A stretch of 64,000 nucleotides of DNA from Bacteroidales bacterium (GTDB taxonomy: Bacteria > Planctomycetota > Planctomycetia > Gemmatales > Gemmataceae). Numbering within the stretch: the stretch's first letter is position 1; every line of letters starts with the position of its first letter. The notes under the pieces were generated by a model. The model made no database searches. It worked only from the letters and a program-made list of their open reading frames with translations, and had not been told where the DNA came from. Location of the stretch: contig JAIXLE010000059.1 in the NCBI GenBank assembly GCA_026931725.1, forward strand, positions 62,001 through 126,000, given 5' to 3'. A program made the position numbers and the translations under genes. Shown one piece after another: positions 1 through 64,000 of this stretch.

Positions 1-1454
1 TCATCTTCGTATCGGCGGATAAATGCCAGGATCTTGGGGTTGTCCGGTCGCAGAAACTCGATGGTGCCTCGGCCAAAGGCCCGGAACTGCTTCCGCAAGG
101 CGATGATCCGCTTCATCCACCACAAGAGCGAACTGGAGTTCCCCTGCTGGGCATCGACGTTGACCGCCTCGTAGTGGTATTCCGGGTCGATGATGACGGG
201 CAGATACAGCTTTTGGGGGTTGGCCTTGCTGAATCCCGCGTTCCGGTCGCCGGACCACTGCATCGGCGTGCGGACGCCGTTGCGGTCGCCGAGGTAAAAA
301 TTGTCGCCCATGCCGATTTCGTCGCCGTAGTAGATGACCGGCGTACCGGGCATACTGAACAAGAGGGCGTTCATGAGTTCGATGCGTCGGCGATCATTGC
401 GGAGCAGCGGGGCGAGGCGGCGGCGAATGCCGAGGTTGATCCGGGCTTGCGGGTCCGAGGCGTAGGCTCGGTACATGTAGTCCCGTTCCTCGTCCGTCAC
501 CATTTCCAGCGTCAGTTCATCGTGGTTGCGCAGGAACATGCACCATTGGCAGTTGTCCGGGATCGCGGGTGTCTGTTCGAGGATGTCGATGATGGGGAAG
601 CGGTCTTCCTGGTGCAGCGCCATGTAAAGCCGCGGCATGACCGGGAAATGGAACGCCATGTGGCATTCGTCGCCGTCTCCGAAGTAGGCGATGGCATCTT
701 CGGGCCACTGGTTCGCCTCGGCGAGGAACATGCGGTTCTGGTATTTGGAATCCAGATGGGCGCGTAATCGCTTGAGGAAGGCGTGCGTTTCGGGCAGGTT
801 CTCGCAGTTGGTGCCTTCGCGTTCAAACAGGTACGGGATCGCGTCGAGCCGCAAGCCATCGACTCCCATGTCCAGCCAGAATTCCAGCACCGGCACGAGG
901 GCATCCCAGACTGCCGGGTTATCGAAGTTCAAATCCGGTTGATGGCTGTAGAAGCGATGCCAGTAATACTGATCGGCAACAGGGTCGTAGGTCCAGTTCG
1001 ATCGCTCAAAATCCTTGAAGATGATGCGGGCTTCTTTGTATTTGTCTGTCGTGTCAGACCAGACGTACATATCACGTTCGGGGCTGCCTTTCGGTGCCCG
1101 GCGAGCCCGTTGGAACCACGGGTGTTGGTCGGAGGTGTGGTTGATGACCAGTTCCGTGATGACTTTCAAACCGCGTTGGTGGGCGGCATCGAGGAAGTCG
1201 CGGAAATCTTTGAGGGTGCCGTAACTGGGGTGAACGCTGGTGTAATCGGCGATGTCGTAACCGTCATCCTTTAACGGCGAGGGATAAAACGGCAGCAACC
1301 AGATCGCCGTGATGCCGAGGTCTTGCAGGTAATCGAGCCGTTGCCGAAGGCCTTTGAAGTCGCCGACTCCATCGGCGATGCTGTCCTGGAAGGCACGAAC
1401 GTGGACTTCATAGATAATCGCGTCTTTGTACCAGAGTGGGTCATCGTCCGTCAT
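1..1454 (-). CDS. treS: Trehalose synthase (maltose alpha-D-glucosyltransferase), partial
   Basis: GH13 enzyme that interconverts maltose and trehalose in the cytoplasm. The first 484 codons are in the window and the 3' end is cut by the left edge. Translation opens MTDDDPLWYKDAIIYEVHVR, which is the hallmark TreS start. It continues with the (beta/alpha)8-barrel motifs: ELVINHTSDQHPWF (region I), GVDGLRLDAIPYLF with the nucleophile Asp (region II), FLAEANQWPED with the acid/base Glu (region III) and FLRNHDELT (region IV). The ATG at 1454 gives the normal family N-terminus. It lies 136 bp downstream of the caspase-like gene on the same strand. A fused maltokinase domain, found in some homologues, cannot be judged because the end is missing. 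Confidence 0.93.
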   Translation of the reverse strand, partial: MTDDDPLWYKDAIIYEVHVRAFQDSIADGVGDFKGLRQRLDYLQDLGITAIWLLPFYPSPLKDDGYDIADYTSVHPSYGTLKDFRDFLDAAHQRGLKVITELVINHTSDQHPWFQRARRAPKGSPERDMYVWSDTTDKYKEARIIFKDFERSNWTYDPVADQYYWHRFYSHQPDLNFDNPAVWDALVPVLEFWLDMGVDGLRLDAIPYLFEREGTNCENLPETHAFLKRLRAHLDSKYQNRMFLAEANQWPEDAIAYFGDGDECHMAFHFPVMPRLYMALHQEDRFPIIDILEQTPAIPDNCQWCMFLRNHDELTLEMVTDEERDYMYRAYASDPQARINLGIRRRLAPLLRNDRRRIELMNALLFSMPGTPVIYYGDEIGMGDNFYLGDRNGVRTPMQWSGDRNAGFSKANPQKLYLPVIIDPEYHYEAVNVDAQQGNSSSLLWWMKRIIALRKQFRAFGRGTIEFLRPDNPKILAFIRRYED

Positions 1455-1590
1455 GGTGTGAAACCCAGATAATGAAGGAGAGTCGCGCGGATCGTTTCGG
1501 GAATAGTATGCACCCAGCCCCGAAAATGCGAACTCTCCTCACATCTCCGATGTCCGATCCGGGCAGACACCGGGGGGTCACACGGTGGCG

Positions 1591-4008
1591 TTACTCATCC
1601 GTGGAAACCCGGCCACCAGGGTTGTAGGTCCGCCATTCCAGCCCGAGCGCGACGGATTTGGCCCGCTTCGAGAGAATCGCCCAGGGCGTGCCTTTGTTCT
1701 TCGTAGCGATCTCGTCGAACATTTCGCGGGCCACCTCGGCCATGTCTTTGACATCCCGCTTACTCTTCATCTCGGCCACGGACACCATTTGCCAGCCGGT
1801 ATCGTCCTTCCCCTTGGTGGGCAGGGAGTCGGTACGGATGTACGCGAGCGCAAGGTTGTACTCGTGCATGAACGCGAGCCGGGCCTTGGCTTGGGCATGG
1901 GCGTACTGGAAGGTCACACGCCAGTACTGTGACATTTCCTTCTCCAGTTCCCCGGATTCGACGACGGCATCCATTTGTCGGGCGACTTCATCCAGCAGCA
2001 GGATGATACGGGCCGGTTTTTCCTGCTCGCTGACGATTTCCTTCTTCGCCGCGTCGTCGGTGTCACCCTCGAATTTCACGCGCAGGCTGACCGGCGCGGA
2101 GTTCATGGAAGGGTCTTCTTCGGTCACGCCCGCGATCATCGCCCCAGCGGGATCAATGCCACGCGGAGCATCGGGCGATTCCCCCCATTCTTTCCGAATG
2201 ATGTCCAAGGCATCGAGTGCCAGATTGCGGACGGCGTACTTTTCTGGGTTTTCGCGGATTTCCTTCGTGGAAACGCCATCCGGCATGTACGGATCCATCA
2301 ATTCTTTGGGGAACGGGATGATTTCCTCAATCCGAGCATCGGTGTAGGCACCCCCGGACGGTTTCACGGGAGCCAGAGTGATCCGAGAAAACACCGGCGC
2401 GAGTTGCCGTGGCGACAGCCCCGGCGGCGGTGGCGGTAGGTCGAACCGTTTGGCCGCGGCTTGGTGCTTGTCGGCGGGGATGGCGTTTTCCGTGGGGTCA
2501 TTGCCGAACATCTTGGCGGTCTGCTTCGGCTTACCGGCGAGCAAGCTAATATCGGCTATACGGGCTTTCGCGGCTTCGAGCCAGGGGGTCATCGGGATGC
2601 CTTGGTTGGGGTCCGGTTCGGAAGCCGATTTCACTTTCCCCTTGGTAGCCACATATTTTAAGGCACTCAAAAAGACGCTCCCCGCCACGTCGGAAAGATC
2701 CTGTGACTTGGTCCGGCGGAATTCCAGAGCATTCTCACCCTGAGAGCAACTGATGACGGCTTGCACACCTTCCGGGGCGGCGAGCAGCAGTTTTTCGAGT
2801 TCCTCGCTCATCGGTTCGCTACCGGGGCGGAGCTTTTCCGCGTCCTCGTTGAGCCGACAAACATCGAATAGAATAATCTTCTGCTGAGCGGAACAATCTT
2901 TGAGCTTGGCCCAGACATCGTCCACCGGAATCAGTGTTTCCGGGTCTTCGAGGTCGCCATCCACGGGCACCAGATACGCCTTCCCGTCGCGGGCAACAGC
3001 ATGGCCACCGAAGTAGATGACGATACGGTCCTGGGCGCGGGACGTTTCCAAAAACCGCTGGTAGGCCGTCTGGATCACCGGCTTGAGCATCGGCTGCGGT
3101 TTCTTGTCCGTGTCGCTGATGATGAACAGCTGGTTGTTTTCGGGGGCCGTGGGAATCCGCCAGTGGAAGGCGAGTTTACTGGCGACGGTTTTGACGTAAT
3201 CGCCCGCCAACCGAGGGTCGCCAGCCGTCAGGTTGTTGCAGTACAGGTATTTCGTGACGTTCAGCACCAGCATCCGCCGGGGGAAATCCGTCGTGGGAAT
3301 GAAGCTCATTTGCAGGGTGTTACCCGGCTTGGTGGCCACTGTTTCGGTCGGTGCCCCATCCAGTAGCCCACGGAGAGTGGGTTTGAGTTGCTCCCAGAAC
3401 AGGGCCGCCCCCGCGCCACCGCCGACCAAAGCAATGATGAACATGGTCACGATCCAGCGCATCACGCCGCCGCTGTGCTTGCGTTGTCGTCGGACTTCAC
3501 TCACTTCCGGCTCGGGAATGAAAGCCGCCAGCTGCGGAGCCGGTTCCGCAGCCGCAACGGGTGGAGTGTAGCCGTATGCTGGTGGCGGCGGATAGCCGTA
3601 GCCCGCGGGCGGATACCCTGGCGGCGGATAGCCGTAACCCGCGGGCGGATAACCGGGTTGAGGTGGATAACCGTAACCCACGGGTGGATACCCCACCGCT
3701 GGGGTGGGCGGTACGGGCATGGCGGTTGGGGGAATCGGCGTTGTTCCCGCGACCGGAGTGGCCACCGCAGGACTTGCAACGACCGGACTTGCGGCCACCG
3801 GACTTGCAGCGACCGGAGTCGCGGGCTTGGCCTTCGTGGCGGCTTCCCCAGAATGGGCCGGTGCTGCCGGCTTGGTAGGAGACGCGGGACGGGCTTTACT
3901 CTGTATGACGGACCCACACTTCTTGCATTTGAAAGATTTCCCAGCCCAGTCAGCGGGGATTTTCAAAGCAACTTTGCAATGTGGGCAGGTCACGCGGACC
4001 ATCTCCAT
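1591..4008 (-). CDS. Zinc-ribbon, membrane-anchored caspase-like (peptidase C14) protein
   Basis: 805 residues. Residues 5-34 form a zinc-ribbon-like finger (CPHC...CKKC), like the MJ0042-type fingers common in planctomycetes. Residues 40-170 are an Ala/Pro-rich and then Gly/Tyr/Pro repeat linker (repeated GYGYPP units). Residues 183-203 are a single membrane helix. A caspase-like p20 domain follows: the catalytic His is in YFGGHA (H336) and the catalytic Cys in FDVCR (C384), so the dyad is intact. The C-terminal 350 residues have no family I recognise. This arrangement puts the finger on one side of the membrane and the peptidase on the other. ATG at 4002 is an alternative start. Function in signalling or regulated proteolysis is inference only. 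Confidence 0.85.
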   Translation of the reverse strand: MEMVRVTCPHCKVALKIPADWAGKSFKCKKCGSVIQSKARPASPTKPAAPAHSGEAATKAKPATPVAASPVAASPVVASPAVATPVAGTTPIPPTAMPVPPTPAVGYPPVGYGYPPQPGYPPAGYGYPPPGYPPAGYGYPPPPAYGYTPPVAAAEPAPQLAAFIPEPEVSEVRRQRKHSGGVMRWIVTMFIIALVGGGAGAALFWEQLKPTLRGLLDGAPTETVATKPGNTLQMSFIPTTDFPRRMLVLNVTKYLYCNNLTAGDPRLAGDYVKTVASKLAFHWRIPTAPENNQLFIISDTDKKPQPMLKPVIQTAYQRFLETSRAQDRIVIYFGGHAVARDGKAYLVPVDGDLEDPETLIPVDDVWAKLKDCSAQQKIILFDVCRLNEDAEKLRPGSEPMSEELEKLLLAAPEGVQAVISCSQGENALEFRRTKSQDLSDVAGSVFLSALKYVATKGKVKSASEPDPNQGIPMTPWLEAAKARIADISLLAGKPKQTAKMFGNDPTENAIPADKHQAAAKRFDLPPPPPGLSPRQLAPVFSRITLAPVKPSGGAYTDARIEEIIPFPKELMDPYMPDGVSTKEIRENPEKYAVRNLALDALDIIRKEWGESPDAPRGIDPAGAMIAGVTEEDPSMNSAPVSLRVKFEGDTDDAAKKEIVSEQEKPARIILLLDEVARQMDAVVESGELEKEMSQYWRVTFQYAHAQAKARLAFMHEYNLALAYIRTDSLPTKGKDDTGWQMVSVAEMKSKRDVKDMAEVAREMFDEIATKNKGTPWAILSKRAKSVALGLEWRTYNPGGRVSTDE

Positions 4009-4191
4009 TATCGTCGAGCCTCGGGATGGCGATAAACCGTACTCGTATTATTGGCATTGTACTCCAACACATCACCAACGCGAGATGGGAGCCGCCAGAT
4101 TCTGTATCCGCTCTCGGGATGGACTGGCCGTTGCCGGGGTTTCCGCGCACGTTAGCGGAAGAGGAATTTCACGGATACGGAGTGGGAACCG

Positions 4192-5187
4192 ATGAAACTC
4201 GTACTCATCGCAGGGGACGGCATCGGCCCCGAAGTCACGGCGGCGGCCTGTCAGGTCATCGAAGCCGCCGGGGTCCACATCGACTGGATTCGTGCCGATG
4301 CCGGACTCGGGGCGGCCGAACACTATGGCGAACCGCTGCCGGAAGCCACGCTCGATCTGATTCGGACGCACCGGGTCGCCCTCAAAGGTCCATGTACGAC
4401 ACCCGTGGGAAAAGGGTTCCGCTCCATCAACGTCCGCCTCCGACAGGGGTTAGACCTGTACGCCAGCGTACGCCCGGTGCGGTCGCTGCCCGGAATCCGA
4501 ACTCCGTTCGATCATGTCGATCTGATTGTTGTGCGGGAAAATACCGAAGGGTTGTACGCGGGGCTGGAACACCAGGTCGTTCCCGGCGTGGTCGAGAGCC
4601 TGCGAGTGATTACGCGCACCGCGGCGGAACGGATTGTCCGCTTTGCCTTTGAATTGGCTCGACATTCGGGGCGGCACCGGGTCACGTTCTGCCACAAGGC
4701 CGATGTGATGCGGCTCACCGATGGCTTGTTTCTCGATTGTGCCCGTGCCGTCGCCGATGAGTTTCCGTTCATCACGTTTGACGAAACTCCAGTCGACAAT
4801 GTCTGCTTGCAGTTGGCACTCGACCCGACCCAGTACGATGTGCTGGTGATGGAAAACCTGTTCGGCGATGTGATTTCGGACTTGTGCGCGGGGCTCGTCG
4901 GCGGACTCGGCGTGGTGCCGGGGGCGAATCTGGGCAGCCGTTATGCCGTGTTCGAGGCGGTCCACGGTTCCGCGCCGGACATTGCGGGAAAGGGACTCGC
5001 CAACCCGATCGCCGTGATCCGCAGTGCCGTGATGATGCTCGATCATGTGGGCGAACGCGCCGCCGCGGCCCGGATCGAAAACGCCGTCCTCCGCACGCTT
5101 CAGGCGGGGATTGGCCTCACCCGCGACCTCGGCGGTGATGGGAACACGGCCACCATCACCGCGCAAATCATCAAAAACCTGGAATGA
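4192..5187 (+). CDS. icd: NAD-dependent isocitrate dehydrogenase
   Basis: 331-residue beta-decarboxylating dehydrogenase of the isocitrate/isopropylmalate family, oxidising isocitrate to 2-oxoglutarate. The N-terminus MKLVLIAGDGIGPEVT is canonical. The substrate loop GFRSINVRLRQ has the Ser-x-Asn typical of isocitrate dehydrogenases. CHKADVMRLTDGLF carries the catalytic Lys, and GDVISDLCAGLVGGLGVVPG carries the metal-binding Asp residues and the GANLG motif that favours IDH over LeuB. VHGSAPDIAGK is the cofactor-binding loop. It is divergent from the caspase-like gene across 183 bp. Isopropylmalate dehydrogenase is the main alternative but the motifs argue against it. Confidence 0.85.
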   Translation: MKLVLIAGDGIGPEVTAAACQVIEAAGVHIDWIRADAGLGAAEHYGEPLPEATLDLIRTHRVALKGPCTTPVGKGFRSINVRLRQGLDLYASVRPVRSLPGIRTPFDHVDLIVVRENTEGLYAGLEHQVVPGVVESLRVITRTAAERIVRFAFELARHSGRHRVTFCHKADVMRLTDGLFLDCARAVADEFPFITFDETPVDNVCLQLALDPTQYDVLVMENLFGDVISDLCAGLVGGLGVVPGANLGSRYAVFEAVHGSAPDIAGKGLANPIAVIRSAVMMLDHVGERAAAARIENAVLRTLQAGIGLTRDLGGDGNTATITAQIIKNLE

Positions 5188-5221
5188 ACATTCCGACGCT
5201 CCGGGTGACGTTTTCCCGTCG

Positions 5222-6709
5222 CTACTGGTTCGCTTTCCAGGCTTCCCAAGAGTGTTTGCGATTGCCGAGATACTGGTAAGAATCAAAAATCTTCCCCTGC
5301 CCCAGGGCTCGCGGGTCGCCTTCCTTCTTGAGCGTGGCTTCCATCTCGGCGGCGAGTGCGCGTTGCACCTTCTCGTAGGCCGGGTCACCCGCGAGGTTGG
5401 TCAGGCAACCCGTGTCACGGTCCACCCGGTAAAGTTCTTCGGCTGGGCGTTTACCAAAGCTCATTTTGAAGTAACGATCAAAGCTACTGAGGAGAAACTC
5501 TTTCGTCAAGCCATCATCGACATTGCGGTAGCCGGTTTCGGGGTTGCCCGCGGGCCAGCGGTCGGGTTCGTAATTGCGGATGTACAGGTATTCTGGTGTC
5601 CGAATCGCCCGCACGGGATAACCGAGATCGTGCGGGCGGCCCAGGTCGTGCCGTTCCTTGCCAACCAAGTGTCGGTTCCGCGTGGCATCCACGATACCGG
5701 ATTGCGGAGACTTCAACACATCCAAAAAGCTGCGGCCGGTCACGGTGGCGGGGATTTTCACCCCTGTTGCTTCTAAATAGGTTGGCATGAAGTCGCGGAC
5801 GTTGATGAAATCATCGACCGTGCGACCCGGGCGGACCACTTTCCCCCAACGGATCGCCAGCGGCAGGTGGAACCCTTTCTCGTAGATTTGCCCCTTCACC
5901 CGTGGGAACGGTTCGCCGTGGTCGGACGTGACGACGATGATGGTGTTGTCCAGTTCGCCGATCTCTTGGAGCTTCTTGAGGATGCGGCCCAAGTGGGTGT
6001 CGAACCATTCGATTTCCAGGGCATAGTCGAGGTAGTCGCTGCGAATCACTGGCGAATCGGGGTAAAACGGCGGCAGGTCGACCGTTTTCGGATCTTTTCC
6101 CGCCCGCAGACCGGATCCCACTTCATAGCCGCGATGCGGTTCGACCGCCCCGTACCAGAAGCAGAACGGTTGCCCCTTCTTGCGCTGATTCAAGAAATCC
6201 GTGAAGTTCGCGGCGTAGTCAATCGCGCCGATCCCCTTGTAGGGCGGCTTGTTCTTATGCTTCTGGTACGCCGGTCCCGCGGGGTTGCGGTCGAACCCAC
6301 CGGCTTTGAAGTCGCCCGGCCCCCAGCCTTTGCCGGTGTAGCCGACATGGTAGCCCGCCGCTTCCAGGACATCCGGGTAGACGGCCCATTTCTTCGGGAA
6401 GATGCCGAAGTGACAGCAGGCTTCCTCGGTTTGCCAGGAGTTCCGGCCTGTGAGAATCGTTGCCCGGCAAGGGCTGCATTTGGGGTTCGACGTGAAGCAG
6501 TTGTGGAACAGAACCCCTTCGCGGGCCACCTGATCGAAAGCCGGGGTGTTCACGAATCGGCAACCGTAGGCACCGGCGTGACCGTATCCCCAGTCATCGG
6601 CGATGGCGAACAGGATATTGGGACGGCGTTCCTCCGCGATGGCTCCAGCCGCCCCAGCCACGCAACCGAGCCATGCCAGCAGCAGTCGCACGCTCGTCAA
6701 TCGGTTCAT
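5222..6709 (-). CDS. Secreted type I sulfatase
   Basis: 495 residues with a Sec signal peptide (residues 1-25, cleavage near AGAIA-EE). RRPNILFAIADDWGYGH supplies the metal-binding Asp pair of arylsulfatases. The formylglycine motif is CSPCRATILTGR at residues 78-89: the modified Cys is C78, but the usual Ser at the fourth position is Cys. VTSDHGEPF holds further metal ligands. Planctomycetes typically carry many such enzymes for desulfating polysaccharides, so an exported sulfatase acting on sulfated glycans is likely. It ends 34 bp from the convergent icd gene. An AGAGGA Shine-Dalgarno precedes the ATG at 6709. Confidence 0.9.
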   Translation of the reverse strand: MNRLTSVRLLLAWLGCVAGAAGAIAEERRPNILFAIADDWGYGHAGAYGCRFVNTPAFDQVAREGVLFHNCFTSNPKCSPCRATILTGRNSWQTEEACCHFGIFPKKWAVYPDVLEAAGYHVGYTGKGWGPGDFKAGGFDRNPAGPAYQKHKNKPPYKGIGAIDYAANFTDFLNQRKKGQPFCFWYGAVEPHRGYEVGSGLRAGKDPKTVDLPPFYPDSPVIRSDYLDYALEIEWFDTHLGRILKKLQEIGELDNTIIVVTSDHGEPFPRVKGQIYEKGFHLPLAIRWGKVVRPGRTVDDFINVRDFMPTYLEATGVKIPATVTGRSFLDVLKSPQSGIVDATRNRHLVGKERHDLGRPHDLGYPVRAIRTPEYLYIRNYEPDRWPAGNPETGYRNVDDGLTKEFLLSSFDRYFKMSFGKRPAEELYRVDRDTGCLTNLAGDPAYEKVQRALAAEMEATLKKEGDPRALGQGKIFDSYQYLGNRKHSWEAWKANQ

Positions 6710-6760
6710 CGTGACGGTCCTCTCAACAGGGTCTAGGAGTTCCGGGTTTCAGGGGCAGCC

Positions 6761-7810
6761 TCAAGGCAGAGCCACACCGAGTTCCTCAGCGCATTTGCGG
6801 AGCAGTTCCCATGTCCCATCCGGGATGACGATGCCATCGCGGAGGCGGGCTTCCTTCGTGAGTCGTTCCGGGTCGCCGGGAAGGGTGATCGGCTTGGTCG
6901 GGTCGGCGGGCGGACAGCCACGGACGAACGCCGCGAGCCGGGTGGTTTCCTGCATGAAGTGGTCGATGCCGCCAAAGCGGGCCGGGTCGAACAACGTGAA
7001 CACGGCGGTGTTGCCCACCCCCGCCAACGGCGCATCCGGGTGGCTGCTCGAACCGCCTGAGAGGCCGCCCGCGAGCATGTCCAGGAGCAACCCCAGGCCG
7101 AACCCCTTGTACATTTGCGGCCCGCCGAAGGGCAGAATGGTGCCGCGTGGGTCTTTGTACAAGACGGAAGGGTCCGTGGTCGGTTTCCCGGCTGAGTCGA
7201 GCAGCCAACCTTCCGGGGTCGGTTCGCCCTTTTGGAAGTACGAACGGACTTTTCCTTCCGCCGCGGCGCTGGTGCCGAAATCCAGCACGACCGGCGGGCC
7301 ATCCGTCGGCACACCCAGGCAGATCGGGTTCGTGCTAATCCGACCTGCCGTGCCCCCCGGTGGTGCGACCCGACGACCGGCACCATGACTGTTCACCGTG
7401 GCAAACAAGGCGAGTTTCTCGCGGGCAGCCCGTTCCGCGTATTCTCCCAGTCGGCCCGTGTGACCGCTGTGCCGCAAGGAACCCGCCGCGATGCCGAGCG
7501 TGTGAGCGCGAGGGATGAGCCGATCCAGCAGCCGATGCGATTGCACCTGACCCAACCCCCAGCCCGCATCCGCGGCCACAACCGCCGGGGTTTCCGAGAG
7601 AATTTCCAACGGCGCACCGGGCCGGTATTTCCCCTCTTTGATGAAACCGACATACTGCGGAGCCCGGAGAATGCCGTGCGAATCGTGACCGCACAGGTTC
7701 GCATCCACGAGACTGTAGGCCACCGTCGCCGCTTCTTCCGCGGGGACACCGGCTGTGATGAACAAACGATTGGCAAAATCAATCAAGGCATCAGCGGAAT
7801 ACGTTGGCAT
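6761..7810 (-). CDS. Malate/L-lactate dehydrogenase family (Ldh2/YbiC-type) oxidoreductase
   Basis: 349 residues from the ATG at 7810 (MPTYSADALIDFANRLF), which has a GGAG about 8 nt upstream. The frame is open further upstream but without family similarity. GHDSHGILRAPQYV carries the conserved His region of the Ldh2/YlbC/ComC family of NAD(P)-dependent 2-hydroxyacid dehydrogenases, which is unrelated to classical Rossmann-fold LDH. NSHGAGRRVAPPGGTAGRIS, TNPICLGVPT and LDFGTSAAAEGKV are further family blocks. The substrate (malate, lactate, sulfolactate, ureidoglycolate and others in this family) cannot be assigned. It lies 51 bp upstream of the sulfatase on the same strand and may be co-transcribed with it. 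Confidence 0.85.
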   Translation of the reverse strand: MPTYSADALIDFANRLFITAGVPAEEAATVAYSLVDANLCGHDSHGILRAPQYVGFIKEGKYRPGAPLEILSETPAVVAADAGWGLGQVQSHRLLDRLIPRAHTLGIAAGSLRHSGHTGRLGEYAERAAREKLALFATVNSHGAGRRVAPPGGTAGRISTNPICLGVPTDGPPVVLDFGTSAAAEGKVRSYFQKGEPTPEGWLLDSAGKPTTDPSVLYKDPRGTILPFGGPQMYKGFGLGLLLDMLAGGLSGGSSSHPDAPLAGVGNTAVFTLFDPARFGGIDHFMQETTRLAAFVRGCPPADPTKPITLPGDPERLTKEARLRDGIVIPDGTWELLRKCAEELGVALP

Positions 7811-7996
7811 GTGCGAGGCTCCAGAGGATACCTCGTTTCTAGCAAGATGCCGGGTCGATCTCCAGAAGAATCGAAATAACCCGGCCAACGCGATGGTCAG
7901 AACGGGGGTCAGGGGTCAGGGCGGGAACGGGAACGGAACTGGTGCGCCCCCTTCGTGTGGCCCCACTGCGGTCGGGATTTCTGGGCTACCTTCAGG

Positions 7997-9508
7997 TTAG
8001 CGTGCCTGCGACCAGTCTTTCCGTTGGCGAGAGGAAGGGATTTTCAGCGCTTCGCGGTACTTCGTCACGGTGCGGCGGGCAATGGTCAGACCCGCTTGCT
8101 TGAAGCGTTCGACAATGTCCTCATCCGAGAACGGATGGGCTTTATCCTCGCTGCTGATGATTTCGAGGAGCTTTTGTTTGATCGTTTCCCAGGCGACGTT
8201 CTCGCCGGTCTGTTCGTTCTTGGTGCCGCCGCCGAAGAACCGTTTCAGGGGGAACACGCCGCGCGGGGTCTGCACCCACTTATCATCGACGGCCCGGCTC
8301 ACCGTGGTCACATGCACGCCGACTTGTTTGGCGATCTCTTCCATCTTCAACGGTTGAATGTAATCCGGCCCCAGATCGAGGAACGCCCGCTGGTGCAGGA
8401 TGATAGACCGCGTCACCTTGATGAGCGTGTTCCGCCGCTGTTCGATCGCGTCGATGAGCCAATGAGCGGAAGTGAATTTCTGCTTCAGGAAATCACGGGT
8501 CTTCGGGTCGTAGCTCTTGTCCTTGGCCAGATCGACGTACCGCTTGCTGATGCGGACGGGCGGTGTCCAATCGTCGGTTAGACGAATGTCAAAATCATCG
8601 GAATCCGTGCGTTCGACAATGATGTCCGGGACGACGTACTGATTGTTCTGTGGAACGAATCGGGTGCCGGGCTTCGGGTCGAACCGGCGGAGTTCCTCAA
8701 TCGCTTCCTGAATCGTCGGAATGTCGGCGTGGGTCTTGCGTTGAATGATCGGGAGTCGGTTGTGGGCGATGTCTTCGAGGTGGTCCCGGATCAGGGTTCG
8801 CACGAGGTCTTTGTGAGCGGTGTCGTCGGTCACCTGGAGGAGCAGACACTCTTTTGTATCGCGCGCTCCCACCCCGGCAGGGTCCAGCGATTGCACGACA
8901 ATGAGTGCGGCTTCGATGTCTTCAACAATCACCGGGCCTTGGGGGAAGTTGGCCGCGAGTTCCTGAAGCGTGATCGGGATGAGGCGATTGCGGTCGCGGT
9001 CATGGCCGAGCAGGTAGCCGTTATCGTCCAGGTGGCTGATGAGATACGCGCACAGTTCCCACTCCTCGGGGGTGAGGTCCATGTAGGCGAGTTGCTCGGT
9101 CAGGTGGTCCTGCAAGGAGATTGGCGCACTGGCGACATTCTGCATCGCGTCAAGTTTCTTATCGGAAAGCTCGGCCAGGCTGTGACGGCTGGGGCGATGG
9201 TCTTCGTTGAAGTGGTCTTCCCAGTCGCGGTTGAGTTCTTCGAGGCGGTGGAATTCCAGGTCGCCGGAGTCATCGTGCTTCAAAGGGGCATCGGGGTTAA
9301 ACTCTTCGGTAGAGGCCGTTTCCGAGGATTTGGCACGGGCTTCCTGAATTTCGAGGAAGGGGTTTTCCTGCAATTCGGCCTGAATCTTCTCTTGCAGGGC
9401 CATGACCGGGAGTTGCAGGATTTCCATGGACTGAATCATGCGGGGTGCCAGGAACTGCTTGAGTTCCGGCCGCATTGACAAGTCCATGCCGAGTCGCATT
9501 CCGCTCAT
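7997..9508 (-). CDS. rpoN: RNA polymerase sigma-54 factor
   Basis: 503 residues. Region I is the Gln/Leu-rich N-terminus (LKQFLAPRMIQSMEILQLPV), which contacts bacterial enhancer-binding activators. Residues about 50-130 are an acidic region II. The core-binding and helix-turn-helix domain follows, and the C-terminal RpoN box reads ARRTVTKYRE, matching the invariant ARRTVAKYRE pattern that recognises the -24 element. The ATG at 9508 has GGAGGG 7 nt upstream. It is the last gene of a leftward cluster dnaX-ybaB-recR-rpoN with 39 bp after recR. No activator is encoded in the window. Confidence 0.97.
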   Translation of the reverse strand: MSGMRLGMDLSMRPELKQFLAPRMIQSMEILQLPVMALQEKIQAELQENPFLEIQEARAKSSETASTEEFNPDAPLKHDDSGDLEFHRLEELNRDWEDHFNEDHRPSRHSLAELSDKKLDAMQNVASAPISLQDHLTEQLAYMDLTPEEWELCAYLISHLDDNGYLLGHDRDRNRLIPITLQELAANFPQGPVIVEDIEAALIVVQSLDPAGVGARDTKECLLLQVTDDTAHKDLVRTLIRDHLEDIAHNRLPIIQRKTHADIPTIQEAIEELRRFDPKPGTRFVPQNNQYVVPDIIVERTDSDDFDIRLTDDWTPPVRISKRYVDLAKDKSYDPKTRDFLKQKFTSAHWLIDAIEQRRNTLIKVTRSIILHQRAFLDLGPDYIQPLKMEEIAKQVGVHVTTVSRAVDDKWVQTPRGVFPLKRFFGGGTKNEQTGENVAWETIKQKLLEIISSEDKAHPFSDEDIVERFKQAGLTIARRTVTKYREALKIPSSRQRKDWSQAR

Positions 9509-9547
9509 TGTGGTCCCTCCGTCTTGGCGAACCCGCCTTCCCGCGGC

Positions 9548-10147
9548 TCAAAGTTCTCGACGGCCCGCCAGGGCATCGGCAAGAATCTGGGCGTTGGCCA
9601 GTTCGAGAGAGCCCCCGGCGGGGAGCCCTCGGGCCAGCTTCGTGATGCTGACCCCGGTTCCAGCGAGCAGGTTTCCGGCGAGTAACGCCGTCCCGTCGCC
9701 TTCCAGAGTGGGGCTGGTGGCGAGAATGACCTCGCGGACACCGCCCCGATGCACCCGCCGTACCAACGGGTTGAGGGTTAATTGATCCGGCCCAACCCCT
9801 TCGAGCGGGGCGAGTCGGCCACCGAGGACGTGATACAAACCGCGATAGTTTCCCGCACGTTCAAACAAAGTCACATCACGCGGTGTTTCGACGACGCAGA
9901 TTTGCCCGGCATCACGCCGCGAGTCTGCACAGATGCCGCAGAGTTCACTGGCCGTCAAGTTGAAGCATTCCCGGCACGGGCGAATCTGTTCGACCACACA
10001 CCGCAACGCTTCCGCGAGTTCCACTGCCACTTTGCGATCGCCGCTAATGAGGAAGTGGGCGATCCGCTCCGCGCTTTTCGGCCCGATTCCGGGCAATTGC
10101 GTCAGGGTTTCTAACAGACGTTCGATTGGTCCGTTGGCTTCACCCAC
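9548..10147 (-). CDS. recR: Recombination mediator protein RecR
   Basis: 199 residues, normal family length. An N-terminal helix-hairpin-helix (LTQLPGIGPKSAERIAHFLI) is followed by a four-Cys zinc finger (CRECFNLTASELCGICADSRRD) and a Toprim domain (ICVVETPRD...). The C-terminal Walker-B-like segment LARGLPAGGSLE is characteristic. RecR works with RecO/RecF to load RecA on gapped DNA. The start is GTG at 10147 with AAGGAA upstream, 16 bp after ybaB. The dnaX-ybaB-recR order is conserved across many bacteria. Confidence 0.97.
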   Translation of the reverse strand: MGEANGPIERLLETLTQLPGIGPKSAERIAHFLISGDRKVAVELAEALRCVVEQIRPCRECFNLTASELCGICADSRRDAGQICVVETPRDVTLFERAGNYRGLYHVLGGRLAPLEGVGPDQLTLNPLVRRVHRGGVREVILATSPTLEGDGTALLAGNLLAGTGVSITKLARGLPAGGSLELANAQILADALAGRREL

Positions 10148-10163
10148 GGTACGTTCCTTGCGG

Positions 10164-10511
10164 TTAGCCGCCCATTCCGGGGAGGAGGTTGCCCATCATC
10201 CCCGCGGGCAGTCCGAGGTTTTCGGCCATCTTCGCCGACTCCGCGGCTAGCAGTTCGCGGACTTTGGCCATCGCCTGATTGGTTGCCCCGACAATCAAAT
10301 CTTCGACCATCTCCCGATCGGCGGCGGCTTCCTCGCTGATGCGGCACGCGATCATTTCGAGGTGGCCGTTCACTTTCACCGTCACCATCCCGGCCCCGGC
10401 GGTGCCTTCGGCGACGATCTGGGCGATTTTCTGTTGAAACTGGGCCATTTCCGCCTGAATCTTGCCCTTGTTGTTCATCAGGCTCATCAGGGAACCAAGT
10501 TCCTTGAACAT
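10164..10511 (-). CDS. ybaB: YbaB/EbfC family nucleoid-associated protein
   Basis: 115 residues from the ATG at 10511, with a strong AGGAGAGAGG Shine-Dalgarno overlapping the end of dnaX. An N-terminal amphipathic helix (KIQAEMAQFQQKIAQ) is followed by the YbaB core, with VTVKVNGHLEM as the beta hairpin and the conserved DREMVEDLIVGATNQAM helix. The C-terminus is Met/Gly-rich (GMMGNLLPGMGG). Family members bind DNA as tweezer-like dimers. It sits 10 bp downstream of dnaX, the classical context. The frame stays open upstream to 10760, but that part overlaps dnaX and has no family similarity. Confidence 0.95.
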   Translation of the reverse strand: MFKELGSLMSLMNNKGKIQAEMAQFQQKIAQIVAEGTAGAGMVTVKVNGHLEMIACRISEEAAADREMVEDLIVGATNQAMAKVRELLAAESAKMAENLGLPAGMMGNLLPGMGG

Positions 10512-10521
10512 GACCTCTCTC

Positions 10522-12369
10522 CTAATCCCGATCGGAATCAGATTCTGGGGCCGGCGCGTCATCCTCGTCGGAATCCGCATCGGAATTCGACCAGGTGGCC
10601 GAGCTGGTTGTGGGGTCGAACCCCTCATCGACTCGCCACTCGTTCGCGGGGTCGAGTCCAAATGCCTCAGCCGCTTTTTTGAGCAGCCCCAGTTCCGCTG
10701 GACGACGGCGGGGCGGGAGGGCCGCCACAACCGCCGCTTCGAGGCGATCCAGCACCACACGGACTTGCCATTCCGTGCCGGTCACTTTTTTGACCGTGGT
10801 GCGAATCACACCGAGACTCGCTTCGCTGGAGCAGGCATCGTATGCTGCACTATACCGGGGAGAAAAGCGAATTTCTAGAGCATTTGGCCCAATAATTGCA
10901 GGGTTTTCGGCTTGACGGAGCTGATTTCCTCGCATCGGCCCAACGGCTTGCAAGATGCGCTCCCAGACGACGGCCAGGGTGTCGGTTGTCAGTGCCATCG
11001 GCTGAGTCACGGCGGGCGGTGCGACCGTTTCGGACCCGGCAACTTCGGGAGTCTGAGCTTGAGGCGTGGCCTTATGGCTCAGAGTTCCGTTTTTTTTTAA
11101 GGATTCGGGCGTTTCCGGTGCCGAAGACAGCCTGGGAACTGGGCGAGATGGGCCGGGCGGTGCCGTTCTTGTGGGCGTGATGGGGGTGCCCGCTGCCACG
11201 GATGTTAGCAGCTCCCCGACGGCGAGGAGTTCACTGAGCCGCGTCAGCCGCACGATTGCCACTTCTGCTAGCACTTGGATGTGAGAGCTGTTGCGCATCC
11301 GGGCTTTCGCGGTCGTCAGCACATCCAATCCTGCCAGTACGGCATCCAGTTCCACATGGGTCGCATGAGCGGACATTTTTTCCCGGTCACCCGGTAAATT
11401 GGACAATTCCACCGCTTCGGGGCCAGCCACTTGTAACAACATCAAGCCACGCCAATAGTCGATGAGTTGGTCGATCAGTTCGCCGAGTTGGTAGCCGCGG
11501 TCGGCCGCTTGGCCCACGAGTCGGACGGCTTCGGCCCCGTTGCGTTCCAGAATCGCGGTGGCCAGAGAGTCGATCCACTCCTCGCCAGCCGTGCCGAGCA
11601 GGGCATGAACCGCTTCGGCGGTCAGTTGGGATGCCGTGGCTCCAAGGAGTTGATCGAGCAGGGTTTGCGCATCCCGCATTGAGCCGCCCGCCCGTTTCGC
11701 CACGATGCGGAGGGCGGCATCTTCGGCGGCGAGTCCTTCCTTGCGGACGATGTGTTGCAGCGTCTCGAACACTTTTTGTGGGCCGATGTGGGCGAAGTCG
11801 AACCGCTGACAGCGGGACAGAATCGTGATGGGGATTTTTTGCGCTTCGGTCGTGGCGAAGATGAATTTGACGTGGGGCGGCGGCTCTTCCAGCGTCTTCA
11901 ACAGGGCGTTGAACGCGGAGTTGGAGAGCATATGCACTTCGTCAATGATGTAGATCTTGAACCGGGCGCGTTGCGGTCGGAAACCGACGTTTTGCCGCAG
12001 TTCACGGATGTTGTCGACCCCGGTGTTGCTGGCCGCGTCGATTTCGACCACATCGACATCTTCCCCGGCGGCGATGGCTTGGCACGAGTCGCACTGGTCG
12101 CAGGGAGTCGTGGTGGGGCCGCGCGTGCAGTTGAGCGCCTTGGCCAGAATCCGGGCGGTGGACGTTTTCCCCACCCCGCGTGCCCCGGTGAACAGGTACG
12201 CATGAGCGATTCGCCCGCTGGCTAGCGCGTTGGTCAGTGCCCCGGCCACATGTTCCTGGCCGATCAGGTCAGAAAATTGCTGCGGCCGATACCGCCGGGC
12301 CACGACGGTATAACCTGTGGATGGAGAAGGAGTTACGGTTGCGGGGGCTGGCGGTTTGGTTTTGGCCAT
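10522..12369 (-). CDS. dnaX: DNA polymerase III gamma/tau subunit
   Basis: 615-residue clamp-loader ATPase. Residues 24-60 lead into Walker A GARGVGKTST. A zinc module with four Cys (NC...CDQCDSC) follows, then Walker B IIDEVHMLS, the SRC motif LSRCQRF and sensor 2 GSMRDAQTL. After the AAA+ and collar domains (to about residue 390) there is a Pro/Thr-rich linker and a C-terminal tau-specific domain. Codons 424-427 read TTA AAA AAA AAC, a nine-A run with near stops in both other frames, so a gamma form of about 432 residues is predicted (see the separate entry). The protein starts at 12369 with MAKTKPPAP. The TAG stop precedes ybaB. Confidence 0.97.
   Translation of the reverse strand: MAKTKPPAPATVTPSPSTGYTVVARRYRPQQFSDLIGQEHVAGALTNALASGRIAHAYLFTGARGVGKTSTARILAKALNCTRGPTTTPCDQCDSCQAIAAGEDVDVVEIDAASNTGVDNIRELRQNVGFRPQRARFKIYIIDEVHMLSNSAFNALLKTLEEPPPHVKFIFATTEAQKIPITILSRCQRFDFAHIGPQKVFETLQHIVRKEGLAAEDAALRIVAKRAGGSMRDAQTLLDQLLGATASQLTAEAVHALLGTAGEEWIDSLATAILERNGAEAVRLVGQAADRGYQLGELIDQLIDYWRGLMLLQVAGPEAVELSNLPGDREKMSAHATHVELDAVLAGLDVLTTAKARMRNSSHIQVLAEVAIVRLTRLSELLAVGELLTSVAAGTPITPTRTAPPGPSRPVPRLSSAPETPESLKKNGTLSHKATPQAQTPEVAGSETVAPPAVTQPMALTTDTLAVVWERILQAVGPMRGNQLRQAENPAIIGPNALEIRFSPRYSAAYDACSSEASLGVIRTTVKKVTGTEWQVRVVLDRLEAAVVAALPPRRRPAELGLLKKAAEAFGLDPANEWRVDEGFDPTTSSATWSNSDADSDEDDAPAPESDSDRD
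11052..11098 (-). promoter_or_regulatory. Programmed slippage/frameshift site in dnaX
   Basis: On the coding strand a run of nine A (11098 to 11090) follows TT and precedes C, so the zero frame reads TTA AAA AAA AAC and contains the heptamer A AAA AAC. Shifting by -1 (or gaining one A in the mRNA) gives five further residues and then TAA at 11074-11072, a 432-residue product. Shifting by +1 (or losing one A) gives TGA at 11081-11079, a 429-residue product. Six nt after the run, TCTGAGC (11083-11077) pairs perfectly with GCTCAGA (11058-11052). An inner AGGC-CAC-GCCT hairpin lies in the loop. dnaX of E. coli uses -1 frameshifting and that of Thermus uses slippage on nine A to make gamma. Confidence 0.8.
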
Positions 12370-12566
12370 CGCGGGAAAATCCTGATACGCGGCACAGTGA
12401 TCTTTTCGGATGCTATCCGATTTCCCTCGTGTTGGCGATGCCCGCTTTGATGGAGAGCTGATCCCCTGAAGGCACGCATCCTGACCGAGAAACGGTCAAA
12501 CCCTCTTTGGCGGAACGGTTTCGCTCGGAAGCATGAGCCTGTCGCGGTTCCGTTTGCGGAACTGGG

Positions 12567-13469
12567 TTATTGCGGTTCCGGGGCGGCGGGCAGAAAACGC
12601 ATTTGGCGGAGCCACTTCAGCGATTGCGTTTGCCAGACATCCCACATCGGCCCTTTGTACCCGTTCAAGCCGTGCCCCCCGGATGGCAGTTTCTGATACT
12701 CCACGGGAATCTTGTGGGCGGTCAGGGCCGCCGCGAATGCCTGGCTGTTCTCCGGGATGACGACTTTATCATCGGCGGCGTGCGTCAGGAATGCTGGTGG
12801 TGTCTGGTTCGTCACCTGTTGTTCGTTCGAGAACAGTTTTATGAGCTTTTCATCGGGTTGCTGACCGAGCAAATTGAGCCGAGATCCGCCGTGCCCGATT
12901 TGGCTCATCGAGATGACGGGGTACACCAGAATCTGGAAATCCGGGCGGCAACTCATCCGTTCCACCGGGTCTGTGGCCTGCGGGTGGCCGGTGTCGAAGT
13001 GTGTCCCGGCTGTGGAGGCCAGATGCCCCCCTGCCGAGAATCCGATGATGCCCACTTTCGCTGGGTCGATGTCCCAATCGCGGGCATGAGCCCGTACCGT
13101 GCGGAGAGCCCGTTGCGCATCCAGCAAAGGGACCATGTGCCGGCCACGCGGTAGCCGATATTCCAGCACCACGCCGGTGATGCCGTGTCGGTTCAGCCAC
13201 GCCGCGATGCCGTGCCCCTCGGCTCCGGTTACCAGCCGTCCGTAGCCGCCACCCGGACAGATGACGATGGCCGTGCCGTTGGGCTTCTCCGGGCGGTGGA
13301 CGGTGATGAACACATCGACTTTCTCAAAAGTGCCATCACCTTGGGGAGCCTGCCCATTCCAGAGGTTCCACCGCACGGGCTGATTTTTCGCGGAGTCGTT
13401 CGCTGGGGAACCGCTCGCCGCAATGGATGTCCACACGGCTGCCAACAGGAACAAACGATGTGTTTGCAT
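12567..13469 (-). CDS. Secreted alpha/beta hydrolase (BD-FAE/acetyl-esterase type)
   Basis: 300 residues from the ATG at 13469 (MQTHRLFLLAAVWTSIAASG), with a signal peptide of about 22 residues. The oxyanion region is VICPGGGYGRLV. The nucleophile elbow is GFSAGGHLAS, with catalytic Asp in THAADDKVV and His in LPSGGHGLNGY. This pattern matches the esterases annotated in planctomycetes and Bacteroidetes as xylanase-associated or polysaccharide deacetylating enzymes. The exact substrate is unknown. The frame extends upstream without a sensible N-terminus. It is divergent from the thiolase gene across 297 bp. Confidence 0.85.
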   Translation of the reverse strand: MQTHRLFLLAAVWTSIAASGSPANDSAKNQPVRWNLWNGQAPQGDGTFEKVDVFITVHRPEKPNGTAIVICPGGGYGRLVTGAEGHGIAAWLNRHGITGVVLEYRLPRGRHMVPLLDAQRALRTVRAHARDWDIDPAKVGIIGFSAGGHLASTAGTHFDTGHPQATDPVERMSCRPDFQILVYPVISMSQIGHGGSRLNLLGQQPDEKLIKLFSNEQQVTNQTPPAFLTHAADDKVVIPENSQAFAAALTAHKIPVEYQKLPSGGHGLNGYKGPMWDVWQTQSLKWLRQMRFLPAAPEPQ

Positions 13470-13766
13470 GGGTGATCCGTTTTGTTTTTGATTTTTCCTT
13501 CCCCAGAAGGCGAGAACATGCCTCTGGGATGGAAAACAACCGGGATCAGTTTCAACCTTGTGCAAGAGCCCGTCAAGCCGGGGCATGTCGGGAATCTGTG
13601 GCCGTGAGGGTCGTTCATCCTGTTCCGGGTGCTGTCTCTGGCCGGGTGCTGTCTCCGATGGCCGTGCGTTGCGGTAGAATGAGAACCACAGAATCGGAAC
13701 ATCCCGGTGAGTCGGTTCCCATGCTGTGGTCCTGGCTCCCGTCCCGCTCTTATCGGTGAAACACAC

Positions 13767-14939
13767 ATGTACTTACTTTCTGCCGTCCGCACGCCGATTG
13801 GGAAGTTTTTAGGTGATCTGGCGGACCAGACCGCCCCGCAGCTCGGGTCCGTCGCCGTGGCGGAGGCACTGCGGCGAGCCAATGTCCCACCGGAACGGGT
13901 GGACGAAGTCCTCATGGGGAATGTCGTGCAAGCGGGGATCGGTCAGGCACCCGCTCGGCAAGTGGCCCTGCTCGCGGGCGTGCCGGATACGGTGTCGGCA
14001 TTGACGGTGAACATGGTCTGCGGGTCCGGGTTGCGGGCCGTGATGCTCGCCGCCGGGGCGATCCGAGCGGGAGATGCGGACATCATCGTCGCGGGTGGCA
14101 TGGAGAGCATGAGCAACGCCCCGTACCTTCTTCCCGGTGCCCGGAAAGGGATGAAGTACGGCGATCAACCGACCGTCGATGCCCTGGTGAAAGATGGCCT
14201 GTGGTGCGCCTTCGAGAACTGGGGGATGGGGGAAGCCGCCGAGCATATCGCCAGCCGATGTGGCATTGGCCGGGCCGAACAGGATGCCTTCTCCGCGGAA
14301 AGCCATCGCCGAGCCGCGGCGGCCTGGGATCGTGGCATGTTCACCGCGGAAATCGTCCCCGTCACCGTGGGCCGTGGTCCGAAAGCCCGCACCGTCGCAA
14401 ACGATGGCGGCATTCGCCCGGACACCACCACCGAGAGCCTCGCCAAGCTCCGCCCCGCGTTCCGCCCAGAAGGCGGCACCGTCACGGCGGGGAACGCCTC
14501 ACAACTTTCGGATGGAGCCGCTGCTGTTGTAGTGGCCTCGGAAGCCGCGATGCGGCAACTCGGCACGCCGCCACTGGCTCGGATCGTGGCTTACGCGGTC
14601 AGCGGCGTGCCGCCCAAAGAGATTTTCGTGGCCCCGGTTGCCGCGATACGATCGGCCCTGGCCAAAGCCCATCTGCCATTGGAAGCGATCGACTTGTGGG
14701 AACTCAACGAAGCCTTCGCCGCACAGATGCTGGCCTGTACAAACGCACTCCAGCTGGACCCTGAGAAAGTGAATGTCCACGGTGGCGCGGTGGCGCTCGG
14801 GCACCCGCTCGGAGCCAGCGGAGCCCGCGTGCTGGTCACACTGGTTCACGCCCTGCACGCGCGACAACAACGCTATGGCCTGGCCAGCCTCTGCCTGGGT
14901 GGCGGCAACGCTGTCGCCATGATCGTCGAGCGCGTATAA
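13767..14939 (+). CDS. Acetyl-CoA acetyltransferase (thiolase)
   Basis: 390 residues from the ATG at 13767, giving the standard MYLLSAVRTPIGKF start. An upstream in-frame extension to 13707 has no thiolase similarity. The acyl-accepting Cys is C85 (NMVCGSGLRAV). NEAFAAQ, GGAVALGHPLGASG (His346) and CLGGGN (C376) complete the active site. The enzyme condenses or cleaves acetyl-CoA/acetoacetyl-CoA; the length and motifs fit a degradative or biosynthetic AtoB/FadA-like enzyme. No beta-oxidation partners are adjacent. It is convergent with the following oxidoreductase with only 9 bp between the stops. Confidence 0.93.
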   Translation: MYLLSAVRTPIGKFLGDLADQTAPQLGSVAVAEALRRANVPPERVDEVLMGNVVQAGIGQAPARQVALLAGVPDTVSALTVNMVCGSGLRAVMLAAGAIRAGDADIIVAGGMESMSNAPYLLPGARKGMKYGDQPTVDALVKDGLWCAFENWGMGEAAEHIASRCGIGRAEQDAFSAESHRRAAAAWDRGMFTAEIVPVTVGRGPKARTVANDGGIRPDTTTESLAKLRPAFRPEGGTVTAGNASQLSDGAAAVVVASEAAMRQLGTPPLARIVAYAVSGVPPKEIFVAPVAAIRSALAKAHLPLEAIDLWELNEAFAAQMLACTNALQLDPEKVNVHGGAVALGHPLGASGARVLVTLVHALHARQQRYGLASLCLGGGNAVAMIVERV

Positions 14940-14948
14940 AGACCGATA

Positions 14949-16019
14949 CTAATCGGAATTACAGCCGTTTCCGATCGTCCGCTGTTCCGTGGAAGATTGA
15001 TAGATGCGATCCAAGATCTGCAAGGTCGCCATCGTCGTTTCGATCGTGTTCCGGCAGCACGGTTCGCCGGTTTGGGCACAGGTGATCCAGTCGCGGAGGA
15101 GACGGACACCCCGCATCCCACCGTAACCGGGGGTCTTGTCTTCCGGCAACGTGAAGGTTTCATTCATCGCCAGAAACTGCGGTTGTGGGCCGCGAATGAG
15201 GAACTCACCGCCCGTGCCGGGTTTGTTCGGATCCCAGCGGACCCAGCGTTCGCTCCCGCGGATGCACCAGTGGCTTTCGCCGGTCCAGCGGGGCAGCCAG
15301 TACCCGCCCGTCAGCGTGACCAAGGCACCGTTCGCCAGTTCCAGTATCGCCGTGCCGCCATCATCCACCGCAACGGGTGTGCTGCCAAATCGCCCCACCC
15401 GTGCCGTGACGCGGACAATCGGTTCGGGAATCAGATAGCCGATCAGATCGACGAAATGGCACATGAGCCAGTTGAAGAAGCCGCCCCGGCCCGTGCGTTG
15501 CGGGTCGAACAGATAATGTGTCGGCCCGCGGCGGTGAACATCGCTGGTGAATAACCCCGCTTCCAGGCTGATGAGTTGCCCGAACCGGCCATCCGCGATC
15601 ATCGTTCGGAGTCGTTCACTGCCGGGGTCGTAGCGCCAAAGATACCCGCTTTGAAACGCGACCCCACAGGTCCGCACCGCTTCGGCCGCCGTCTGGAACG
15701 CCGCCGCCGATTCCGCGCCGGGCTTCTCGACCAGGAGATGCTTCCCGGCCCGTGCCAGTTGCTCCACAACCGCAGGGGTTTCCGTGTTTGGCAAACAAAC
15801 GATCGCCCCATCAAATGGATGACGTTGAATCAACTCCGCGACGGTGCCATACCGGGGCAAATGGGCGTACTTCTCCTCCAGGCTCGTGACGGCTCCGTCA
15901 AAAGAAGGCACGAAGGCCGACAGTTCCACCGGCAACCCAACCTGCGGCAGCAGATCCCGCCACCCGGCCCCGTGGGGATGATCGACACCCAGAAAAGCAA
16001 GGCGGAACGGTGAGGACAT
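14949..16019 (-). CDS. Gfo/Idh/MocA-family oxidoreductase
   Basis: 356 residues. The N-terminal Rossmann domain is recognisable, although the glycine loop is FLGVDHPHGAG rather than the usual GxGxxG. IVCLPNTETPAVVEQLARAGKHLLVEKPGA carries the catalytic EKP motif (Lys-Pro). The C-terminal half is the alpha/beta domain, with GRGGFFNWLMCHFVDLIGY. Members act as NAD(P)-dependent sugar or inositol dehydrogenases. Planctomycetes have many paralogues, usually of unknown substrate. The altered nucleotide loop makes the cofactor uncertain. Confidence 0.85.
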   Translation of the reverse strand: MSSPFRLAFLGVDHPHGAGWRDLLPQVGLPVELSAFVPSFDGAVTSLEEKYAHLPRYGTVAELIQRHPFDGAIVCLPNTETPAVVEQLARAGKHLLVEKPGAESAAAFQTAAEAVRTCGVAFQSGYLWRYDPGSERLRTMIADGRFGQLISLEAGLFTSDVHRRGPTHYLFDPQRTGRGGFFNWLMCHFVDLIGYLIPEPIVRVTARVGRFGSTPVAVDDGGTAILELANGALVTLTGGYWLPRWTGESHWCIRGSERWVRWDPNKPGTGGEFLIRGPQPQFLAMNETFTLPEDKTPGYGGMRGVRLLRDWITCAQTGEPCCRNTIETTMATLQILDRIYQSSTEQRTIGNGCNSD

Positions 16020-16194
16020 CGGTGTATACGCTGTGGGTTTGTGGGCCTATTGGGGATCGGATCGGTTCCACGACTATCCGTGACATCGCTCACGATTCGG
16101 CATTGCGTGGTCGGCTTCCTTGCCGTCGATCCCCTGGACTCAGACAATATACCGAAGAAACCCACCACGCGAGCCATTCCGAAGGGAAGCCACG

Positions 16195-18924
16195 ATGTCG
16201 AACAGTTTCGACGCCAAGTCCACCATGACCGTTGGCGGCAAAACATACGGACTCTACCGATTGTCTGCTGTTGAAGCGGTGATTCCATCTGCGCGTAAGC
16301 TCCCCTTCTCTCTGAAGGTGCTGCTCGAAAACCTGCTGCGGAACGAGAACGGGCTTTCCGTGAGTGAGTCCGATATTCGGGCACTGGCGCAGTGGAGCCC
16401 CAAAGCCGAACCGGATACCGAAATCGCCTACACCCCGGCGCGGGTGCTGCTGCAAGACTTCACCGGCGTTCCCTGCGTCGTCGATCTCGCCGCCATGCGG
16501 GACGGGATCAAACGACTCGGCGGCGACCCCACGAAGATCAACCCGCAAGTGCCCTGCGAACTCGTCATCGACCACTCCGTACAGGTCGATGATTACGGCA
16601 ACTCCCAGGCGTTCGCCAACAATACCCGGCTCGAATATCAACGGAATCAGGAACGATATGTCTTCCTCCGTTGGGGTTCCCAGGCGTTCAACAACTTCAA
16701 AGTCGTGCCGCCGGAAACGGGGATCGTGCATCAGGTCAACATCGAGTTCCTGGCACGGGTCGTGTTCGTCGATCCGAACAATCTGGCCTACCCGGATACG
16801 CTCGTCGGAACCGATAGCCATACGACGATGGTGAATGGCCTGGGCGTACTCGGCTGGGGGGTCGGCGGCATCGAAGCCGAAGCGGCCATGCTGGGGCAGC
16901 CCGTCAGCATGTTGATTCCGCAAGTCATCGGCTTCCAACTGACCGGCAAGCTCGCCCAAGGGGCCACCGCGACTGACTTGGTTCTCACCATCACCGAGAT
17001 GCTTCGCAAGAAAGGGGTTGTCGGCAAGTTCGTCGAATTCTTCGGAGACGGGCTGGCGGAACTGTCCCTCGCGGATCGCAGCACCATCGGCAACATGGCC
17101 CCGGAATATGGTGCGACCTGTGGCATCTTCCCGGTCGATGCCGAAACGCTGCGTTACCTCCGTCAGACTGGCCGCAGTGAAGAACAGGTCAAACTCGTGG
17201 AGGCGTACTGCAAGGAACAGGGGATGTTCCACACCGCGGACACCCCGGCCGCCGAGTATACCGATACCCTGACGCTCGATCTGTCGACCGTGGAGCCGAG
17301 TCTGGCTGGGCCGAGTCGACCCCAAGACCGTATCCGCCTCGCCGACATGAAGACCGCCTTCCACGCGGCTCTGCCGAAACTGAAAGCCGCCGCCAAGCCG
17401 AAACCGACCTCCGCTTCCACGGCACTCCCGCTGAGTGATGGCTTCCCCGACACGCCGATGACCACCGAACCCGACCTCGCCGCCGCCGCCCTGAGCGATG
17501 GTTCGGTCGTCATCGCCGCGATTACGAGTTGCACGAATACCTCGAACCCCTCCGTCATGATTGCCGCCGGCATTCTGGCGAAGAAGGCGGTGGAAAAAGG
17601 GCTTACCACTCAACCGTGGGTGAAAACCAGCCTCGCTCCGGGGTCCAAGGTCGTCACCGATTACTACACCGATAGCGGCTTGCTGCCTTACCTGGAACGA
17701 TTGCGGTTCCATGTGGTCGGCTACGGTTGCACGACTTGCATCGGCAACAGCGGCCCGCTCCCGGAGGCCATCGGCCATGCCATCAACAGCAATGGCTTGG
17801 TCGTCTCCGCCGTGCTGAGCGGGAACCGGAACTTTGAAGGCCGTGTTCACCCGGATGTACGGGCGAACTACCTGGCTTCCCCGCCGTTGGTCGTGGCCTA
17901 TGCTCTCGCCGGACGTGCCGACATCGACTGGAATGTCGAACCCGTCGGCACGGGGAAAGATGGCCAACCCGTCTTCCTCAAGGACATCTGGCCGACCCGT
18001 GCGGAAATTCAAGCCGTCATTGATCAATCCATCAAGAAAGAATCCTACCAACGGATTTATGGCAAAGTCTTCGAGGGTGATGACAACTGGAAGGCGCTCT
18101 CCGTGCCCACGGGGCAGCTCTATTCCTGGGATCCCGCTTCGACTTACATTGCCAACCCGCCGTACTTCGATGGGATGACCGTGGCTCCGCCGCCCGTCAC
18201 GGAGATTGCCGGTGCCCGTGTCCTGGCTTACCTCGGCGACAGCATCACCACCGACCACATCAGCCCGGCTGGCAGCATCAAGAAGAACGGCCCCGCCGGG
18301 GATTACTTGATCTCACGCGGGGTCGAACCCAAAGACTTCAACCAGTACGGTGCCCGCCGCGGTCATCATGAAGTCATGATGCGGGGCACCTTCGCCAACG
18401 TGCGGTTGAAGAATCTGCTCGTGCCCGGCGTGGAAGGCGGCGTGACCCGGCATCTGCCCGATGGTCAGCAAATGTCGATCTTCGATGCCGCGATGCAGTA
18501 CAAGGCCGAAGGCGTGCCGTTGATTATCCTCGGTGGGAAGGAGTATGGCTCCGGTTCCAGCCGGGACTGGGCCGCGAAGGGGACGAACCTCCTCGGCGTG
18601 CGGGCCGTCATCGCCGAGAGCTACGAACGGATTCACCGGAGCAACCTCGTCGGGATGGGCGTGGTGCCGCTCCAGTTCCGCCCCGGAGAATCCGCCGCCA
18701 GCCTCGGACTGACCGGGGAAGAAGTCTTCACCATTGAAGGGTTGGTTCCGGGCCTCGCCACCAACTTTGCTTCCAGCAAGGAACTGACCGTCCGGGCTGC
18801 CCGTGCGGATGGGTCCACCGTCACATTCTCCGTGGTTTGTCGGATCGACACGCCGCAGGAAGTGCTTTACTATCAACATGGCGGCATCCTACAGTATGTG
18901 TTGCGCCAGTTGCTGACCAAGTAA
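16195..18924 (+). CDS. acnA: Aconitate hydratase A
   Basis: 909 residues from the ATG at 16195, preceded by GAAGGGAAG. It isomerises citrate to isocitrate in the TCA cycle. The three [4Fe-4S] ligands are C446 ([13 protein letters not shown]), C512 and C515 ([13 protein letters not shown]), close to the E. coli AcnA positions. [29 protein letters not shown] and the swivel-domain motif [15 protein letters not shown] are all present. The length is typical of the IRP/AcnA type. An open antisense frame over 16090-18258 is a G+C-driven shadow. The HEAT-like gene starts 71 bp downstream. Confidence 0.97.
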
Positions 18925-18995
18925 CGCTGCCTGCCATCCCGCGTCCGTCCGTGCCGAAAACCTTCGCCGGATGGACGCTTCCCGAGGTATCCGGC

Positions 18996-19811
18996 ATGCT
19001 CCGTTCCCTTCTGCTCGCCGGTTGTTCGCTCGTCCTGACTTGGGGATTGGCTCCAGGTCAGGATGATGGCGAGATGGAAAAGCCGTCTCCCGAATTGACC
19101 AAGCTCATCAAACAGTTCAAGAACTTCGATGCCCGCCGCCGACTCGATGCCCTGGAGAAAGTCGCCAAACTCGGTGAAGCGGGACGAACCGCGACACCGG
19201 CTTTGCTCGATTTCCTGACCACGCCCAAGCTCAGCCCCAAGTTCCAGAATGCGGCGCTGGCCACGTTGGAGAAGGTCAACCCCAAAGTCCACAAACCGCT
19301 GTTATCGCTGCTTTTGGACGAATCGACGGAGACACGCACGGAAGCCCTGACCCAAGTGGGTGAGTTCACGGAAGCCGAGCTGAAATCGTTCTTTCCGGTC
19401 TTCCTACGCACATTCACGATGGAGCGGGTACGCTCACGGGGGGAATCCGTCCTGCTCCCCCAGTATCTGACCCTGATGGCGGACCACTACGCGGACAAGC
19501 CAGAAGTCGCCGATGCGTTCATTCAAACGATTGCCTACAACCCGGCTGCGCGTGGCAGCGCCGCCCGCACCCAAGCCGTGACGCTCGCACCCAATCTGAC
19601 ACTCGATCGCAAACTGTATTACAAAGCGCTTCTCTCCGCGTTGAACGACGACAACCCCGAAGCCCGTACCGCCGTCATTCAAGCCATCGGCGCGTACAAG
19701 GAAGAGGCACGGGCGTTGCTCCCGATCCTGAAACGGTTGAAGTTTGACAAAACCCAGTCCGTCCGTGAGGCGGCATCCGTGGCCGTGTACCTGATCGAGG
19801 GAGAAAAATGA
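18996..19811 (+). CDS. Secreted HEAT-like repeat protein
   Basis: 271 residues from the ATG at 18996, which has GAGGT 9 nt upstream. The frame extends back into acnA but without plausible coding. A signal peptide (MLRSLLLAGCSLVLTWGLAP) may be lipoprotein-like, with Cys at position 10. The rest is helical repeats resembling HEAT units (for example DARRRLDALEKVAKLGEAGRT and DNPEARTAVIQAIGAYKEEA). HEAT proteins usually serve as protein-interaction scaffolds and no catalytic motif is visible. Its stop overlaps the next start as ATGA at 19808-19811, so the two genes are translationally coupled. Confidence 0.75.
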   Translation: MLRSLLLAGCSLVLTWGLAPGQDDGEMEKPSPELTKLIKQFKNFDARRRLDALEKVAKLGEAGRTATPALLDFLTTPKLSPKFQNAALATLEKVNPKVHKPLLSLLLDESTETRTEALTQVGEFTEAELKSFFPVFLRTFTMERVRSRGESVLLPQYLTLMADHYADKPEVADAFIQTIAYNPAARGSAARTQAVTLAPNLTLDRKLYYKALLSALNDDNPEARTAVIQAIGAYKEEARALLPILKRLKFDKTQSVREAASVAVYLIEGEK

Positions 19812-20698
19812 TTCCGAATCGTCGACAGTTCCTTGCCGCGTCCGCGGCCATCGGCTTCGGTGCGGGTTCAACCTGGGCCATCGAACCGATCCAGCGGCCC
19901 GCCGGTGCCCCGAAGCTGAAACTCAGCCTCGCTGCGTACAGCTTCCACCGGCAGTTGAACTTGAAGTCGCCGAAAATGACGCTGTTCGATTTCATCGAAT
20001 TGGCTGGGAAATTGCCGCTCGATGCGGTCGAACTCACATCGTACTATTTTGCCGAAACATCGGATGAATACCTGAAGAAGTTGAAGAAAGCCTGCGACGC
20101 GAAGAAACTGGCCATCTCCGGGGTGCCGGTGCGGAGCGACTTCTGCGTCGCGGATGAGAAGAAACGGCAGGCGGACATTGAGCATGTCAAGACTTGGACC
20201 GACCGGGCCGCGTTCCTCGGAGCCCCAGCCGTGCGGATCTTTGCCGGAGTCATCCCGAAGGGCGACACCCTGGCCATCGCCCAGAAGCGTGTCGTGGCGG
20301 CTCTGGAAGAATGCTGCGCCCATGCCGAGAAACGCGGCGTGCTGCTGGCTCTGGAAAACCACGGCGGCATCACCTCGACACCCGAACAATTGCTCGCCCT
20401 GGTCAAACCCGTACAGTCCCGCGCCCTCGGGGTCAACATCGACACGGGCAACTTCCACACCGCCGACCCCTACGCGGACATCGCCAAGATTGCCCCTTAC
20501 GGTGTCACGGTGCAGGTGAAAACCGAGGTGGCTCCGCACAACAAGAAGGAAGACGCGGACCTCAAACGGGTGATTCAGATCATCCGCGATGCGAACTACC
20601 ACGGTTACATCGCGCTGGAGTACGAAGCCGCCGAAGACCCCCACGTTGCGGTGCCCCGGCACATCCAGACGCTACGCAACCTGATCGGCCCCGCGTGA
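19808..20698 (+). CDS. Tat-exported sugar phosphate isomerase/epimerase-family (TIM barrel) protein
   Basis: 296 residues. The N-terminus has a twin-arginine signal (NRRQFLAASAAIGFGAG). The mature part is an AP-endonuclease-2-like TIM barrel: LSLAAYSFHRQL, DAVELTSYYF, VRIFAGVIPKG, LALENHGGITST (metal-ligand Glu/His), GVNIDTGNFHTADP and YIALEYEAAEDP. These metal-dependent isomerases or epimerases act on sugars and inositol derivatives. Export by Tat implies folding with the metal in the cytoplasm. It is coupled by ATGA overlap to the HEAT-like gene, and its 3' end overlaps the convergent phosphopantetheinyl transferase by 27 bp. Confidence 0.87.
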   Translation: MIPNRRQFLAASAAIGFGAGSTWAIEPIQRPAGAPKLKLSLAAYSFHRQLNLKSPKMTLFDFIELAGKLPLDAVELTSYYFAETSDEYLKKLKKACDAKKLAISGVPVRSDFCVADEKKRQADIEHVKTWTDRAAFLGAPAVRIFAGVIPKGDTLAIAQKRVVAALEECCAHAEKRGVLLALENHGGITSTPEQLLALVKPVQSRALGVNIDTGNFHTADPYADIAKIAPYGVTVQVKTEVAPHNKKEDADLKRVIQIIRDANYHGYIALEYEAAEDPHVAVPRHIQTLRNLIGPA

Positions 20699-21472
20699 GG
20701 TTTCCCTTTCCTCCGGTGAATGGGGGCACACAACCGGGGACGGCAGTCCCCGGTTTTCCGAAATGCATTCGTGGTCTTGCAGCGCCAGCGCGGCGAGGTG
20801 CCGCTCGGTGGGCTGCCAGACCTGGAGCGACCAGTGCGGCCCCATCGCCGCAGCGCAGCCTGTGAGTCCTAGCACGCGAGCCGGTGTCTGTGGGTCCATG
20901 TCCATCACGCAATGTTCCAGCCCGCGTGCCCCGCAGCCGACTCCCTTCAACAACGCTTCCTTGCAGACCCAGCCCTTGAAGAACCCCGGCAATTTCTGCT
21001 CCACCGGCAGTTGCCGATACTGTACCCGCTCGGCCAGCGCGAAGAACCGTTCGACTAACCCATCCGCGGAGGGCATCGGTCGCAGCGGTTCCGCGTCGAT
21101 CCCGACGGGCACCGGAGCCGTCACGATCAGACCGAGTCCGTCCGTGTGGGAGACGTTGAAATGAAAATCGGCTCCGTCCCGCAAGTACGGCTTCCCATCC
21201 GGGGTGACGCTCAGTGGCACGGCTTGCGGGGCCAGCCCGAGCCGTGCCCCCAACACCAGACGCAGCACCGTGCGAACCGTGAGGAACTGCTGACGGGGTC
21301 GCTCGATGGCGTACCGATCGGCACGGGCGATCTCGTCCGGTGTCAGGACCGCTTGCGTTTCGGCCCATTCCGCCAGTGCGGGAGTCAGTTCCAGTTCGAG
21401 TATCCGCACGCGATCGGGGAACGGGGTGCTGCTGCGTTCGCGGGGGTCGAACCGCTGGATGGTGACGTTCAT
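20672..21472 (-). CDS. 4'-phosphopantetheinyl transferase (Sfp type)
   Basis: 266 residues from the ATG at 21472 (MNVTIQRFDP). ATG at 21523 is an alternative that would overlap the divergent DUF1573 gene. Motifs: HFNVSHTDGLGL, PVGIDAEPLRP (Mg-binding Asp) and GWVCKEALLKGVG (W-C-KE-xx-K), the Sfp/AcpT signature. It transfers the phosphopantetheine arm of CoA to carrier proteins. No polyketide or non-ribosomal synthetase lies in the window. The last 35 or so residues are encoded by a palindromic repeat (20732-20755) and its flank, so the C-terminus looks extended by that element. Confidence 0.85.
   Translation of the reverse strand: MNVTIQRFDPRERSSTPFPDRVRILELELTPALAEWAETQAVLTPDEIARADRYAIERPRQQFLTVRTVLRLVLGARLGLAPQAVPLSVTPDGKPYLRDGADFHFNVSHTDGLGLIVTAPVPVGIDAEPLRPMPSADGLVERFFALAERVQYRQLPVEQKLPGFFKGWVCKEALLKGVGCGARGLEHCVMDMDPQTPARVLGLTGCAAAMGPHWSLQVWQPTERHLAALALQDHECISENRGLPSPVVCPHSPEERETSRGADQVA
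20732..20755. repeat. Palindromic repeat copy 1, terminator-like hairpin
   Basis: AACCGGGGAC and GTCCCCGGTT form a perfect 10-bp stem with loop GGCA, followed on the + strand by TTCCGAAAT. Together with the final TT of the arm this makes a TTTT run. It sits between convergent genes but inside the 3' coding part of the phosphopantetheinyl transferase. The same arms and the same TTCCGA flank recur at 36697-36720 with loop GATC. It could terminate transcription of the isomerase gene, or be a dispersed palindromic element. Confidence 0.8.
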
Positions 21473-21521
21473 GAACCCATTCGGGGTTGCTGGCCAGGGC
21501 CGGTGTGGGTACAGAACCGGC

Positions 21522-22520
21522 ATGATGACACTCTTTCTTTCCATCGTATGCGCCGTGCCCCCTGCGCTCACCTGTCCCACGCCGGTTGCCGACGTGGGGG
21601 AAGTCCGCAGCGGGCCGCCACTGGTGCAATCCTTCCAACTGACGAACCCGCTCCGGGACCGGGCTATTCACATCACCGGCCTGATGTGCGGTTGCCTGCG
21701 CCGTGATCTCGGTCAGGAACGGCTGGCACCGGGGGAATCGACCGAGTTACGGGTCGCCGTCAACACCCTCACCCAGCCGGAAGGGCCAAATACCTGGCGG
21801 GTCAGCGTGCGGTATCGGCTCGAACCCAGGGCCGGAGAGCCGGAACCGGAGATGGTCGAATACAAACTCGATCTGACGGTTGTGGCCAAGCTCGTGCGAG
21901 AAATCAGCGTGACCCCGCCCGCGGTGGCGTTTTCCACCACGGGAGCCGCCCAGCAAACCTTGATCGTCACGGATCGCCGGGATCGGCCATTGACCGTGAC
22001 TCATGCCCGGACCACTTCCCCCCATTTGACCGCGACTTTGGGCGAAACGCGCACGGAAGAGGGGGAGCATCACCAGGCGTTGGCGCTCGCGTTGGCCGCG
22101 TCGATGCCGGTCGGTGATACTCAGGAAACCGTGGTTCTGACGACGAATGACCCCGCGTGCCCGGAACTGCGGGTGCCGGTCACGGTGCATCGTCGAGCCG
22201 CGCACGGCGTGACCGCTTCCCCGGCACAAGTGGAACTGGTGTTGGCATCGGGTGTGCCCGCATCGCGGTTGGTGCAGTTCCGCGCCGGTGGGCAGCCGGT
22301 ACGGATTCAAGCGGTCGAGTCCTCACACCCGGCCATCACGACGAAATGGGCCTCTCCGGGTGGTCCGGTCGCCACGCTGCGTGTGACCCTGCCCGCGACG
22401 TTCTCCGGGGAAGCCGGGGAAACCGCTGGGACAGCCGGGGAAGCCATGATTCGGGTGACGTTCACCGAACCGGCCCATGCGGAAGTGCGCATTCCGATTC
22501 GTTGGTCGAACCGCCCGTAA
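21522..22520 (+). CDS. DUF1573-family secreted protein
   Basis: 332 residues from ATG 21522 (ATG 21525 is equally possible), with a short signal peptide (MTLFLSIVCAVPPALT). TPVADVGEVRSGPPLVQSFQLTN and the pattern GLMCGCLRRDLGQERLAPGES match the DUF1573 unit (C-G-C after an Ig-like strand). A second similar beta-rich unit follows (AFSTTGAAQQTLIVTDRRDR ... VVLTTNDPACPELRVPVTV), then a third. Such ASPM/SPD-2/Hydin-like Ig folds are common, mostly uncharacterised, secreted planctomycete proteins. It is divergent from the phosphopantetheinyl transferase by about 50 bp. Confidence 0.75.
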   Translation: MMTLFLSIVCAVPPALTCPTPVADVGEVRSGPPLVQSFQLTNPLRDRAIHITGLMCGCLRRDLGQERLAPGESTELRVAVNTLTQPEGPNTWRVSVRYRLEPRAGEPEPEMVEYKLDLTVVAKLVREISVTPPAVAFSTTGAAQQTLIVTDRRDRPLTVTHARTTSPHLTATLGETRTEEGEHHQALALALAASMPVGDTQETVVLTTNDPACPELRVPVTVHRRAAHGVTASPAQVELVLASGVPASRLVQFRAGGQPVRIQAVESSHPAITTKWASPGGPVATLRVTLPATFSGEAGETAGTAGEAMIRVTFTEPAHAEVRIPIRWSNRP

Positions 22521-22626
22521 GTGGATTGACCAGAACGGAGTTGATACATAGTTTCACTGTACGGGTTGTTCGAGCATACTGGTGTGAACCCTCCGTGGCC
22601 ATCGTCGATGACGTTGAGGAGCAGGT

Positions 22627-23334
22627 GTGACGGAGGAACAGCGGCCAGAACCGGATACGCGGTTCTCACGCGCATCAGCGCATCGGCTCAGTCAGTATCT
22701 GCGTTGCCTGGGTACAGAAGCCCGTTCCGGCGGAACCGTGTCCAGTGTGGAACTGGCCGGAGCGGTCGGCGTGAGCGCGGCCCAGGTTCGGCGTGATCTG
22801 GCGGCGTTGGGGCACCTCGGGCAGCGCGGCATCGGCTACGACGCGGCCGGACTCGCCCAGGCGATTCGGCATACCCTCGGCATCGACCGGAACTGGCGGG
22901 CCGTCATCGTCGGGGTCGGGAACCTCGCGCGGGCTTTGCTGCGCTATCAGGGCTTCCGCAATCAGGGGTTTCTGATCGTCGGTTTGTTCGACACGGATGC
23001 GACCAAGATTGGCCAGATCATCGAAGGGTTGCCGGTCGAACCGATCGCGGCGATTCCAGAACGGATTCCCCAACTCGCCCCGGAAATCGCGGTGTTGACG
23101 TTGCCATCCGAACCTGCCCAATGCGTTGCGGATCAACTGGTTGCGGCTGGTGTGCGCGGATTATTGAACTTCGCCCCGGTGCTGCTGCAAACGCCGTCTT
23201 CCGTACAAGTGGTCAATGTCGATCTGGCGATTCAACTCGAACAGCTCGCCTACCAGGTCCAGTTGCGGCATGGGCATGATTCCCCGGACGATGCCGAGGA
23301 TGACTCCAGCGACTCGGACCCAGACGCACCTTGA
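22627..23334 (+). CDS. rex: Redox-sensing transcriptional repressor Rex
   Basis: 235 residues. An N-terminal winged helix (RLSQYLRCLG ... SSVELAGAVGVSAAQVRRDLA) with the conserved LG.RG.GY loop (LGQRGIGYDAAGL) precedes a Rossmann domain AVIVGVGNLARALLRYQGF that senses NADH/NAD+. LNFAPVLLQTP and the C-terminal domain-swapped helix fit the family. The last 16 residues are Asp/Ser-rich. The start is GTG at 22627 with AGGAG 8 nt upstream. No clear Rex operator (TTGTGAA-N6-TTCACAA) was found upstream. The secreted chorismate mutase gene starts 22 bp downstream. Confidence 0.95.
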   Translation: MTEEQRPEPDTRFSRASAHRLSQYLRCLGTEARSGGTVSSVELAGAVGVSAAQVRRDLAALGHLGQRGIGYDAAGLAQAIRHTLGIDRNWRAVIVGVGNLARALLRYQGFRNQGFLIVGLFDTDATKIGQIIEGLPVEPIAAIPERIPQLAPEIAVLTLPSEPAQCVADQLVAAGVRGLLNFAPVLLQTPSSVQVVNVDLAIQLEQLAYQVQLRHGHDSPDDAEDDSSDSDPDAP

Positions 23335-23356
23335 CCCGGACATCACCGAGCTTTTC

Positions 23357-23926
23357 ATGAATCGTGATCCGCGGACACCAAGCCGGGCTGTGCTGATGGC
23401 CTTGTTGGCCGGGTTGGCGCTCAGTGGATGGGCACTGGCTCCCGTGGAACGGGGCACACCACCGGAACGGCGAATTCTCACGCTGATGCGAGACAGACTG
23501 GCGGTGATGCCGGCGGTCGCCCGTTGGAAGTGGAATCATCAAGCCCCGATCACAGACCCCATCCGGGAACGCGCACTACTGGCCCAACTCCGGCAACAGG
23601 CTCAGGAACAGGGGCTTGATTCCGATTGTGTGGAACGCTTCTTCTCGGCTCAGTTCGATGCGGCGAAGCAGTTGCAAGAAGAGGAGTTTCGCCGCTGGCG
23701 GATGACCCAACAGGAACCGTTCCGCACGGTGCCGGATTTGCGAACGGAAATTCGCCCCGCAATCGACCGCATCAACGCGGCTCTGCTGGAAGTCCTGCGG
23801 GAAAGAGCGTCTCTCCGCCCGGCCCAGCTTCCGCAGTTGGCCGAGCGGTTGCTGATCGGACCCGGCATCACCCCGGCCATCCGTGCAACCGCCGTGCAGC
23901 CGTTGCTTCTACTTGCCCAACCGTGA
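23357..23926 (+). CDS. Secreted chorismate mutase (gamma-AroQ type)
   Basis: 189 residues from the ATG at 23357. An N-terminal membrane/signal segment (AVLMALLAGLALSGWALAP) is followed by the AroQ helices: ILTLMRDRLAVMPAVARWKW, then PITDPIRERALL, GLDSDCVERFFSAQFDAAKQLQEE and FRRW. The order and spacing match the gamma subclass of periplasmic chorismate mutases, which convert chorismate to prephenate outside the cytoplasm. The second half is helical. Its stop overlaps the convergent chalcone isomerase-like gene by 18 bp. Why a planctomycete exports the enzyme is unknown. Confidence 0.85.
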   Translation: MNRDPRTPSRAVLMALLAGLALSGWALAPVERGTPPERRILTLMRDRLAVMPAVARWKWNHQAPITDPIRERALLAQLRQQAQEQGLDSDCVERFFSAQFDAAKQLQEEEFRRWRMTQQEPFRTVPDLRTEIRPAIDRINAALLEVLRERASLRPAQLPQLAERLLIGPGITPAIRATAVQPLLLLAQP

Positions 23927-24502
23927 TACAAGCCCGGCCTTGATCCCCGCGTGAACCGGCTGGGTTCCGAGGTACGCATTCCACACCGCCTGGGTGAATG
24001 CCGCGTTCTTGATGGTCAGATCGACCCGATTGATGATCGAGACTTTGAGTTCCCCATTCGGAGCGGCGAGCAGCATGATGTGGTCGCCTTTGCGGAGTGG
24101 TTTGTTGCCCAAGGCCGTGCTGATCTGGGCAAAGTCGCCGTTGAACTGGCTGGCATCCTGCGAACCGCCGATCGCGGATTTGATGGCATCGGTAAAGTCC
24201 CGCACGCTGACTTCCCGTTCCATGACGAGGTAAAACATTTTCGCGGCCTTGGCCTGGGCTACCTCATCAGCCGTGGTGGCTTTGATGTCTTCCTGCAGGA
24301 AGCTCCCCATGGCGTAGACTTTGAAAATGAGCTTCGTGCGCAGAGCGGTGCCGGTCAAATTCAGAGCCACGGGCTTACCCGCAACAGGCAAAGTGACACG
24401 GGTGGGGAACCGCACCGCGGACCCCTCTACACCCACGGTTTCTTGTGCGAACGCGGGCAGCGTGACCGTCAGGGCCAGAAGACAGCAGAAATAACGGTGC
24501 AT
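23909..24502 (-). CDS. Secreted chalcone isomerase-like protein
   Basis: 197 residues with a signal peptide (MHRYFCCLLALTVTLPAFAQ). The mature protein resembles the bacterial chalcone isomerase-like family: FPTRVTLPVAGKPVALNLTGTALRTKLIFKVYAMGSFL, then YLVMEREVSVRDFTDAIKSAI and IMLLAAPNGELKVSIINRVDLTI. Bacterial members are mostly non-catalytic or of unknown ligand, so no flavonoid role is implied. GAGGTG lies 5 nt before the ATG. A TATAAT-like element lies about 130 bp upstream (24636-24631). Confidence 0.8.
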   Translation of the reverse strand: MHRYFCCLLALTVTLPAFAQETVGVEGSAVRFPTRVTLPVAGKPVALNLTGTALRTKLIFKVYAMGSFLQEDIKATTADEVAQAKAAKMFYLVMEREVSVRDFTDAIKSAIGGSQDASQFNGDFAQISTALGNKPLRKGDHIMLLAAPNGELKVSIINRVDLTIKNAAFTQAVWNAYLGTQPVHAGIKAGLVSRLGK

Positions 24503-24630
24503 CCTACACCTCGGAGAATCGGGGGTTGAGGTTATCGGCCCCTGTGGGGCTGCCGTTAGTGTGGTCCAAGAACGGCCCTGGCCGCAACCCCGATTCGGTT
24601 GGTGGCGGGGGAGCGCGGACCAAGCGGAGG

Positions 24631-24636
24631 ATTATA
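24631..24636 (-). promoter_or_regulatory. Candidate -10 element upstream of chalcone isomerase-like gene
   Basis: On the minus strand a perfect TATAAT lies in the 165-bp gap between the WD40 gene stop and the start at 24502. The best upstream hexamer is TTGCCG with a 19-nt spacer, longer than optimal. A leader of about 120 nt is implied. Confidence 0.35.
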
Positions 24637-24667
24637 CGCCGAGCGACAGGCCGCCCGGCAAGAGCCC

Positions 24668-27649
24668 TCACTTGGGCAACGGTAGAATCACGGCATCGCA
24701 CTCGGTCTGGAGCCGGGAACGGATGCCGAACCCGAGCAGAATCGCGGCCCCATCCGGGCGGACGGCCAACGCATGAACCGGGCCGTGCGGCAATTCCAGC
24801 CCCGCGATGAGCTTCCCATCCGCGACGGACCAGACCGCCAGATACCCAGCCCCACGCGGTGCCGGTCCCACCGTGACGAGACGTTGACCATCGGGGGTGA
24901 ACTGCGCCGCGTTCACGAAACCGGGATGGGTGGCTCGCGGCAATCCGGGCGGTGGGGTCGGCATCTTGGGGTTCGCCAACAGATGTTCTGGTTCCCCCGT
25001 GGTGAAGTTCCACACAATCGCCGTGCGGTCACTCGAACAACTGGCAAGATGTTTCCCCGCGGAATCGACCGCGACCCCGAACACCTGATCCCGGTGGCCG
25101 ATACTGGGCGGTGCGTTCAGATAGCCGCCGCCCAGGCTGCCGAGAATCGCGGGAGCTGTCTGCCCCACGGTCGGTTCGGGCGGGTAACGGTCGATGGCGG
25201 GCTTTGTTTCCCGCACCAGTTTCGCACTGGCCACGTCCCAGAGTTTCAGCGCATGATCGAAACTGCCCGTCACGATCTGAGAGTCGTTCGGCGACCAGGC
25301 CAGGCAGTAGATCGCGCCGGGTTGCGGTTGCGTGTGGGCGGCGATGGTCTTGGTGGCCTGTCCTTTTTCCACGTCCCAGATCCGCAGTTGGCCATCGTGG
25401 CAACCCGTTGCCAATTGCTTGCTGGTATGGTCAAAAGCGACGGCATCCACCAAATTCGGATGCGTGAGCGATTTGAGAGGCTGAATCGGCGCGAAGGACC
25501 AGATACGGCACTGTTTGTCATCGGACGCGGTCAGCACGGAATTGCCATCATTCGTGACCGCCAAGCCGTGGGTGGGGGTGGCATGGGCGTAGGTCTGAAT
25601 CGGTTGGCCGAACTCTGGCGGTAGCGGTTGATTCGGGTCGAAGTCCAGATTCCAGGCGATCGCGCGTTGGTCCGAGAGCAGGCCGATGACCGCGAGATTA
25701 CTGGGGTGGAACAGGAGTTCGGTTACCTTCACCCCGTTGGCCCCGATGGAGAACGACCCGATGACCTGGCCATCGTTTGGGTTGAGGATGCTGATTTTCG
25801 GCTCGGCCCCGTGGGCCACGGCGATGAGCTGATTGTTCTTCGCCGCCGCGATGGCCGTGATGGGACCGGCGACCTCAACGGTCTTATCGACGTTGCCGTT
25901 CCCCGTATTCCAGAACGTGAGGTTGTTCCCCGTGTGGCCGGTGAGCAGTCGTGACCCATTTTGCATGATGGCCAAGGCGGTGCCGATCCGGGTGGGGTCC
26001 ACAATGCGGCGCTGCATCAGCAAGGGATGGAGAGCGACTGTGTTGTCCGCACTGGCGGTGAAGAACCATTGCCCGTTCGGGTGGAACGCCACCGCCGTCA
26101 CCGGGGGAACCGGCGAGCCGGTGGCAGGGCCAGGATGCACGGCGAACTGAAGCCGTTCCCCTTTTTTCAGGTCGATGACCCACGCCGTGTGATTCACCAA
26201 ACCGATGACGAGTTTCGTGCGATCGAAGCTGAAATCCAGAGCGGACACATCCGCGGGCAGCGGGGGAACCGGGATTTCTTTTCCATCACTGTTGTTCCAG
26301 ACTTTGACAATCTTCCCCGATGCGGCGGCGGTGAGGCTGGCATCGCCCGTGACGGCGACTCGGGTGACCGCCGTGGGCAGCGTGCCCAGTTTCTTCGCCG
26401 GTTTCTGCGGGTCGGTTTCCCACAATTTGACCGATTGATCGGTTTCGGCGGTCACGAATTTCCCGGCAGCGCTGGCGGCGATGGCGATAGTCGCTCCCGT
26501 CGTCATGGCGGAACGGGTCGGAGTCTGGTACTCGCGTTCCGGCTTGGGGGCGGGGGCTTCTTTGGGGAACCCGGCTGTCGGCACCCGCCAGACCCGCACG
26601 AACCCATCAGCCCCGGCGGTTTGGAGCTGATCGTTGCTCAAGAATTCGACCGCGACAATCGGCCCAGTGTGAGCGGAAACCGTCGCCCGGAGTTTTCCAT
26701 CGTTGTTCCAGATGAGGAGCTTTCCATCCTTCAAACCAGCGGCGAACGCCTGGGCATTCCCGGACTGGGCCACGGACTGCACCTCGGCAGGGAGTTTGTC
26801 CCAATGAAGTGGCCGTTGCCCATCGGTCAGGCGGGAGAGTTGCACGCCCTTGTCGGTGGTCGCGGTGAGCAAGTGGTTCCCATCCCGCGACAGAGCCAGA
26901 GCAACCAGCGGGGCCGGGAGCGGCGGCGCGGGCTTGCCCGGTGGGTTCGGCAGTTGCGCGGGCCAGAACTGCAATTCCCCATCGGCGGAACTGGTGAAGA
27001 TGGCCCCGTTCGGGGACACGGCCAGCCCCGAGATGGCGGCCTCGGAGACACCCACTTCCGCCAGCAGTTTCGCTTGGGCGACGTTCCAATAGCGCAAGAT
27101 GCGATCCGCGCCGACCGAGAGAAGTTGCTGCCCGCCCGGCGTGAACGTCAACCCGGTCACGGCTCCGGCGTGGCCGGTCAGTTTTGCACTGGGCTTGTTG
27201 TCGGTAGCCGTGAACAGCTGAATGGTCCCATCACTGCCGCCCACGGCATAAGTTTTGCCATCCGTCGTCACGGCGACCGTCGAGGCGGCGACAGGTACGG
27301 TGAGCGTTGCCGTGGGAGTCGGAGCCGGAACCCGCCAGATTTTGGCCTGATTGTCCGCTCCGCCGGAAGCCAGCAAGGTTCCATCCGGGGAGAAGGCGAC
27401 GCTCAGCACCTGATTCTGATGGCCGCTCCGCCCGCCGAGGGTCCGCAGCACTTGGCCAGTCTTCGTATCCCAGAGCTTAATGGTCTTGTCGAAACTGCCG
27501 GTTGCCGCCATGCTACCGTCCGGGCTGAACGCGACCGCATAGACGGGTTCCGTGTGGCCCTTGAAGACCTGAATCGGATCGGGAACTTGCGCGGACAGGA
27601 TTCCGCACACAACGAGAAGCCCGGCAACGGTCAACAGTCGGCGGAGCAT
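24668..27649 (-). CDS. Large secreted WD40-repeat protein
   Basis: 993 residues from the ATG at 27649, with GGAGG 5 nt upstream and a signal peptide (MLRRLLTVAGLLVVCGILSA). The whole mature part is WD40 blades, at least twelve, for example VFKGHTEPVYAVAFSPDG followed by TIKLWDTKTGQ, and further units ending in IKLWD-, VRVWR-, LRIWD- or LKLWD-like strands. That is enough for two beta-propellers. No enzymatic domain is visible. A protein-interaction scaffold outside the cytoplasm is likely. It is divergent from the hemolysin III-like gene across 209 bp. Confidence 0.88.
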   Translation of the reverse strand: MLRRLLTVAGLLVVCGILSAQVPDPIQVFKGHTEPVYAVAFSPDGSMAATGSFDKTIKLWDTKTGQVLRTLGGRSGHQNQVLSVAFSPDGTLLASGGADNQAKIWRVPAPTPTATLTVPVAASTVAVTTDGKTYAVGGSDGTIQLFTATDNKPSAKLTGHAGAVTGLTFTPGGQQLLSVGADRILRYWNVAQAKLLAEVGVSEAAISGLAVSPNGAIFTSSADGELQFWPAQLPNPPGKPAPPLPAPLVALALSRDGNHLLTATTDKGVQLSRLTDGQRPLHWDKLPAEVQSVAQSGNAQAFAAGLKDGKLLIWNNDGKLRATVSAHTGPIVAVEFLSNDQLQTAGADGFVRVWRVPTAGFPKEAPAPKPEREYQTPTRSAMTTGATIAIAASAAGKFVTAETDQSVKLWETDPQKPAKKLGTLPTAVTRVAVTGDASLTAAASGKIVKVWNNSDGKEIPVPPLPADVSALDFSFDRTKLVIGLVNHTAWVIDLKKGERLQFAVHPGPATGSPVPPVTAVAFHPNGQWFFTASADNTVALHPLLMQRRIVDPTRIGTALAIMQNGSRLLTGHTGNNLTFWNTGNGNVDKTVEVAGPITAIAAAKNNQLIAVAHGAEPKISILNPNDGQVIGSFSIGANGVKVTELLFHPSNLAVIGLLSDQRAIAWNLDFDPNQPLPPEFGQPIQTYAHATPTHGLAVTNDGNSVLTASDDKQCRIWSFAPIQPLKSLTHPNLVDAVAFDHTSKQLATGCHDGQLRIWDVEKGQATKTIAAHTQPQPGAIYCLAWSPNDSQIVTGSFDHALKLWDVASAKLVRETKPAIDRYPPEPTVGQTAPAILGSLGGGYLNAPPSIGHRDQVFGVAVDSAGKHLASCSSDRTAIVWNFTTGEPEHLLANPKMPTPPPGLPRATHPGFVNAAQFTPDGQRLVTVGPAPRGAGYLAVWSVADGKLIAGLELPHGPVHALAVRPDGAAILLGFGIRSRLQTECDAVILPLPK

Positions 27650-27858
27650 GAGAGCCTCCGGGGGAGGGTTGGGGAAGTCGTGGACTCTGAGTTTCCCAGG
27701 AAGAACCACCACGGTCAACGCCCTGTTGTAGGGAGTGTAACGGTATTGTGTACACGATGATGGATAGAAATGTTGCGATGACCAGAGACGAACACAAATA
27801 GCTTGGGTTATTTGGGTATTATGGGTAGAACCGATTGACGGAGGATGAGGTAACGGAA

Positions 27859-28644
27859 ATGGACCAGCGGGATCTGATCAGTTCGTTGACACACCTCCTG
27901 ATGGCGTTGTGGTCCGTGTTCGCCACGCTGTTCCTGAGTTGGCAAACCCGTGGACACGGTCGCTTCCGCCGGGTCGCCATCGGGTACGGTTTCAGCATGG
28001 TGTTCCTGTATCTGGCGAGCGGAGTGTTTCACGGATTGGTATACATTGATCTCACGCAGGGGCTCCTCTCGGAAACCCGCGATCACGCGGTGGCGGTGTT
28101 CTGGTTCTTTCAACGCTTGGACAAATCCGCGATCTTTCTGCTCATCGCCCTGTCGAATCTGGTGATTATGGTCTACATCTTGCCGCACGGTTGGCGGCGG
28201 TGGTGCGTCGCGTTGATGTCGGGGTTTGCGGTCTTGGGCATCTTTTCGTTATGGTGCCTGCCACGGTTGCCGCACCCGCTCCTGGTGGGGATTTATTTGG
28301 GGATGGGGCTATCCGGCATGGTGCCGTTGCGGGTATATGGCCGAGTGATGCATTGGAAGGGGTACGGTTGGGTCATCACGTTCGGCACCCTGTTCGTCAG
28401 TGGTGCCATTTTTGAAGTGGCACGCTGGCCGACGCTGATTCCTGGGTATCTCGGCCCGCACGAGATGTTACATATTCTGATTATGGGTGGATCGTTCATT
28501 CACTTTGTCTTCGTGGCCCGGTTCATCGTGAGTCAACCGCCACGGGCGGATTATCCGCTCCACCCGGTTCACAATCGACCGGGGCGGACTCATCCGGCAC
28601 AACCGACCCGATCCAGTGTACCCTTGATGGCGGGTGGGCACTGA
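27859..28644 (+). CDS. Hemolysin III/PAQR-like integral membrane protein
   Basis: 261 residues from ATG 27859, with GAGGT 7 nt upstream. A TTG at 27835 is possible but less likely. Seven or so membrane helices are apparent. Signature elements of the HlyIII/PAQR (CREST) superfamily: LASGVFHGLVY in helix 2, FQRLDKSAIFLLIA and, near the end, HEMLHILIMGGSFIHF with the metal-binding His residues. Relatives include metal-dependent hydrolases and receptors; the bacterial function is largely unknown. The C-terminal tail is Pro/His-rich. It is convergent with pgi across 51 bp. Confidence 0.8.
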   Translation: MDQRDLISSLTHLLMALWSVFATLFLSWQTRGHGRFRRVAIGYGFSMVFLYLASGVFHGLVYIDLTQGLLSETRDHAVAVFWFFQRLDKSAIFLLIALSNLVIMVYILPHGWRRWCVALMSGFAVLGIFSLWCLPRLPHPLLVGIYLGMGLSGMVPLRVYGRVMHWKGYGWVITFGTLFVSGAIFEVARWPTLIPGYLGPHEMLHILIMGGSFIHFVFVARFIVSQPPRADYPLHPVHNRPGRTHPAQPTRSSVPLMAGGH

Positions 28645-28695
28645 ATCGGTTCCGAATCGGGTCCGTGCCCAATGCTGCGACCGTGTGTGTTGTTC

Positions 28696-30321
<1,626 letters not shown>

Positions 30322-30341
30322 GGGTTACTCCGAGTCAGGAA

Positions 30342-31982
30342 TTATTGCAACGCTGCCGTGACGATTTCCTGAGCCTCGGCGATGATGCGATCCAGATGGG
30401 CCGCGTCGCAAAAGCTCTCAGCATAAATCTTGTAGATATTCTCCGTCCCGGATGGTCGAGCGGCGAACCAACCGTTCGCGCTGGTGACCTTCAACCCGCC
30501 GATAGCGGCTCCGTTGCCGGGGGCTTGCGTGAGTTTCGCGGTGATCGGCTCGCCCGCCAGGGTGGACGCGGTCACGGCTTCGGGGGACAGTTTGCCGAGT
30601 TGCGCCTTCTGTTCCGGGGTCGCCGGGGCATCAATGCGTGTGTAGAACGGCGTGCCGAACTGGGCCGTCAATTCCTGATAATGCTGCCCCGGATCGCGGC
30701 CCGTGACGGCCGTGATCTCCGCCGCCAGCAGACCGAGGATCGGCCCATCCTTATCGGTCGTCCAGACGGTGCCATCCCGGCGGAGGAAGCTGGCCCCGGC
30801 GCTTTCCTCGCCGCCGAAGCAGACCGAGCCATCAAACAGCCCCGGCGCGAACCATTTGAAGCCGACCGGCACTTCCCGCAGCGTCCGCCCGAGGCTGCCG
30901 ACGACGCGATCAATCAGGCTGCTGCTCACGAGCGTCTTGCCGACAGCGGCGGTGGTGGGCCAGCCGGGCCGGTGCGTGAGCAGATACCGAATCGCCACAG
31001 CGAGATAATGATTCGGGTTCATCAACCCCACGGACGGCGTGACGATGCCATGCCGGTCGGAATCCGGGTCGCACGCACACGCCACGGCGAACCGATCCTT
31101 CAACCCGACGAGGCTGGCCATCGCATAGGGGCTCGAACAATCCATCCGAATCTTGCCATCGTGATCGACCGTCATGAAGGCGAACGTCGGATCAACCGCC
31201 GGGTTGACGACCGTGAGATCGAGGCCATACGTTTCGGCGATGCGATGCCAGTAATGGACCGTGGCCCCACCGAGCGGATCGACACCGAGTGCGAGTTTAG
31301 CGGCGCGAATCGCGTCCATGTCGAGAACGTGTCGCAGATCGGCGATGTACGCGGGGGCGTAATCCTGTTGCCGAGTGGTGGCCGCCGTGATGGCCTGGGT
31401 GTAGGGCACCCGCTTTACATTCTTGTTTCCGGCTCGGAGCAGGGCGTTGGCTCGATCCTGCACCCACTTGGTGACATCGGTATCGGCTGGGCCGCCGTTC
31501 GGCGGATTGTATTTGAAGCCGCCATCTTCTGGGGGATTGTGCGACGGCGTGATGACGATGCCATCGGCGAGATGGTCCGTGCGACGGTGGTTGTAGGTCA
31601 GAATCGCATGGGAGATGACCGGCGTGGGTGTGAAGCCATCGTGTTCCTGAATGACGGCGGTCATGCCATTGGCGGCCAGCACTTCCAGAGCGGTACGCTG
31701 AGCCGGGCCGGAGATGGGGTGCGTATCCTTGCCGAGGAATAGTGGGCCGTCGATTCCTTGCATCGCCCGGTAATCGCAGAGAGCCTGCGTGCAAGCGAGA
31801 ATGTGGGCCTCGGTGAAGGTGCCCAGAAACGGGCTGCCCCGGTGGCCGCTGGTGCCGAACGCCACCATCTGGTATGGGTCCGTGAGATCGGGCTGACGCT
31901 GGTAGTAATCTTGTTCCAGCCGTCCCACATCAATGAGGAGTTCTTTCGGAGCCGGTTTCCCAGCCAGTGGAGATAGTGCCAT
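30342..31982 (-). CDS. pgm: Phosphoglucomutase (alpha-D-glucose phosphate-specific)
   Basis: 546 residues, same length as E. coli Pgm. [20 protein letters not shown] at the N-terminus, the phosphoserine loop [21 protein letters not shown], the metal loop CDPDSDRHG, the sugar-binding loop [10 protein letters not shown] and the phosphate-binding [16 protein letters not shown] near the end are all intact. It interconverts glucose-1-P and glucose-6-P, linking glycogen/trehalose and glycolysis, and is co-transcribed with pgi. GGAGGG precedes the ATG at 31982. The divergent DUF1501 gene starts 214 bp away. Confidence 0.97.
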
Positions 31983-32123
31983 CGTCCGTTGCCCTCCGCG
32001 TGTGTCTCGGTCAGGGTATGAGTCGACCCGATACTCGGCGAATGGTTCGCAGAATTGGGCCTCCCGCTCCAGAAATTGTGGAATGAGGGCAAATTGGAAT
32101 GTTTCTTTCTCGGTGGAACCGGG

Positions 32124-32129
32124 TATACT
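32124..32129 (+). promoter_or_regulatory. Candidate -10 element upstream of DUF1501 gene
   Basis: TATACT lies 68 bp before the ATG at 32197, in the pgm/DUF1501 divergent gap. No good -35 hexamer is seen at 16-18 bp, so only the -10 is supported. Confidence 0.3.
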
Positions 32130-32196
32130 CGGGGCTACCGCACGGGACGTGTGGCCTTCCTGCCTTGTGTCACATTCCTTTCCGACAGGTTGACCG

Positions 32197-33549
32197 ATGG
32201 CTCACGCAACAGGCACCAACGGTTGTTTGGGATTCCGCACCAGTACCCAGCCCGATCGGCGGGAAGCGTTGAAAATCGGTGCCTTGGGGATGGGCGGACT
32301 CGCGCTCCCCAACCTGCTGCGGGCCGAGCAGCGATCGGGCATCACGCATTCGCACAAAGCCGTCATCATGATTTATCTGGTCGGAGCCCCACCGCACCAG
32401 GATATGTATGACCTGAAACCCGATGCTCCCGAAGACATCCGCGGCGAATTCCGGCCCGCCGCCACGACCGTTCCCGGTATTCAAATCTGCGAGCATCTGC
32501 CCAAGCTCGGCTCCATCATGGACAAACTCGTGCCGCTGCGATCGGTCTACGGTTCGCCGAACGGGGCACACGATTCCTTCATCTGCTACACGGGACGGAC
32601 GACCTTACGGCAACCGCCCGGCGGCTGGCCGTCGATCGGTTCGACCATCTCCAAGGTACTCGGCCCGGCGGAACCATCTGTCCCGCCATTTTTCGGCCTA
32701 GCTCCGAATGCGGGGCACCCACCCTATGGCTCACCGGGGCATCCGGGGTATCTCGGCGTGGCCCATGCGGCGTTTCGGCCTTCCGGCCCCATCCGAGAAG
32801 ATTTGCGGATCAATCCGATCAACACGAGCCAATTGCAGGACCGCAAAGCGCTCATCGCCGGGTTCGACCGGATGCGTTACGATCTGGACCGCTCCGGCGC
32901 GATGGAAGGGATGGACGCGATCCACCAACAGGCGCTCGGCATTCTCACCTCCAGCCGTATGATGGATGCTCTGGATCTGTCCCAGGAAGCCCCCGCCATC
33001 CGCGACCGCTACGGCAAGGGCGACCCCCGCAATTATGGTGACGGTGCCCCCCGGAACCTCGAACATTTCCTCATGGCTCGTCGACTCGTCGAAGCTGGTG
33101 CCCGCGTCGTGACCTTGAACTTCGGCCGCTGGGACTTCCACAGTAATAACTTCAGCGAGTGCAAAAAGACCCACTTTCCCTGGTTCGATCAAGGGATGCA
33201 CGCCCTCATCACGGATCTGCACGAACGCGGAATGGCAGATGATGTCGCGGTCGTGGCCTGGGGGGAATTTGGCCGCACGCCGCGGATCAACAAAGATGCA
33301 GGACGGGACCACTGGCCGCAAGTCGGCGGTGCGCTGCTGGCTGGGGGCGGCTTCAAGACCGGGCAGGTCATCGGGGCCACGGATCGCACCGGCGGCTCCA
33401 TCACCCGGCGGCCGATCCACTTCGGCGAGGTCCACGCCTCCTTGTACAAGCATTTCGGCATCGACCCGCGTGCGGTCACGCTGGAAGATTACACGGGTCG
33501 ACCGCAATACCTCGTCGATGATTGGCACCCACTGCGAGAATTGGGGTAG
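32197..33549 (+). CDS. DUF1501 family protein
   Basis: 450 residues. The N-terminus carries a twin-arginine-like signal ([22 protein letters not shown]). The body matches DUF1501, a planctomycete-expanded branch of the alkaline phosphatase/sulfatase fold: [64 protein letters not shown] and [10 protein letters not shown]. Metal-ligand residues are plausible (GRDHWP), but no substrate is known. In many planctomycetes such genes pair with a DUF1549/1553 cytochrome-like gene; none is adjacent here. The following gene is convergent with a 9-bp gap. Confidence 0.9.
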
Positions 33550-33558
33550 GCCGCAACC

Positions 33559-34371
33559 TCAAGACGGGCTGGGGTTTCGTGTGGGGGATGAACCGGGTTT
33601 TTCTGAGCATGACCCGGATTCCATCCCTTCCAGCAGATAGAAATACTGAGCAATCGCAAATGTCGTGATCGCACCGAAGGTGTGCCAGAGCCAATGTGTG
33701 CCCATCGGCAGTGTGTCGAGGTCGCCGCGGTCGATGAGTCGGCAAAACCAGGCGATACCAAAGCTGAGCAACCCGCCGATCACCCAGCCCGCGTGGCGAA
33801 ACCGCGTGCGGATCAGCACCACGAACAGCGGAATCAGCAGGATCATCGCCAGGGTGGCATACGACAAGTTCACCCGGAGGTTCGGGTTCGGAAAAGTGAC
33901 GAAACGAAAGAGCATCACATTCATGCCCAGATAGACACACACCAACCCGGCACTGTAGACCAACATCCGCGCAAAGCCCAGCGACCGCCCGAGGCGAATC
34001 ATCAAAAAGATCGACCCCGCCGCTCCCAGCACGGAAATCGGAATCACATCCAACAGGAAGAATAGCCGATCTGAACGGGTCGCATGGTACAGCGTGCCAC
34101 CGATGCCGCCGGTGAGCAAAATCGGCAAACAGAGCGTGACGAACGGGTGCTGTCGAAACCGCCCCCAGAGTCGCCCCAACCAGAAGAAGGCAATCAGAAT
34201 GAAGAACGTGGCCGTCACCGTGTTGTACGGTTCGGCCAGTTGGGCACGGTACAGGGCCGGATCGTGCGGCGTTTCCTTGTAGCGTGGCCCACCATCCGGG
34301 AGTCGATTTCCCAGGTGCGCGGCGAGAGCGATGTCTGAGGCGGGGTGGTCGGCTTTGGGAATTTCCGGCAT
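33559..34371 (-). CDS. Ceramidase-family integral membrane protein
   Basis: 270 residues with about seven membrane helices after a polar N-terminus of 45 residues. AEPYNTVTATFFILIAFFWL at helix 1, GTLYHATRSDRLFFLLDVIPI (His and Asp ligands) and the C-terminal THWLWHTFGAITTF (two His) fit the Zn-dependent alkaline ceramidase branch of the CREST superfamily. Eukaryotic members cleave ceramides; the bacterial substrate is unknown. No strong Shine-Dalgarno precedes ATG 34371. It and the hemolysin III-like gene 5 kb away belong to the same superfamily. Confidence 0.75.
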   Translation of the reverse strand: MPEIPKADHPASDIALAAHLGNRLPDGGPRYKETPHDPALYRAQLAEPYNTVTATFFILIAFFWLGRLWGRFRQHPFVTLCLPILLTGGIGGTLYHATRSDRLFFLLDVIPISVLGAAGSIFLMIRLGRSLGFARMLVYSAGLVCVYLGMNVMLFRFVTFPNPNLRVNLSYATLAMILLIPLFVVLIRTRFRHAGWVIGGLLSFGIAWFCRLIDRGDLDTLPMGTHWLWHTFGAITTFAIAQYFYLLEGMESGSCSEKPGSSPTRNPSPS

Positions 34372-34712
34372 GCAGTGGCCCCATTTCTTTCACAAAAGAC
34401 CACTATTTTAGGCAAGGTTGTCCCCCAGATGACAAGCCGAGTTCTCGCCAGAAAAAATTTCCGATCGTGACTGCTTGACACGCGGAAAAGGCATTCCTAA
34501 GAAGCGCCTACCTTGCAAAACGGGAAGCCACCTGGACTCCGGTGATGGTGTTGTCATTCCCGCGAATGCGTGATACCAATTGAGGTCCGTACATTCCGAA
34601 TCCAACCGCCCCTCTGATTGGCAGATGGGGCGTTACTTGTGGAGTTTTCGCTGTCGGTCGCCGAAATAGGATCCCAGGAGCGCCCGTCGGCCCCCTTGCC
34701 CCGAGGAATCGC
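34372..34712. other. Intergenic region between divergent genes
   Basis: 341 bp with no credible small gene on either strand. The only signal is a possible sigma-70 promoter for the acidic protein: TTGACA at 34475-34480, a 17-nt spacer, and a weak TAAGAA at 34498-34503. This would leave a leader of about 200 nt before the ATG at 34713. Confidence 0.4.
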
Positions 34713-35036
34713 ATGGCTGCACGCATGTTGACTGCCCCACTCCCCCCTTCATCCGGCGAGTCCGAATGGCTCTTCGATGATGAACGCTACCGGCTCACGG
34801 CCCCGGTACTGATGGCGGAAGAGGAAGACGAAGACGACGATTTCGATGACGATGATGATCTCGATGATGACGATGATGGCGATCTTGATGATGACGATTT
34901 TGACGATGATGATTTCGACGACGATGATGATGATTTCGACGATGAAGATCTCGACGATGAAGATTTCGATGATGACGACGATGATGACTTCGACGACGAT
35001 GACGAGGAGGAAGAAGAGGAAGAAGAGGAAGATTGA
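34713..35036 (+). CDS. Extremely acidic poly-Asp/Glu protein
   Basis: 107 residues. Residues 1-35 are ordinary (MAARMLTAPLPPSSGESEWL). Residues from about 36 to the end contain only Asp, Glu, Phe, Leu and one Gly: Asp blocks of two to seven broken by Phe or Leu at fairly regular intervals, ending in a run of Glu. GAGGAAT precedes the ATG. The DNA is a GAT/GAC trinucleotide tract, so the length may vary. Similar acidic tails occur in proteins annotated as DNA mimics, chaperones or cation binders, but none can be assigned. It is real in my view because start, Shine-Dalgarno and stop are in order; the antisense frame would be a poly-Ile/Val shadow. Confidence 0.65.
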   Translation: MAARMLTAPLPPSSGESEWLFDDERYRLTAPVLMAEEEDEDDDFDDDDDLDDDDDGDLDDDDFDDDDFDDDDDDFDDEDLDDEDFDDDDDDDFDDDDEEEEEEEEED

Positions 35037-35182
35037 GTAGCCCATCATCTTCTGGGTTGACACACATATCGTCAGAGCCAGAATCGGAATCCGTCCAGGG
35101 TACTGGGCGGATTCTTGCATTTCGTTCGCGTGGGAAAACGGCCCGCGTCGATCCGAAACGGGGTGTACCAGGAGAGCGATTC

Positions 35183-35791
35183 ATGCCGTTATCGCAGCAA
35201 CCCGCGGTGTTTCTCGATCGGGATGGGACCATCATTGCAGATGTTCACTATCTTGCCGAACCATCGCAGATTCAGTTGATTCCCGGCGCAGCCGCGGCGA
35301 TCCGGCGACTGAATCAGGCCGGGTTTCGCGTGATCGTCGTGACCAATCAGGCGGGCGTGGCTCTGGGGCGGTTTTCGGAAGACAAGATTGATGCCGTGCA
35401 TGAACGGCTTTCCGCGCTGCTGGCGGAATCGCGGGCCATCGTGGACGGATATTTCTTCTGTCCGCACCATCCCCAGGGTATCGTAGAGCCATACGCCCAG
35501 GTGTGCCGCTGCCGCAAACCGGAACCGGGGATGCTCCTCACCGCCGCACAAGAGCAGAATCTGGATCTGGAACGATCGTGGATGATCGGCGATAAGGTCA
35601 GCGATTTGGCGGCAGGGGCGGCGGTGGGATGCCAAACGATCCTGGTCCGCACCGGCCACGGTTCCGCCGTGACCGAACCGCTGTCACCCGCGTTGTACCG
35701 ATTGGCGGGCATCGCCGCAGACCTGGGGCAGGCCGTCGACCTGGGGCCGTGCCGTCAACGTGAGAGCAATACGGAGTCCCCACCCCTCTGA
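35183..35791 (+). CDS. gmhB: D-glycero-D-manno-heptose 1,7-bisphosphate 7-phosphatase (HAD family)
   Basis: 202 residues from the ATG at 35183, with AGGAGA 8 nt upstream. The frame is open back to 35033 but without similarity. HAD motif I is FLDRDGTI (D12, D14) and motif II VVTNQAG. The zinc-binding GmhB insert is FFCPHHPQG...CRCRKPEPGM, and motif III/IV is MIGDKVSDLAAG. It removes the 7-phosphate in ADP-heptose synthesis for lipopolysaccharide-type glycans, which fits the planctomycete outer membrane. The histidinol-phosphatase branch is an alternative. The stop TGA overlaps an ATG at 35791. Confidence 0.9.
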   Translation: MPLSQQPAVFLDRDGTIIADVHYLAEPSQIQLIPGAAAAIRRLNQAGFRVIVVTNQAGVALGRFSEDKIDAVHERLSALLAESRAIVDGYFFCPHHPQGIVEPYAQVCRCRKPEPGMLLTAAQEQNLDLERSWMIGDKVSDLAAGAAVGCQTILVRTGHGSAVTEPLSPALYRLAGIAADLGQAVDLGPCRQRESNTESPPL

Positions 35792-35844
35792 TGGGGGGAA
35801 ATCCGTCAAACCTTCCCCATGACCCGGCCCCCGGAGCGATGCTC

Positions 35845-36651
35845 ATGACCAGTTGGACAGACCCGGCAACCCAGCAAATCGTGAACTACGCGGAACGTGG
35901 CCGTGGCACCCCTGTTGTCCTGCTTCATGCGTTCCCTCAATCCCATGAGATGTGGATTCCCCAGATAACGGCCTTGTCGGATCAATACCGCATCATTGCC
36001 CCCGATTTGCCCGGCTTCGGGGGAAGCTCGTTACCGCAAGAGGGTTGGACGGTGGAATCGGCTGCTGATCGGATCGCGGATTTTCTGAGCGGAATCGGTT
36101 TGACGGAACCCGTCGTCCTGGGTGGGTTGTCGATGGGTGGGTATGTGGCGTTGGCTTTTGCGCGACGGCACCCGGATCGGTTACGGGGGTTGATCCTCGC
36201 GGACACCCGCGCCGAGGCCGACAGCCCCGAAGCCCATGCGAACCGAGAAGCCGCGATCACGCTGGCGGAAGCCCAAGGGACCGCAGCCGTGTTCGCGGGA
36301 ATGCGGCCCCATGCGCTCGGGGCGACAACGCACCAGCATCGCCCAGCCGTCGTCGCCGAGGCGACACGCATTGCCCAAGCGCAACCCGCACCGGCCGTGG
36401 TCGCCGCGATTCGGGCTTTACGAGATCGGCCCGATGCGAGTTCCTGTTTGCCCGGATTGACGATTCCCGCACTCGTGATTGTCGGCGATGAAGACACCCT
36501 CACCCCACCGGATGTGGCACGCGGTCTGGCTGACCGATTGCCGATGGCGCAATTGGTCGTCCTGCCCGGCGCGGGCCACCTCAGCAACCTGGAAACACCA
36601 GAACTCTTCAACGCCGCGATTCGGTCTTTTCTGGAACGAAACGGAGCCTGA
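35845..36651 (+). CDS. Alpha/beta hydrolase
   Basis: 268 residues from the ATG at 35845 (MTSWTDPATQ), chosen because GGAG lies 10 nt before it. ATGs at 35839 and 35791 (TGATG overlap with gmhB) are alternatives. VLLHAFPQSHEMW is the oxyanion strand and GGLSMGGYVAL the nucleophile elbow (Ser). VIVGDEDTLTPP carries the acid and PGAGHLSNLE the His. It resembles the 3-oxoadipate enol-lactonase/BioH-like group, but the substrate is not predictable. The gene is close behind gmhB and probably in the same transcript. The palindromic repeat copy 2 lies 46 bp after the stop. Confidence 0.88.
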   Translation: MTSWTDPATQQIVNYAERGRGTPVVLLHAFPQSHEMWIPQITALSDQYRIIAPDLPGFGGSSLPQEGWTVESAADRIADFLSGIGLTEPVVLGGLSMGGYVALAFARRHPDRLRGLILADTRAEADSPEAHANREAAITLAEAQGTAAVFAGMRPHALGATTHQHRPAVVAEATRIAQAQPAPAVVAAIRALRDRPDASSCLPGLTIPALVIVGDEDTLTPPDVARGLADRLPMAQLVVLPGAGHLSNLETPELFNAAIRSFLERNGA

Positions 36652-36696
36652 GACACGCACCCAGTGAGATGGTCGGATTGGGAAACGGAGGAACTC

Positions 36697-36720
36697 AACC
36701 GGGGACGATCGTCCCCGGTT
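36697..36720. repeat. Palindromic repeat copy 2, terminator-like hairpin
   Basis: Arms AACCGGGGAC and GTCCCCGGTT with loop GATC, so the whole 24 bp is a perfect palindrome. It is followed by TTCCGACAT, matching the flank of copy 1 (20732-20755) apart from one base. It lies between the alpha/beta hydrolase and the convergent small membrane protein gene, a fitting place for a bidirectional terminator. Confidence 0.8.
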
Positions 36721-36767
36721 TTCCGACATCCGCTCCTGACGCGGACGGAGTTCATCCCATACTGGGC

Positions 36768-36944
36768 TTAGCTGTTGGAGAGCATGACCAAACCTGTTGT
36801 GACGACGGCGAGGCCGAACAAGCCCCCATAGACGGCATGATAGCCATACATGGTTTCCTGCGTGCCGGAAATCAGGATGTAGGCTGCCCAAAGGGAAATC
36901 GCGCCGCCCGCGGCGGAAAGCACGATCGCCAACATTTTCTTCAC
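36768..36944 (-). CDS. Small two-helix membrane protein
   Basis: 58 residues from GTG 36944 (ATG 36935 also possible). It is supported by a strong GGAGG Shine-Dalgarno 7 nt before the GTG. Two hydrophobic segments are visible: MLAIVLSAAGGAISLWAAYI and GGLFGLAVVTTGLVML, joined by a polar Tyr/His-rich loop (SGTQETMYGYHAVY). It lies 59 bp downstream of the WD40 gene on the same strand, so it may be co-transcribed. The family is not recognised. The clean ribosome binding site and hydropathy argue that it is a real gene. Confidence 0.6.
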   Translation of the reverse strand: MKKMLAIVLSAAGGAISLWAAYILISGTQETMYGYHAVYGGLFGLAVVTTGLVMLSNS

Positions 36945-37003
36945 GAGTCATCCTCCGCGATTCCGTTTCCCACGGATGGCCTTCCTGGGAAACGGTAGGC
37001 CGG

Positions 37004-38857
37004 TTAATCATCGAGCAATCGTTTGAATTCAATCTGCGAACAGGTGGTGTTTCCATTCCCCATGAACAGCATGTGACCATCGGGGCTGAAGTGGAGCGCC
37101 TGCACGACGGAATCAAATGCCCGTGCCATCAGCAGTCGGCCACTGAGGACATCCCAGACGCGCACGGTCATATCATCGCCGCCCGAGAGGAGGTAGCTGC
37201 CATCGGGGCTGAATGTCAGGGCGCGAATGGTTTCGGTGTGTCCTTCCAGTTCAAAGATCAGTTCCTGTGTCACCAAATCCCAGACGTAAACGCGGTCGGT
37301 CACCCCGGCTCCAGCGAGGTAGCGGCCCGAGGGGTCAAAGGCAACGGAATAGACACCCAGGTCAAACGTGACGGTTTTGAGCTTGGTGGAGAGATCCCAG
37401 ATGCAGACGGCTCCATCGCGTTCTCCCGTGGAAAGGTAGTCGATGCCGCCCACGGCCAGGCGTTGGCCGTCCGGGTGGAAGGCGAGCCCTTCCAAGGTGC
37501 AGCCATCCGCGGCTTCAATGAGGATCAGAACGGCATCGGATTTCGCATCGGCGGGGTTCCACAACCAGACCAGCCCGTCGCTGGGGCTGGCGTGCGCCAG
37601 CAGGTGCCCGCTCGGCGAGAAGGCCAACTCGCCGATAGGCGGTTTGGTCGCTTCCAGGAGCCGGGGTGGGGTTCCCGATTCTGCCAGATCATACAATCGA
37701 ATGAGGGTGTCTGAGCCGCCCACGGCCAGCCATCGGCCTTGGGGGTCCGCAGCGACGCACTCCGCGGAAATGTCATCATCGGATGCGATTTCCGCGCCGG
37801 TGTGGGTGTTCCAGAGTCGGAAGCCTGGTCCACCGGCGGAAGCGAGAAAGAGCGTGCCACCGGACGGAAAAACCGCGATCGGGTGATGGTTTTTCGGGTT
37901 CGGCCCGGCCAACAGAGCGCCCGTGGCGGTATCCCAGAGGTGAATCACGCGATCCGCGCCCGCCGAAGCGAGTTGGTGGCCGTCTGGGCTGAACGCGAGG
38001 CTGTGAATCTCATCAATGTGGCCATGGAGCACCTGTTCGGCCCGGCCACGAGCGGGATCGGGCCAGAGATGAATATCGTAATCCGAATCCGCCGTGGCGA
38101 TCATCGGCGTGGTCGGGTGCGCTGCCAGGGTTGTCACCTGTTCGGCGTGACTGTTCAGCAGAATCAGCGGTTCGGATCGCGGGGGATTCCAGACCCGCGC
38201 GGAGGTGTCCCAGCCCGCGGAGATGAGTTGGGTTCCCAGGGCATTCCAAATCAGAGCGGGGATGCGATCCGTATGGCTCTTCAGGTTCGCACGTTGCTGG
38301 TGCGTGGCGGTATCCCAGACGCGGATCACCCGATCCTCACCCGCCGTGGCGATGGCTTCCCCGTTGGGGGCATAGGCTAACGCCGACACGGATTTCGGGT
38401 GCGCGACGATTCGCCCTAGCAGTTGGAACGTGCGAGTGTCCCAGACACAAACCGCTCCATCATCATGCCCTGTCGCCAACGTCGTACAATTCGGGTGGAA
38501 CGCCAGGGCCGTCACCCAACTGGATTGCTCAATCTGTTTGAGAAGCTGTCCATCGGCTGGGTTCCAGATTAACAGATCATCATTAGAACTGGCCAGCAAC
38601 TGAGCGTTCGGCGCGAAGCACCAGAGGGTTTCCAGATCACTGAGAAATGCCCGTGATAATGGCAGACCATCCGGCGACCAATGCAGGAGGATGCCCGTTT
38701 CGTCGATCGACCACACGGTTCCATCCGCCCCAAAGGCGATGGCCGCGATTTCGCCATCGGTATGAAACCGGGGTTCACCAAAAGTACGGAGAACCAAGGG
38801 AGACGGGCGAATATCAGGACCAGATTCCGTGGAATCCGTATCGGCAGGTGTGCTCAT
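37004..38857 (-). CDS. WD40-repeat protein, apparently cytoplasmic
   Basis: 617 residues from the ATG at 38857, with AAGGAG 6 nt upstream. A TTG at 38875 would add six residues. There is no signal peptide. After a polar N-terminus the protein is WD40 units throughout, about twelve, for example VTALAFHPNCTTLATGHDDG-AVCVWDTRT, VSALAYAPNGEAIATAGEDR-VIRVWDTAT and IRALTFSPDGSYLLSGGDDM-TVRVWDVLS. It probably forms one or two beta-propellers. Unlike the secreted WD40 protein at 24668-27649 it is likely intracellular. The partner is unknown. The small membrane protein gene follows. Confidence 0.87.
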   Translation of the reverse strand: MSTPADTDSTESGPDIRPSPLVLRTFGEPRFHTDGEIAAIAFGADGTVWSIDETGILLHWSPDGLPLSRAFLSDLETLWCFAPNAQLLASSNDDLLIWNPADGQLLKQIEQSSWVTALAFHPNCTTLATGHDDGAVCVWDTRTFQLLGRIVAHPKSVSALAYAPNGEAIATAGEDRVIRVWDTATHQQRANLKSHTDRIPALIWNALGTQLISAGWDTSARVWNPPRSEPLILLNSHAEQVTTLAAHPTTPMIATADSDYDIHLWPDPARGRAEQVLHGHIDEIHSLAFSPDGHQLASAGADRVIHLWDTATGALLAGPNPKNHHPIAVFPSGGTLFLASAGGPGFRLWNTHTGAEIASDDDISAECVAADPQGRWLAVGGSDTLIRLYDLAESGTPPRLLEATKPPIGELAFSPSGHLLAHASPSDGLVWLWNPADAKSDAVLILIEAADGCTLEGLAFHPDGQRLAVGGIDYLSTGERDGAVCIWDLSTKLKTVTFDLGVYSVAFDPSGRYLAGAGVTDRVYVWDLVTQELIFELEGHTETIRALTFSPDGSYLLSGGDDMTVRVWDVLSGRLLMARAFDSVVQALHFSPDGHMLFMGNGNTTCSQIEFKRLLDD

Positions 38858-39051
38858 CGGGGCTCCTTCGGGCAATCCTCGACCGGATCAACCGGGTGGA
38901 TGTATCGAAAACTCTAGTACAGTTCATAGCCTGAGGCGAATAAAACTCGGATCATACCAACAGTTCTGGCCGAATGACTGGGCCGTTGTGGGCGACACCA
39001 CAAGCCGGGGCCAATATCAAATGGATTCAGAATAACCCATCTGGGGGAATG

Positions 39052-40011
39052 ATGTCAGCCGGTGAATTCGAGTATATCCACTGGATTCGGAGCCAAACTG
39101 CCCCGCATCCGCGAGTCGTGGCTGGCCCCGGTGATGATGCAGCTGTGCTGAAACCACTTGCCGGGCAACTGCTTGTGACGACTGATATGCTGATGGAAGG
39201 GGTCGATTTCCGACTCGCGGAGACGGATGCCCGTTCCATCGGCTTCAAAGCGATGGCGGTGAACCTCAGCGATATTGCCGCGATGGCGGGTTGGCCGCGT
39301 GCCGCCGTGGTCGCCGTTGCTCTGCCCACCCCATCGCCGATCCCCACCCGCACCCTGGCGGAGGAACTGTATCGCGGACTGCGGGATCTGGCCGATGCGT
39401 TCGATGTCCCCATCGTCGGCGGAGACACGAACAGCTGGGCCGCCGGGTTGGTGATCACGGTGACGATTTTCGGCGAAGCCACCCCACGCGGGCCGGTCAC
39501 ACGCCACCGCGCACAAGTCGGCGATTGGATTTTCGTCACGGGTCCGCTCGGTGGGAGTATCCTGGGTCGTCACCTGCGCCCGAAACCGCGGATCCGAGAG
39601 GCGTTATGGCTGCACGAACACGCCACGATCACCGCGATGGCGGACATCTCGGATGGCTTGACCGCCGACCTGGGCCACATTCTTACGGCAAGCCATTGTG
39701 GAGCGGTCTTGGATGCCGCACAGATTCCGATTCACCTGGATGCGCGGACCTTGGCTCAGCAAACCGGATGCTCGCCGCTGGATCATGCCTTGAGTGATGG
39801 AGAAGATTTTGAACTGGTTTTTACCGTCTCACCGGCGGATGGTGCCCGACTTCTGGCCTTCAACCCTGCCCCAAGCCATGCTGGGGGTGTACGTCCCATC
39901 CTCATCGGGCAGATTGTGGAATCGGGGTTGTGGATCGCGGATGGGGAACGCCGGCAACCCTTGACGGCACACGGTTGGACGCACGATTTTGGCGGCGGGA
40001 GCCCACCGTAA
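39052..40011 (+). CDS. thiL: Thiamine-monophosphate kinase
   Basis: 319 residues from ATG 39052 (ATG 39049 adjacent), just after GGGGGA. It phosphorylates thiamine monophosphate to the diphosphate cofactor. The PurM-like ATP-binding fold shows RVVAGPGDDAAVLKP, VTTDMLMEGVDF, MAVNLSDIAAMAGWP, VGGDTNS, FVTGPLGGS, MADISDGLTADLGHI and LSDGEDFELVFTV, all typical of ThiL. The final WTHDF is also seen in the family. The stop abuts the stop of the convergent Clp-N gene with no gap. Confidence 0.95.
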   Translation: MSAGEFEYIHWIRSQTAPHPRVVAGPGDDAAVLKPLAGQLLVTTDMLMEGVDFRLAETDARSIGFKAMAVNLSDIAAMAGWPRAAVVAVALPTPSPIPTRTLAEELYRGLRDLADAFDVPIVGGDTNSWAAGLVITVTIFGEATPRGPVTRHRAQVGDWIFVTGPLGGSILGRHLRPKPRIREALWLHEHATITAMADISDGLTADLGHILTASHCGAVLDAAQIPIHLDARTLAQQTGCSPLDHALSDGEDFELVFTVSPADGARLLAFNPAPSHAGGVRPILIGQIVESGLWIADGERRQPLTAHGWTHDFGGGSPP

Positions 40012-40518
40012 TTAAAATCGGTCCTGTTCGGCGAGTACAGCAAGTTCGGTGAGCCGAGCCGCGGTGACACCGATGCGTTCAAAACATTCTGCGACAATGC
40101 TATTGGGAGCGGTGAACAGGATGATGAGCAAATCCATCTGGTTGAACTGTGTGCGACCGTGATCTTTTGCACGGGAATAGGCATCACGCAAGGTCCGAAT
40201 GACGTTATCGGATAAAAACTCTCGATTGAGGAGCAACGGCGGCACGGGTTCAATCGTTTCTTGCCGAAAAAGTTCGTGGAATTGATGGAGTAATCGACTC
40301 AGATCGGCTCCCAGACGGCTAGACCAGTTGAAGACTCCGGGGTCCGGGTGGGTCAGCAGTCCCATAAAGAGGTGAGGGGTCCGCACGCTATCCCAGTTGG
40401 TGGAGCGGGCCAGCGATAATGATTCTCGCACCGCTCGGGCCGTTGCGTGGTCGGTGACATCCGGCCGGAGCCGCCCGCTTGTGAGGAAAATATCTTCCTC
40501 GGGAAGGTCATCATGCAT
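40012..40518 (-). CDS. Stand-alone Clp N-terminal domain protein
   Basis: 168 residues from ATG 40518. Two Clp-N repeats are visible: residues about 31-80 (VRESLSLARSTNWDSVRTPHLFMGLL) and about 110-160 (VIRTLRDAYSRAKDHGRTQFNQMDLLIILF). No AAA+ domain follows. Clp-N domains bind adaptors or substrates of ClpA/B/C/V. A separate Clp-N protein could act as adaptor or decoy for a Clp ATPase; ClpV lies 18 kb away. The ATG at 40518 is preferred to one 36 bp upstream because the extension is hydrophobic and unlike the family. Confidence 0.65.
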   Translation of the reverse strand: MHDDLPEEDIFLTSGRLRPDVTDHATARAVRESLSLARSTNWDSVRTPHLFMGLLTHPDPGVFNWSSRLGADLSRLLHQFHELFRQETIEPVPPLLLNREFLSDNVIRTLRDAYSRAKDHGRTQFNQMDLLIILFTAPNSIVAECFERIGVTAARLTELAVLAEQDRF

Positions 40519-40658
40519 AGCTCGCCACACGAGAAGCAGAAAGGGAGAATCCACCAGCCCCGTTCCGTGCCAGCGATTGTATTATGGCGCGTCCGCCCGC
40601 CCGCCGCAAGGTGGGGTTGCCAAAGTCGGTGTCCAAAGTTCTGCGATACACCAAAACC

Positions 40659-40698
40659 CCAAACCACTCGACCACCACAATCTGACGAGGATTTCCCG
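40659..40698. repeat. Left copy of 40-bp imperfect direct repeat flanking the toxin/immunity island
   Basis: The 40 bp here match 42424-42463 at 34 of 40 positions in the same orientation. Shared blocks include ACCACTCG, CCACAATC, GACG and GGATTTCCCG. Similarity does not continue outside on either side. The 1.8 kb between the copies holds the AT-richer toxin/immunity genes. Confidence 0.7.
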
Positions 40699-40766
40699 GC
40701 AACCTCAATAGAAAAACCTTGCTGATACCATCCGTCCATCAATACGCTGGATGCGGTCAGTGAGTG

Positions 40767-41291
40767 ATGACATCCTATGCACGGTGCATGATGAATAGAT
40801 TGATCCCGATTGCATTATTCGCATATCTTGCTGCAATCAATAGCCGTATTGCAGTTTGTGCGCCGATTCCGGCGGAAACGATGACTATTTTGATTACGCT
40901 GGAATTGAGCACTTCTCAGGTCGTAGCCGGGAAGAATGTAACATTGACGGAATCGTTGATGATTCCCAAACCCATTGAAGTCAAGGAAGTGGTCCATCGC
41001 GTCTATCGTATCGGGAAATACAGTGATAGAACGGGTCAATTTGAACAGATCGATTTGTCGATCGCACACGACACACTGATAACCCTCGACAGTGGAGTTC
41101 CGTGGTTCGTTGTATTTGGAAAACCCTCTCCACCGAAGAAACTGGAGAACGGCGCAATGGGTTTTGCATTTCCATTCCAGCCGGAGAAACCGGGGATTTA
41201 CATAATCTACTCCGATTGGAAGCTCGGTCATGGCCGCGATGTGCTGCGTTGCGTGCCGGTGATTTTAACGGTCAAACCCGCGAAACAGTGA
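40767..41291 (+). CDS. Small secreted protein of unknown function, in the toxin island
   Basis: 174 residues from ATG 40767. GTG 40764 and ATGs 40788/40791 are alternatives and the last gives a better signal peptide (MNRLIPIALFAYLAAINSRI). No clear Shine-Dalgarno is present. After the signal the protein is beta-rich (TILITLELSTSQVVAGKNVTLTES, PFQPEKPGIYIIYSDWKLG), suggesting an Ig-like fold. The family is not recognised. Its TGA overlaps the GTG at 41288 that can start the toxin gene, so the two may be translationally coupled. It could be the remnant N-terminal or carrier part of the toxin locus. Confidence 0.6.
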   Translation: MTSYARCMMNRLIPIALFAYLAAINSRIAVCAPIPAETMTILITLELSTSQVVAGKNVTLTESLMIPKPIEVKEVVHRVYRIGKYSDRTGQFEQIDLSIAHDTLITLDSGVPWFVVFGKPSPPKKLENGAMGFAFPFQPEKPGIYIIYSDWKLGHGRDVLRCVPVILTVKPAKQ

Positions 41292-41797
41292 GAGATGAAA
41301 TTTGTTCGCTCGCGGTCGAGCAACATCCGAACTTTGCCGTGGGAGTCGATGGCTTTCTAGTCCACAACGACACGTGTTGGAAAGATCTGATTACCCAGAT
41401 TACCGGCCGAGCCGTGCCTGCTGCACTCAGCACACCAGCGCTGGTGGCTAAAGTTCATGGTCACCACATTGTGATGAAGACCGTAACGAACGACGCGCGT
41501 GGGGTATGGATTCAAAAATCGCAGGATATTCTGAATCGATTTGGAATCCCACTGTTAGGCACGAAAGCGCAGGTTCGAGCCCAACCAAAGGTGAATGGCA
41601 AGGCGGTTCTGGATAACCTCTGCTACGCGGCTAATTCCTATCAGGAGATTCATGGCGAAGCCTATGTTAAGGCGGTGTATACGAAGCTGAAGAATGCAGT
41701 AGATGAAGGAGCAACGGCTGCCCAAAAAGCCCAAAACATCAAAACCGCCCTTCAAGATATGGCTGCCATTCTAGAAGGCGGTGGCAAGTTCTGGTAA
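41288..41797 (+). CDS. Truncated polymorphic toxin: Hint-domain end plus AHH/HNH-like nuclease
   Basis: 169 residues from GTG 41288, which overlaps the previous stop (GTGA). An in-frame ATG at 41102 exists, but that part is a shadow of the preceding gene. Residues 8-27 (LAVEQHPNFAVGVDGFLVHN) match the C-terminal end of Hint (intein-like) domains that release toxins, including the final HN. Residues 28-169 follow as a toxin module: VHGHHIVMKTV (H59, H60) and, about 60 residues on, YQEIHGEAYVKAVYTKL (H122) match the AHH/HNH nuclease pattern. An ankyrin-repeat gene follows 19 bp later, the usual place for immunity. The missing N-terminal delivery part suggests an orphan toxin tip. Confidence 0.65.
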   Translation: MRDEICSLAVEQHPNFAVGVDGFLVHNDTCWKDLITQITGRAVPAALSTPALVAKVHGHHIVMKTVTNDARGVWIQKSQDILNRFGIPLLGTKAQVRAQPKVNGKAVLDNLCYAANSYQEIHGEAYVKAVYTKLKNAVDEGATAAQKAQNIKTALQDMAAILEGGGKFW

Positions 41798-41816
41798 ACT
41801 ATAAACGAGATTATCC

Positions 41817-42413
41817 ATGGATTCCGACAACCAAATAACACCCATCCAACAGATGTACTCGTATATGAGTGACAAACAAGAGGAGGAGGCGATTGAGTAT
41901 CTAAAAAACAATCCAAGCATAGTAGGATATTCTAGTTCATTCACTGGAAGTTGGCTCCATGCTGCAAGTCGATATGGCCTAATGAAATTAATTGACTATT
42001 TAATTGGGATTGGATTCGATATTAATCTTGTATCCGGTATCGAACAAGCAACAGCTATAAATAACGCTGTATGTGCCACTGATATACTTGACCGCGCTAC
42101 ATTTGTCCGCGAGCTGCTTAACCGTGGCGCAAACCCCAATATCAGTCGCACAATTTTGTCTGCATTGAACCCCCGACATGGTGAGGAGGATGAAGGCCTG
42201 GAACTTGTCCGCATTCTGGTCGAAGAAGGCGGTGCAGATGTGAACCGGGTCTACGATGTCTACGGTGATCCGAACAATACGTTCACGGCGGTGGAGTGGG
42301 CCGAGGCTTTCGGACGGCCAAAAATCGCAGCGTATCTGCGATCGCAAGGCGCGATCGACCGACCGCCCCAACCAGCACCACCGCCACCCACTAAGAAAAA
42401 ACGAAAATCGTAA
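41817..42413 (+). CDS. Ankyrin-repeat protein, probable immunity protein
   Basis: 198 residues. Ankyrin-like units are visible: SWLHAASRYGLMKLIDYLIGIGFDIN, RATFVRELLNRGANPNIS, LELVRILVEEGGADVNRV and FTAVEWAEAFGRPKIAAYLRSQGA. The last 25 residues are Pro-rich and then Lys/Arg-rich. It lies 19 bp after the nuclease gene on the same strand. Ankyrin proteins are a known class of immunity proteins in polymorphic toxin systems, so neutralising the upstream nuclease is the likely role (inference). The first two thirds of the gene is only about 37% G+C, against about 60% around it, suggesting transfer. Confidence 0.75.
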   Translation: MDSDNQITPIQQMYSYMSDKQEEEAIEYLKNNPSIVGYSSSFTGSWLHAASRYGLMKLIDYLIGIGFDINLVSGIEQATAINNAVCATDILDRATFVRELLNRGANPNISRTILSALNPRHGEEDEGLELVRILVEEGGADVNRVYDVYGDPNNTFTAVEWAEAFGRPKIAAYLRSQGAIDRPPQPAPPPPTKKKRKS

Positions 42414-42423
42414 TTGGCTCACA

Positions 42424-42463
42424 CCAGACCACTCGGCAGCCACAATCGGACGGGGATTTCCCG
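42424..42463. repeat. Right copy of 40-bp imperfect direct repeat
   Basis: It begins 11 bp after the ankyrin gene stop, matches 40659-40698 at 34 of 40 positions, and has the same orientation. G+C returns to the genome norm after it. Confidence 0.7.
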
Positions 42464-42640
42464 AAACTCGCGGGTTCCCCTGTTGCGGAATGCGGCGGAT
42501 CGCTACAATCCCTCTTTCCCCGATGAAGCCGACATGCGCCGGCCGGGTCGCGTTTTTCCCTAACCCCAGTTCGGAACCGGACTCACCGTCGCCTTTGGCT
42601 CCCCAGCCCGACGCCGGGATCGACCCTCCACCAAGAACAC

Positions 42641-44455
42641 ATGGTCAACCGTAACCTCCTCCGTCAATTCGATGATGATCTCGATCAGGAACTCCGCGAT
42701 GCGGGTTTCGGCGATGAAGATTTTGATCTGAAACAATGGCTCCCGGACGAAACACAGGTCTACGACACCAATAAGATCGTCACCGGGAAAGTCCTCGAAA
42801 TCCGCGGGGAAGATGTCGTCATCGACATCGGCTATAAGTCCGAAGGGATCATCAAGATCCAAGAGTGGCACGAGGAAGGGGCCGATGCCCCCACGCCGCC
42901 CAAGGCGGGCGACACCGTGGAAGTGCTGCTCGAAACCGTCGAAGGGGAAGATGGGACCATCGCCCTGTCTTACCGCAAGGCGAAACGGCAAAAGGAATGG
43001 GAAGCGATCCTGGCCAAGCACCGCGAAGGCGATGTCGTCTCCGGGGGTGTCACCAAGAAGATCAAGGGTGGCCTGCTGGTCAACATCGGCGTCAACGTCT
43101 TCCTGCCCGCGAGCCAGGTCGACATTCGCCGCCCGGCCGACATCGGCGACTTCATTGGCCGCAACATCGAATGCATGATTCTCAAGATTGACGAAGCTCG
43201 CCGGAACATCGTCGTCAGTCGCCGTAAGCTCATCGAAGAGAAACGGCGAATCATGAAGGAAAAACTGCTCGGCGAACTGGACATCGGCCAAATCCGCAAA
43301 GGGATCGTCAAGAACATCGCCGACTTCGGCGCGTTCGTCGATCTCGGTGGTATCGACGGCCTGCTCCACATCACGGACATGGGCTGGCACCGCGTTACCA
43401 ACCCACACGATGTGGTCAAAATCGACCAGGAACTCGAAGTCTACATCCTCGGGATCGACCGCGAGAAGGAGAAGATTGCCCTCTCCCTCAAGCACAAGAC
43501 ACCGAGTCCCTGGCAGAACATCGAAGCTCGCTACCCGGTCAACAGCCGTCACGAAGGCGAAGTCGTCAACATCATGCCATACGGGGCGTTCGTCAAGCTC
43601 GAACCGGGCATCGAAGGGCTCGTCCACATTTCCGAAATGTCGTGGATCAAGCGGATCTCGCACCCGTCCGAAGTCGTCTCCATCGGCGACAAAGTCGAAG
43701 TGCAGGTGCTGAATATCAACCACGACAAGAAGGAAATCTCGCTCGGCATGAAGCAGTGTACCTCGAACCCGTGGGACGAGGTGGCGAAGAAGTACCCGCC
43801 GGGTGCCCAGGTTTCCGGGACCGTGCGGAACCTGACCAGCTACGGTGCCTTCATCGAAATCGAAGAAGGGATCGACGGCCTGCTCCACGTCTCGGACATG
43901 AGCTGGGTGCGCAAAGTCTCGAACCCCTCTGAAGTGGTGCAAAAAGGCCAAAAGCTCACTTGCCAGGTGCTGTCTGTCGACCAGGACCGCAAGCGGATCG
44001 CGCTGGGCCTGAAGCAGATGGCCAGCGATCCGTGGGAAGGCGACATCCCCGGCCGCTACACCCCTGGCCAGAAGGTTACGGGCAAAGTCACGAAGCTCAC
44101 CAACTTCGGTGTCTTCGTCGAACTCGAAGCGGGCCTCGAAGGGTTGCTCCACATCTCCGAGCTATCCGAAGACAAGATCGAATCGCCGGAAGAAGTGGTC
44201 AAGGTCGGCGATGACATTGAAGTCAAGGTGCTGCGGGTGGATGCCAAGGATCGCAAGATCGGCTTGAGCCGTCGCAACGTCGATGACCCGACCGTCCCGG
44301 ATGAAGTCTCGGACGAGGCCATGGGTGCGGGGATGGAACTCGACGACGAGGAACTCAAACCGTCTCGTTCCGATTCCAAGCGGGAACTGCGTGGCGGAAC
44401 CGGCGCGACCGGGCCGCTGATTCCGATGCCCGGCCAGTCGGAAACCGCTGAGTAA
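42641..44455 (+). CDS. rpsA: 30S ribosomal protein S1
   Basis: 604 residues with six S1 domains at about 44-117, 129-195, 213-283, 298-370, 385-457 and 472-545. Domains 3-6 show the canonical pattern, for example GIVKNIADFGAFVDLGGIDGLLHITDM and KVTKLTNFGVFVELEAGLEGLLHISEL. The first two are more divergent, as in other S1 proteins that dock on S2. S1 unwinds and recruits mRNA for initiation, which matters in planctomycetes where Shine-Dalgarno sites are often weak. The tail is acidic and Gly-rich. The ATG at 42641 has no strong Shine-Dalgarno. A hairpin terminator follows. Confidence 0.96.
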   Translation: MVNRNLLRQFDDDLDQELRDAGFGDEDFDLKQWLPDETQVYDTNKIVTGKVLEIRGEDVVIDIGYKSEGIIKIQEWHEEGADAPTPPKAGDTVEVLLETVEGEDGTIALSYRKAKRQKEWEAILAKHREGDVVSGGVTKKIKGGLLVNIGVNVFLPASQVDIRRPADIGDFIGRNIECMILKIDEARRNIVVSRRKLIEEKRRIMKEKLLGELDIGQIRKGIVKNIADFGAFVDLGGIDGLLHITDMGWHRVTNPHDVVKIDQELEVYILGIDREKEKIALSLKHKTPSPWQNIEARYPVNSRHEGEVVNIMPYGAFVKLEPGIEGLVHISEMSWIKRISHPSEVVSIGDKVEVQVLNINHDKKEISLGMKQCTSNPWDEVAKKYPPGAQVSGTVRNLTSYGAFIEIEEGIDGLLHVSDMSWVRKVSNPSEVVQKGQKLTCQVLSVDQDRKRIALGLKQMASDPWEGDIPGRYTPGQKVTGKVTKLTNFGVFVELEAGLEGLLHISELSEDKIESPEEVVKVGDDIEVKVLRVDAKDRKIGLSRRNVDDPTVPDEVSDEAMGAGMELDDEELKPSRSDSKRELRGGTGATGPLIPMPGQSETAE

Positions 44456-44469
44456 TCCGTGCGATCATG

Positions 44470-44511
44470 CCCCTCACCCCGGTCACGCAACCGGGGGTGA
44501 GGGGTTGTTTT
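44470..44511 (+). terminator. Rho-independent terminator after rpsA
   Basis: CCCCTCACCCCGG pairs with CCGGGGGTGAGGGG (one bulged G), with an 8-nt loop, followed by TTGTTTT. It lies 15 bp after the rpsA stop. Confidence 0.85.
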
Positions 44512-44537
44512 CACGTCTGCCAATCAGGGGGACAATT

Positions 44538-45464
44538 ATGTCGCCTACTCCGCCTGCGGAGTCCGACCCGTCGGATGATGATGAAATTCCCCTCATTCCG
44601 CTGACTTCTGCACCTTCCCCTGAGCCACGCGCTCGTTTTCCTGATCCCCCAGCGCACTTTCGCCCGGCGGCCCGATCGGCTTTTCGGCAAATGGCCCGCG
44701 ATTGCGGTTTCACGATCTTCCGTATGCCGGGCAGCTGTGAAATGTATTTGCGGCAATATCTCATGGCTTACGAACCCGAGCGTGATGCGCTGATTGCAGG
44801 GCTCCGCCGGGAGGTGCCACACAAAATCGCTCAGTTCACCGAATCAGAGGGTTACGAAGACTATTTGCTCGAACTCTCTGAGAATTACGCAATGGCGGCG
44901 GAAGTGAGCCGCGAAGGGGCTTGGTGGGTGGTGACGGGTTGGGCGACCGCACAAGGGAAACCGCTACGGCAACCCACCGAACAGGTTCCTGATGCGGCAT
45001 CCGTGTCTACGCCGACAACTGCGTCGACCCCACATCGAGAAACGCATTTGCGGATCATCATGTGCATGATCGCGGCTGGGGGCGGGTTCCTCGGTGGGTT
45101 GACCGGATTCGCAATCCCATTATTGATGCGATTCGGCGCGGCCCTCTGGACCGACTCATCCGAAGATGTTGCCCAGAATCAGGCGGCCATCGCTGCGGTG
45201 GGCATCGCCTTTATCATCTTCTTCTGCGCTCTGGGTTCGTAGGGGGCGGCGTTGGGCGCGGGCTTCGGTTGGTACATGGGGCGGGGGGACCGCTATCCGT
45301 GGGCTGGTTTCGGTGCCGCATTTATCGCCACGGCCACGACGGCGACCTCGTTCGGCTTCTGTTGCGGCCCGCTGAATCCGATCACCGCGATCACTTTGGG
45401 TATGGTGGCGTATGGTGCCGCCTACACGGCTGCCTCACGCGGCGGATATTCGGTATCATCCTAA
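44538..45464 (+). pseudogene. Membrane protein ORF interrupted by an in-frame TAG
   Basis: From ATG 44538 (AGGGGG 7 nt upstream) the frame runs 234 codons to TAG at 45240-45242, and then continues in the same frame for 73 more codons to TAA at 45462-45464. The first part has a Pro-rich N-terminus, a soluble helical region and two membrane helices (IIMCMIAAGGGFLGGLTGFA; AAIAAVGIAFIIFFCAL). After the TAG come GAALGAGFGWYMGRGD and two more helices (AGFGAAFIATATTATSF; AITLGMVAYGAAYTAA). The continued Gly/Ala membrane coding suggests a single mutation, for example TGG to TAG, or a sequencing error. The family is not recognised. Readthrough or two genes are less likely. Confidence 0.6.
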
Positions 45465-45541
45465 ATGTTCAGAATTTATGCCAGGCAAGAATTCTATTTG
45501 CTTTGAAGATGCGTGAAAGATATAAATTGACGCGGCGAGGT

Positions 45542-45550
45542 TGTTATAAT
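45542..45550 (+). promoter_or_regulatory. Extended -10 promoter upstream of sigma factor gene
   Basis: TGTTATAAT is a perfect TG-N-TATAAT extended -10. The TTGACG 12 nt upstream is too close to be its -35. Transcription would start near 45557, about 280 nt before the sigma factor ATG. Confidence 0.5.
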
Positions 45551-45676
45551 TCACCGTATGCGTGAAAATCGGATTGCAAGGTCGAGAAATGTGATCGGCG
45601 AGGAACTTTCGGTAGCGATTATCGTGTCTATACTCACGCTGCCGATTGGTGATCCCGCGATTTCTGTGATTTTCCC

Positions 45677-45704
45677 CCCGCACATTGGCAAATTTGTGTG
45701 CGGG
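45677..45704. other. Hairpin in the sigma factor leader
   Basis: CCCGCACA pairs perfectly with TGTGCGGG across a 12-nt loop, 131 nt before the start codon. It is not followed by a T-tract on the + strand, so an attenuator or mRNA-stability role is only possible. Confidence 0.45.
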
Positions 45705-45834
45705 TAGTCGATAACAACAACGGGTCGGAATCACGGTCGAACCGGCCCTGTCAGCTCGCACACTCGAACGGATCTCGAAACGTCGACTGACCGCCGTGAG
45801 CGAAGCCCGTCCGAACCGCAGACAGGATGCACCA

Positions 45835-46674
45835 ATGTCTCGACTTCGCCGATACCGAACGGATGCCGTCCAGTGCCCACTGGAGACATATCTCCGTGAG
45901 ATCAACGAGACGGCTCTGCTGAGCGCCGATCAGGAAAAAGATCTCGCCCGCCGCATCGAAACGGGCGACACGGAAGCACGGGATCAGATGGTTCGTGCGA
46001 ACCTCCGGCTCGTGGTCAATATCGCTCGCGGCTATACCGGAAAAGGGCTTGCCCTGCAAGACCTGATTGAGGAAGGCAACCTCGGTTTGCTGCGGGCCGT
46101 CGAAGGCTTTGACCCCAATATGAATACGCGATTCAGTACCTATGCCAGCTACTGGATCAAGCAAAGTATCAAGCGTGCCCTCGTCAACACGGCAAAGACG
46201 ATTCGGATTCCTGCCTACATGGTCGAACTGCTGGCCAAATGGCGGCGCGCCAATAATAAGCTCACCGATGAACTTGGCCGCCCGCCCACCCATGAAGAAA
46301 TCGCCAAGTTGCTCGGTTTGCCGAAGAAGAAACTGAACATCATCAAGAAAGCGATTCGCGTCTATAACTCCGCGCCGCAGACCGAACAGGCGGGCGAGAA
46401 CGGTTGGAGCATCGAAGAGATGCTGATGGATGGTCGGGCCAAGGCACCGGACCTGGAGATGGTCGAATCCGATGTTCTCAAACATGTCATGATTCTGCTG
46501 GAAAAGATGGACAAACGGGAAGCGACCGTGTTACGAATGCGGTTCGGCCTGGACGAGGAAGACCCGAAGACGCTCAAAGAAATTGGTGAAAGCCTCGGGT
46601 TGACCCGTGAGCGTGTGCGTCAGATTGAAAGTGAAGCCCTCAAAAAATTGAGCGACAGCCTCAATGCGGATTGA
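45835..46674 (+). CDS. RNA polymerase sigma-70 family factor (primary/group 2 type)
   Basis: 279 residues from ATG 45835, with AGGAT 7 nt upstream. GTG 45796 would add 13 residues. Region 1.2 is PLETYLREINETALLSADQEKDLARRI. Region 2 follows: VRANLRLVVNIARGYTGKGLALQDLIEEGNLGLLRAVEGFDP and RFSTYASYWIKQSIKRAL. Regions 3 and 4 are complete, and the -35 helix-turn-helix reads TLKEIGESLGLTRERVRQIESEAL. There is no long region 1.1, so it is a compact SigA/RpoS-like factor. It might be the housekeeping factor or a group 2 paralogue; this cannot be settled from the window alone. Confidence 0.92.
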   Translation: MSRLRRYRTDAVQCPLETYLREINETALLSADQEKDLARRIETGDTEARDQMVRANLRLVVNIARGYTGKGLALQDLIEEGNLGLLRAVEGFDPNMNTRFSTYASYWIKQSIKRALVNTAKTIRIPAYMVELLAKWRRANNKLTDELGRPPTHEEIAKLLGLPKKKLNIIKKAIRVYNSAPQTEQAGENGWSIEEMLMDGRAKAPDLEMVESDVLKHVMILLEKMDKREATVLRMRFGLDEEDPKTLKEIGESLGLTRERVRQIESEALKKLSDSLNAD

Positions 46675-46680
46675 ATCAGG

Positions 46681-46701
46681 CGTTGGCGGGCATCGCCAAC
46701 G
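46681..46701. terminator. Hairpin between convergent sigma factor and archease genes
   Basis: CGTTGGCG and CGCCAACG form a perfect 8-bp stem with loop GGCAT in the 35-bp gap between the two stops. No T-tract follows on either strand, so it is probably a bidirectional stop or 3'-end protecting structure. Confidence 0.5.
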
Positions 46702-46709
46702 GGCGAGCC

Positions 46710-47120
46710 CTAGATGTCAACGATCACCTCGGCTCGCCACCCTGCCGCGTTCTGTTCCACTTGCAATTCGTGATAAGTAATGGCCTTGACTTCATGGGCG
46801 GGGATGTGCCGAGTGGAATCGAATGGTTCCCCCCAAATGGTCGCGTTCAGCCCCTCTTCGTGCATGACCACCTCCGCACGGGCCACCAACCTGTGTTCCG
46901 TCTCGAACCGATAGAGCAACTCCCGTAGCCAATCGAACAGGAGCAAATCCTGTTCACGGCCCGCGATTTCCACGGTTTGCGTGGTGGTCGCCTGGATGGA
47001 TTCGGGGTTGTCGATGATCGCGGAATACAGGCACAGGGCCGCTTCCGCGAAAAGGGAAGGGAGGTCGGGTGTCTGGATGCGGAGGCCAAGATCCGCTGTA
47101 TGTTCAAAGAGTTCGTGCAT
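46710..47120 (-). CDS. Archease family protein
   Basis: 136 residues from ATG 47120 (MHELFEHTADLGLRI), the usual archease start HTADLG. The frame extends upstream to 47174 without similarity. LFAEAALCLYSAI, DLLLFDWLRELLYRFE and the C-terminal VKAITYHELQVEQ are family blocks. Archease activates the RNA ligase RtcB by promoting guanylylation. No rtcB gene is present in the window. The gene lies 96 bp behind the protein kinase on the same strand. Confidence 0.9.
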   Translation of the reverse strand: MHELFEHTADLGLRIQTPDLPSLFAEAALCLYSAIIDNPESIQATTTQTVEIAGREQDLLLFDWLRELLYRFETEHRLVARAEVVMHEEGLNATIWGEPFDSTRHIPAHEVKAITYHELQVEQNAAGWRAEVIVDI

Positions 47121-47216
47121 ATCCGCATCGTAGCAGAAGATTATGCCCCCGGCGAGAACGGGTTCAGGAATCATCCCGCGAGCGTGTTCTCCTGTGCGAC
47201 GCGCGGCGGGGGATCA

Positions 47217-49580
47217 TCATTCTCGCAGTTTCACAAACAATTGCGGGACAGTCTGTTCTTGTCCATCCTGACCTTTGGCGATGATGTTCACGGATCGTTC
47301 CACTTCACCAACGCCTTTCACGAAGACATGGTTGATCACCACATCGGCTGTGGCTGCTGTGGCTTTGTAGGGGTACTTCACCCGGATCGTTACGCTATCT
47401 TTGTTTTCGCCCCATTTCCCGAAGCCGACGACCTCATAGACTTTGTCGTCTCCGTTCGGAAGCCGGGTTTTCCAGGTATCGCCTTGTTTGGCTCCCAGTT
47501 TGAACAGAGGCTCGTAAGTGAACTCACGATCGCGTGGGCCGCCGAGTGTCCCCAGTTCGATCATGTTCTCTTTCACCCTGGCTTTTTGAGGCAGCGACTT
47601 GACGTTGACCGTGCGAGCCGGTGGGGTGTTCGTTGTTTGCGCGGTGAGAGTGGCCCCCTGTTGCACGACGGAAATGTCGATCTGCCCATCGTCTTTGAAC
47701 TGGAATTTTTGACGTGTATACGCCCAGCCGTTCTGCGCGGGTGCGAAGGCGAAGACATCGTAAAACTGTTCCCGAGCTGTTAGAGGGAAGAAGTCGGCCC
47801 CCGTCATTGGTTTTGGAGGTTCAGGCTTCGTGGGTGGCGTAGCTGGTTTTGTGGGTGGCGGGGTTGGCTTCGTGGGTGGCGGTTTGGGTTTGGTTGGTGG
47901 TGGTTTGGGGGTTGTCTTGGGCGTGGTCGGTTTTGGGGGCGACGCTTTGGGCGGCTGCGGTTTCGGCAACACTGCGGGTGGGGGTACTGGGGGGATTGCC
48001 GCGACATCCCGGCCGGTGGCTTTGGGCTTATCATTCCCACCCGAGAGCAGGAGGAACAAACCGCCGATGATGAGGAGCAACAGCAGGCCGCCCCCGATCC
48101 CGGCCATGACGATCATGGATTTTTGAGTATTTTCGGCCTTTTTTTGTTTCTTCTTGCGGTTCTCGATCCGGGAATCCGAATCGGAGGATGCTTTGGCCTT
48201 GACGGTTGCGCGTGGGGCATCCGCCGTGGTGCGAGCGGAAGGGCCAGAGGTGGGCGCGGCCGGTTCCGTCAACGGGTTGGCCGTGCGGGGTTGTGAACCG
48301 GGGCCAGCACGTTTGATCGAGGCTTTCGAGACTGGCTCGCCGGATAACGGTACGGCGGACGGTGGACCGGCTTTGGTCGGCGCGGAACTGGAGGCGCTGC
48401 CGGTGCTCGCATCTAACAGACTCGGCAAATTGACAGCAGGCAGAGACATAAACGAAGCGCCTGCCGAACTATAGGCTCCATCGGATACGGAATCCTGGGG
48501 CAACGGCACGAGCGGTTTGGGCATCTCGCTTTCCGCGGGCGGGGCGATGGGCTGCGAGGTCCAGGGTTGCAGCGCCACGACCACATCCATCGGCGTTTGG
48601 TAGCGTTCGTCGGGCGATTTCGCGAGCATCTTTTGCAGGACATTCCACAAAGCGTCCGGCACATCGGGGCGATATTCTTGGATCGGCTTGGGTGGGCGAA
48701 TCTGGTGCCAGATCAGTTTTTGAGCCGTGGTTCCGCCTTCTCCGAAGGGGGTTTTACCGGACAAGAGGAAATACAAGGTCATCCCGAGGCTATAGATGTC
48801 CGCGCGAATATCGACCGCGTGGCTATCCATCGCCTGTTCCGGGGCGAGGAACTCGGCAGTGCCCAGAATCGAGGCGGCATCGTGTTCCTTCGTGAGGTTG
48901 TCGTCATCCTCATGAAAGAGCAACGCCAAACCCATGTCGAGTAGTTTGACCGTCCCGGTGCGATCGAGCAACAGGTTGGCGGGTTTGATGTCGCGGTGAA
49001 CCATGCCGCGTTCGTGAGCGTGCTGTAAACCGAGTGCGGCCTGGGCGATATAATGCGAGGCTCGTTCGGGGCTCAGGGTGCCGTTGAGCCGGATCATCTC
49101 ATGCAGGTTCCGGCCTTCGACATACTCCGTCACGAGGAAGTGGAAGTTGCCATCCACGTCGACATCGTAGGCACCCACGATATTGGGGTGGTGCAGGGCC
49201 GCGGCGGCGCGGGCTTCACGGTGGAACCGATCGACGGCCGAGGCATTTTTGGCCATGTTGGGCGGTAGCACTTTGATGGCCACCCGTCGCCGCATGACTT
49301 TGTGTTCACAGAGGAACACGCTGGCCATCCCGCCTGCGCCCAAACGATCCAGGATACGGTATTTGCTACTGAGCACGAACCGTTGCAGCTTCCCTTTGAG
49401 GAGCGGTTCGAGCTGATACCGCGTCATTAACCCATTTTGGATCAGCAGTTCCGCCAAAGCCGCGGGGTCATCGGGCGGACTGGGTAGTTTGGTGACAAAC
49501 TGGTCCAACCGACGTGGCTCCAATGCCCCGCTTTTCTTGATGAGGTCGAGGAAAGTCTCGAGGGAAGTGGTTCCTGTCAT
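47217..49580 (-). CDS. Transmembrane Ser/Thr protein kinase
   Basis: 787 residues from ATG 49580, with GAGGAG 5 nt upstream. Residues 1-70 are a helical N-terminal part, and the kinase domain covers about 74-340. It has the glycine loop RLGAGGMASVF, K103 (VAIKVL), the catalytic loop HRDIKPANLLLD (D197), DMG in place of DFG (D215) and GTAEFLAPEQA. A Ser/Pro-rich linker, a membrane helix (489-513) and a long Pro/Lys/Thr repeat (PPPTKPKPPPTKP-like) follow. The C-terminal 170 residues are beta-rich, probably extracytoplasmic and sensory. Planctomycetes are rich in such kinases. Activity is expected because K, D and D are all intact. Confidence 0.93.
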   Translation of the reverse strand: MTGTTSLETFLDLIKKSGALEPRRLDQFVTKLPSPPDDPAALAELLIQNGLMTRYQLEPLLKGKLQRFVLSSKYRILDRLGAGGMASVFLCEHKVMRRRVAIKVLPPNMAKNASAVDRFHREARAAAALHHPNIVGAYDVDVDGNFHFLVTEYVEGRNLHEMIRLNGTLSPERASHYIAQAALGLQHAHERGMVHRDIKPANLLLDRTGTVKLLDMGLALLFHEDDDNLTKEHDAASILGTAEFLAPEQAMDSHAVDIRADIYSLGMTLYFLLSGKTPFGEGGTTAQKLIWHQIRPPKPIQEYRPDVPDALWNVLQKMLAKSPDERYQTPMDVVVALQPWTSQPIAPPAESEMPKPLVPLPQDSVSDGAYSSAGASFMSLPAVNLPSLLDASTGSASSSAPTKAGPPSAVPLSGEPVSKASIKRAGPGSQPRTANPLTEPAAPTSGPSARTTADAPRATVKAKASSDSDSRIENRKKKQKKAENTQKSMIVMAGIGGGLLLLLIIGGLFLLLSGGNDKPKATGRDVAAIPPVPPPAVLPKPQPPKASPPKPTTPKTTPKPPPTKPKPPPTKPTPPPTKPATPPTKPEPPKPMTGADFFPLTAREQFYDVFAFAPAQNGWAYTRQKFQFKDDGQIDISVVQQGATLTAQTTNTPPARTVNVKSLPQKARVKENMIELGTLGGPRDREFTYEPLFKLGAKQGDTWKTRLPNGDDKVYEVVGFGKWGENKDSVTIRVKYPYKATAATADVVINHVFVKGVGEVERSVNIIAKGQDGQEQTVPQLFVKLRE

Positions 49581-49972
49581 TCGGCTCCTCGCCTCATGAA
49601 ATCCAGCTTGTGCCGTAGCGAAACGGCCGCTGACAACGGATCGGACGTGCAAAAACCCGCGACTGCACGGAGTCGTGCCTTGAACTGTGAGTTTAAGCGG
49701 ACCCTACGGGTGCCGTCAAGGGGGCTACTCCGAGTGCTCGGGTGATCTGTGCAGATTATCGGCCTTCTCATCCGATTATGCGGGAAAATATACCACCTGT
49801 TCGGTTTGAAAAGGCTATACCGACCGCGCATGGCGAACCGATGAACGAATGGAGGCGTGACACGATTGGCGTTCATGGTCGATGCGGGATGGAGATGCCC
49901 GGTTGGCCCGCAGAACCCATCACGGAGTTTTTCACGTCCTTCCGGCTACCCTGTACCGTGGAGTCCATCATC
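49581..49972. other. Divergent intergenic region, kinase / TolC-like gene
   Basis: 392 bp. The TolC-like frame is open back to 49742, but that part has no signal peptide or family similarity and includes unlikely coding. No small gene, terminator or convincing promoter is seen beyond AT-rich stretches near 49790-49805. Confidence 0.4.
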
Positions 49973-51424
49973 ATGTTACGAACGCTGGGAAAATTGGGGG
50001 CTCTCGGGCTGACCATTTCTCATTTCGTCACCTCGCCCCTTGCGTTCGCCGCGGAACCGGGTGGTGCGGAGCCTGCCCCGCCATCAGCCAATGCCACCCC
50101 CGAGCGTGTTTATACCCTTTCCGAACTTGTGGCGATCGGTCTGAATAGTAACCCCCGGCTCGCGCAAGCCCGACTGGCGATCGATAACGCGCGGGGGCGT
50201 GCCTTGCAAGCGGGGCTCTACCCCAACCCCACCATTGATATCTTGGGTGACGAACTCGGCGACCAAACGGGGCGCGGCGGGATCTGGACCACGCCCAAAG
50301 TGAGCCAGGAAATCGTTACTGCTCGCAAGTTGCGGCTCAACCGGGCTGCCGTCAATCAGGAAGCGAATCAAGCGGTCCTCGGGTTGCAATTTCAACGCTA
50401 TCAACTCCTTGCGGAAATTCGAGAAGCGTATTTCTCCGTCGTGACGATCGAAAGTCGGATCGAGATTTTACGCCGAATCGTCAGCATCATGGATGAATCC
50501 GTCGAACAAACGGAAAACTTGCTCAAAGCCCGTCAAGTGGCCCGACTCGATCTGGTCCAACTGGAAGTGCAGGCCGAGCAGTTCCGCGCGGAACTGGAAG
50601 CGACGGAGCAGGAACTCCCCGCCGCGTTTCGGCGATTGGCCGCGATTGTCGGCGTGGCCAACCTTCCCAAGGGGATCGTCGCCGGTGACCTACTGGGCGA
50701 ACTCCCACCGTATGAGTTGGACCGCATCCAGGCTTACGTCCTCGGCATTCACCCCAACATCGCCGCCGCACGAGCCGGGGTCGAACGGGCACAAATCTTG
50801 CTCCGCCGGGCCGAAGTGGAACCGATCCCGAACCTGACCCTGTCATCGGGATACACCCGCCAGAATCAGAATAAATCCAGCGACGGCCTCATCGGTTTGA
50901 GCTTCACCCTGCCCGTATGGAACCGCAATCAAGGGAACATTCAAGCCGCTCAAGCCGAACTGGGATCGGCGATTCAACAAGTCACCCGCGTGGAAAACAG
51001 CCTCACGGATCAGGTGGCCACCGCCTACCGGAACTTCACCGCCGCTCGCCGTCGAGCCGATCGCTACCGTACCGCGATTCTACCCCGCGCCGAGGAAACG
51101 AATCAACTTTCGCTGAAAGCCTACCAAGGCGGACAGTTTGAATACCTCCGCGTCCTGGAAGCGCAACGCTCCCTGGCCCAATCCAAGCTCGAATATATCC
51201 GCGTCCTCAGCGAGGCGTGGCTCGCCGCGAGTGCCATTTCCGGGCTGACACTCGAAGATAACTGGCCGCCGCGTATGCAACCGCAAGGCCCACCTGCCTC
51301 CGAACCACTGGACTCTCCGCAACAGATCCCACCCCCCGCACCCCGAGCCAAACCCCGAATCCAGGAAATGAATGCGGAAACCGGCATCCGCCCCCTTGTG
51401 GCCCAACTTCTCCGCCACCGATAG
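49973..51424 (+). CDS. TolC-family outer membrane efflux protein (CzcC-like)
   Basis: 483 residues from ATG 49973, with GGAG 9 nt upstream and a signal peptide (MLRTLGKLGALGLTISHFVTSPLAFA). Two long coiled helical repeats are present: YTLSELVAIGLNSNPRLAQARLAIDNARG...NPTIDILGDELGDQ, and later YVLGIHPNIAAARAGVERAQILLRRAEVEPIPNLTLSSGY with GLSFTLPVWNRNQGNIQAA, the OEP/CzcC pattern. The trimer would form the outer membrane channel of an efflux or type I export system. No RND or MFP partner is adjacent. The C-terminus is Pro-rich. Confidence 0.92.
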   Translation: MLRTLGKLGALGLTISHFVTSPLAFAAEPGGAEPAPPSANATPERVYTLSELVAIGLNSNPRLAQARLAIDNARGRALQAGLYPNPTIDILGDELGDQTGRGGIWTTPKVSQEIVTARKLRLNRAAVNQEANQAVLGLQFQRYQLLAEIREAYFSVVTIESRIEILRRIVSIMDESVEQTENLLKARQVARLDLVQLEVQAEQFRAELEATEQELPAAFRRLAAIVGVANLPKGIVAGDLLGELPPYELDRIQAYVLGIHPNIAAARAGVERAQILLRRAEVEPIPNLTLSSGYTRQNQNKSSDGLIGLSFTLPVWNRNQGNIQAAQAELGSAIQQVTRVENSLTDQVATAYRNFTAARRRADRYRTAILPRAEETNQLSLKAYQGGQFEYLRVLEAQRSLAQSKLEYIRVLSEAWLAASAISGLTLEDNWPPRMQPQGPPASEPLDSPQQIPPPAPRAKPRIQEMNAETGIRPLVAQLLRHR

Positions 51425-51587
51425 CCACCCCAAACCCCTTCCCCCACAAAAGAGTTGTGAAGAGTTTGTAAATCGCTCTTGCCAGCTGAACAGGGGCTGA
51501 TAAATTGCTGTAATCTCTGATAGTCAGAATGTCTTTGTCCGTTGGCAGGAGTGCGACGCGGCGGAGGACCAGCGAGGAACAGGGGCG

Positions 51588-51857
51588 ATGGCGATCACCA
51601 AGGACCGCAAGGCTGAACTGATTACCGAATTCAAACGCGGAGAGGTCGATACCGGATCTCCCGAAGTCCAGATTGCGCTGCTCACGAATCGGATCGTGTA
51701 TCTGACGGAGCATATGCGGCAGCACAAGAAAGACTTCTCCAGCCGACGTGGGCTGTTGAAACTGGTCAGCCAGCGTTCTGATCTGCTGAAATACCTCCGG
51801 GAAAACGACCGGCCACGGTATCTCGCAGTCATTCAACGGCTCGGCCTGCGGAAGTAA
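51588..51857 (+). CDS. rpsO: 30S ribosomal protein S15
   Basis: 89 residues, the standard length. [41 protein letters not shown] is the conserved core that binds the 16S rRNA three-way junction, and [18 protein letters not shown] and [12 protein letters not shown] complete it. GAGGAA lies about 8 nt before the ATG. The leader of about 150 nt upstream may carry the autoregulatory structure known for rpsO, but I could not identify it. pnp follows after 165 bp, the classical rpsO-pnp order. Confidence 0.98.
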
Positions 51858-52022
51858 GCCGACTGCTGGCAATGCCCCGGAGGGTACCTACACCATGATC
51901 GGCCAGGATCCGATCAGCCGGGATGGCCCAAAACCGTAAACCCAGAATCTCGTTCCGCTCGCTGGTATCTCCGTCCCCTCGTCACCCTGCCGCAACCTGA
52001 TTTGCGGAAAGGGTTTACTATC

Positions 52023-54203
52023 GTGGCGGTTACCCGCGTTGAACGCACTCTCGGCCAGGGGACGCTCGTCCTCGAAACTGGCAAACTGGCCAAACAAGCC
52101 CACGGTTCCGTTACCGTCCAAATGGGCGGCACCGTCGTCCTCGTCGCCTCCGTGCAAGGGAACCCTATCCCCGGACGCGACTTCTTCCCCCTCCAGTGCG
52201 AGTATCGGGAACGCTCCTACGCTGCGGGAAAATTCCCCGGCGGCTACATCAAACGCGAAAGCCGACCCAGCACCAAAGAAACGCTCACCTCCCGACTCAT
52301 GGACCGGCCACTCCGGCCCCTCTTCCCGCCGACGTTCTACAATGAAGTCCAGGTTCACGCCAACGTCTTCTCCGCCGACAAGGAGAACGACCCCGATGTT
52401 CTCGCCATCATCGGCGGCAGCGCCAGCCTGCACATCGCCAGCACGCCGTTTTTGAAACCGCTCGGAGCCGTCCGCGTTGGCCGTGTTCATGGTCAATTCA
52501 TCGTGATGCCGACTCATGCGCAGATGGAAGAAAGCGACCTCGATTTGATCGTCGCCGCCACCCGCGATGCCATCTGCATGATCGAAGGGTTCGCCCGCGA
52601 ACTGCCCGAAGAAACCGCGACCGAAGCGATCCTGTTCGCCTTTCATCAAATCCAAATCGTCATCGACGCGATTGAGGAACTGCGCGAAAAAGCCGGACTC
52701 GGACCCAAAGAACTCCCGCCACCCGCCGCGCCGAACCCCCTCATCGACGAACTACACCAGAAGTACGGCGACGAGTTCAAAAAACGCTACCTCACCGAAG
52801 GGAAACTCGCCCGCTACGCCGCACTGGACGAACTCAAAGCCCAGGTCAAGAAGGACTACGAACCCGCCGAGGGAGCAGAACCCGCCCACACGCAGGAAGC
52901 CGTCGCGGCGGCGTTCTCCGCGCTGCGCGAACGGATCTTCCAGGAAATCACCATGACCGGCACCCGGATCGACGGGCGCGGCCTGGAAGAAATCCGCCCG
53001 CTCGCTGGGGAAGTGTCCGTGCTGCCTCGCACCCACGGTTCTGCCCTCTTCCAGCGGGGAGAAACCCAAGCGCTCGTCGTCGCCACACTCGGCACGAATC
53101 AGGATGAACAAAAGATCGAAGGATTGTTGCCTGAGTACAGCAAAAAGTTCATGCTCGATTACAATTTCCCGTCGTTCTCCGTCGGGGAATGTAAACCGAT
53201 CCGTGGACCCGGTCGGCGGGAGATCGGCCACGGGATGCTCGCCGAGCGTTCGCTCAAAGCGGTTCTCCCCCCACCGTCCAAATTCCCCTACACGATTCGG
53301 CTTGTCTCCGAAATCCTCGAAAGCAACGGCTCCTCGTCGATGGCCTCGGTCTGTGGCGGCACCTTGGCGTTGATGGATGCGGGCGTGCCGATCAAGCAAC
53401 CCGTGGCCGGGATCAGCATTGGCCTCGTCACCCGTGGCGATGAATACGTCCTGCTCACTGACATCCAAGGGGACGAAGACCACTACGGCGACATGGATTT
53501 CAAGGTGGCGGGCACCCAAAAAGGTGTCACCGGCATTCAGCTCGACATCAAGATTGATGGCATCACCGAAGACATCATCAAGGAAGCGCTCGAACAAGCC
53601 CGCAAGGCCCGCCTCGACATTCTCAAGGTGATGCTCAGCACGCTCCGGGCACCGCGGAAGACCATCAACGATAATGCCCCCCGCCTGCTGACGGTGAAAA
53701 TCAACCCCGAAAAGATTGGCCTGCTCATCGGGCCTGGTGGCAAGACGATTCGCGCCATTCAGGAAGAAACCGGGGCCAAGCTCGATGTCGACAACGATGG
53801 CCTCGTTTCGATTGCCCACTCCGATGCCGCCGGTGCCGAAGCCGCGAAAGCCAAGGTCGAAGCCCTCTGTGCGGAAATCAAGATCGGCGCGATCTACGAA
53901 GGGAAAGTCACCAGCATCAAAGACTTCGGTGCCTTCATCGAAATCAGCCCCGGTCGGGATGGGCTTTGCCACATTTCGGAAATTGACAGCGGCTACGTCG
54001 GTCGAGTCGATGACGTGGTCAAAGTCGGCGACCGCGTCACGGTGAAGGTCATCGCCATTGATGACCAGGATCGGATCAAGCTCTCGCGGAAGGCGCTGAT
54101 GCCGCCTCGGGAAGGGGGCGAGGAATCCGCCGAAGGCCGGGAACCCCGCGAAAACCGCTCTGGCCCCCGTGGGAACAGCGGTGGCCGCCGCGATCGCGGG
54201 TAA
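52023..54203 (+). CDS. pnp: Polyribonucleotide nucleotidyltransferase (PNPase)
   Basis: 726 residues from GTG 52023, with AAAGGG 10 nt upstream. A TTG at 52002 is an alternative. It performs phosphorolytic 3'-5' RNA decay. Two RNase PH domains are present: N-terminal with FFPLQCEYRERSYAAGKFPGGYIKRE, and C-terminal with FMLDYNFPSFSVGECKPIRGPGRREIGHG and TLALMDAGVPIKQPVAGISIGL. The KH domain is KINPEKIGLLIGPGGKTIRAI, and the S1 domain starts near YEGKVTSIKDFGAFIEI. The tail is Arg/Gly-rich. An open antisense frame (52752-54473) is a shadow. Confidence 0.97.
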   Translation: MAVTRVERTLGQGTLVLETGKLAKQAHGSVTVQMGGTVVLVASVQGNPIPGRDFFPLQCEYRERSYAAGKFPGGYIKRESRPSTKETLTSRLMDRPLRPLFPPTFYNEVQVHANVFSADKENDPDVLAIIGGSASLHIASTPFLKPLGAVRVGRVHGQFIVMPTHAQMEESDLDLIVAATRDAICMIEGFARELPEETATEAILFAFHQIQIVIDAIEELREKAGLGPKELPPPAAPNPLIDELHQKYGDEFKKRYLTEGKLARYAALDELKAQVKKDYEPAEGAEPAHTQEAVAAAFSALRERIFQEITMTGTRIDGRGLEEIRPLAGEVSVLPRTHGSALFQRGETQALVVATLGTNQDEQKIEGLLPEYSKKFMLDYNFPSFSVGECKPIRGPGRREIGHGMLAERSLKAVLPPPSKFPYTIRLVSEILESNGSSSMASVCGGTLALMDAGVPIKQPVAGISIGLVTRGDEYVLLTDIQGDEDHYGDMDFKVAGTQKGVTGIQLDIKIDGITEDIIKEALEQARKARLDILKVMLSTLRAPRKTINDNAPRLLTVKINPEKIGLLIGPGGKTIRAIQEETGAKLDVDNDGLVSIAHSDAAGAEAAKAKVEALCAEIKIGAIYEGKVTSIKDFGAFIEISPGRDGLCHISEIDSGYVGRVDDVVKVGDRVTVKVIAIDDQDRIKLSRKALMPPREGGEESAEGREPRENRSGPRGNSGGRRDRG

Positions 54204-54225
54204 GTCTCTGGGGAGTTGTTGAGCA

Positions 54226-54273
54226 AGCGTCTGACACGCAACGGAGCAATGGCTCCATTCCGCGTCAGACGCT
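54226..54273 (+). terminator. Long hairpin after pnp
   Basis: AGCGTCTGAC pairs perfectly with GTCAGACGCT across 28 nt that hold an inner GGAGC-AATG-GCTCC hairpin. It lies 22 bp after the pnp stop and is followed by a T/G-rich tract without a clean U-run. It may terminate transcription or protect the 3' end. Confidence 0.65.
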
Positions 54274-54438
54274 GTGTTCGTTTCATCGCTTCTGCTGATC
54301 TCCTCGCAGACATTGGACCCACCGCGTCTCAGGCTCGCCGCGGGAATCGGAATGCCCTTTTCGGGATGATTGGCCGTATAATCAGCCGATGAGGAACCAC
54401 GCGGAATTGCCCCGCTTCTGACTTTCGGAGAATCCACG

Positions 54439-55980
54439 GTGCCTGAACTCTCGCCCGCCCATGTTCCGCCCATTCCCGCTCCGATTCATCGCGATTGTTC
54501 CGCGGCGGAACTGCTGGAATTCGCCGTTCGCCGTGGAGAAGGCGGATTCTGCGAAATGGGGGCACTGGCGTGCCGCACAGGTTCCCGCACGGGTCGTTCT
54601 CCGCGAGACAAGTTCATCGTCAGTGGGCCGCTCACGGATGCGGAAGTCGCCTGGGGCAAGGTGAACCAGCGGATGCCCGCCGAACAGTTTGAACGCCTCA
54701 CGGATCGCGTCCGTGCCTACTTGCAGAATCGGGAACTGTTCACTTTCCACGGCTTCGCGGCGGCTCACCCCACGCACCGGATTCGGTTGCAACTTCAGTC
54801 GGAATCGGCTTGGCACGTTCTGTTCGCCCGTTGTTTGTTCCTGCGAGAAGACCCCCGTCACGAAAATCATCCGCCGGACGACACGGGAGACTGGGAGATC
54901 CTGCACGCCCCGTACTTCCTCTGCGACCCCCGCCGGGACGGCACAAACTCCGAAGCTGTGATTGCCCTGAGCTTCGAGCAACGCCGTGTGCTGATCGCCG
55001 GGACACAGTACGCCGGGGAAATCAAAAAATCCGTGTTCTCGATCCTGAATTTCCTGCTGCCGCAAGCCGGGGTGCTGTCGATGCACTGCTCGGCGAACAT
55101 TGGGCCAGCAGGCGATGTGGCTCTATTCTTCGGCCTCTCCGGCACCGGGAAAACGACCCTCTCCGCCGACCCCGCTCGTCGCCTGATCGGTGACGATGAA
55201 CATGGCTGGGGAGATGAGGGAGTCTTCAACATTGAGGGGGGCTGTTACGCTAAGACGATTCGACTTTCTCCCGAGGGGGAACCGCAAATCTGGAACGCGA
55301 TCCGCTTCGGCAGCGTGCTGGAAAACGTGCCCGTGGATGCCCACACCCGCCGTGCCAACTTCGACAGCGAGGAGTACACCGAAAATACCCGCGTCGCCTA
55401 CCCGATCGACTTCATTCCTCATGCGGAACTCAGTGGCCGAGGCGGACACCCGCAAAATGTGTTCTTCCTCACCTGCGATGCGTATGGAGTCCTTCCGCCG
55501 ATCTCGCGGTTGACACCGGAGCAAGTGGTTGATTATTTCCTCTGCGGATACACCGCCAAAGTCGCCGGGACCGAAGCGGGAGTCACTGAGCCTTCCGCCA
55601 CGTTCAGCACCTGCTTCGCGGCTCCGTTTCTGCCCCTGGCTCCCCGCCGATACGCGGCCATGTTGAAAGAGAAACTCGCTCGGCACAACGTCCCCGTCTG
55701 GCTGGTGAATACCGGCTGGACCGGCGGGCCGTATGGCACCGGACAGCGTATGTCCCTGGTGCATACCCGTGCGCTCCTGTCGGCCGCACTCGATGGCGGG
55801 CTGAATGCGGTCGAATGTGTGCCGGACCCGGTGTTTGGACTGGCGGTGCCGCGTGCGTGCCCAGGAGTCCCCGCTGAGATTCTGCAACCGCGTCAAACCT
55901 GGTCCGACCCGGCCGCCTACGATCAGAAAGCCGCCCAACTGGCTCGCCTGTTCACGGAAACTCGTGCCCAGTATGGCTAA
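54439..55980 (+). CDS. pckA: Phosphoenolpyruvate carboxykinase (ATP)
   Basis: 513 residues from GTG 54439, with GGAG 10 nt upstream. It converts oxaloacetate and ATP to PEP, the entry to gluconeogenesis. RTGRSPRDKFIV is the N-terminal substrate loop. GEIKKSVFSILNFLLP, SMHCSANIG, the kinase-1a P-loop FFGLSGTGKTTLSADP, the metal-binding LIGDDEHGWGDEGVFNIEGGCYAK and the adenine-binding EYTENTRVAYPI are all present. The active-site Lys, His and Asp are intact. The following gene starts 70 bp downstream. Confidence 0.96.
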   Translation: MPELSPAHVPPIPAPIHRDCSAAELLEFAVRRGEGGFCEMGALACRTGSRTGRSPRDKFIVSGPLTDAEVAWGKVNQRMPAEQFERLTDRVRAYLQNRELFTFHGFAAAHPTHRIRLQLQSESAWHVLFARCLFLREDPRHENHPPDDTGDWEILHAPYFLCDPRRDGTNSEAVIALSFEQRRVLIAGTQYAGEIKKSVFSILNFLLPQAGVLSMHCSANIGPAGDVALFFGLSGTGKTTLSADPARRLIGDDEHGWGDEGVFNIEGGCYAKTIRLSPEGEPQIWNAIRFGSVLENVPVDAHTRRANFDSEEYTENTRVAYPIDFIPHAELSGRGGHPQNVFFLTCDAYGVLPPISRLTPEQVVDYFLCGYTAKVAGTEAGVTEPSATFSTCFAAPFLPLAPRRYAAMLKEKLARHNVPVWLVNTGWTGGPYGTGQRMSLVHTRALLSAALDGGLNAVECVPDPVFGLAVPRACPGVPAEILQPRQTWSDPAAYDQKAAQLARLFTETRAQYG

Positions 55981-56050
55981 CCCCTCTGAGCTTCCCTGGG
56001 CTTCCCCATGTTCCCCGCAATCCCACCTCTTACCGCGTCTGGAGTGCGAC

Positions 56051-58081
56051 ATGATCCGGTTCGCCGTCTGCATGATCGGGGTGGTCTGCGGGCTGGGACA
56101 TGCCGTGGTGTCCGGCGCGGAGCCGCTCGATCCTCAAGTTGATCCTCAGGTTGATCGACCGTATGACTGGCGAATCGTGATGGTCTGTCAGCCGCACCCG
56201 CTGTGGAATGCCGCGTTCCGGGAACGACTCGCGCGAGACATTCAGACGGCCCTGCAACCCGCCGTGGGTGAGCAGGCACGGGTGAACGTCTGCGATCTCG
56301 CCGCGATACCACCCGCGCAGTGGGAACCGGCTTGGATCGCGTTCGAGAAACAAGGGTGGAAGTCCCTGGAATGGGCGAATCCGCAACAACCGCGAACACT
56401 TACCGGAGTCAAAACGCACTTTTTGTTCCTGGCGATGCACGGTCGCACGGTTCGGTTAGAAGCCCGCCAACTCGACGGCGACACGGGGTTGCTGTCTCCG
56501 GTGCTGCGCCGCCGTGAGACCAACACCCTGGATACCGTGGGCCGACTCGCCGGGCTGATGCTGGGGGCCGATTTCGGGGCCGTGGGCACGGTGATCGCCA
56601 TCGGGCCGCGGAATGATTGGGTCCGTTTGCAACTGCGGGGCGCTGCCTGCCGTTCTCCGTATGAGAACCCGCGGCCGCTCGTGGAACGTGGCGACATCTT
56701 CGCCGTGGCAACCGTGCTGGGGAATACCACGCATTCCGCACGTCCTGTCTATTCTGTCCAGCCGTCAACAGAGAATGCTTCGCCGCCACCATTGCGGGCC
56801 GCGTTGCGATCATTCACGCTGTTGCGGGCGACGGAATCCCCCTCCGCGAATGGCACCGTAAAATGCGATGTCCTGACGCAGTATGTCACCCCGTTCCCGC
56901 AGTTGCCGGGTGTCCTCGGCTTCCGAGCTTTGAAACTCGCAACCGTGACCGCGCCGCTGCAAGTGCGGGTGGTCGATGCCCAAGGCCAACCGCCTGCCGC
57001 CAATCTGTTGATCCGGGTGCGAGCCGTCGATTCGGACTTTGGTGTTCGCCCGAACCCACGCGATTATCTGATTTCCCAGGATGGCGTGTTCCACTCGGAG
57101 CGCCCGTTCCAGCAGGTCGCCTGTGTGTCGGTCGGGTTGGGTGGAACTCAGGGGGAACGGCGGTATCCGCTACCCATTCTGGAAGATGGTGTGCCGCATG
57201 TGGTGTCGTACTCGGTGAGCGCGGCCGAAATCGCCCGAGCCGCGTTTGAGCGGAAGTGCGAGGAACTGCGTAGCCGTATCGCCGAGGCGCGGGTGGCAGA
57301 ACGGATTTTGTACGAAGGATTGTTCAAGCTCATCACGGATGGAAAAAACCAGGAAGCCTTGGATCGTGCGGCCGCCGGACTCCAACGCTTTCAGGAAGCG
57401 GATCGCCAACTGACACAGCAACTCCAACATCTCCAAGCCGAGCCCCACGCTCAGGAGCCGTTGCCCGCGGCGTTGCTCGGCTCTGCGGATACGCTGTTGC
57501 TGGCTCTGCGGAATAGCCTGCCCCCACTCGCCGAGCGGGTCGATGACTTGAAACAGGCGGTGGCGAAGGCCAAAGACCCCACACGATTCGAGAAAGAGTT
57601 CCGAGCCAAGGAGATGATCGCTCAGATTCGGCAACATCTGGAGTTCGGCGAGGTGCCCGAAGCCCTGGCGCTGTACGATGCCCTGTTCACTCTGACCCAA
57701 CAAGCCGACGTGAAAACCCAGCGCGACACGCTGGCGAAAGCCTGGCAGCCGCAAGGACCGGATCACACCCCCGCACGGGAATTCTTCACGACCAACTGGC
57801 GGGCCGCCTCGACCGTGGCCGAATATCTGGCCGCTCTCCCGAAGCTGAAAGAATCCGCGGCTGTGCTGCAAAAGTACAACGACCAACACGGCCTGCGCCT
57901 GCTGCTGACCGCGTTGGAACCCGCCCACGCCCGGCTCAAGCAGATGGCCAACGGACTAGACGCGGATTCGGATGTGGACCGCCCGCAGTTACAGAACATT
58001 CAGGCGGTGGTTAATGTCTTGTTGGAAGTCGAAGCCGCCGCGCGTGGGAAACTCAAAACCTTGACGGAACCGCAACCGTAA
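56051..58081 (+). CDS. Large secreted protein of unknown function
   Basis: 676 residues from ATG 56051, with GGAG 7 nt upstream. The frame extends back into pckA as a shadow. A signal peptide is present (MIRFAVCMIGVVCGLGHAVVSGA). The N-terminal half is alpha/beta, with DWRIVMVCQPHPLWNAAFRERLARDIQ and FLFLAMHGRTVRLEARQLDGDTG; repeated VRL- and VVD- strands suggest flagellar-assembly-like or lipoprotein-like modules, but no family is recognised. The C-terminal 250 residues are helical and coiled-coil-rich (KCEELRSRIAEARVAERIL onwards). It is convergent with the MarR gene with a 23-bp gap. Confidence 0.75.
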   Translation: MIRFAVCMIGVVCGLGHAVVSGAEPLDPQVDPQVDRPYDWRIVMVCQPHPLWNAAFRERLARDIQTALQPAVGEQARVNVCDLAAIPPAQWEPAWIAFEKQGWKSLEWANPQQPRTLTGVKTHFLFLAMHGRTVRLEARQLDGDTGLLSPVLRRRETNTLDTVGRLAGLMLGADFGAVGTVIAIGPRNDWVRLQLRGAACRSPYENPRPLVERGDIFAVATVLGNTTHSARPVYSVQPSTENASPPPLRAALRSFTLLRATESPSANGTVKCDVLTQYVTPFPQLPGVLGFRALKLATVTAPLQVRVVDAQGQPPAANLLIRVRAVDSDFGVRPNPRDYLISQDGVFHSERPFQQVACVSVGLGGTQGERRYPLPILEDGVPHVVSYSVSAAEIARAAFERKCEELRSRIAEARVAERILYEGLFKLITDGKNQEALDRAAAGLQRFQEADRQLTQQLQHLQAEPHAQEPLPAALLGSADTLLLALRNSLPPLAERVDDLKQAVAKAKDPTRFEKEFRAKEMIAQIRQHLEFGEVPEALALYDALFTLTQQADVKTQRDTLAKAWQPQGPDHTPAREFFTTNWRAASTVAEYLAALPKLKESAAVLQKYNDQHGLRLLLTALEPAHARLKQMANGLDADSDVDRPQLQNIQAVVNVLLEVEAAARGKLKTLTEPQP

Positions 58082-58104
58082 TCCTTTCCGCGTCCTTCCC
58101 ATCG

Positions 58105-58551
58105 TCAGGATCGCGGTGTGGGAGAATCGAGATTCTGAATCATGCGGATCAGGATTGTTCGAGCCGTGGCGAGGTCTTCTTCCGTAATGCCCCGATGAGC
58201 CGTGGCCCGGACATGTTGGGCACATTGCACCATCTTTTCCCAAACGGGGTCGACTCGGTGCGTGGGTGTGACGACCTTACGCCGACGGTCATTGGGGTCC
58301 GGTTCACGGGAGATCCAGCCCGCGCGTTCCATCCGATCCAGAATCCCGGCGAGGGTCGGCGGTTCAATCTTCATCCGTTCGGCCAGTTCGACTTGTGATT
58401 GCGGCCCGCCGACCGCCACCCAGGCTAATACTTGCCATTGCGGGTAGGTGATCCCGTGCCGGGCCAGTTCCTCGTTCATCTCGCGTTGCAGAGCATGACC
58501 GAGTAAATACGCCCAGTAACCGACACCGGATTCAAAATCGAAACTTTGCAT
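58105..58551 (-). CDS. MarR-family transcriptional regulator
   Basis: 148 residues, a typical length. The winged helix is YPQWQVLAWVAVGGPQSQVELAERMKIEPPTLAGILDRMERAGWISREPDPNDRRRKVVTPT, with the DxRxxx wing intact. Dimerising helices flank it. MarR proteins respond to small aromatic ligands or oxidation and usually repress their own promoter. An inverted repeat 30-44 bp before the start (58581-58595) is a candidate operator. The ClpV gene lies upstream on the same strand, separated by 185 bp of AT-rich DNA. Confidence 0.93.
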   Translation of the reverse strand: MQSFDFESGVGYWAYLLGHALQREMNEELARHGITYPQWQVLAWVAVGGPQSQVELAERMKIEPPTLAGILDRMERAGWISREPDPNDRRRKVVTPTHRVDPVWEKMVQCAQHVRATAHRGITEEDLATARTILIRMIQNLDSPTPRS

Positions 58552-58580
58552 TACCGATTATTGTTGCGTGTTTCCGACAA

Positions 58581-58595
58581 ATTCGCAATCCGAAT
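58581..58595. promoter_or_regulatory. Candidate MarR operator (inverted repeat)
   Basis: ATTCG-CAATC-CGAAT has perfect 5-bp arms with a 5-nt spacer, located 30-44 bp upstream of the marR start codon in AT-rich DNA. Its size and position fit autoregulation. Confidence 0.45.
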
Positions 58596-58736
58596 ATTCT
58601 CATATTTTCTCCAGATTATCTCTGGTCAGAATGTTCACTCCGATACGAACGGCACAAGAGTCATACGCAATGGTCGCTCGCAACGCATTCTCAACGGAGC
58701 AGGAAAGAATTTTCTTACGGAATCGGTGTTGTGCCT

Positions 58737-61388
58737 CTATTCCACGGTGTAGGTGAACTCGGATTTCTCGTTCACGCCGAGGGTCAGGCGGGTGAGGGGT
58801 TGGCCTTCGGAAAGCCGAGTCAGGATCAGGCCCGCCAGTTCGGGGAGGACGGTGCCGGTCAGAATGTGATCGACGTTGCGGGCACCGCTTTCGACATCCG
58901 TGCAGCGGGCCGCGATCACGCCCAGCACCTCGGGGCTGTAGGTGAAGTTCACCTTATGGTTCTCTCGCATCCGTGTGGCGATCCGCCGCAGTTGCAAGTC
59001 CGCCACCGAGCGCAACACCGTATCCGCGAGCGGAAAGTACGGCACCACGACCATCCGACCCAATAACGCAGGTTTGAACGATTTCAGCAAATCGGGGCGA
59101 ATCGCTTCGGCCAACCCCGCCGCGTCAGGCATTGTGTCCGGGTCGGCCGTGACCTTGGCGATGGTATCCGTGCCGACGTTCGAGGTGAGCAGTACAATCG
59201 TATTCTTGAAGCTCACTTCCTCACCGTCATCGTTCTGCAAAACACCTTTGTCGAAGACTTGGTAGAAAATCTCCTGCACGGACGGGTCCGCTTTCTCGAC
59301 TTCATCCAGCAACACCACCGAATGCGGGCGGTTTTTCACGGCGTTCGTCAAGACACCGCCTTCACCGTAGCCGACGTACCCTTTCGCGGTGCCGGTTAGT
59401 CGGCTAATTTTCGCGGATTCCTTGTATTCGGACATGTTGATGACGATCATACCGCGTTCACCGCCGTACATCAGATCGGCCAGGGCGGCTGCCGTTTCGG
59501 TTTTGCCGACACCGGACGGGCCGACGAGCAGAAACACCCCCAGCGGTCGGCGTGGGTCAGCCAGTTCGGCCCGAGCCACCCGAATCCGCTGGGCAATGGC
59601 ATCGAGTGCCTGATCTTGACCGATGACCCGCTGCGCGAGTTGATCTTTCAGACTCAGAACCGCTGTAATTTCATCTCGCACCATCTTCCCCACGGGGATG
59701 CCCGTCATACCGGCGATCGTCTCGGCCACGGCGGCCCCATCGACCACGGGGAACACGAGCGGCGTTTCTCCCTGAATCTGGGCCAGTTCCGCGCGCAGCC
59801 GGGTGAGTTCCTGACGATCGGCCGCGAGTTCGGGTTTACCATCGCCCGCATCGGCTTCCACGGCGGAGAGTTTCTCCCGGATGTCGGCGACGAGTTTCCG
59901 TTCCGCGGTCAGTTGTTTTTCCAGTGTGGCTTTCCGCGTCTGGGCGGTGGCGAGGCGTTCCGTGCGATCCTGGAGTCGGTCGTTGTCGCCGTCTTCGGTG
60001 ATGGCTTCCCGCTGGAGGACGGCGATTTCGGTTTCGAGCAGCTGCACCTCACGGGTGGCATCTTCCAATGGGGAAGGGGTCGCACTCTGGCTGAGTGCCA
60101 CGCGGGCACAGGTGGTATCCAGCAGACTGACGGCCTTGTCGGGAAGTTGACGATCTGGCAGATAGCGGGCCGAGAGCCGCACCGCATCCATGACGGCTTC
60201 ATCGAGGATGCGGACGTGGTGATGCTTCTCCAACATCCCGCAGAGTCCCCGCAACATGCGGACGGCGGTGGGTTCATCGGGTTCGTCCACCCGCACGACC
60301 TGGAAACGGCGACGGAGAGCGGCATCGGCGGCAAAATACTTCTTGTACTCCGCGAAAGTCGTCGCCGCGATGGTGCGGAGTTCTCCCCGTGCGAGGGCCG
60401 GTTTGAGCAGGTTGGCCGCGTCGTTCTGCCCGGCGGCTCCGCCTGCACCGATGAGCGTATGGGCTTCGTCGATGAACAGCACGATCGGCACGGGGGATTT
60501 TTTCACCTCGTCGATCACCGATTTCAGGCGATTTTCAAACTCCCCTTTCACCCCGGCACCGGCTTGGAGCAAGCCGAGATCCAGCACCTTCAACACCACA
60601 TTCTTGAGCGGTGGTGGGACATCGCCAGCGGCGATCCGCAGGGCGAGCCCTTCGACGACGGCGGTTTTGCCGACCCCCGCTTCCCCAGTGAGAATCGGAT
60701 TGTTTTGACGGCGGCGAATCAGAATGTCGATCATCCGGCGAATTTCGGGATCACGGCCCAGCACCGGGTCGATGTCACCCGCTTTTGCTCGGGCGGTGAG
60801 GTCCGTGGTGAACTGTTCGAGTGCGGGAGTCGAACCGCCGGGCTGCACGGAGGGTTGACCGGGGGGCGCGGTGCCGCCGAGTGGGCCAGTCGTCGGGGCG
60901 GATTCCTCGCTGGTGATGGCGTGCAGTAGGTTCGGCAATTCTTTGTCGAGCCGGTCGGAGGCGATCTTGCCGAGTTCGGGAATCGCGGTGCGGATGCGCA
61001 AGCCCAGAGTGCGATCGCCAAGCAGAGCCACCAGCAGATGCGAGGACCGTACCGTCGGGGCACCGAAACCGAGGGATGCCGTCACCCAGGCGAGCTGGGT
61101 CAGGTCGAGGATGTCCGGGGAGAGTTCCGGCACCCCGCGGGCATTCCCCGTGCGGAAGGTGCCGAGCGTGCGTTCGAGTTCTCGGCGTACTTGGGCGGGA
61201 TCGGCACCGAACGCGGAGAGCGTCTGCGTGAAGTCCGCTTGGGGTACGTCGAGCAGTTTGAGCAACCAGTGTTCGAGTTCCGCCGTGGCGTGTGTGCGGG
61301 TCACGCACAGTCCGAGCGCGGCTTCGAGTGCCTTGCGGCAAGTCGGATTCAAGGCGGCAATCTGGGCCTTCGGCGTGACGACGGACAT
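58737..61388 (-). CDS. clpV: ClpV/TssH-type AAA+ ATPase (type VI secretion-like)
   Basis: 883 residues from ATG 61388, with GGGAG 8 nt upstream. The Clp-N domain (residues about 10-150) reads CRKALEAALGLCVTRTHATAELEHWLLKLLD. The first AAA+ domain has Walker A GEAGVGKTA near 234-242. A coiled-coil middle domain (about 400-520) follows. The second AAA+ domain has GPSGVGKTETAAALADLMYGGERGMIVINMSEYKES and KGYVGYGEGGVLTNAVKNRPHSVVLLDEVEKAD. The C-terminus has CTDVESGARNVDHILTGTVLPELA, typical of ClpV rather than ClpB. ClpV recycles contracted T6SS sheaths. No sheath, tube or baseplate gene is in the window. Confidence 0.88.
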   Translation of the reverse strand: MSVVTPKAQIAALNPTCRKALEAALGLCVTRTHATAELEHWLLKLLDVPQADFTQTLSAFGADPAQVRRELERTLGTFRTGNARGVPELSPDILDLTQLAWVTASLGFGAPTVRSSHLLVALLGDRTLGLRIRTAIPELGKIASDRLDKELPNLLHAITSEESAPTTGPLGGTAPPGQPSVQPGGSTPALEQFTTDLTARAKAGDIDPVLGRDPEIRRMIDILIRRRQNNPILTGEAGVGKTAVVEGLALRIAAGDVPPPLKNVVLKVLDLGLLQAGAGVKGEFENRLKSVIDEVKKSPVPIVLFIDEAHTLIGAGGAAGQNDAANLLKPALARGELRTIAATTFAEYKKYFAADAALRRRFQVVRVDEPDEPTAVRMLRGLCGMLEKHHHVRILDEAVMDAVRLSARYLPDRQLPDKAVSLLDTTCARVALSQSATPSPLEDATREVQLLETEIAVLQREAITEDGDNDRLQDRTERLATAQTRKATLEKQLTAERKLVADIREKLSAVEADAGDGKPELAADRQELTRLRAELAQIQGETPLVFPVVDGAAVAETIAGMTGIPVGKMVRDEITAVLSLKDQLAQRVIGQDQALDAIAQRIRVARAELADPRRPLGVFLLVGPSGVGKTETAAALADLMYGGERGMIVINMSEYKESAKISRLTGTAKGYVGYGEGGVLTNAVKNRPHSVVLLDEVEKADPSVQEIFYQVFDKGVLQNDDGEEVSFKNTIVLLTSNVGTDTIAKVTADPDTMPDAAGLAEAIRPDLLKSFKPALLGRMVVVPYFPLADTVLRSVADLQLRRIATRMRENHKVNFTYSPEVLGVIAARCTDVESGARNVDHILTGTVLPELAGLILTRLSEGQPLTRLTLGVNEKSEFTYTVE

Positions 61389-61538
61389 GGTCAAGCTCCC
61401 GATACGAGCGGATAGGTTGGGAATGATTTACAGCCGCATTGGCCACCGGCGAGAGCGCACCCCCTTTGACAAGCCGAGAACCGATGGGATGGGAATGGGT
61501 GTTTCGGTCCTCGCTTTCTCGTTCTGTGAGGTTTACCC

Positions 61539-62225
61539 ATGTTCCCACTGCCCGTGTTGGTGGCGTTGGCCGCGCCGCCGAGCATCACGCTCCCGGCGGA
61601 GGTGCTAGCTCGCCCCGGTCGGCTCGTGACCCTGACCGCACAGACCACCGGCCAACAGGTGCGCTGGCTGGTCGCCTCCGAGGCCGCCGATCTGGTGCCG
61701 TTCCCCGGAGAGAAGACGGCTTTGTTCTGCACGCCCACACCGGGGCGGTATCTCGTTTTCGCCTGGACCGCCGCCGGTGATGAGCCATCGGAAGCGGCCC
61801 GCTGCGTGGTGGTGGTGCGTGATACGCCGCCTGTTCCACCCGTTCCGCCACCCGTCCCGCCGCCGCCTCAGCCTCCGGCGCCACCCGCCGACCCCCTGAC
61901 GCTGGCGCTGCAAAAGCTATATTCAGAAGATCGTTCGCCGAATAAGTCGGTTCATCTTGCTCAACTGGCGGCGTTGTACCGGGAAGCGATCGCCTTCGCG
62001 CAACGGCCTGAGTTGCAGACCGCCGGTGATCTGGCCGCTCGTCTCAAATCCGCAGCCGCGACCCTGCTACCCGCGGATGCCCTGATTCCGATTCGTCAAC
62101 GGATCGCCGAGGAAACCGCTCGGGTGCTTCCCGTCGATTCCGATCGTCCGCTCGATTCCGCCACCCGGTCCGCGGCGGCAGCGTTGTTTACCCGTCTCGC
62201 CACTTCTTTGGAGTCGATCCGATGA
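61539..62225 (+). CDS. Secreted protein with Ig-like domain and Pro-rich linker, first gene of coupled operon
   Basis: 228 residues. A short hydrophobic N-terminus (MFPLPVLVALAAPP) is followed by a PKD/Ig-like beta domain (ITLPAEVLARPGRLVTLTAQ ... GRYLVFAWTAAGDEPSEAARCVVVV). A polyproline linker (residues about 97-117) leads to a helical C-terminal domain (DPLTLALQKLYSEDRSPNKSVHLAQLAALYREAIAF). The family is not recognised. Its TGA overlaps the next ATG (ATGA at 62222-62225). It is divergent from clpV across 150 bp. A structural or adhesive exported protein is possible. Confidence 0.7.
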   Translation: MFPLPVLVALAAPPSITLPAEVLARPGRLVTLTAQTTGQQVRWLVASEAADLVPFPGEKTALFCTPTPGRYLVFAWTAAGDEPSEAARCVVVVRDTPPVPPVPPPVPPPPQPPAPPADPLTLALQKLYSEDRSPNKSVHLAQLAALYREAIAFAQRPELQTAGDLAARLKSAAATLLPADALIPIRQRIAEETARVLPVDSDRPLDSATRSAAAALFTRLATSLESIR

Positions 62226-63295
62226 GCGTACCGAATCCTGTTCGCACACTGAAGCAAAAACTGCTCGCGGCGTTGTTGGCCGCCCTGGCCGCGTTCGTGG
62301 GCTATCTCGTGCAGACGTTCACTCCACCGGAAGATGCCCCGGAACCGGAACCGCCACCCGCACGATCTTTCGGTTGGGTGAACGATCCCGCAGCGGTGCA
62401 AGCCGTGTCCGCATCGCTGCCGTTCCCGGCGTTCCGGGCCAGCGAAGCGTTTCAAACGCCGTATTGCGGTCCAGAAGATGTCTTCCTTTGGGAGGCTTGC
62501 CGGAAAGTGACGGGGAATCTGCTCCCGGCTCGGGATCAGGGGAGCGTGGGCAGTTGCGTCAGTTTCGGCACCGCTTCGGCCATTGAGCATCTCATCTGTG
62601 TGCAAGTGGCTTCTGGGGCCAATGAGGAATACCGTGACTTGGCTCAGGAAGTGATTTATGGCGGTAGTCGGGTCGAGGTCGGCGGCGGCACGATTTCCGG
62701 TGATGGCAGCGTGGGGGCGTGGGCAGCACGGTTCGTTCAAGATTGGGGAGTCGTGCCGCGCGGCGTGCATGGTGCGTTCGACCTGACCCGGTACGACATC
62801 CGCCGCTGCCGCGAGTACGGCAACCGGGGCGTTCCCGCCGAACTGGAAACGCTGGCGAAACAGCACCCCGTCCGCACTGTGGCGAATGTGCAGAACTTCG
62901 CGGAATGCCAAGCCGCGATTCGGAACGGCTACCCGGTCGCCGTTTGTAGCGATCAGGGGTTCACGATGCAGCGTGACGCGGAAGGATTTTGCCGACCCCG
63001 CGGAACCTGGATGCACTGCCTGGCGATTGTCGGCGTGAAGGGGGCACCGCGACCGGGGGCGTTCCTCCTGAATTCCTGGGGTGCCCAAGCACACACGGGA
63101 CCGCTCGGGGCGGGGAACCCCTCTCCTGCCGGGTTCTGGGCCGATGCCGCGGTCGTCGATCGGATGCTGCAACAGGGCGATTCCTGGGCTTTCAGCAGCT
63201 TTCAAGGCTTCCCCGCTCGCAAACTCGACTGGTACGCGATCCGATTCCCTTCTCGTCGTTCCCCCTTTTCCCTCCTGATCGAGGATCCATCATGA
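62222..63295 (+). CDS. Membrane-anchored papain-like (C1) cysteine peptidase
   Basis: 357 residues. A hydrophobic helix (residues about 15-32, LLAALLAALAAFVGYLVQ) precedes a Pro-rich spacer. The peptidase domain shows RDQGSVGSCVSFGTASAIEH (oxyanion Gln, catalytic Cys), GTWMHCLAIVGVKG (catalytic His) and FLLNSWGAQA (Asn), so the papain triad is complete. The central segment VVPRGVHGAFDLTRYDIRRCREYG is also papain-like. The gene overlaps both neighbours by ATGA (62222 and 63292), so the three are translationally coupled. Cell-wall, virion or effector processing are all possible. Confidence 0.87.
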   Translation: MSVPNPVRTLKQKLLAALLAALAAFVGYLVQTFTPPEDAPEPEPPPARSFGWVNDPAAVQAVSASLPFPAFRASEAFQTPYCGPEDVFLWEACRKVTGNLLPARDQGSVGSCVSFGTASAIEHLICVQVASGANEEYRDLAQEVIYGGSRVEVGGGTISGDGSVGAWAARFVQDWGVVPRGVHGAFDLTRYDIRRCREYGNRGVPAELETLAKQHPVRTVANVQNFAECQAAIRNGYPVAVCSDQGFTMQRDAEGFCRPRGTWMHCLAIVGVKGAPRPGAFLLNSWGAQAHTGPLGAGNPSPAGFWADAAVVDRMLQQGDSWAFSSFQGFPARKLDWYAIRFPSRRSPFSLLIEDPS

Positions 63296-63696
63296 GAACG
63301 ATGGCTCTGTTGATGTTATCCCTGATGGCCAATACCACGCTGGCTCAGGAACCCGCTCGGCTGCGTGCCCAGGCGGCACTGGCTTTGGCGTTGGCGGAAC
63401 CCGCACGGCCACAAGCCACCTACCAGGTACGCTACCAGTTGGCCATCCGGGAATCGAAACCGTTGTTGGTGTGGGTGGGGCAACCCGCCCGCCCCGTGCG
63501 GGGATGCATTCATCATGAAACGGATACTTTTCCCGGCACGGATACCGTCGCCGTGATTGTCGGCGTGCCCACCGGAACGGGAATGCTTCACCGGGTGGAT
63601 CTGCCCGGCTGCCCTCAGGATGCAGACATTCGAGCCGCGTTGGCGACTCATTGGGGGAAGCCGGCTCCCCGCACCCCAGTTCCGGTTCGCCCCTGA
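63292..63696 (+). CDS. Small secreted protein, possibly thioredoxin-like fold
   Basis: 134 residues from ATG 63292, which overlaps the stop of the protease gene. A signal peptide is present (MRTMALLMLSLMANTTLAQ). The mature part contains YQVRYQLAIRESKPLLVWVG, resembling the first strand-helix of thioredoxin-like domains in planctomycete secreted proteins, then RGCIHHETDTFPGTDTVAVIVGVP. There is no CxxC, so a redox role is unlikely. Assignment is tentative. The coupling to the protease suggests a shared job. Confidence 0.65.
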   Translation: MRTMALLMLSLMANTTLAQEPARLRAQAALALALAEPARPQATYQVRYQLAIRESKPLLVWVGQPARPVRGCIHHETDTFPGTDTVAVIVGVPTGTGMLHRVDLPGCPQDADIRAALATHWGKPAPRTPVPVRP

Positions 63697-63788
63697 TGCC
63701 GGTAACGGGCTTGGTGCAAGCCCTCAGAATCCGGCCGCACCTTTGCGAAACGACCGCAGCGCCTTAAATAACAGAAACGACGCTTCCG

Positions 63789-63810
63789 GGTCTGCCTCAG
63801 CGGGCAGACC
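63789..63810. other. Hairpin before the last gene
   Basis: GGTCTGCC pairs perfectly with GGCAGACC across loop TCAGCG, ending 25 bp before the ATG at 63835 and just ahead of its Shine-Dalgarno. It could be a partial terminator or attenuator of the operon. Confidence 0.5.
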
Positions 63811-63834
63811 GGCTTCCATTTTGGAGGTGATGTG

Positions 63835-64000
63835 ATGGCGTTATCGTGGTTCAAACGACTCACGAAACCGCAACCCGCAGCGGTATCGGACTCTTCCACA
63901 GAGGATTCGGCAGCAGAAACCGCAGCGGATTCCCCCGCAAACCCGAACGACATTTCTTCGGCCTGGGCACGGGAAGAATGGCTCACGCCGCCAAGGCCAC
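63835..64000 (+). CDS. Unknown protein, 5' part only
   Basis: 55 codons to the window edge, from ATG 63835 with a strong GGAGGT 7 nt upstream. It begins MALSWFKRLTKPQPAAVSDS and continues with an acidic Ser/Ala-rich stretch. The start resembles those of phage portal or minor head proteins, but that is a weak resemblance and the fragment is too short to classify. It is probably the fourth gene of the operon that starts at 61539. Confidence 0.6.
   Translation, partial: MALSWFKRLTKPQPAAVSDSSTEDSAAETAADSPANPNDISSAWAREEWLTPPRP

Follow-up and report, generated by a model that had tools for sequence, protein, structure and literature searches.

In Escherichia coli, dnaX carries a -1 frameshift site, the heptamer A AAA AAG, together with an upstream Shine-Dalgarno sequence and a conserved stem. 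The dnaX gene of Thermus thermophilus is described as containing nine consecutive As with near stops in both alternative frames, where about half of the product becomes gamma by transcriptional slippage (PMC1088944; PMC5009743). Slippage in a cellular replication gene has been documented experimentally in Thermus dnaX. Slippage has also been predicted for two-ORF dnaX genes with poly-A, which occur in Chlorobi and other groups (PMC3711429). Our literature search found no report of dnaX slippage in planctomycetes, though one may exist elsewhere.

The dnaX gene considered here lies within a 64,000-nucleotide stretch of DNA from a member of the Gemmataceae, referred to below as the window. Its full-length tau frame (10522..12369, minus strand), assigned from the open frame, Pfam matches and homologues, comprises 615 codons and, as the DNA stands, stays open through a run of nine As (11090..11098, minus strand; sequence and class comparison). 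The run is read in frame as TTA AAA AAA AAC, and a first-pass annotation of the window had described it base-exactly. Pfam identifies the clamp-loader ATPase, the lid and gamma/tau domain III at residues 38-388, and the predicted cut, at about residue 426, falls directly C-terminal of these matches, in agreement with the earlier placement of the site just after the AAA+/collar domains. Homologues of dnaX were found in 93 of 95 genomes of the family. Because the window genome holds a single dnaX and one distant homologue (33% identity), which is taken to be the delta-prime subunit, no separate gamma gene is seen. By eye, dnaX is followed on its 3' side by ybaB, recR and an rpoN-like gene (window positions 7997-10511, minus strand); dnaX-ybaB-recR is the usual gene order.

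Both alternative frames close shortly after the run. The first +1-frame stop is a TGA at +8 nt (11079..11081, minus strand) and the first -1-frame stop a TAA at +15 nt (11072..11074, minus strand), each assigned from the sequence and from the enrichment of such stops across the class. Ten As in the mRNA, or a -1 shift by the ribosome, would lead to the TAA and to a predicted gamma of 432 aa (46.4 kDa computed; tail ...KKKRNSEP with one A added). An mRNA with 8 or 11 As would lead to the TGA and to a predicted gamma of 429 aa (46.0 kDa computed; tail ...KKTEL with one A removed). Tau itself, at 615 aa, has a computed mass of 65.8 kDa. The first-pass annotation had named the same two stops (TAA at 11074-11072, TGA at 11081-11079) and the same three product lengths, all of them correctly.

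The window gene thus combines at least nine As between the ATPase/collar and tau parts, tau in frame and close stops in both other frames, which are the features of the Thermus type. The A9 run is very probably a programmed transcriptional-slippage site of the kind found in T. thermophilus dnaX. RNA polymerase would realign on the nine As, and the A-run of its mRNAs would come out longer or shorter. Tau would be specified wherever the transcript carries 9 or 9+3n As, and every other run length would bring the ribosome to a -1 or +1 stop within about 15 nt, yielding a gamma of 429-432 aa that ends in a short novel tail. Polymerase slippage and the accumulation of gamma, in whatever ratio to tau, are inferences.

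Considered within a single genome or gene, the run already exceeds chance: at least nine As occur at just 10 places in the 5.4-Mb genome (both strands), and when synonymous codons of the window dnaX were resampled, 6% of trials placed such a run in the linker. Comparison between genes gives much stronger evidence than either figure. It covers 150 dnaX genes of the family Gemmataceae, its order and the class Planctomycetia, of which 147 have a readable linker; L087, L123 and L158, whose linkers are truncated, do not enter the linker counts. A run of A9-A11 lies at the same place in 116 of the 147 genes, representing 68 of 89 genera (A9 in 73 genes, A10 in 42 and A11 in one), against 9.6 genes expected when synonymous codons are resampled with each gene's own usage. 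The AAA+/collar part of these genes, 162 kb in all, contains no run of at least nine As. The conserved runs occupy all three codon phases and encode VKKN, EKKK, KKKV and other residues, so that it is the bases that are kept and not a peptide. These comparisons indicate that the A-run is under nucleotide-level selection.

The off-frame stops are conserved as well. In 94 of the 116 genes with A9-A11, the -1 and the +1 frame each reach a stop within 30 nt; with the sample reduced to one gene per genus, this holds for 56 of 68. Stops within 30 nt are present in the -1 frame of 92% of these genes, compared with 20% at control positions, and in the +1 frame of 103 of 116 (89%), compared with 31% at control positions; in the remaining 13 genes the +1 stop lies more than 30 nt away. 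The first stop lies at a median distance of 12 nt for the -1 frame, compared with 93 nt at control positions, and of 8 nt for the +1 frame, compared with 58 nt. The run and the near stops are present in the nearest relatives, L003 and L004, as well as in most of the class, and together they lend good support to the earlier prediction of separate gamma and tau subunits. Since a -1 ribosomal shift yields no +1-frame protein, selection for a stop in that frame is a sign of mRNAs whose length has changed.

It could be argued that the run and stops are incidental features of a lysine-rich linker under low constraint, with tau as the only product or with gamma made by proteolysis, as is known in Caulobacter (PMC5009743). 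The 22 of 147 relatives that have no run at all would fit such an explanation, which is nevertheless very unlikely because a functionless linker accounts neither for the excess of runs over expectation nor for the enrichment of stops in both off-frames. What the run-less genes do show is that the run is not indispensable: it is missing from scattered genera and from all seven sampled dnaX genes of a sister family, f2 (L110-L116). No convincing candidate for a replacement -1 site was found in the run-less genes, those of the sister family included.

Outside the class, the A-run is sporadic, occurring in 5 of about 38 dnaX genes sampled from the rest of the phylum and in single genes of other phyla, for example in Fibrobacter (L269) and Pseudohongiella (L283). 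In dnaX of these two genera, of a Bacteroidetes bacterium and of Phycisphaerae (L269, L283, L293, L223 and L231), A9-A10 is followed by close stops in both off-frames, and the Thermus-type design therefore recurs across phyla.

The main alternative to polymerase slippage is that gamma arises, as in E. coli, by -1 ribosomal frameshifting on A AAA AAA aided by a downstream stem, either alone or together with slippage. Several features of the window gene agree with this mechanism. The slippery heptamer A AAA AAA is in phase within the A9, with the -1 stop at +15 nt, and TCTGAGC (11083-11077; 5' arm, 11077..11083, minus strand) pairs perfectly with GCTCAGA (11058-11052; 3' arm, 11052..11058, minus strand) to form a 7-bp stem that starts 6 nt past the run. 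The stem is a less secure feature than the run. It has a folding energy of -18.6 kcal/mol and a z of -4.4 in a 45-nt piece selected post hoc; in a fixed 50-nt piece, the z of -2.9 is the lowest among A9/A10 genes, yet unremarkable as one value in 116. However, the nearest relatives, L003 and L004, keep the run and the stops and lack the window stem (the alignment of this region counts these two genes, with L005 and L009 set aside). Over the 50 nt downstream of the run in all 116 genes, the median folding energy is -12.7 kcal/mol, compared with -12.9 kcal/mol in controls, with a median z of -0.02. A downstream stem is thereby ruled out as a conserved element of the A9-A11 genes, and the stem in the window is probably incidental. 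Moreover, because it would form only after the run has been transcribed, we would expect it to be of no help to polymerase slippage.

Pairing with the anti-Shine-Dalgarno sequence upstream of the window run is weak (-3.3 kcal/mol); no Shine-Dalgarno-like stimulator was found there, and the A9-A11 set lies near control in this respect. Upstream folding beats control in raw energy with a z of about 0, and was dismissed as an effect of composition. A search of positions 10000-12700 against Rfam returned no frameshift element and, up to E = 10, two unrelated matches at chance level. One Gemmata-group genome (L018) has, just past the A9 of the dnaX linker, a hairpin of about 20 bp with nearly perfect pairing, possibly a palindromic repeat that has inserted there.

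The ribosomal mechanism also leaves the close +1 stop of the window gene unexplained, a stop that is selected class-wide. With the +1 frame stopped as tightly as the -1 frame and downstream folding at control level, slippage is favoured, and ribosomal frameshifting as the source of gamma, with or without slippage, is unlikely. Ribosomes shifting -1 on A AAA AAA could still contribute a small share on the same run. The first-pass annotation had allowed for ribosomal frameshifting, slippage or both; the slippage signature is borne out by the comparisons, and a stem-stimulated combination is not. Likewise, the perfect 7-bp pairing at 6 nt that it described exists in the window, probably without the stimulatory role ascribed to it. 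Aligning related planctomycete dnaX genes, as it had suggested, revealed conservation of the A-run and stops with no stem kept alongside, and its picture of a hybrid between a Thermus-like run and an E. coli-like stem-loop finds no support among the relatives.

Ribosomal frameshifting does seem to operate elsewhere in the family. Six Gemmataceae genes (L081, L082, L084, L085, L086 and L088, from genera g25 and g35) carry an A7 in phase for A AAA AAA, followed at about 4-6 nt by a two-part stem of approximately -28 to -35 kcal/mol. Their -1 stop lies at 20-29 nt and their +1 stop at 31-100 nt. In the dnaX tree, a fast one with many open forks that gives no exact count of losses, these six genes group together as a single supported clade, and the genes of its sister group carry A9; L049, a seventh gene with A7, sits elsewhere in the tree and has no stem of comparable strength. 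Of the 116 A9-A11 genes, 103 meet a +1 stop within 30 nt, whereas none of the seven A7 genes does (Fisher p 1e-6, in genes that are not independent). Upstream Shine-Dalgarno pairing is stronger among the A7 genes, a small set. Compared with dinucleotide shuffles, the five distinct sequences of the clade have fold z values of about -3 (three sequences), -2.4 (one) and -0.55 (L088). No covariation within the stem was demonstrable in these five sequences, which show a register shift in the inner helix and are too few to count; support for the stem comes from its conservation and the strength of the fold. Taken together, these observations suggest, with moderate strength, that one Gemmataceae clade has exchanged slippage for ribosomal frameshifting of the E. 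coli kind. That relatives seem to use this mechanism speaks for it in the window gene too, and the lack of a close +1 stop in all seven A7 genes speaks against it, since the window gene has one. A dual signal in the window species, in which A9 slippage is joined by a newly arisen stem for -1 frameshifting, is improbable; if true, it would represent a living intermediate of the switch that the A7 clade with strong stems has seemingly completed.

In two other genes, L092 (A8) and L083 (A10), the tau-specific part lies in the -1 frame after the run. These may be homopolymer assembly errors or genes whose tau needs slippage, as in the two-ORF type. Such displaced C-terminal parts are also what would be expected if the run were a DNA-level contingency site at which replication slippage toggles tau between cells. 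This possibility is extremely unlikely, however, because every other gene with a detected C-terminal part has it in frame at any run length, because the two exceptions may be assembly errors and because losing tau should carry a cost.

Polymerase slippage may not be confined to dnaX in the window genome. An IS3-type element has A9 at the end of orfA, and its three copies, on three contigs, are identical at the run (L170 279-1401, L172 and L173). The integrase frame is +1 relative to orfA, and an orfA-integrase fusion would consequently need slippage, being unreachable by a -1 shift. This A9 is a hint of slippage in the same genome. Slippage in insertion elements is described as known (PMC1088944), and a +1 case is reported in the IS3 family (PMC6211511). 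A further A10 was observed on the minus strand of another contig (L174 1501-1510), inside an open frame of 514 codons without a Pfam match; it is possibly another slippage site or part of a broken gene.

The Thermus-type slippage design of dnaX was already known, and the window gene, judged by its sequence, fits it. What seems to be new is that the design is conserved class-wide, that stops in both off-frames can be used to test the mechanism, and that one clade looks to have switched. Class-wide conservation in Planctomycetia would show an old and selected route to gamma, implying that gamma matters in these bacteria. The A7 clade, with its strong stem and without the +1 stop that would now be needless, would constitute a natural experiment on the replacement of one recoding mechanism by another.

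Among the described systems, T. thermophilus dnaX is the one that the window gene resembles in having an in-frame run of nine As on the sense strand, tau made without a shift and both other frames stopped nearby. It differs in belonging to another phylum and in that slippage was measured in Thermus, whereas it is inferred for the window gene. The two-ORF dnaX genes share poly-A of 7-10 and predicted slippage with the window gene; in those genes, however, tau requires the shift, while here it is in frame (PMC3711429). With E. coli dnaX, the window gene has in common a predicted gamma from a shift about two-thirds along the gene, a close -1 stop and a stem, but its run is longer, its +1 frame is also stopped and its stem is unconserved. 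The A7 clade of Gemmataceae is closer to E. coli dnaX than the window gene is.
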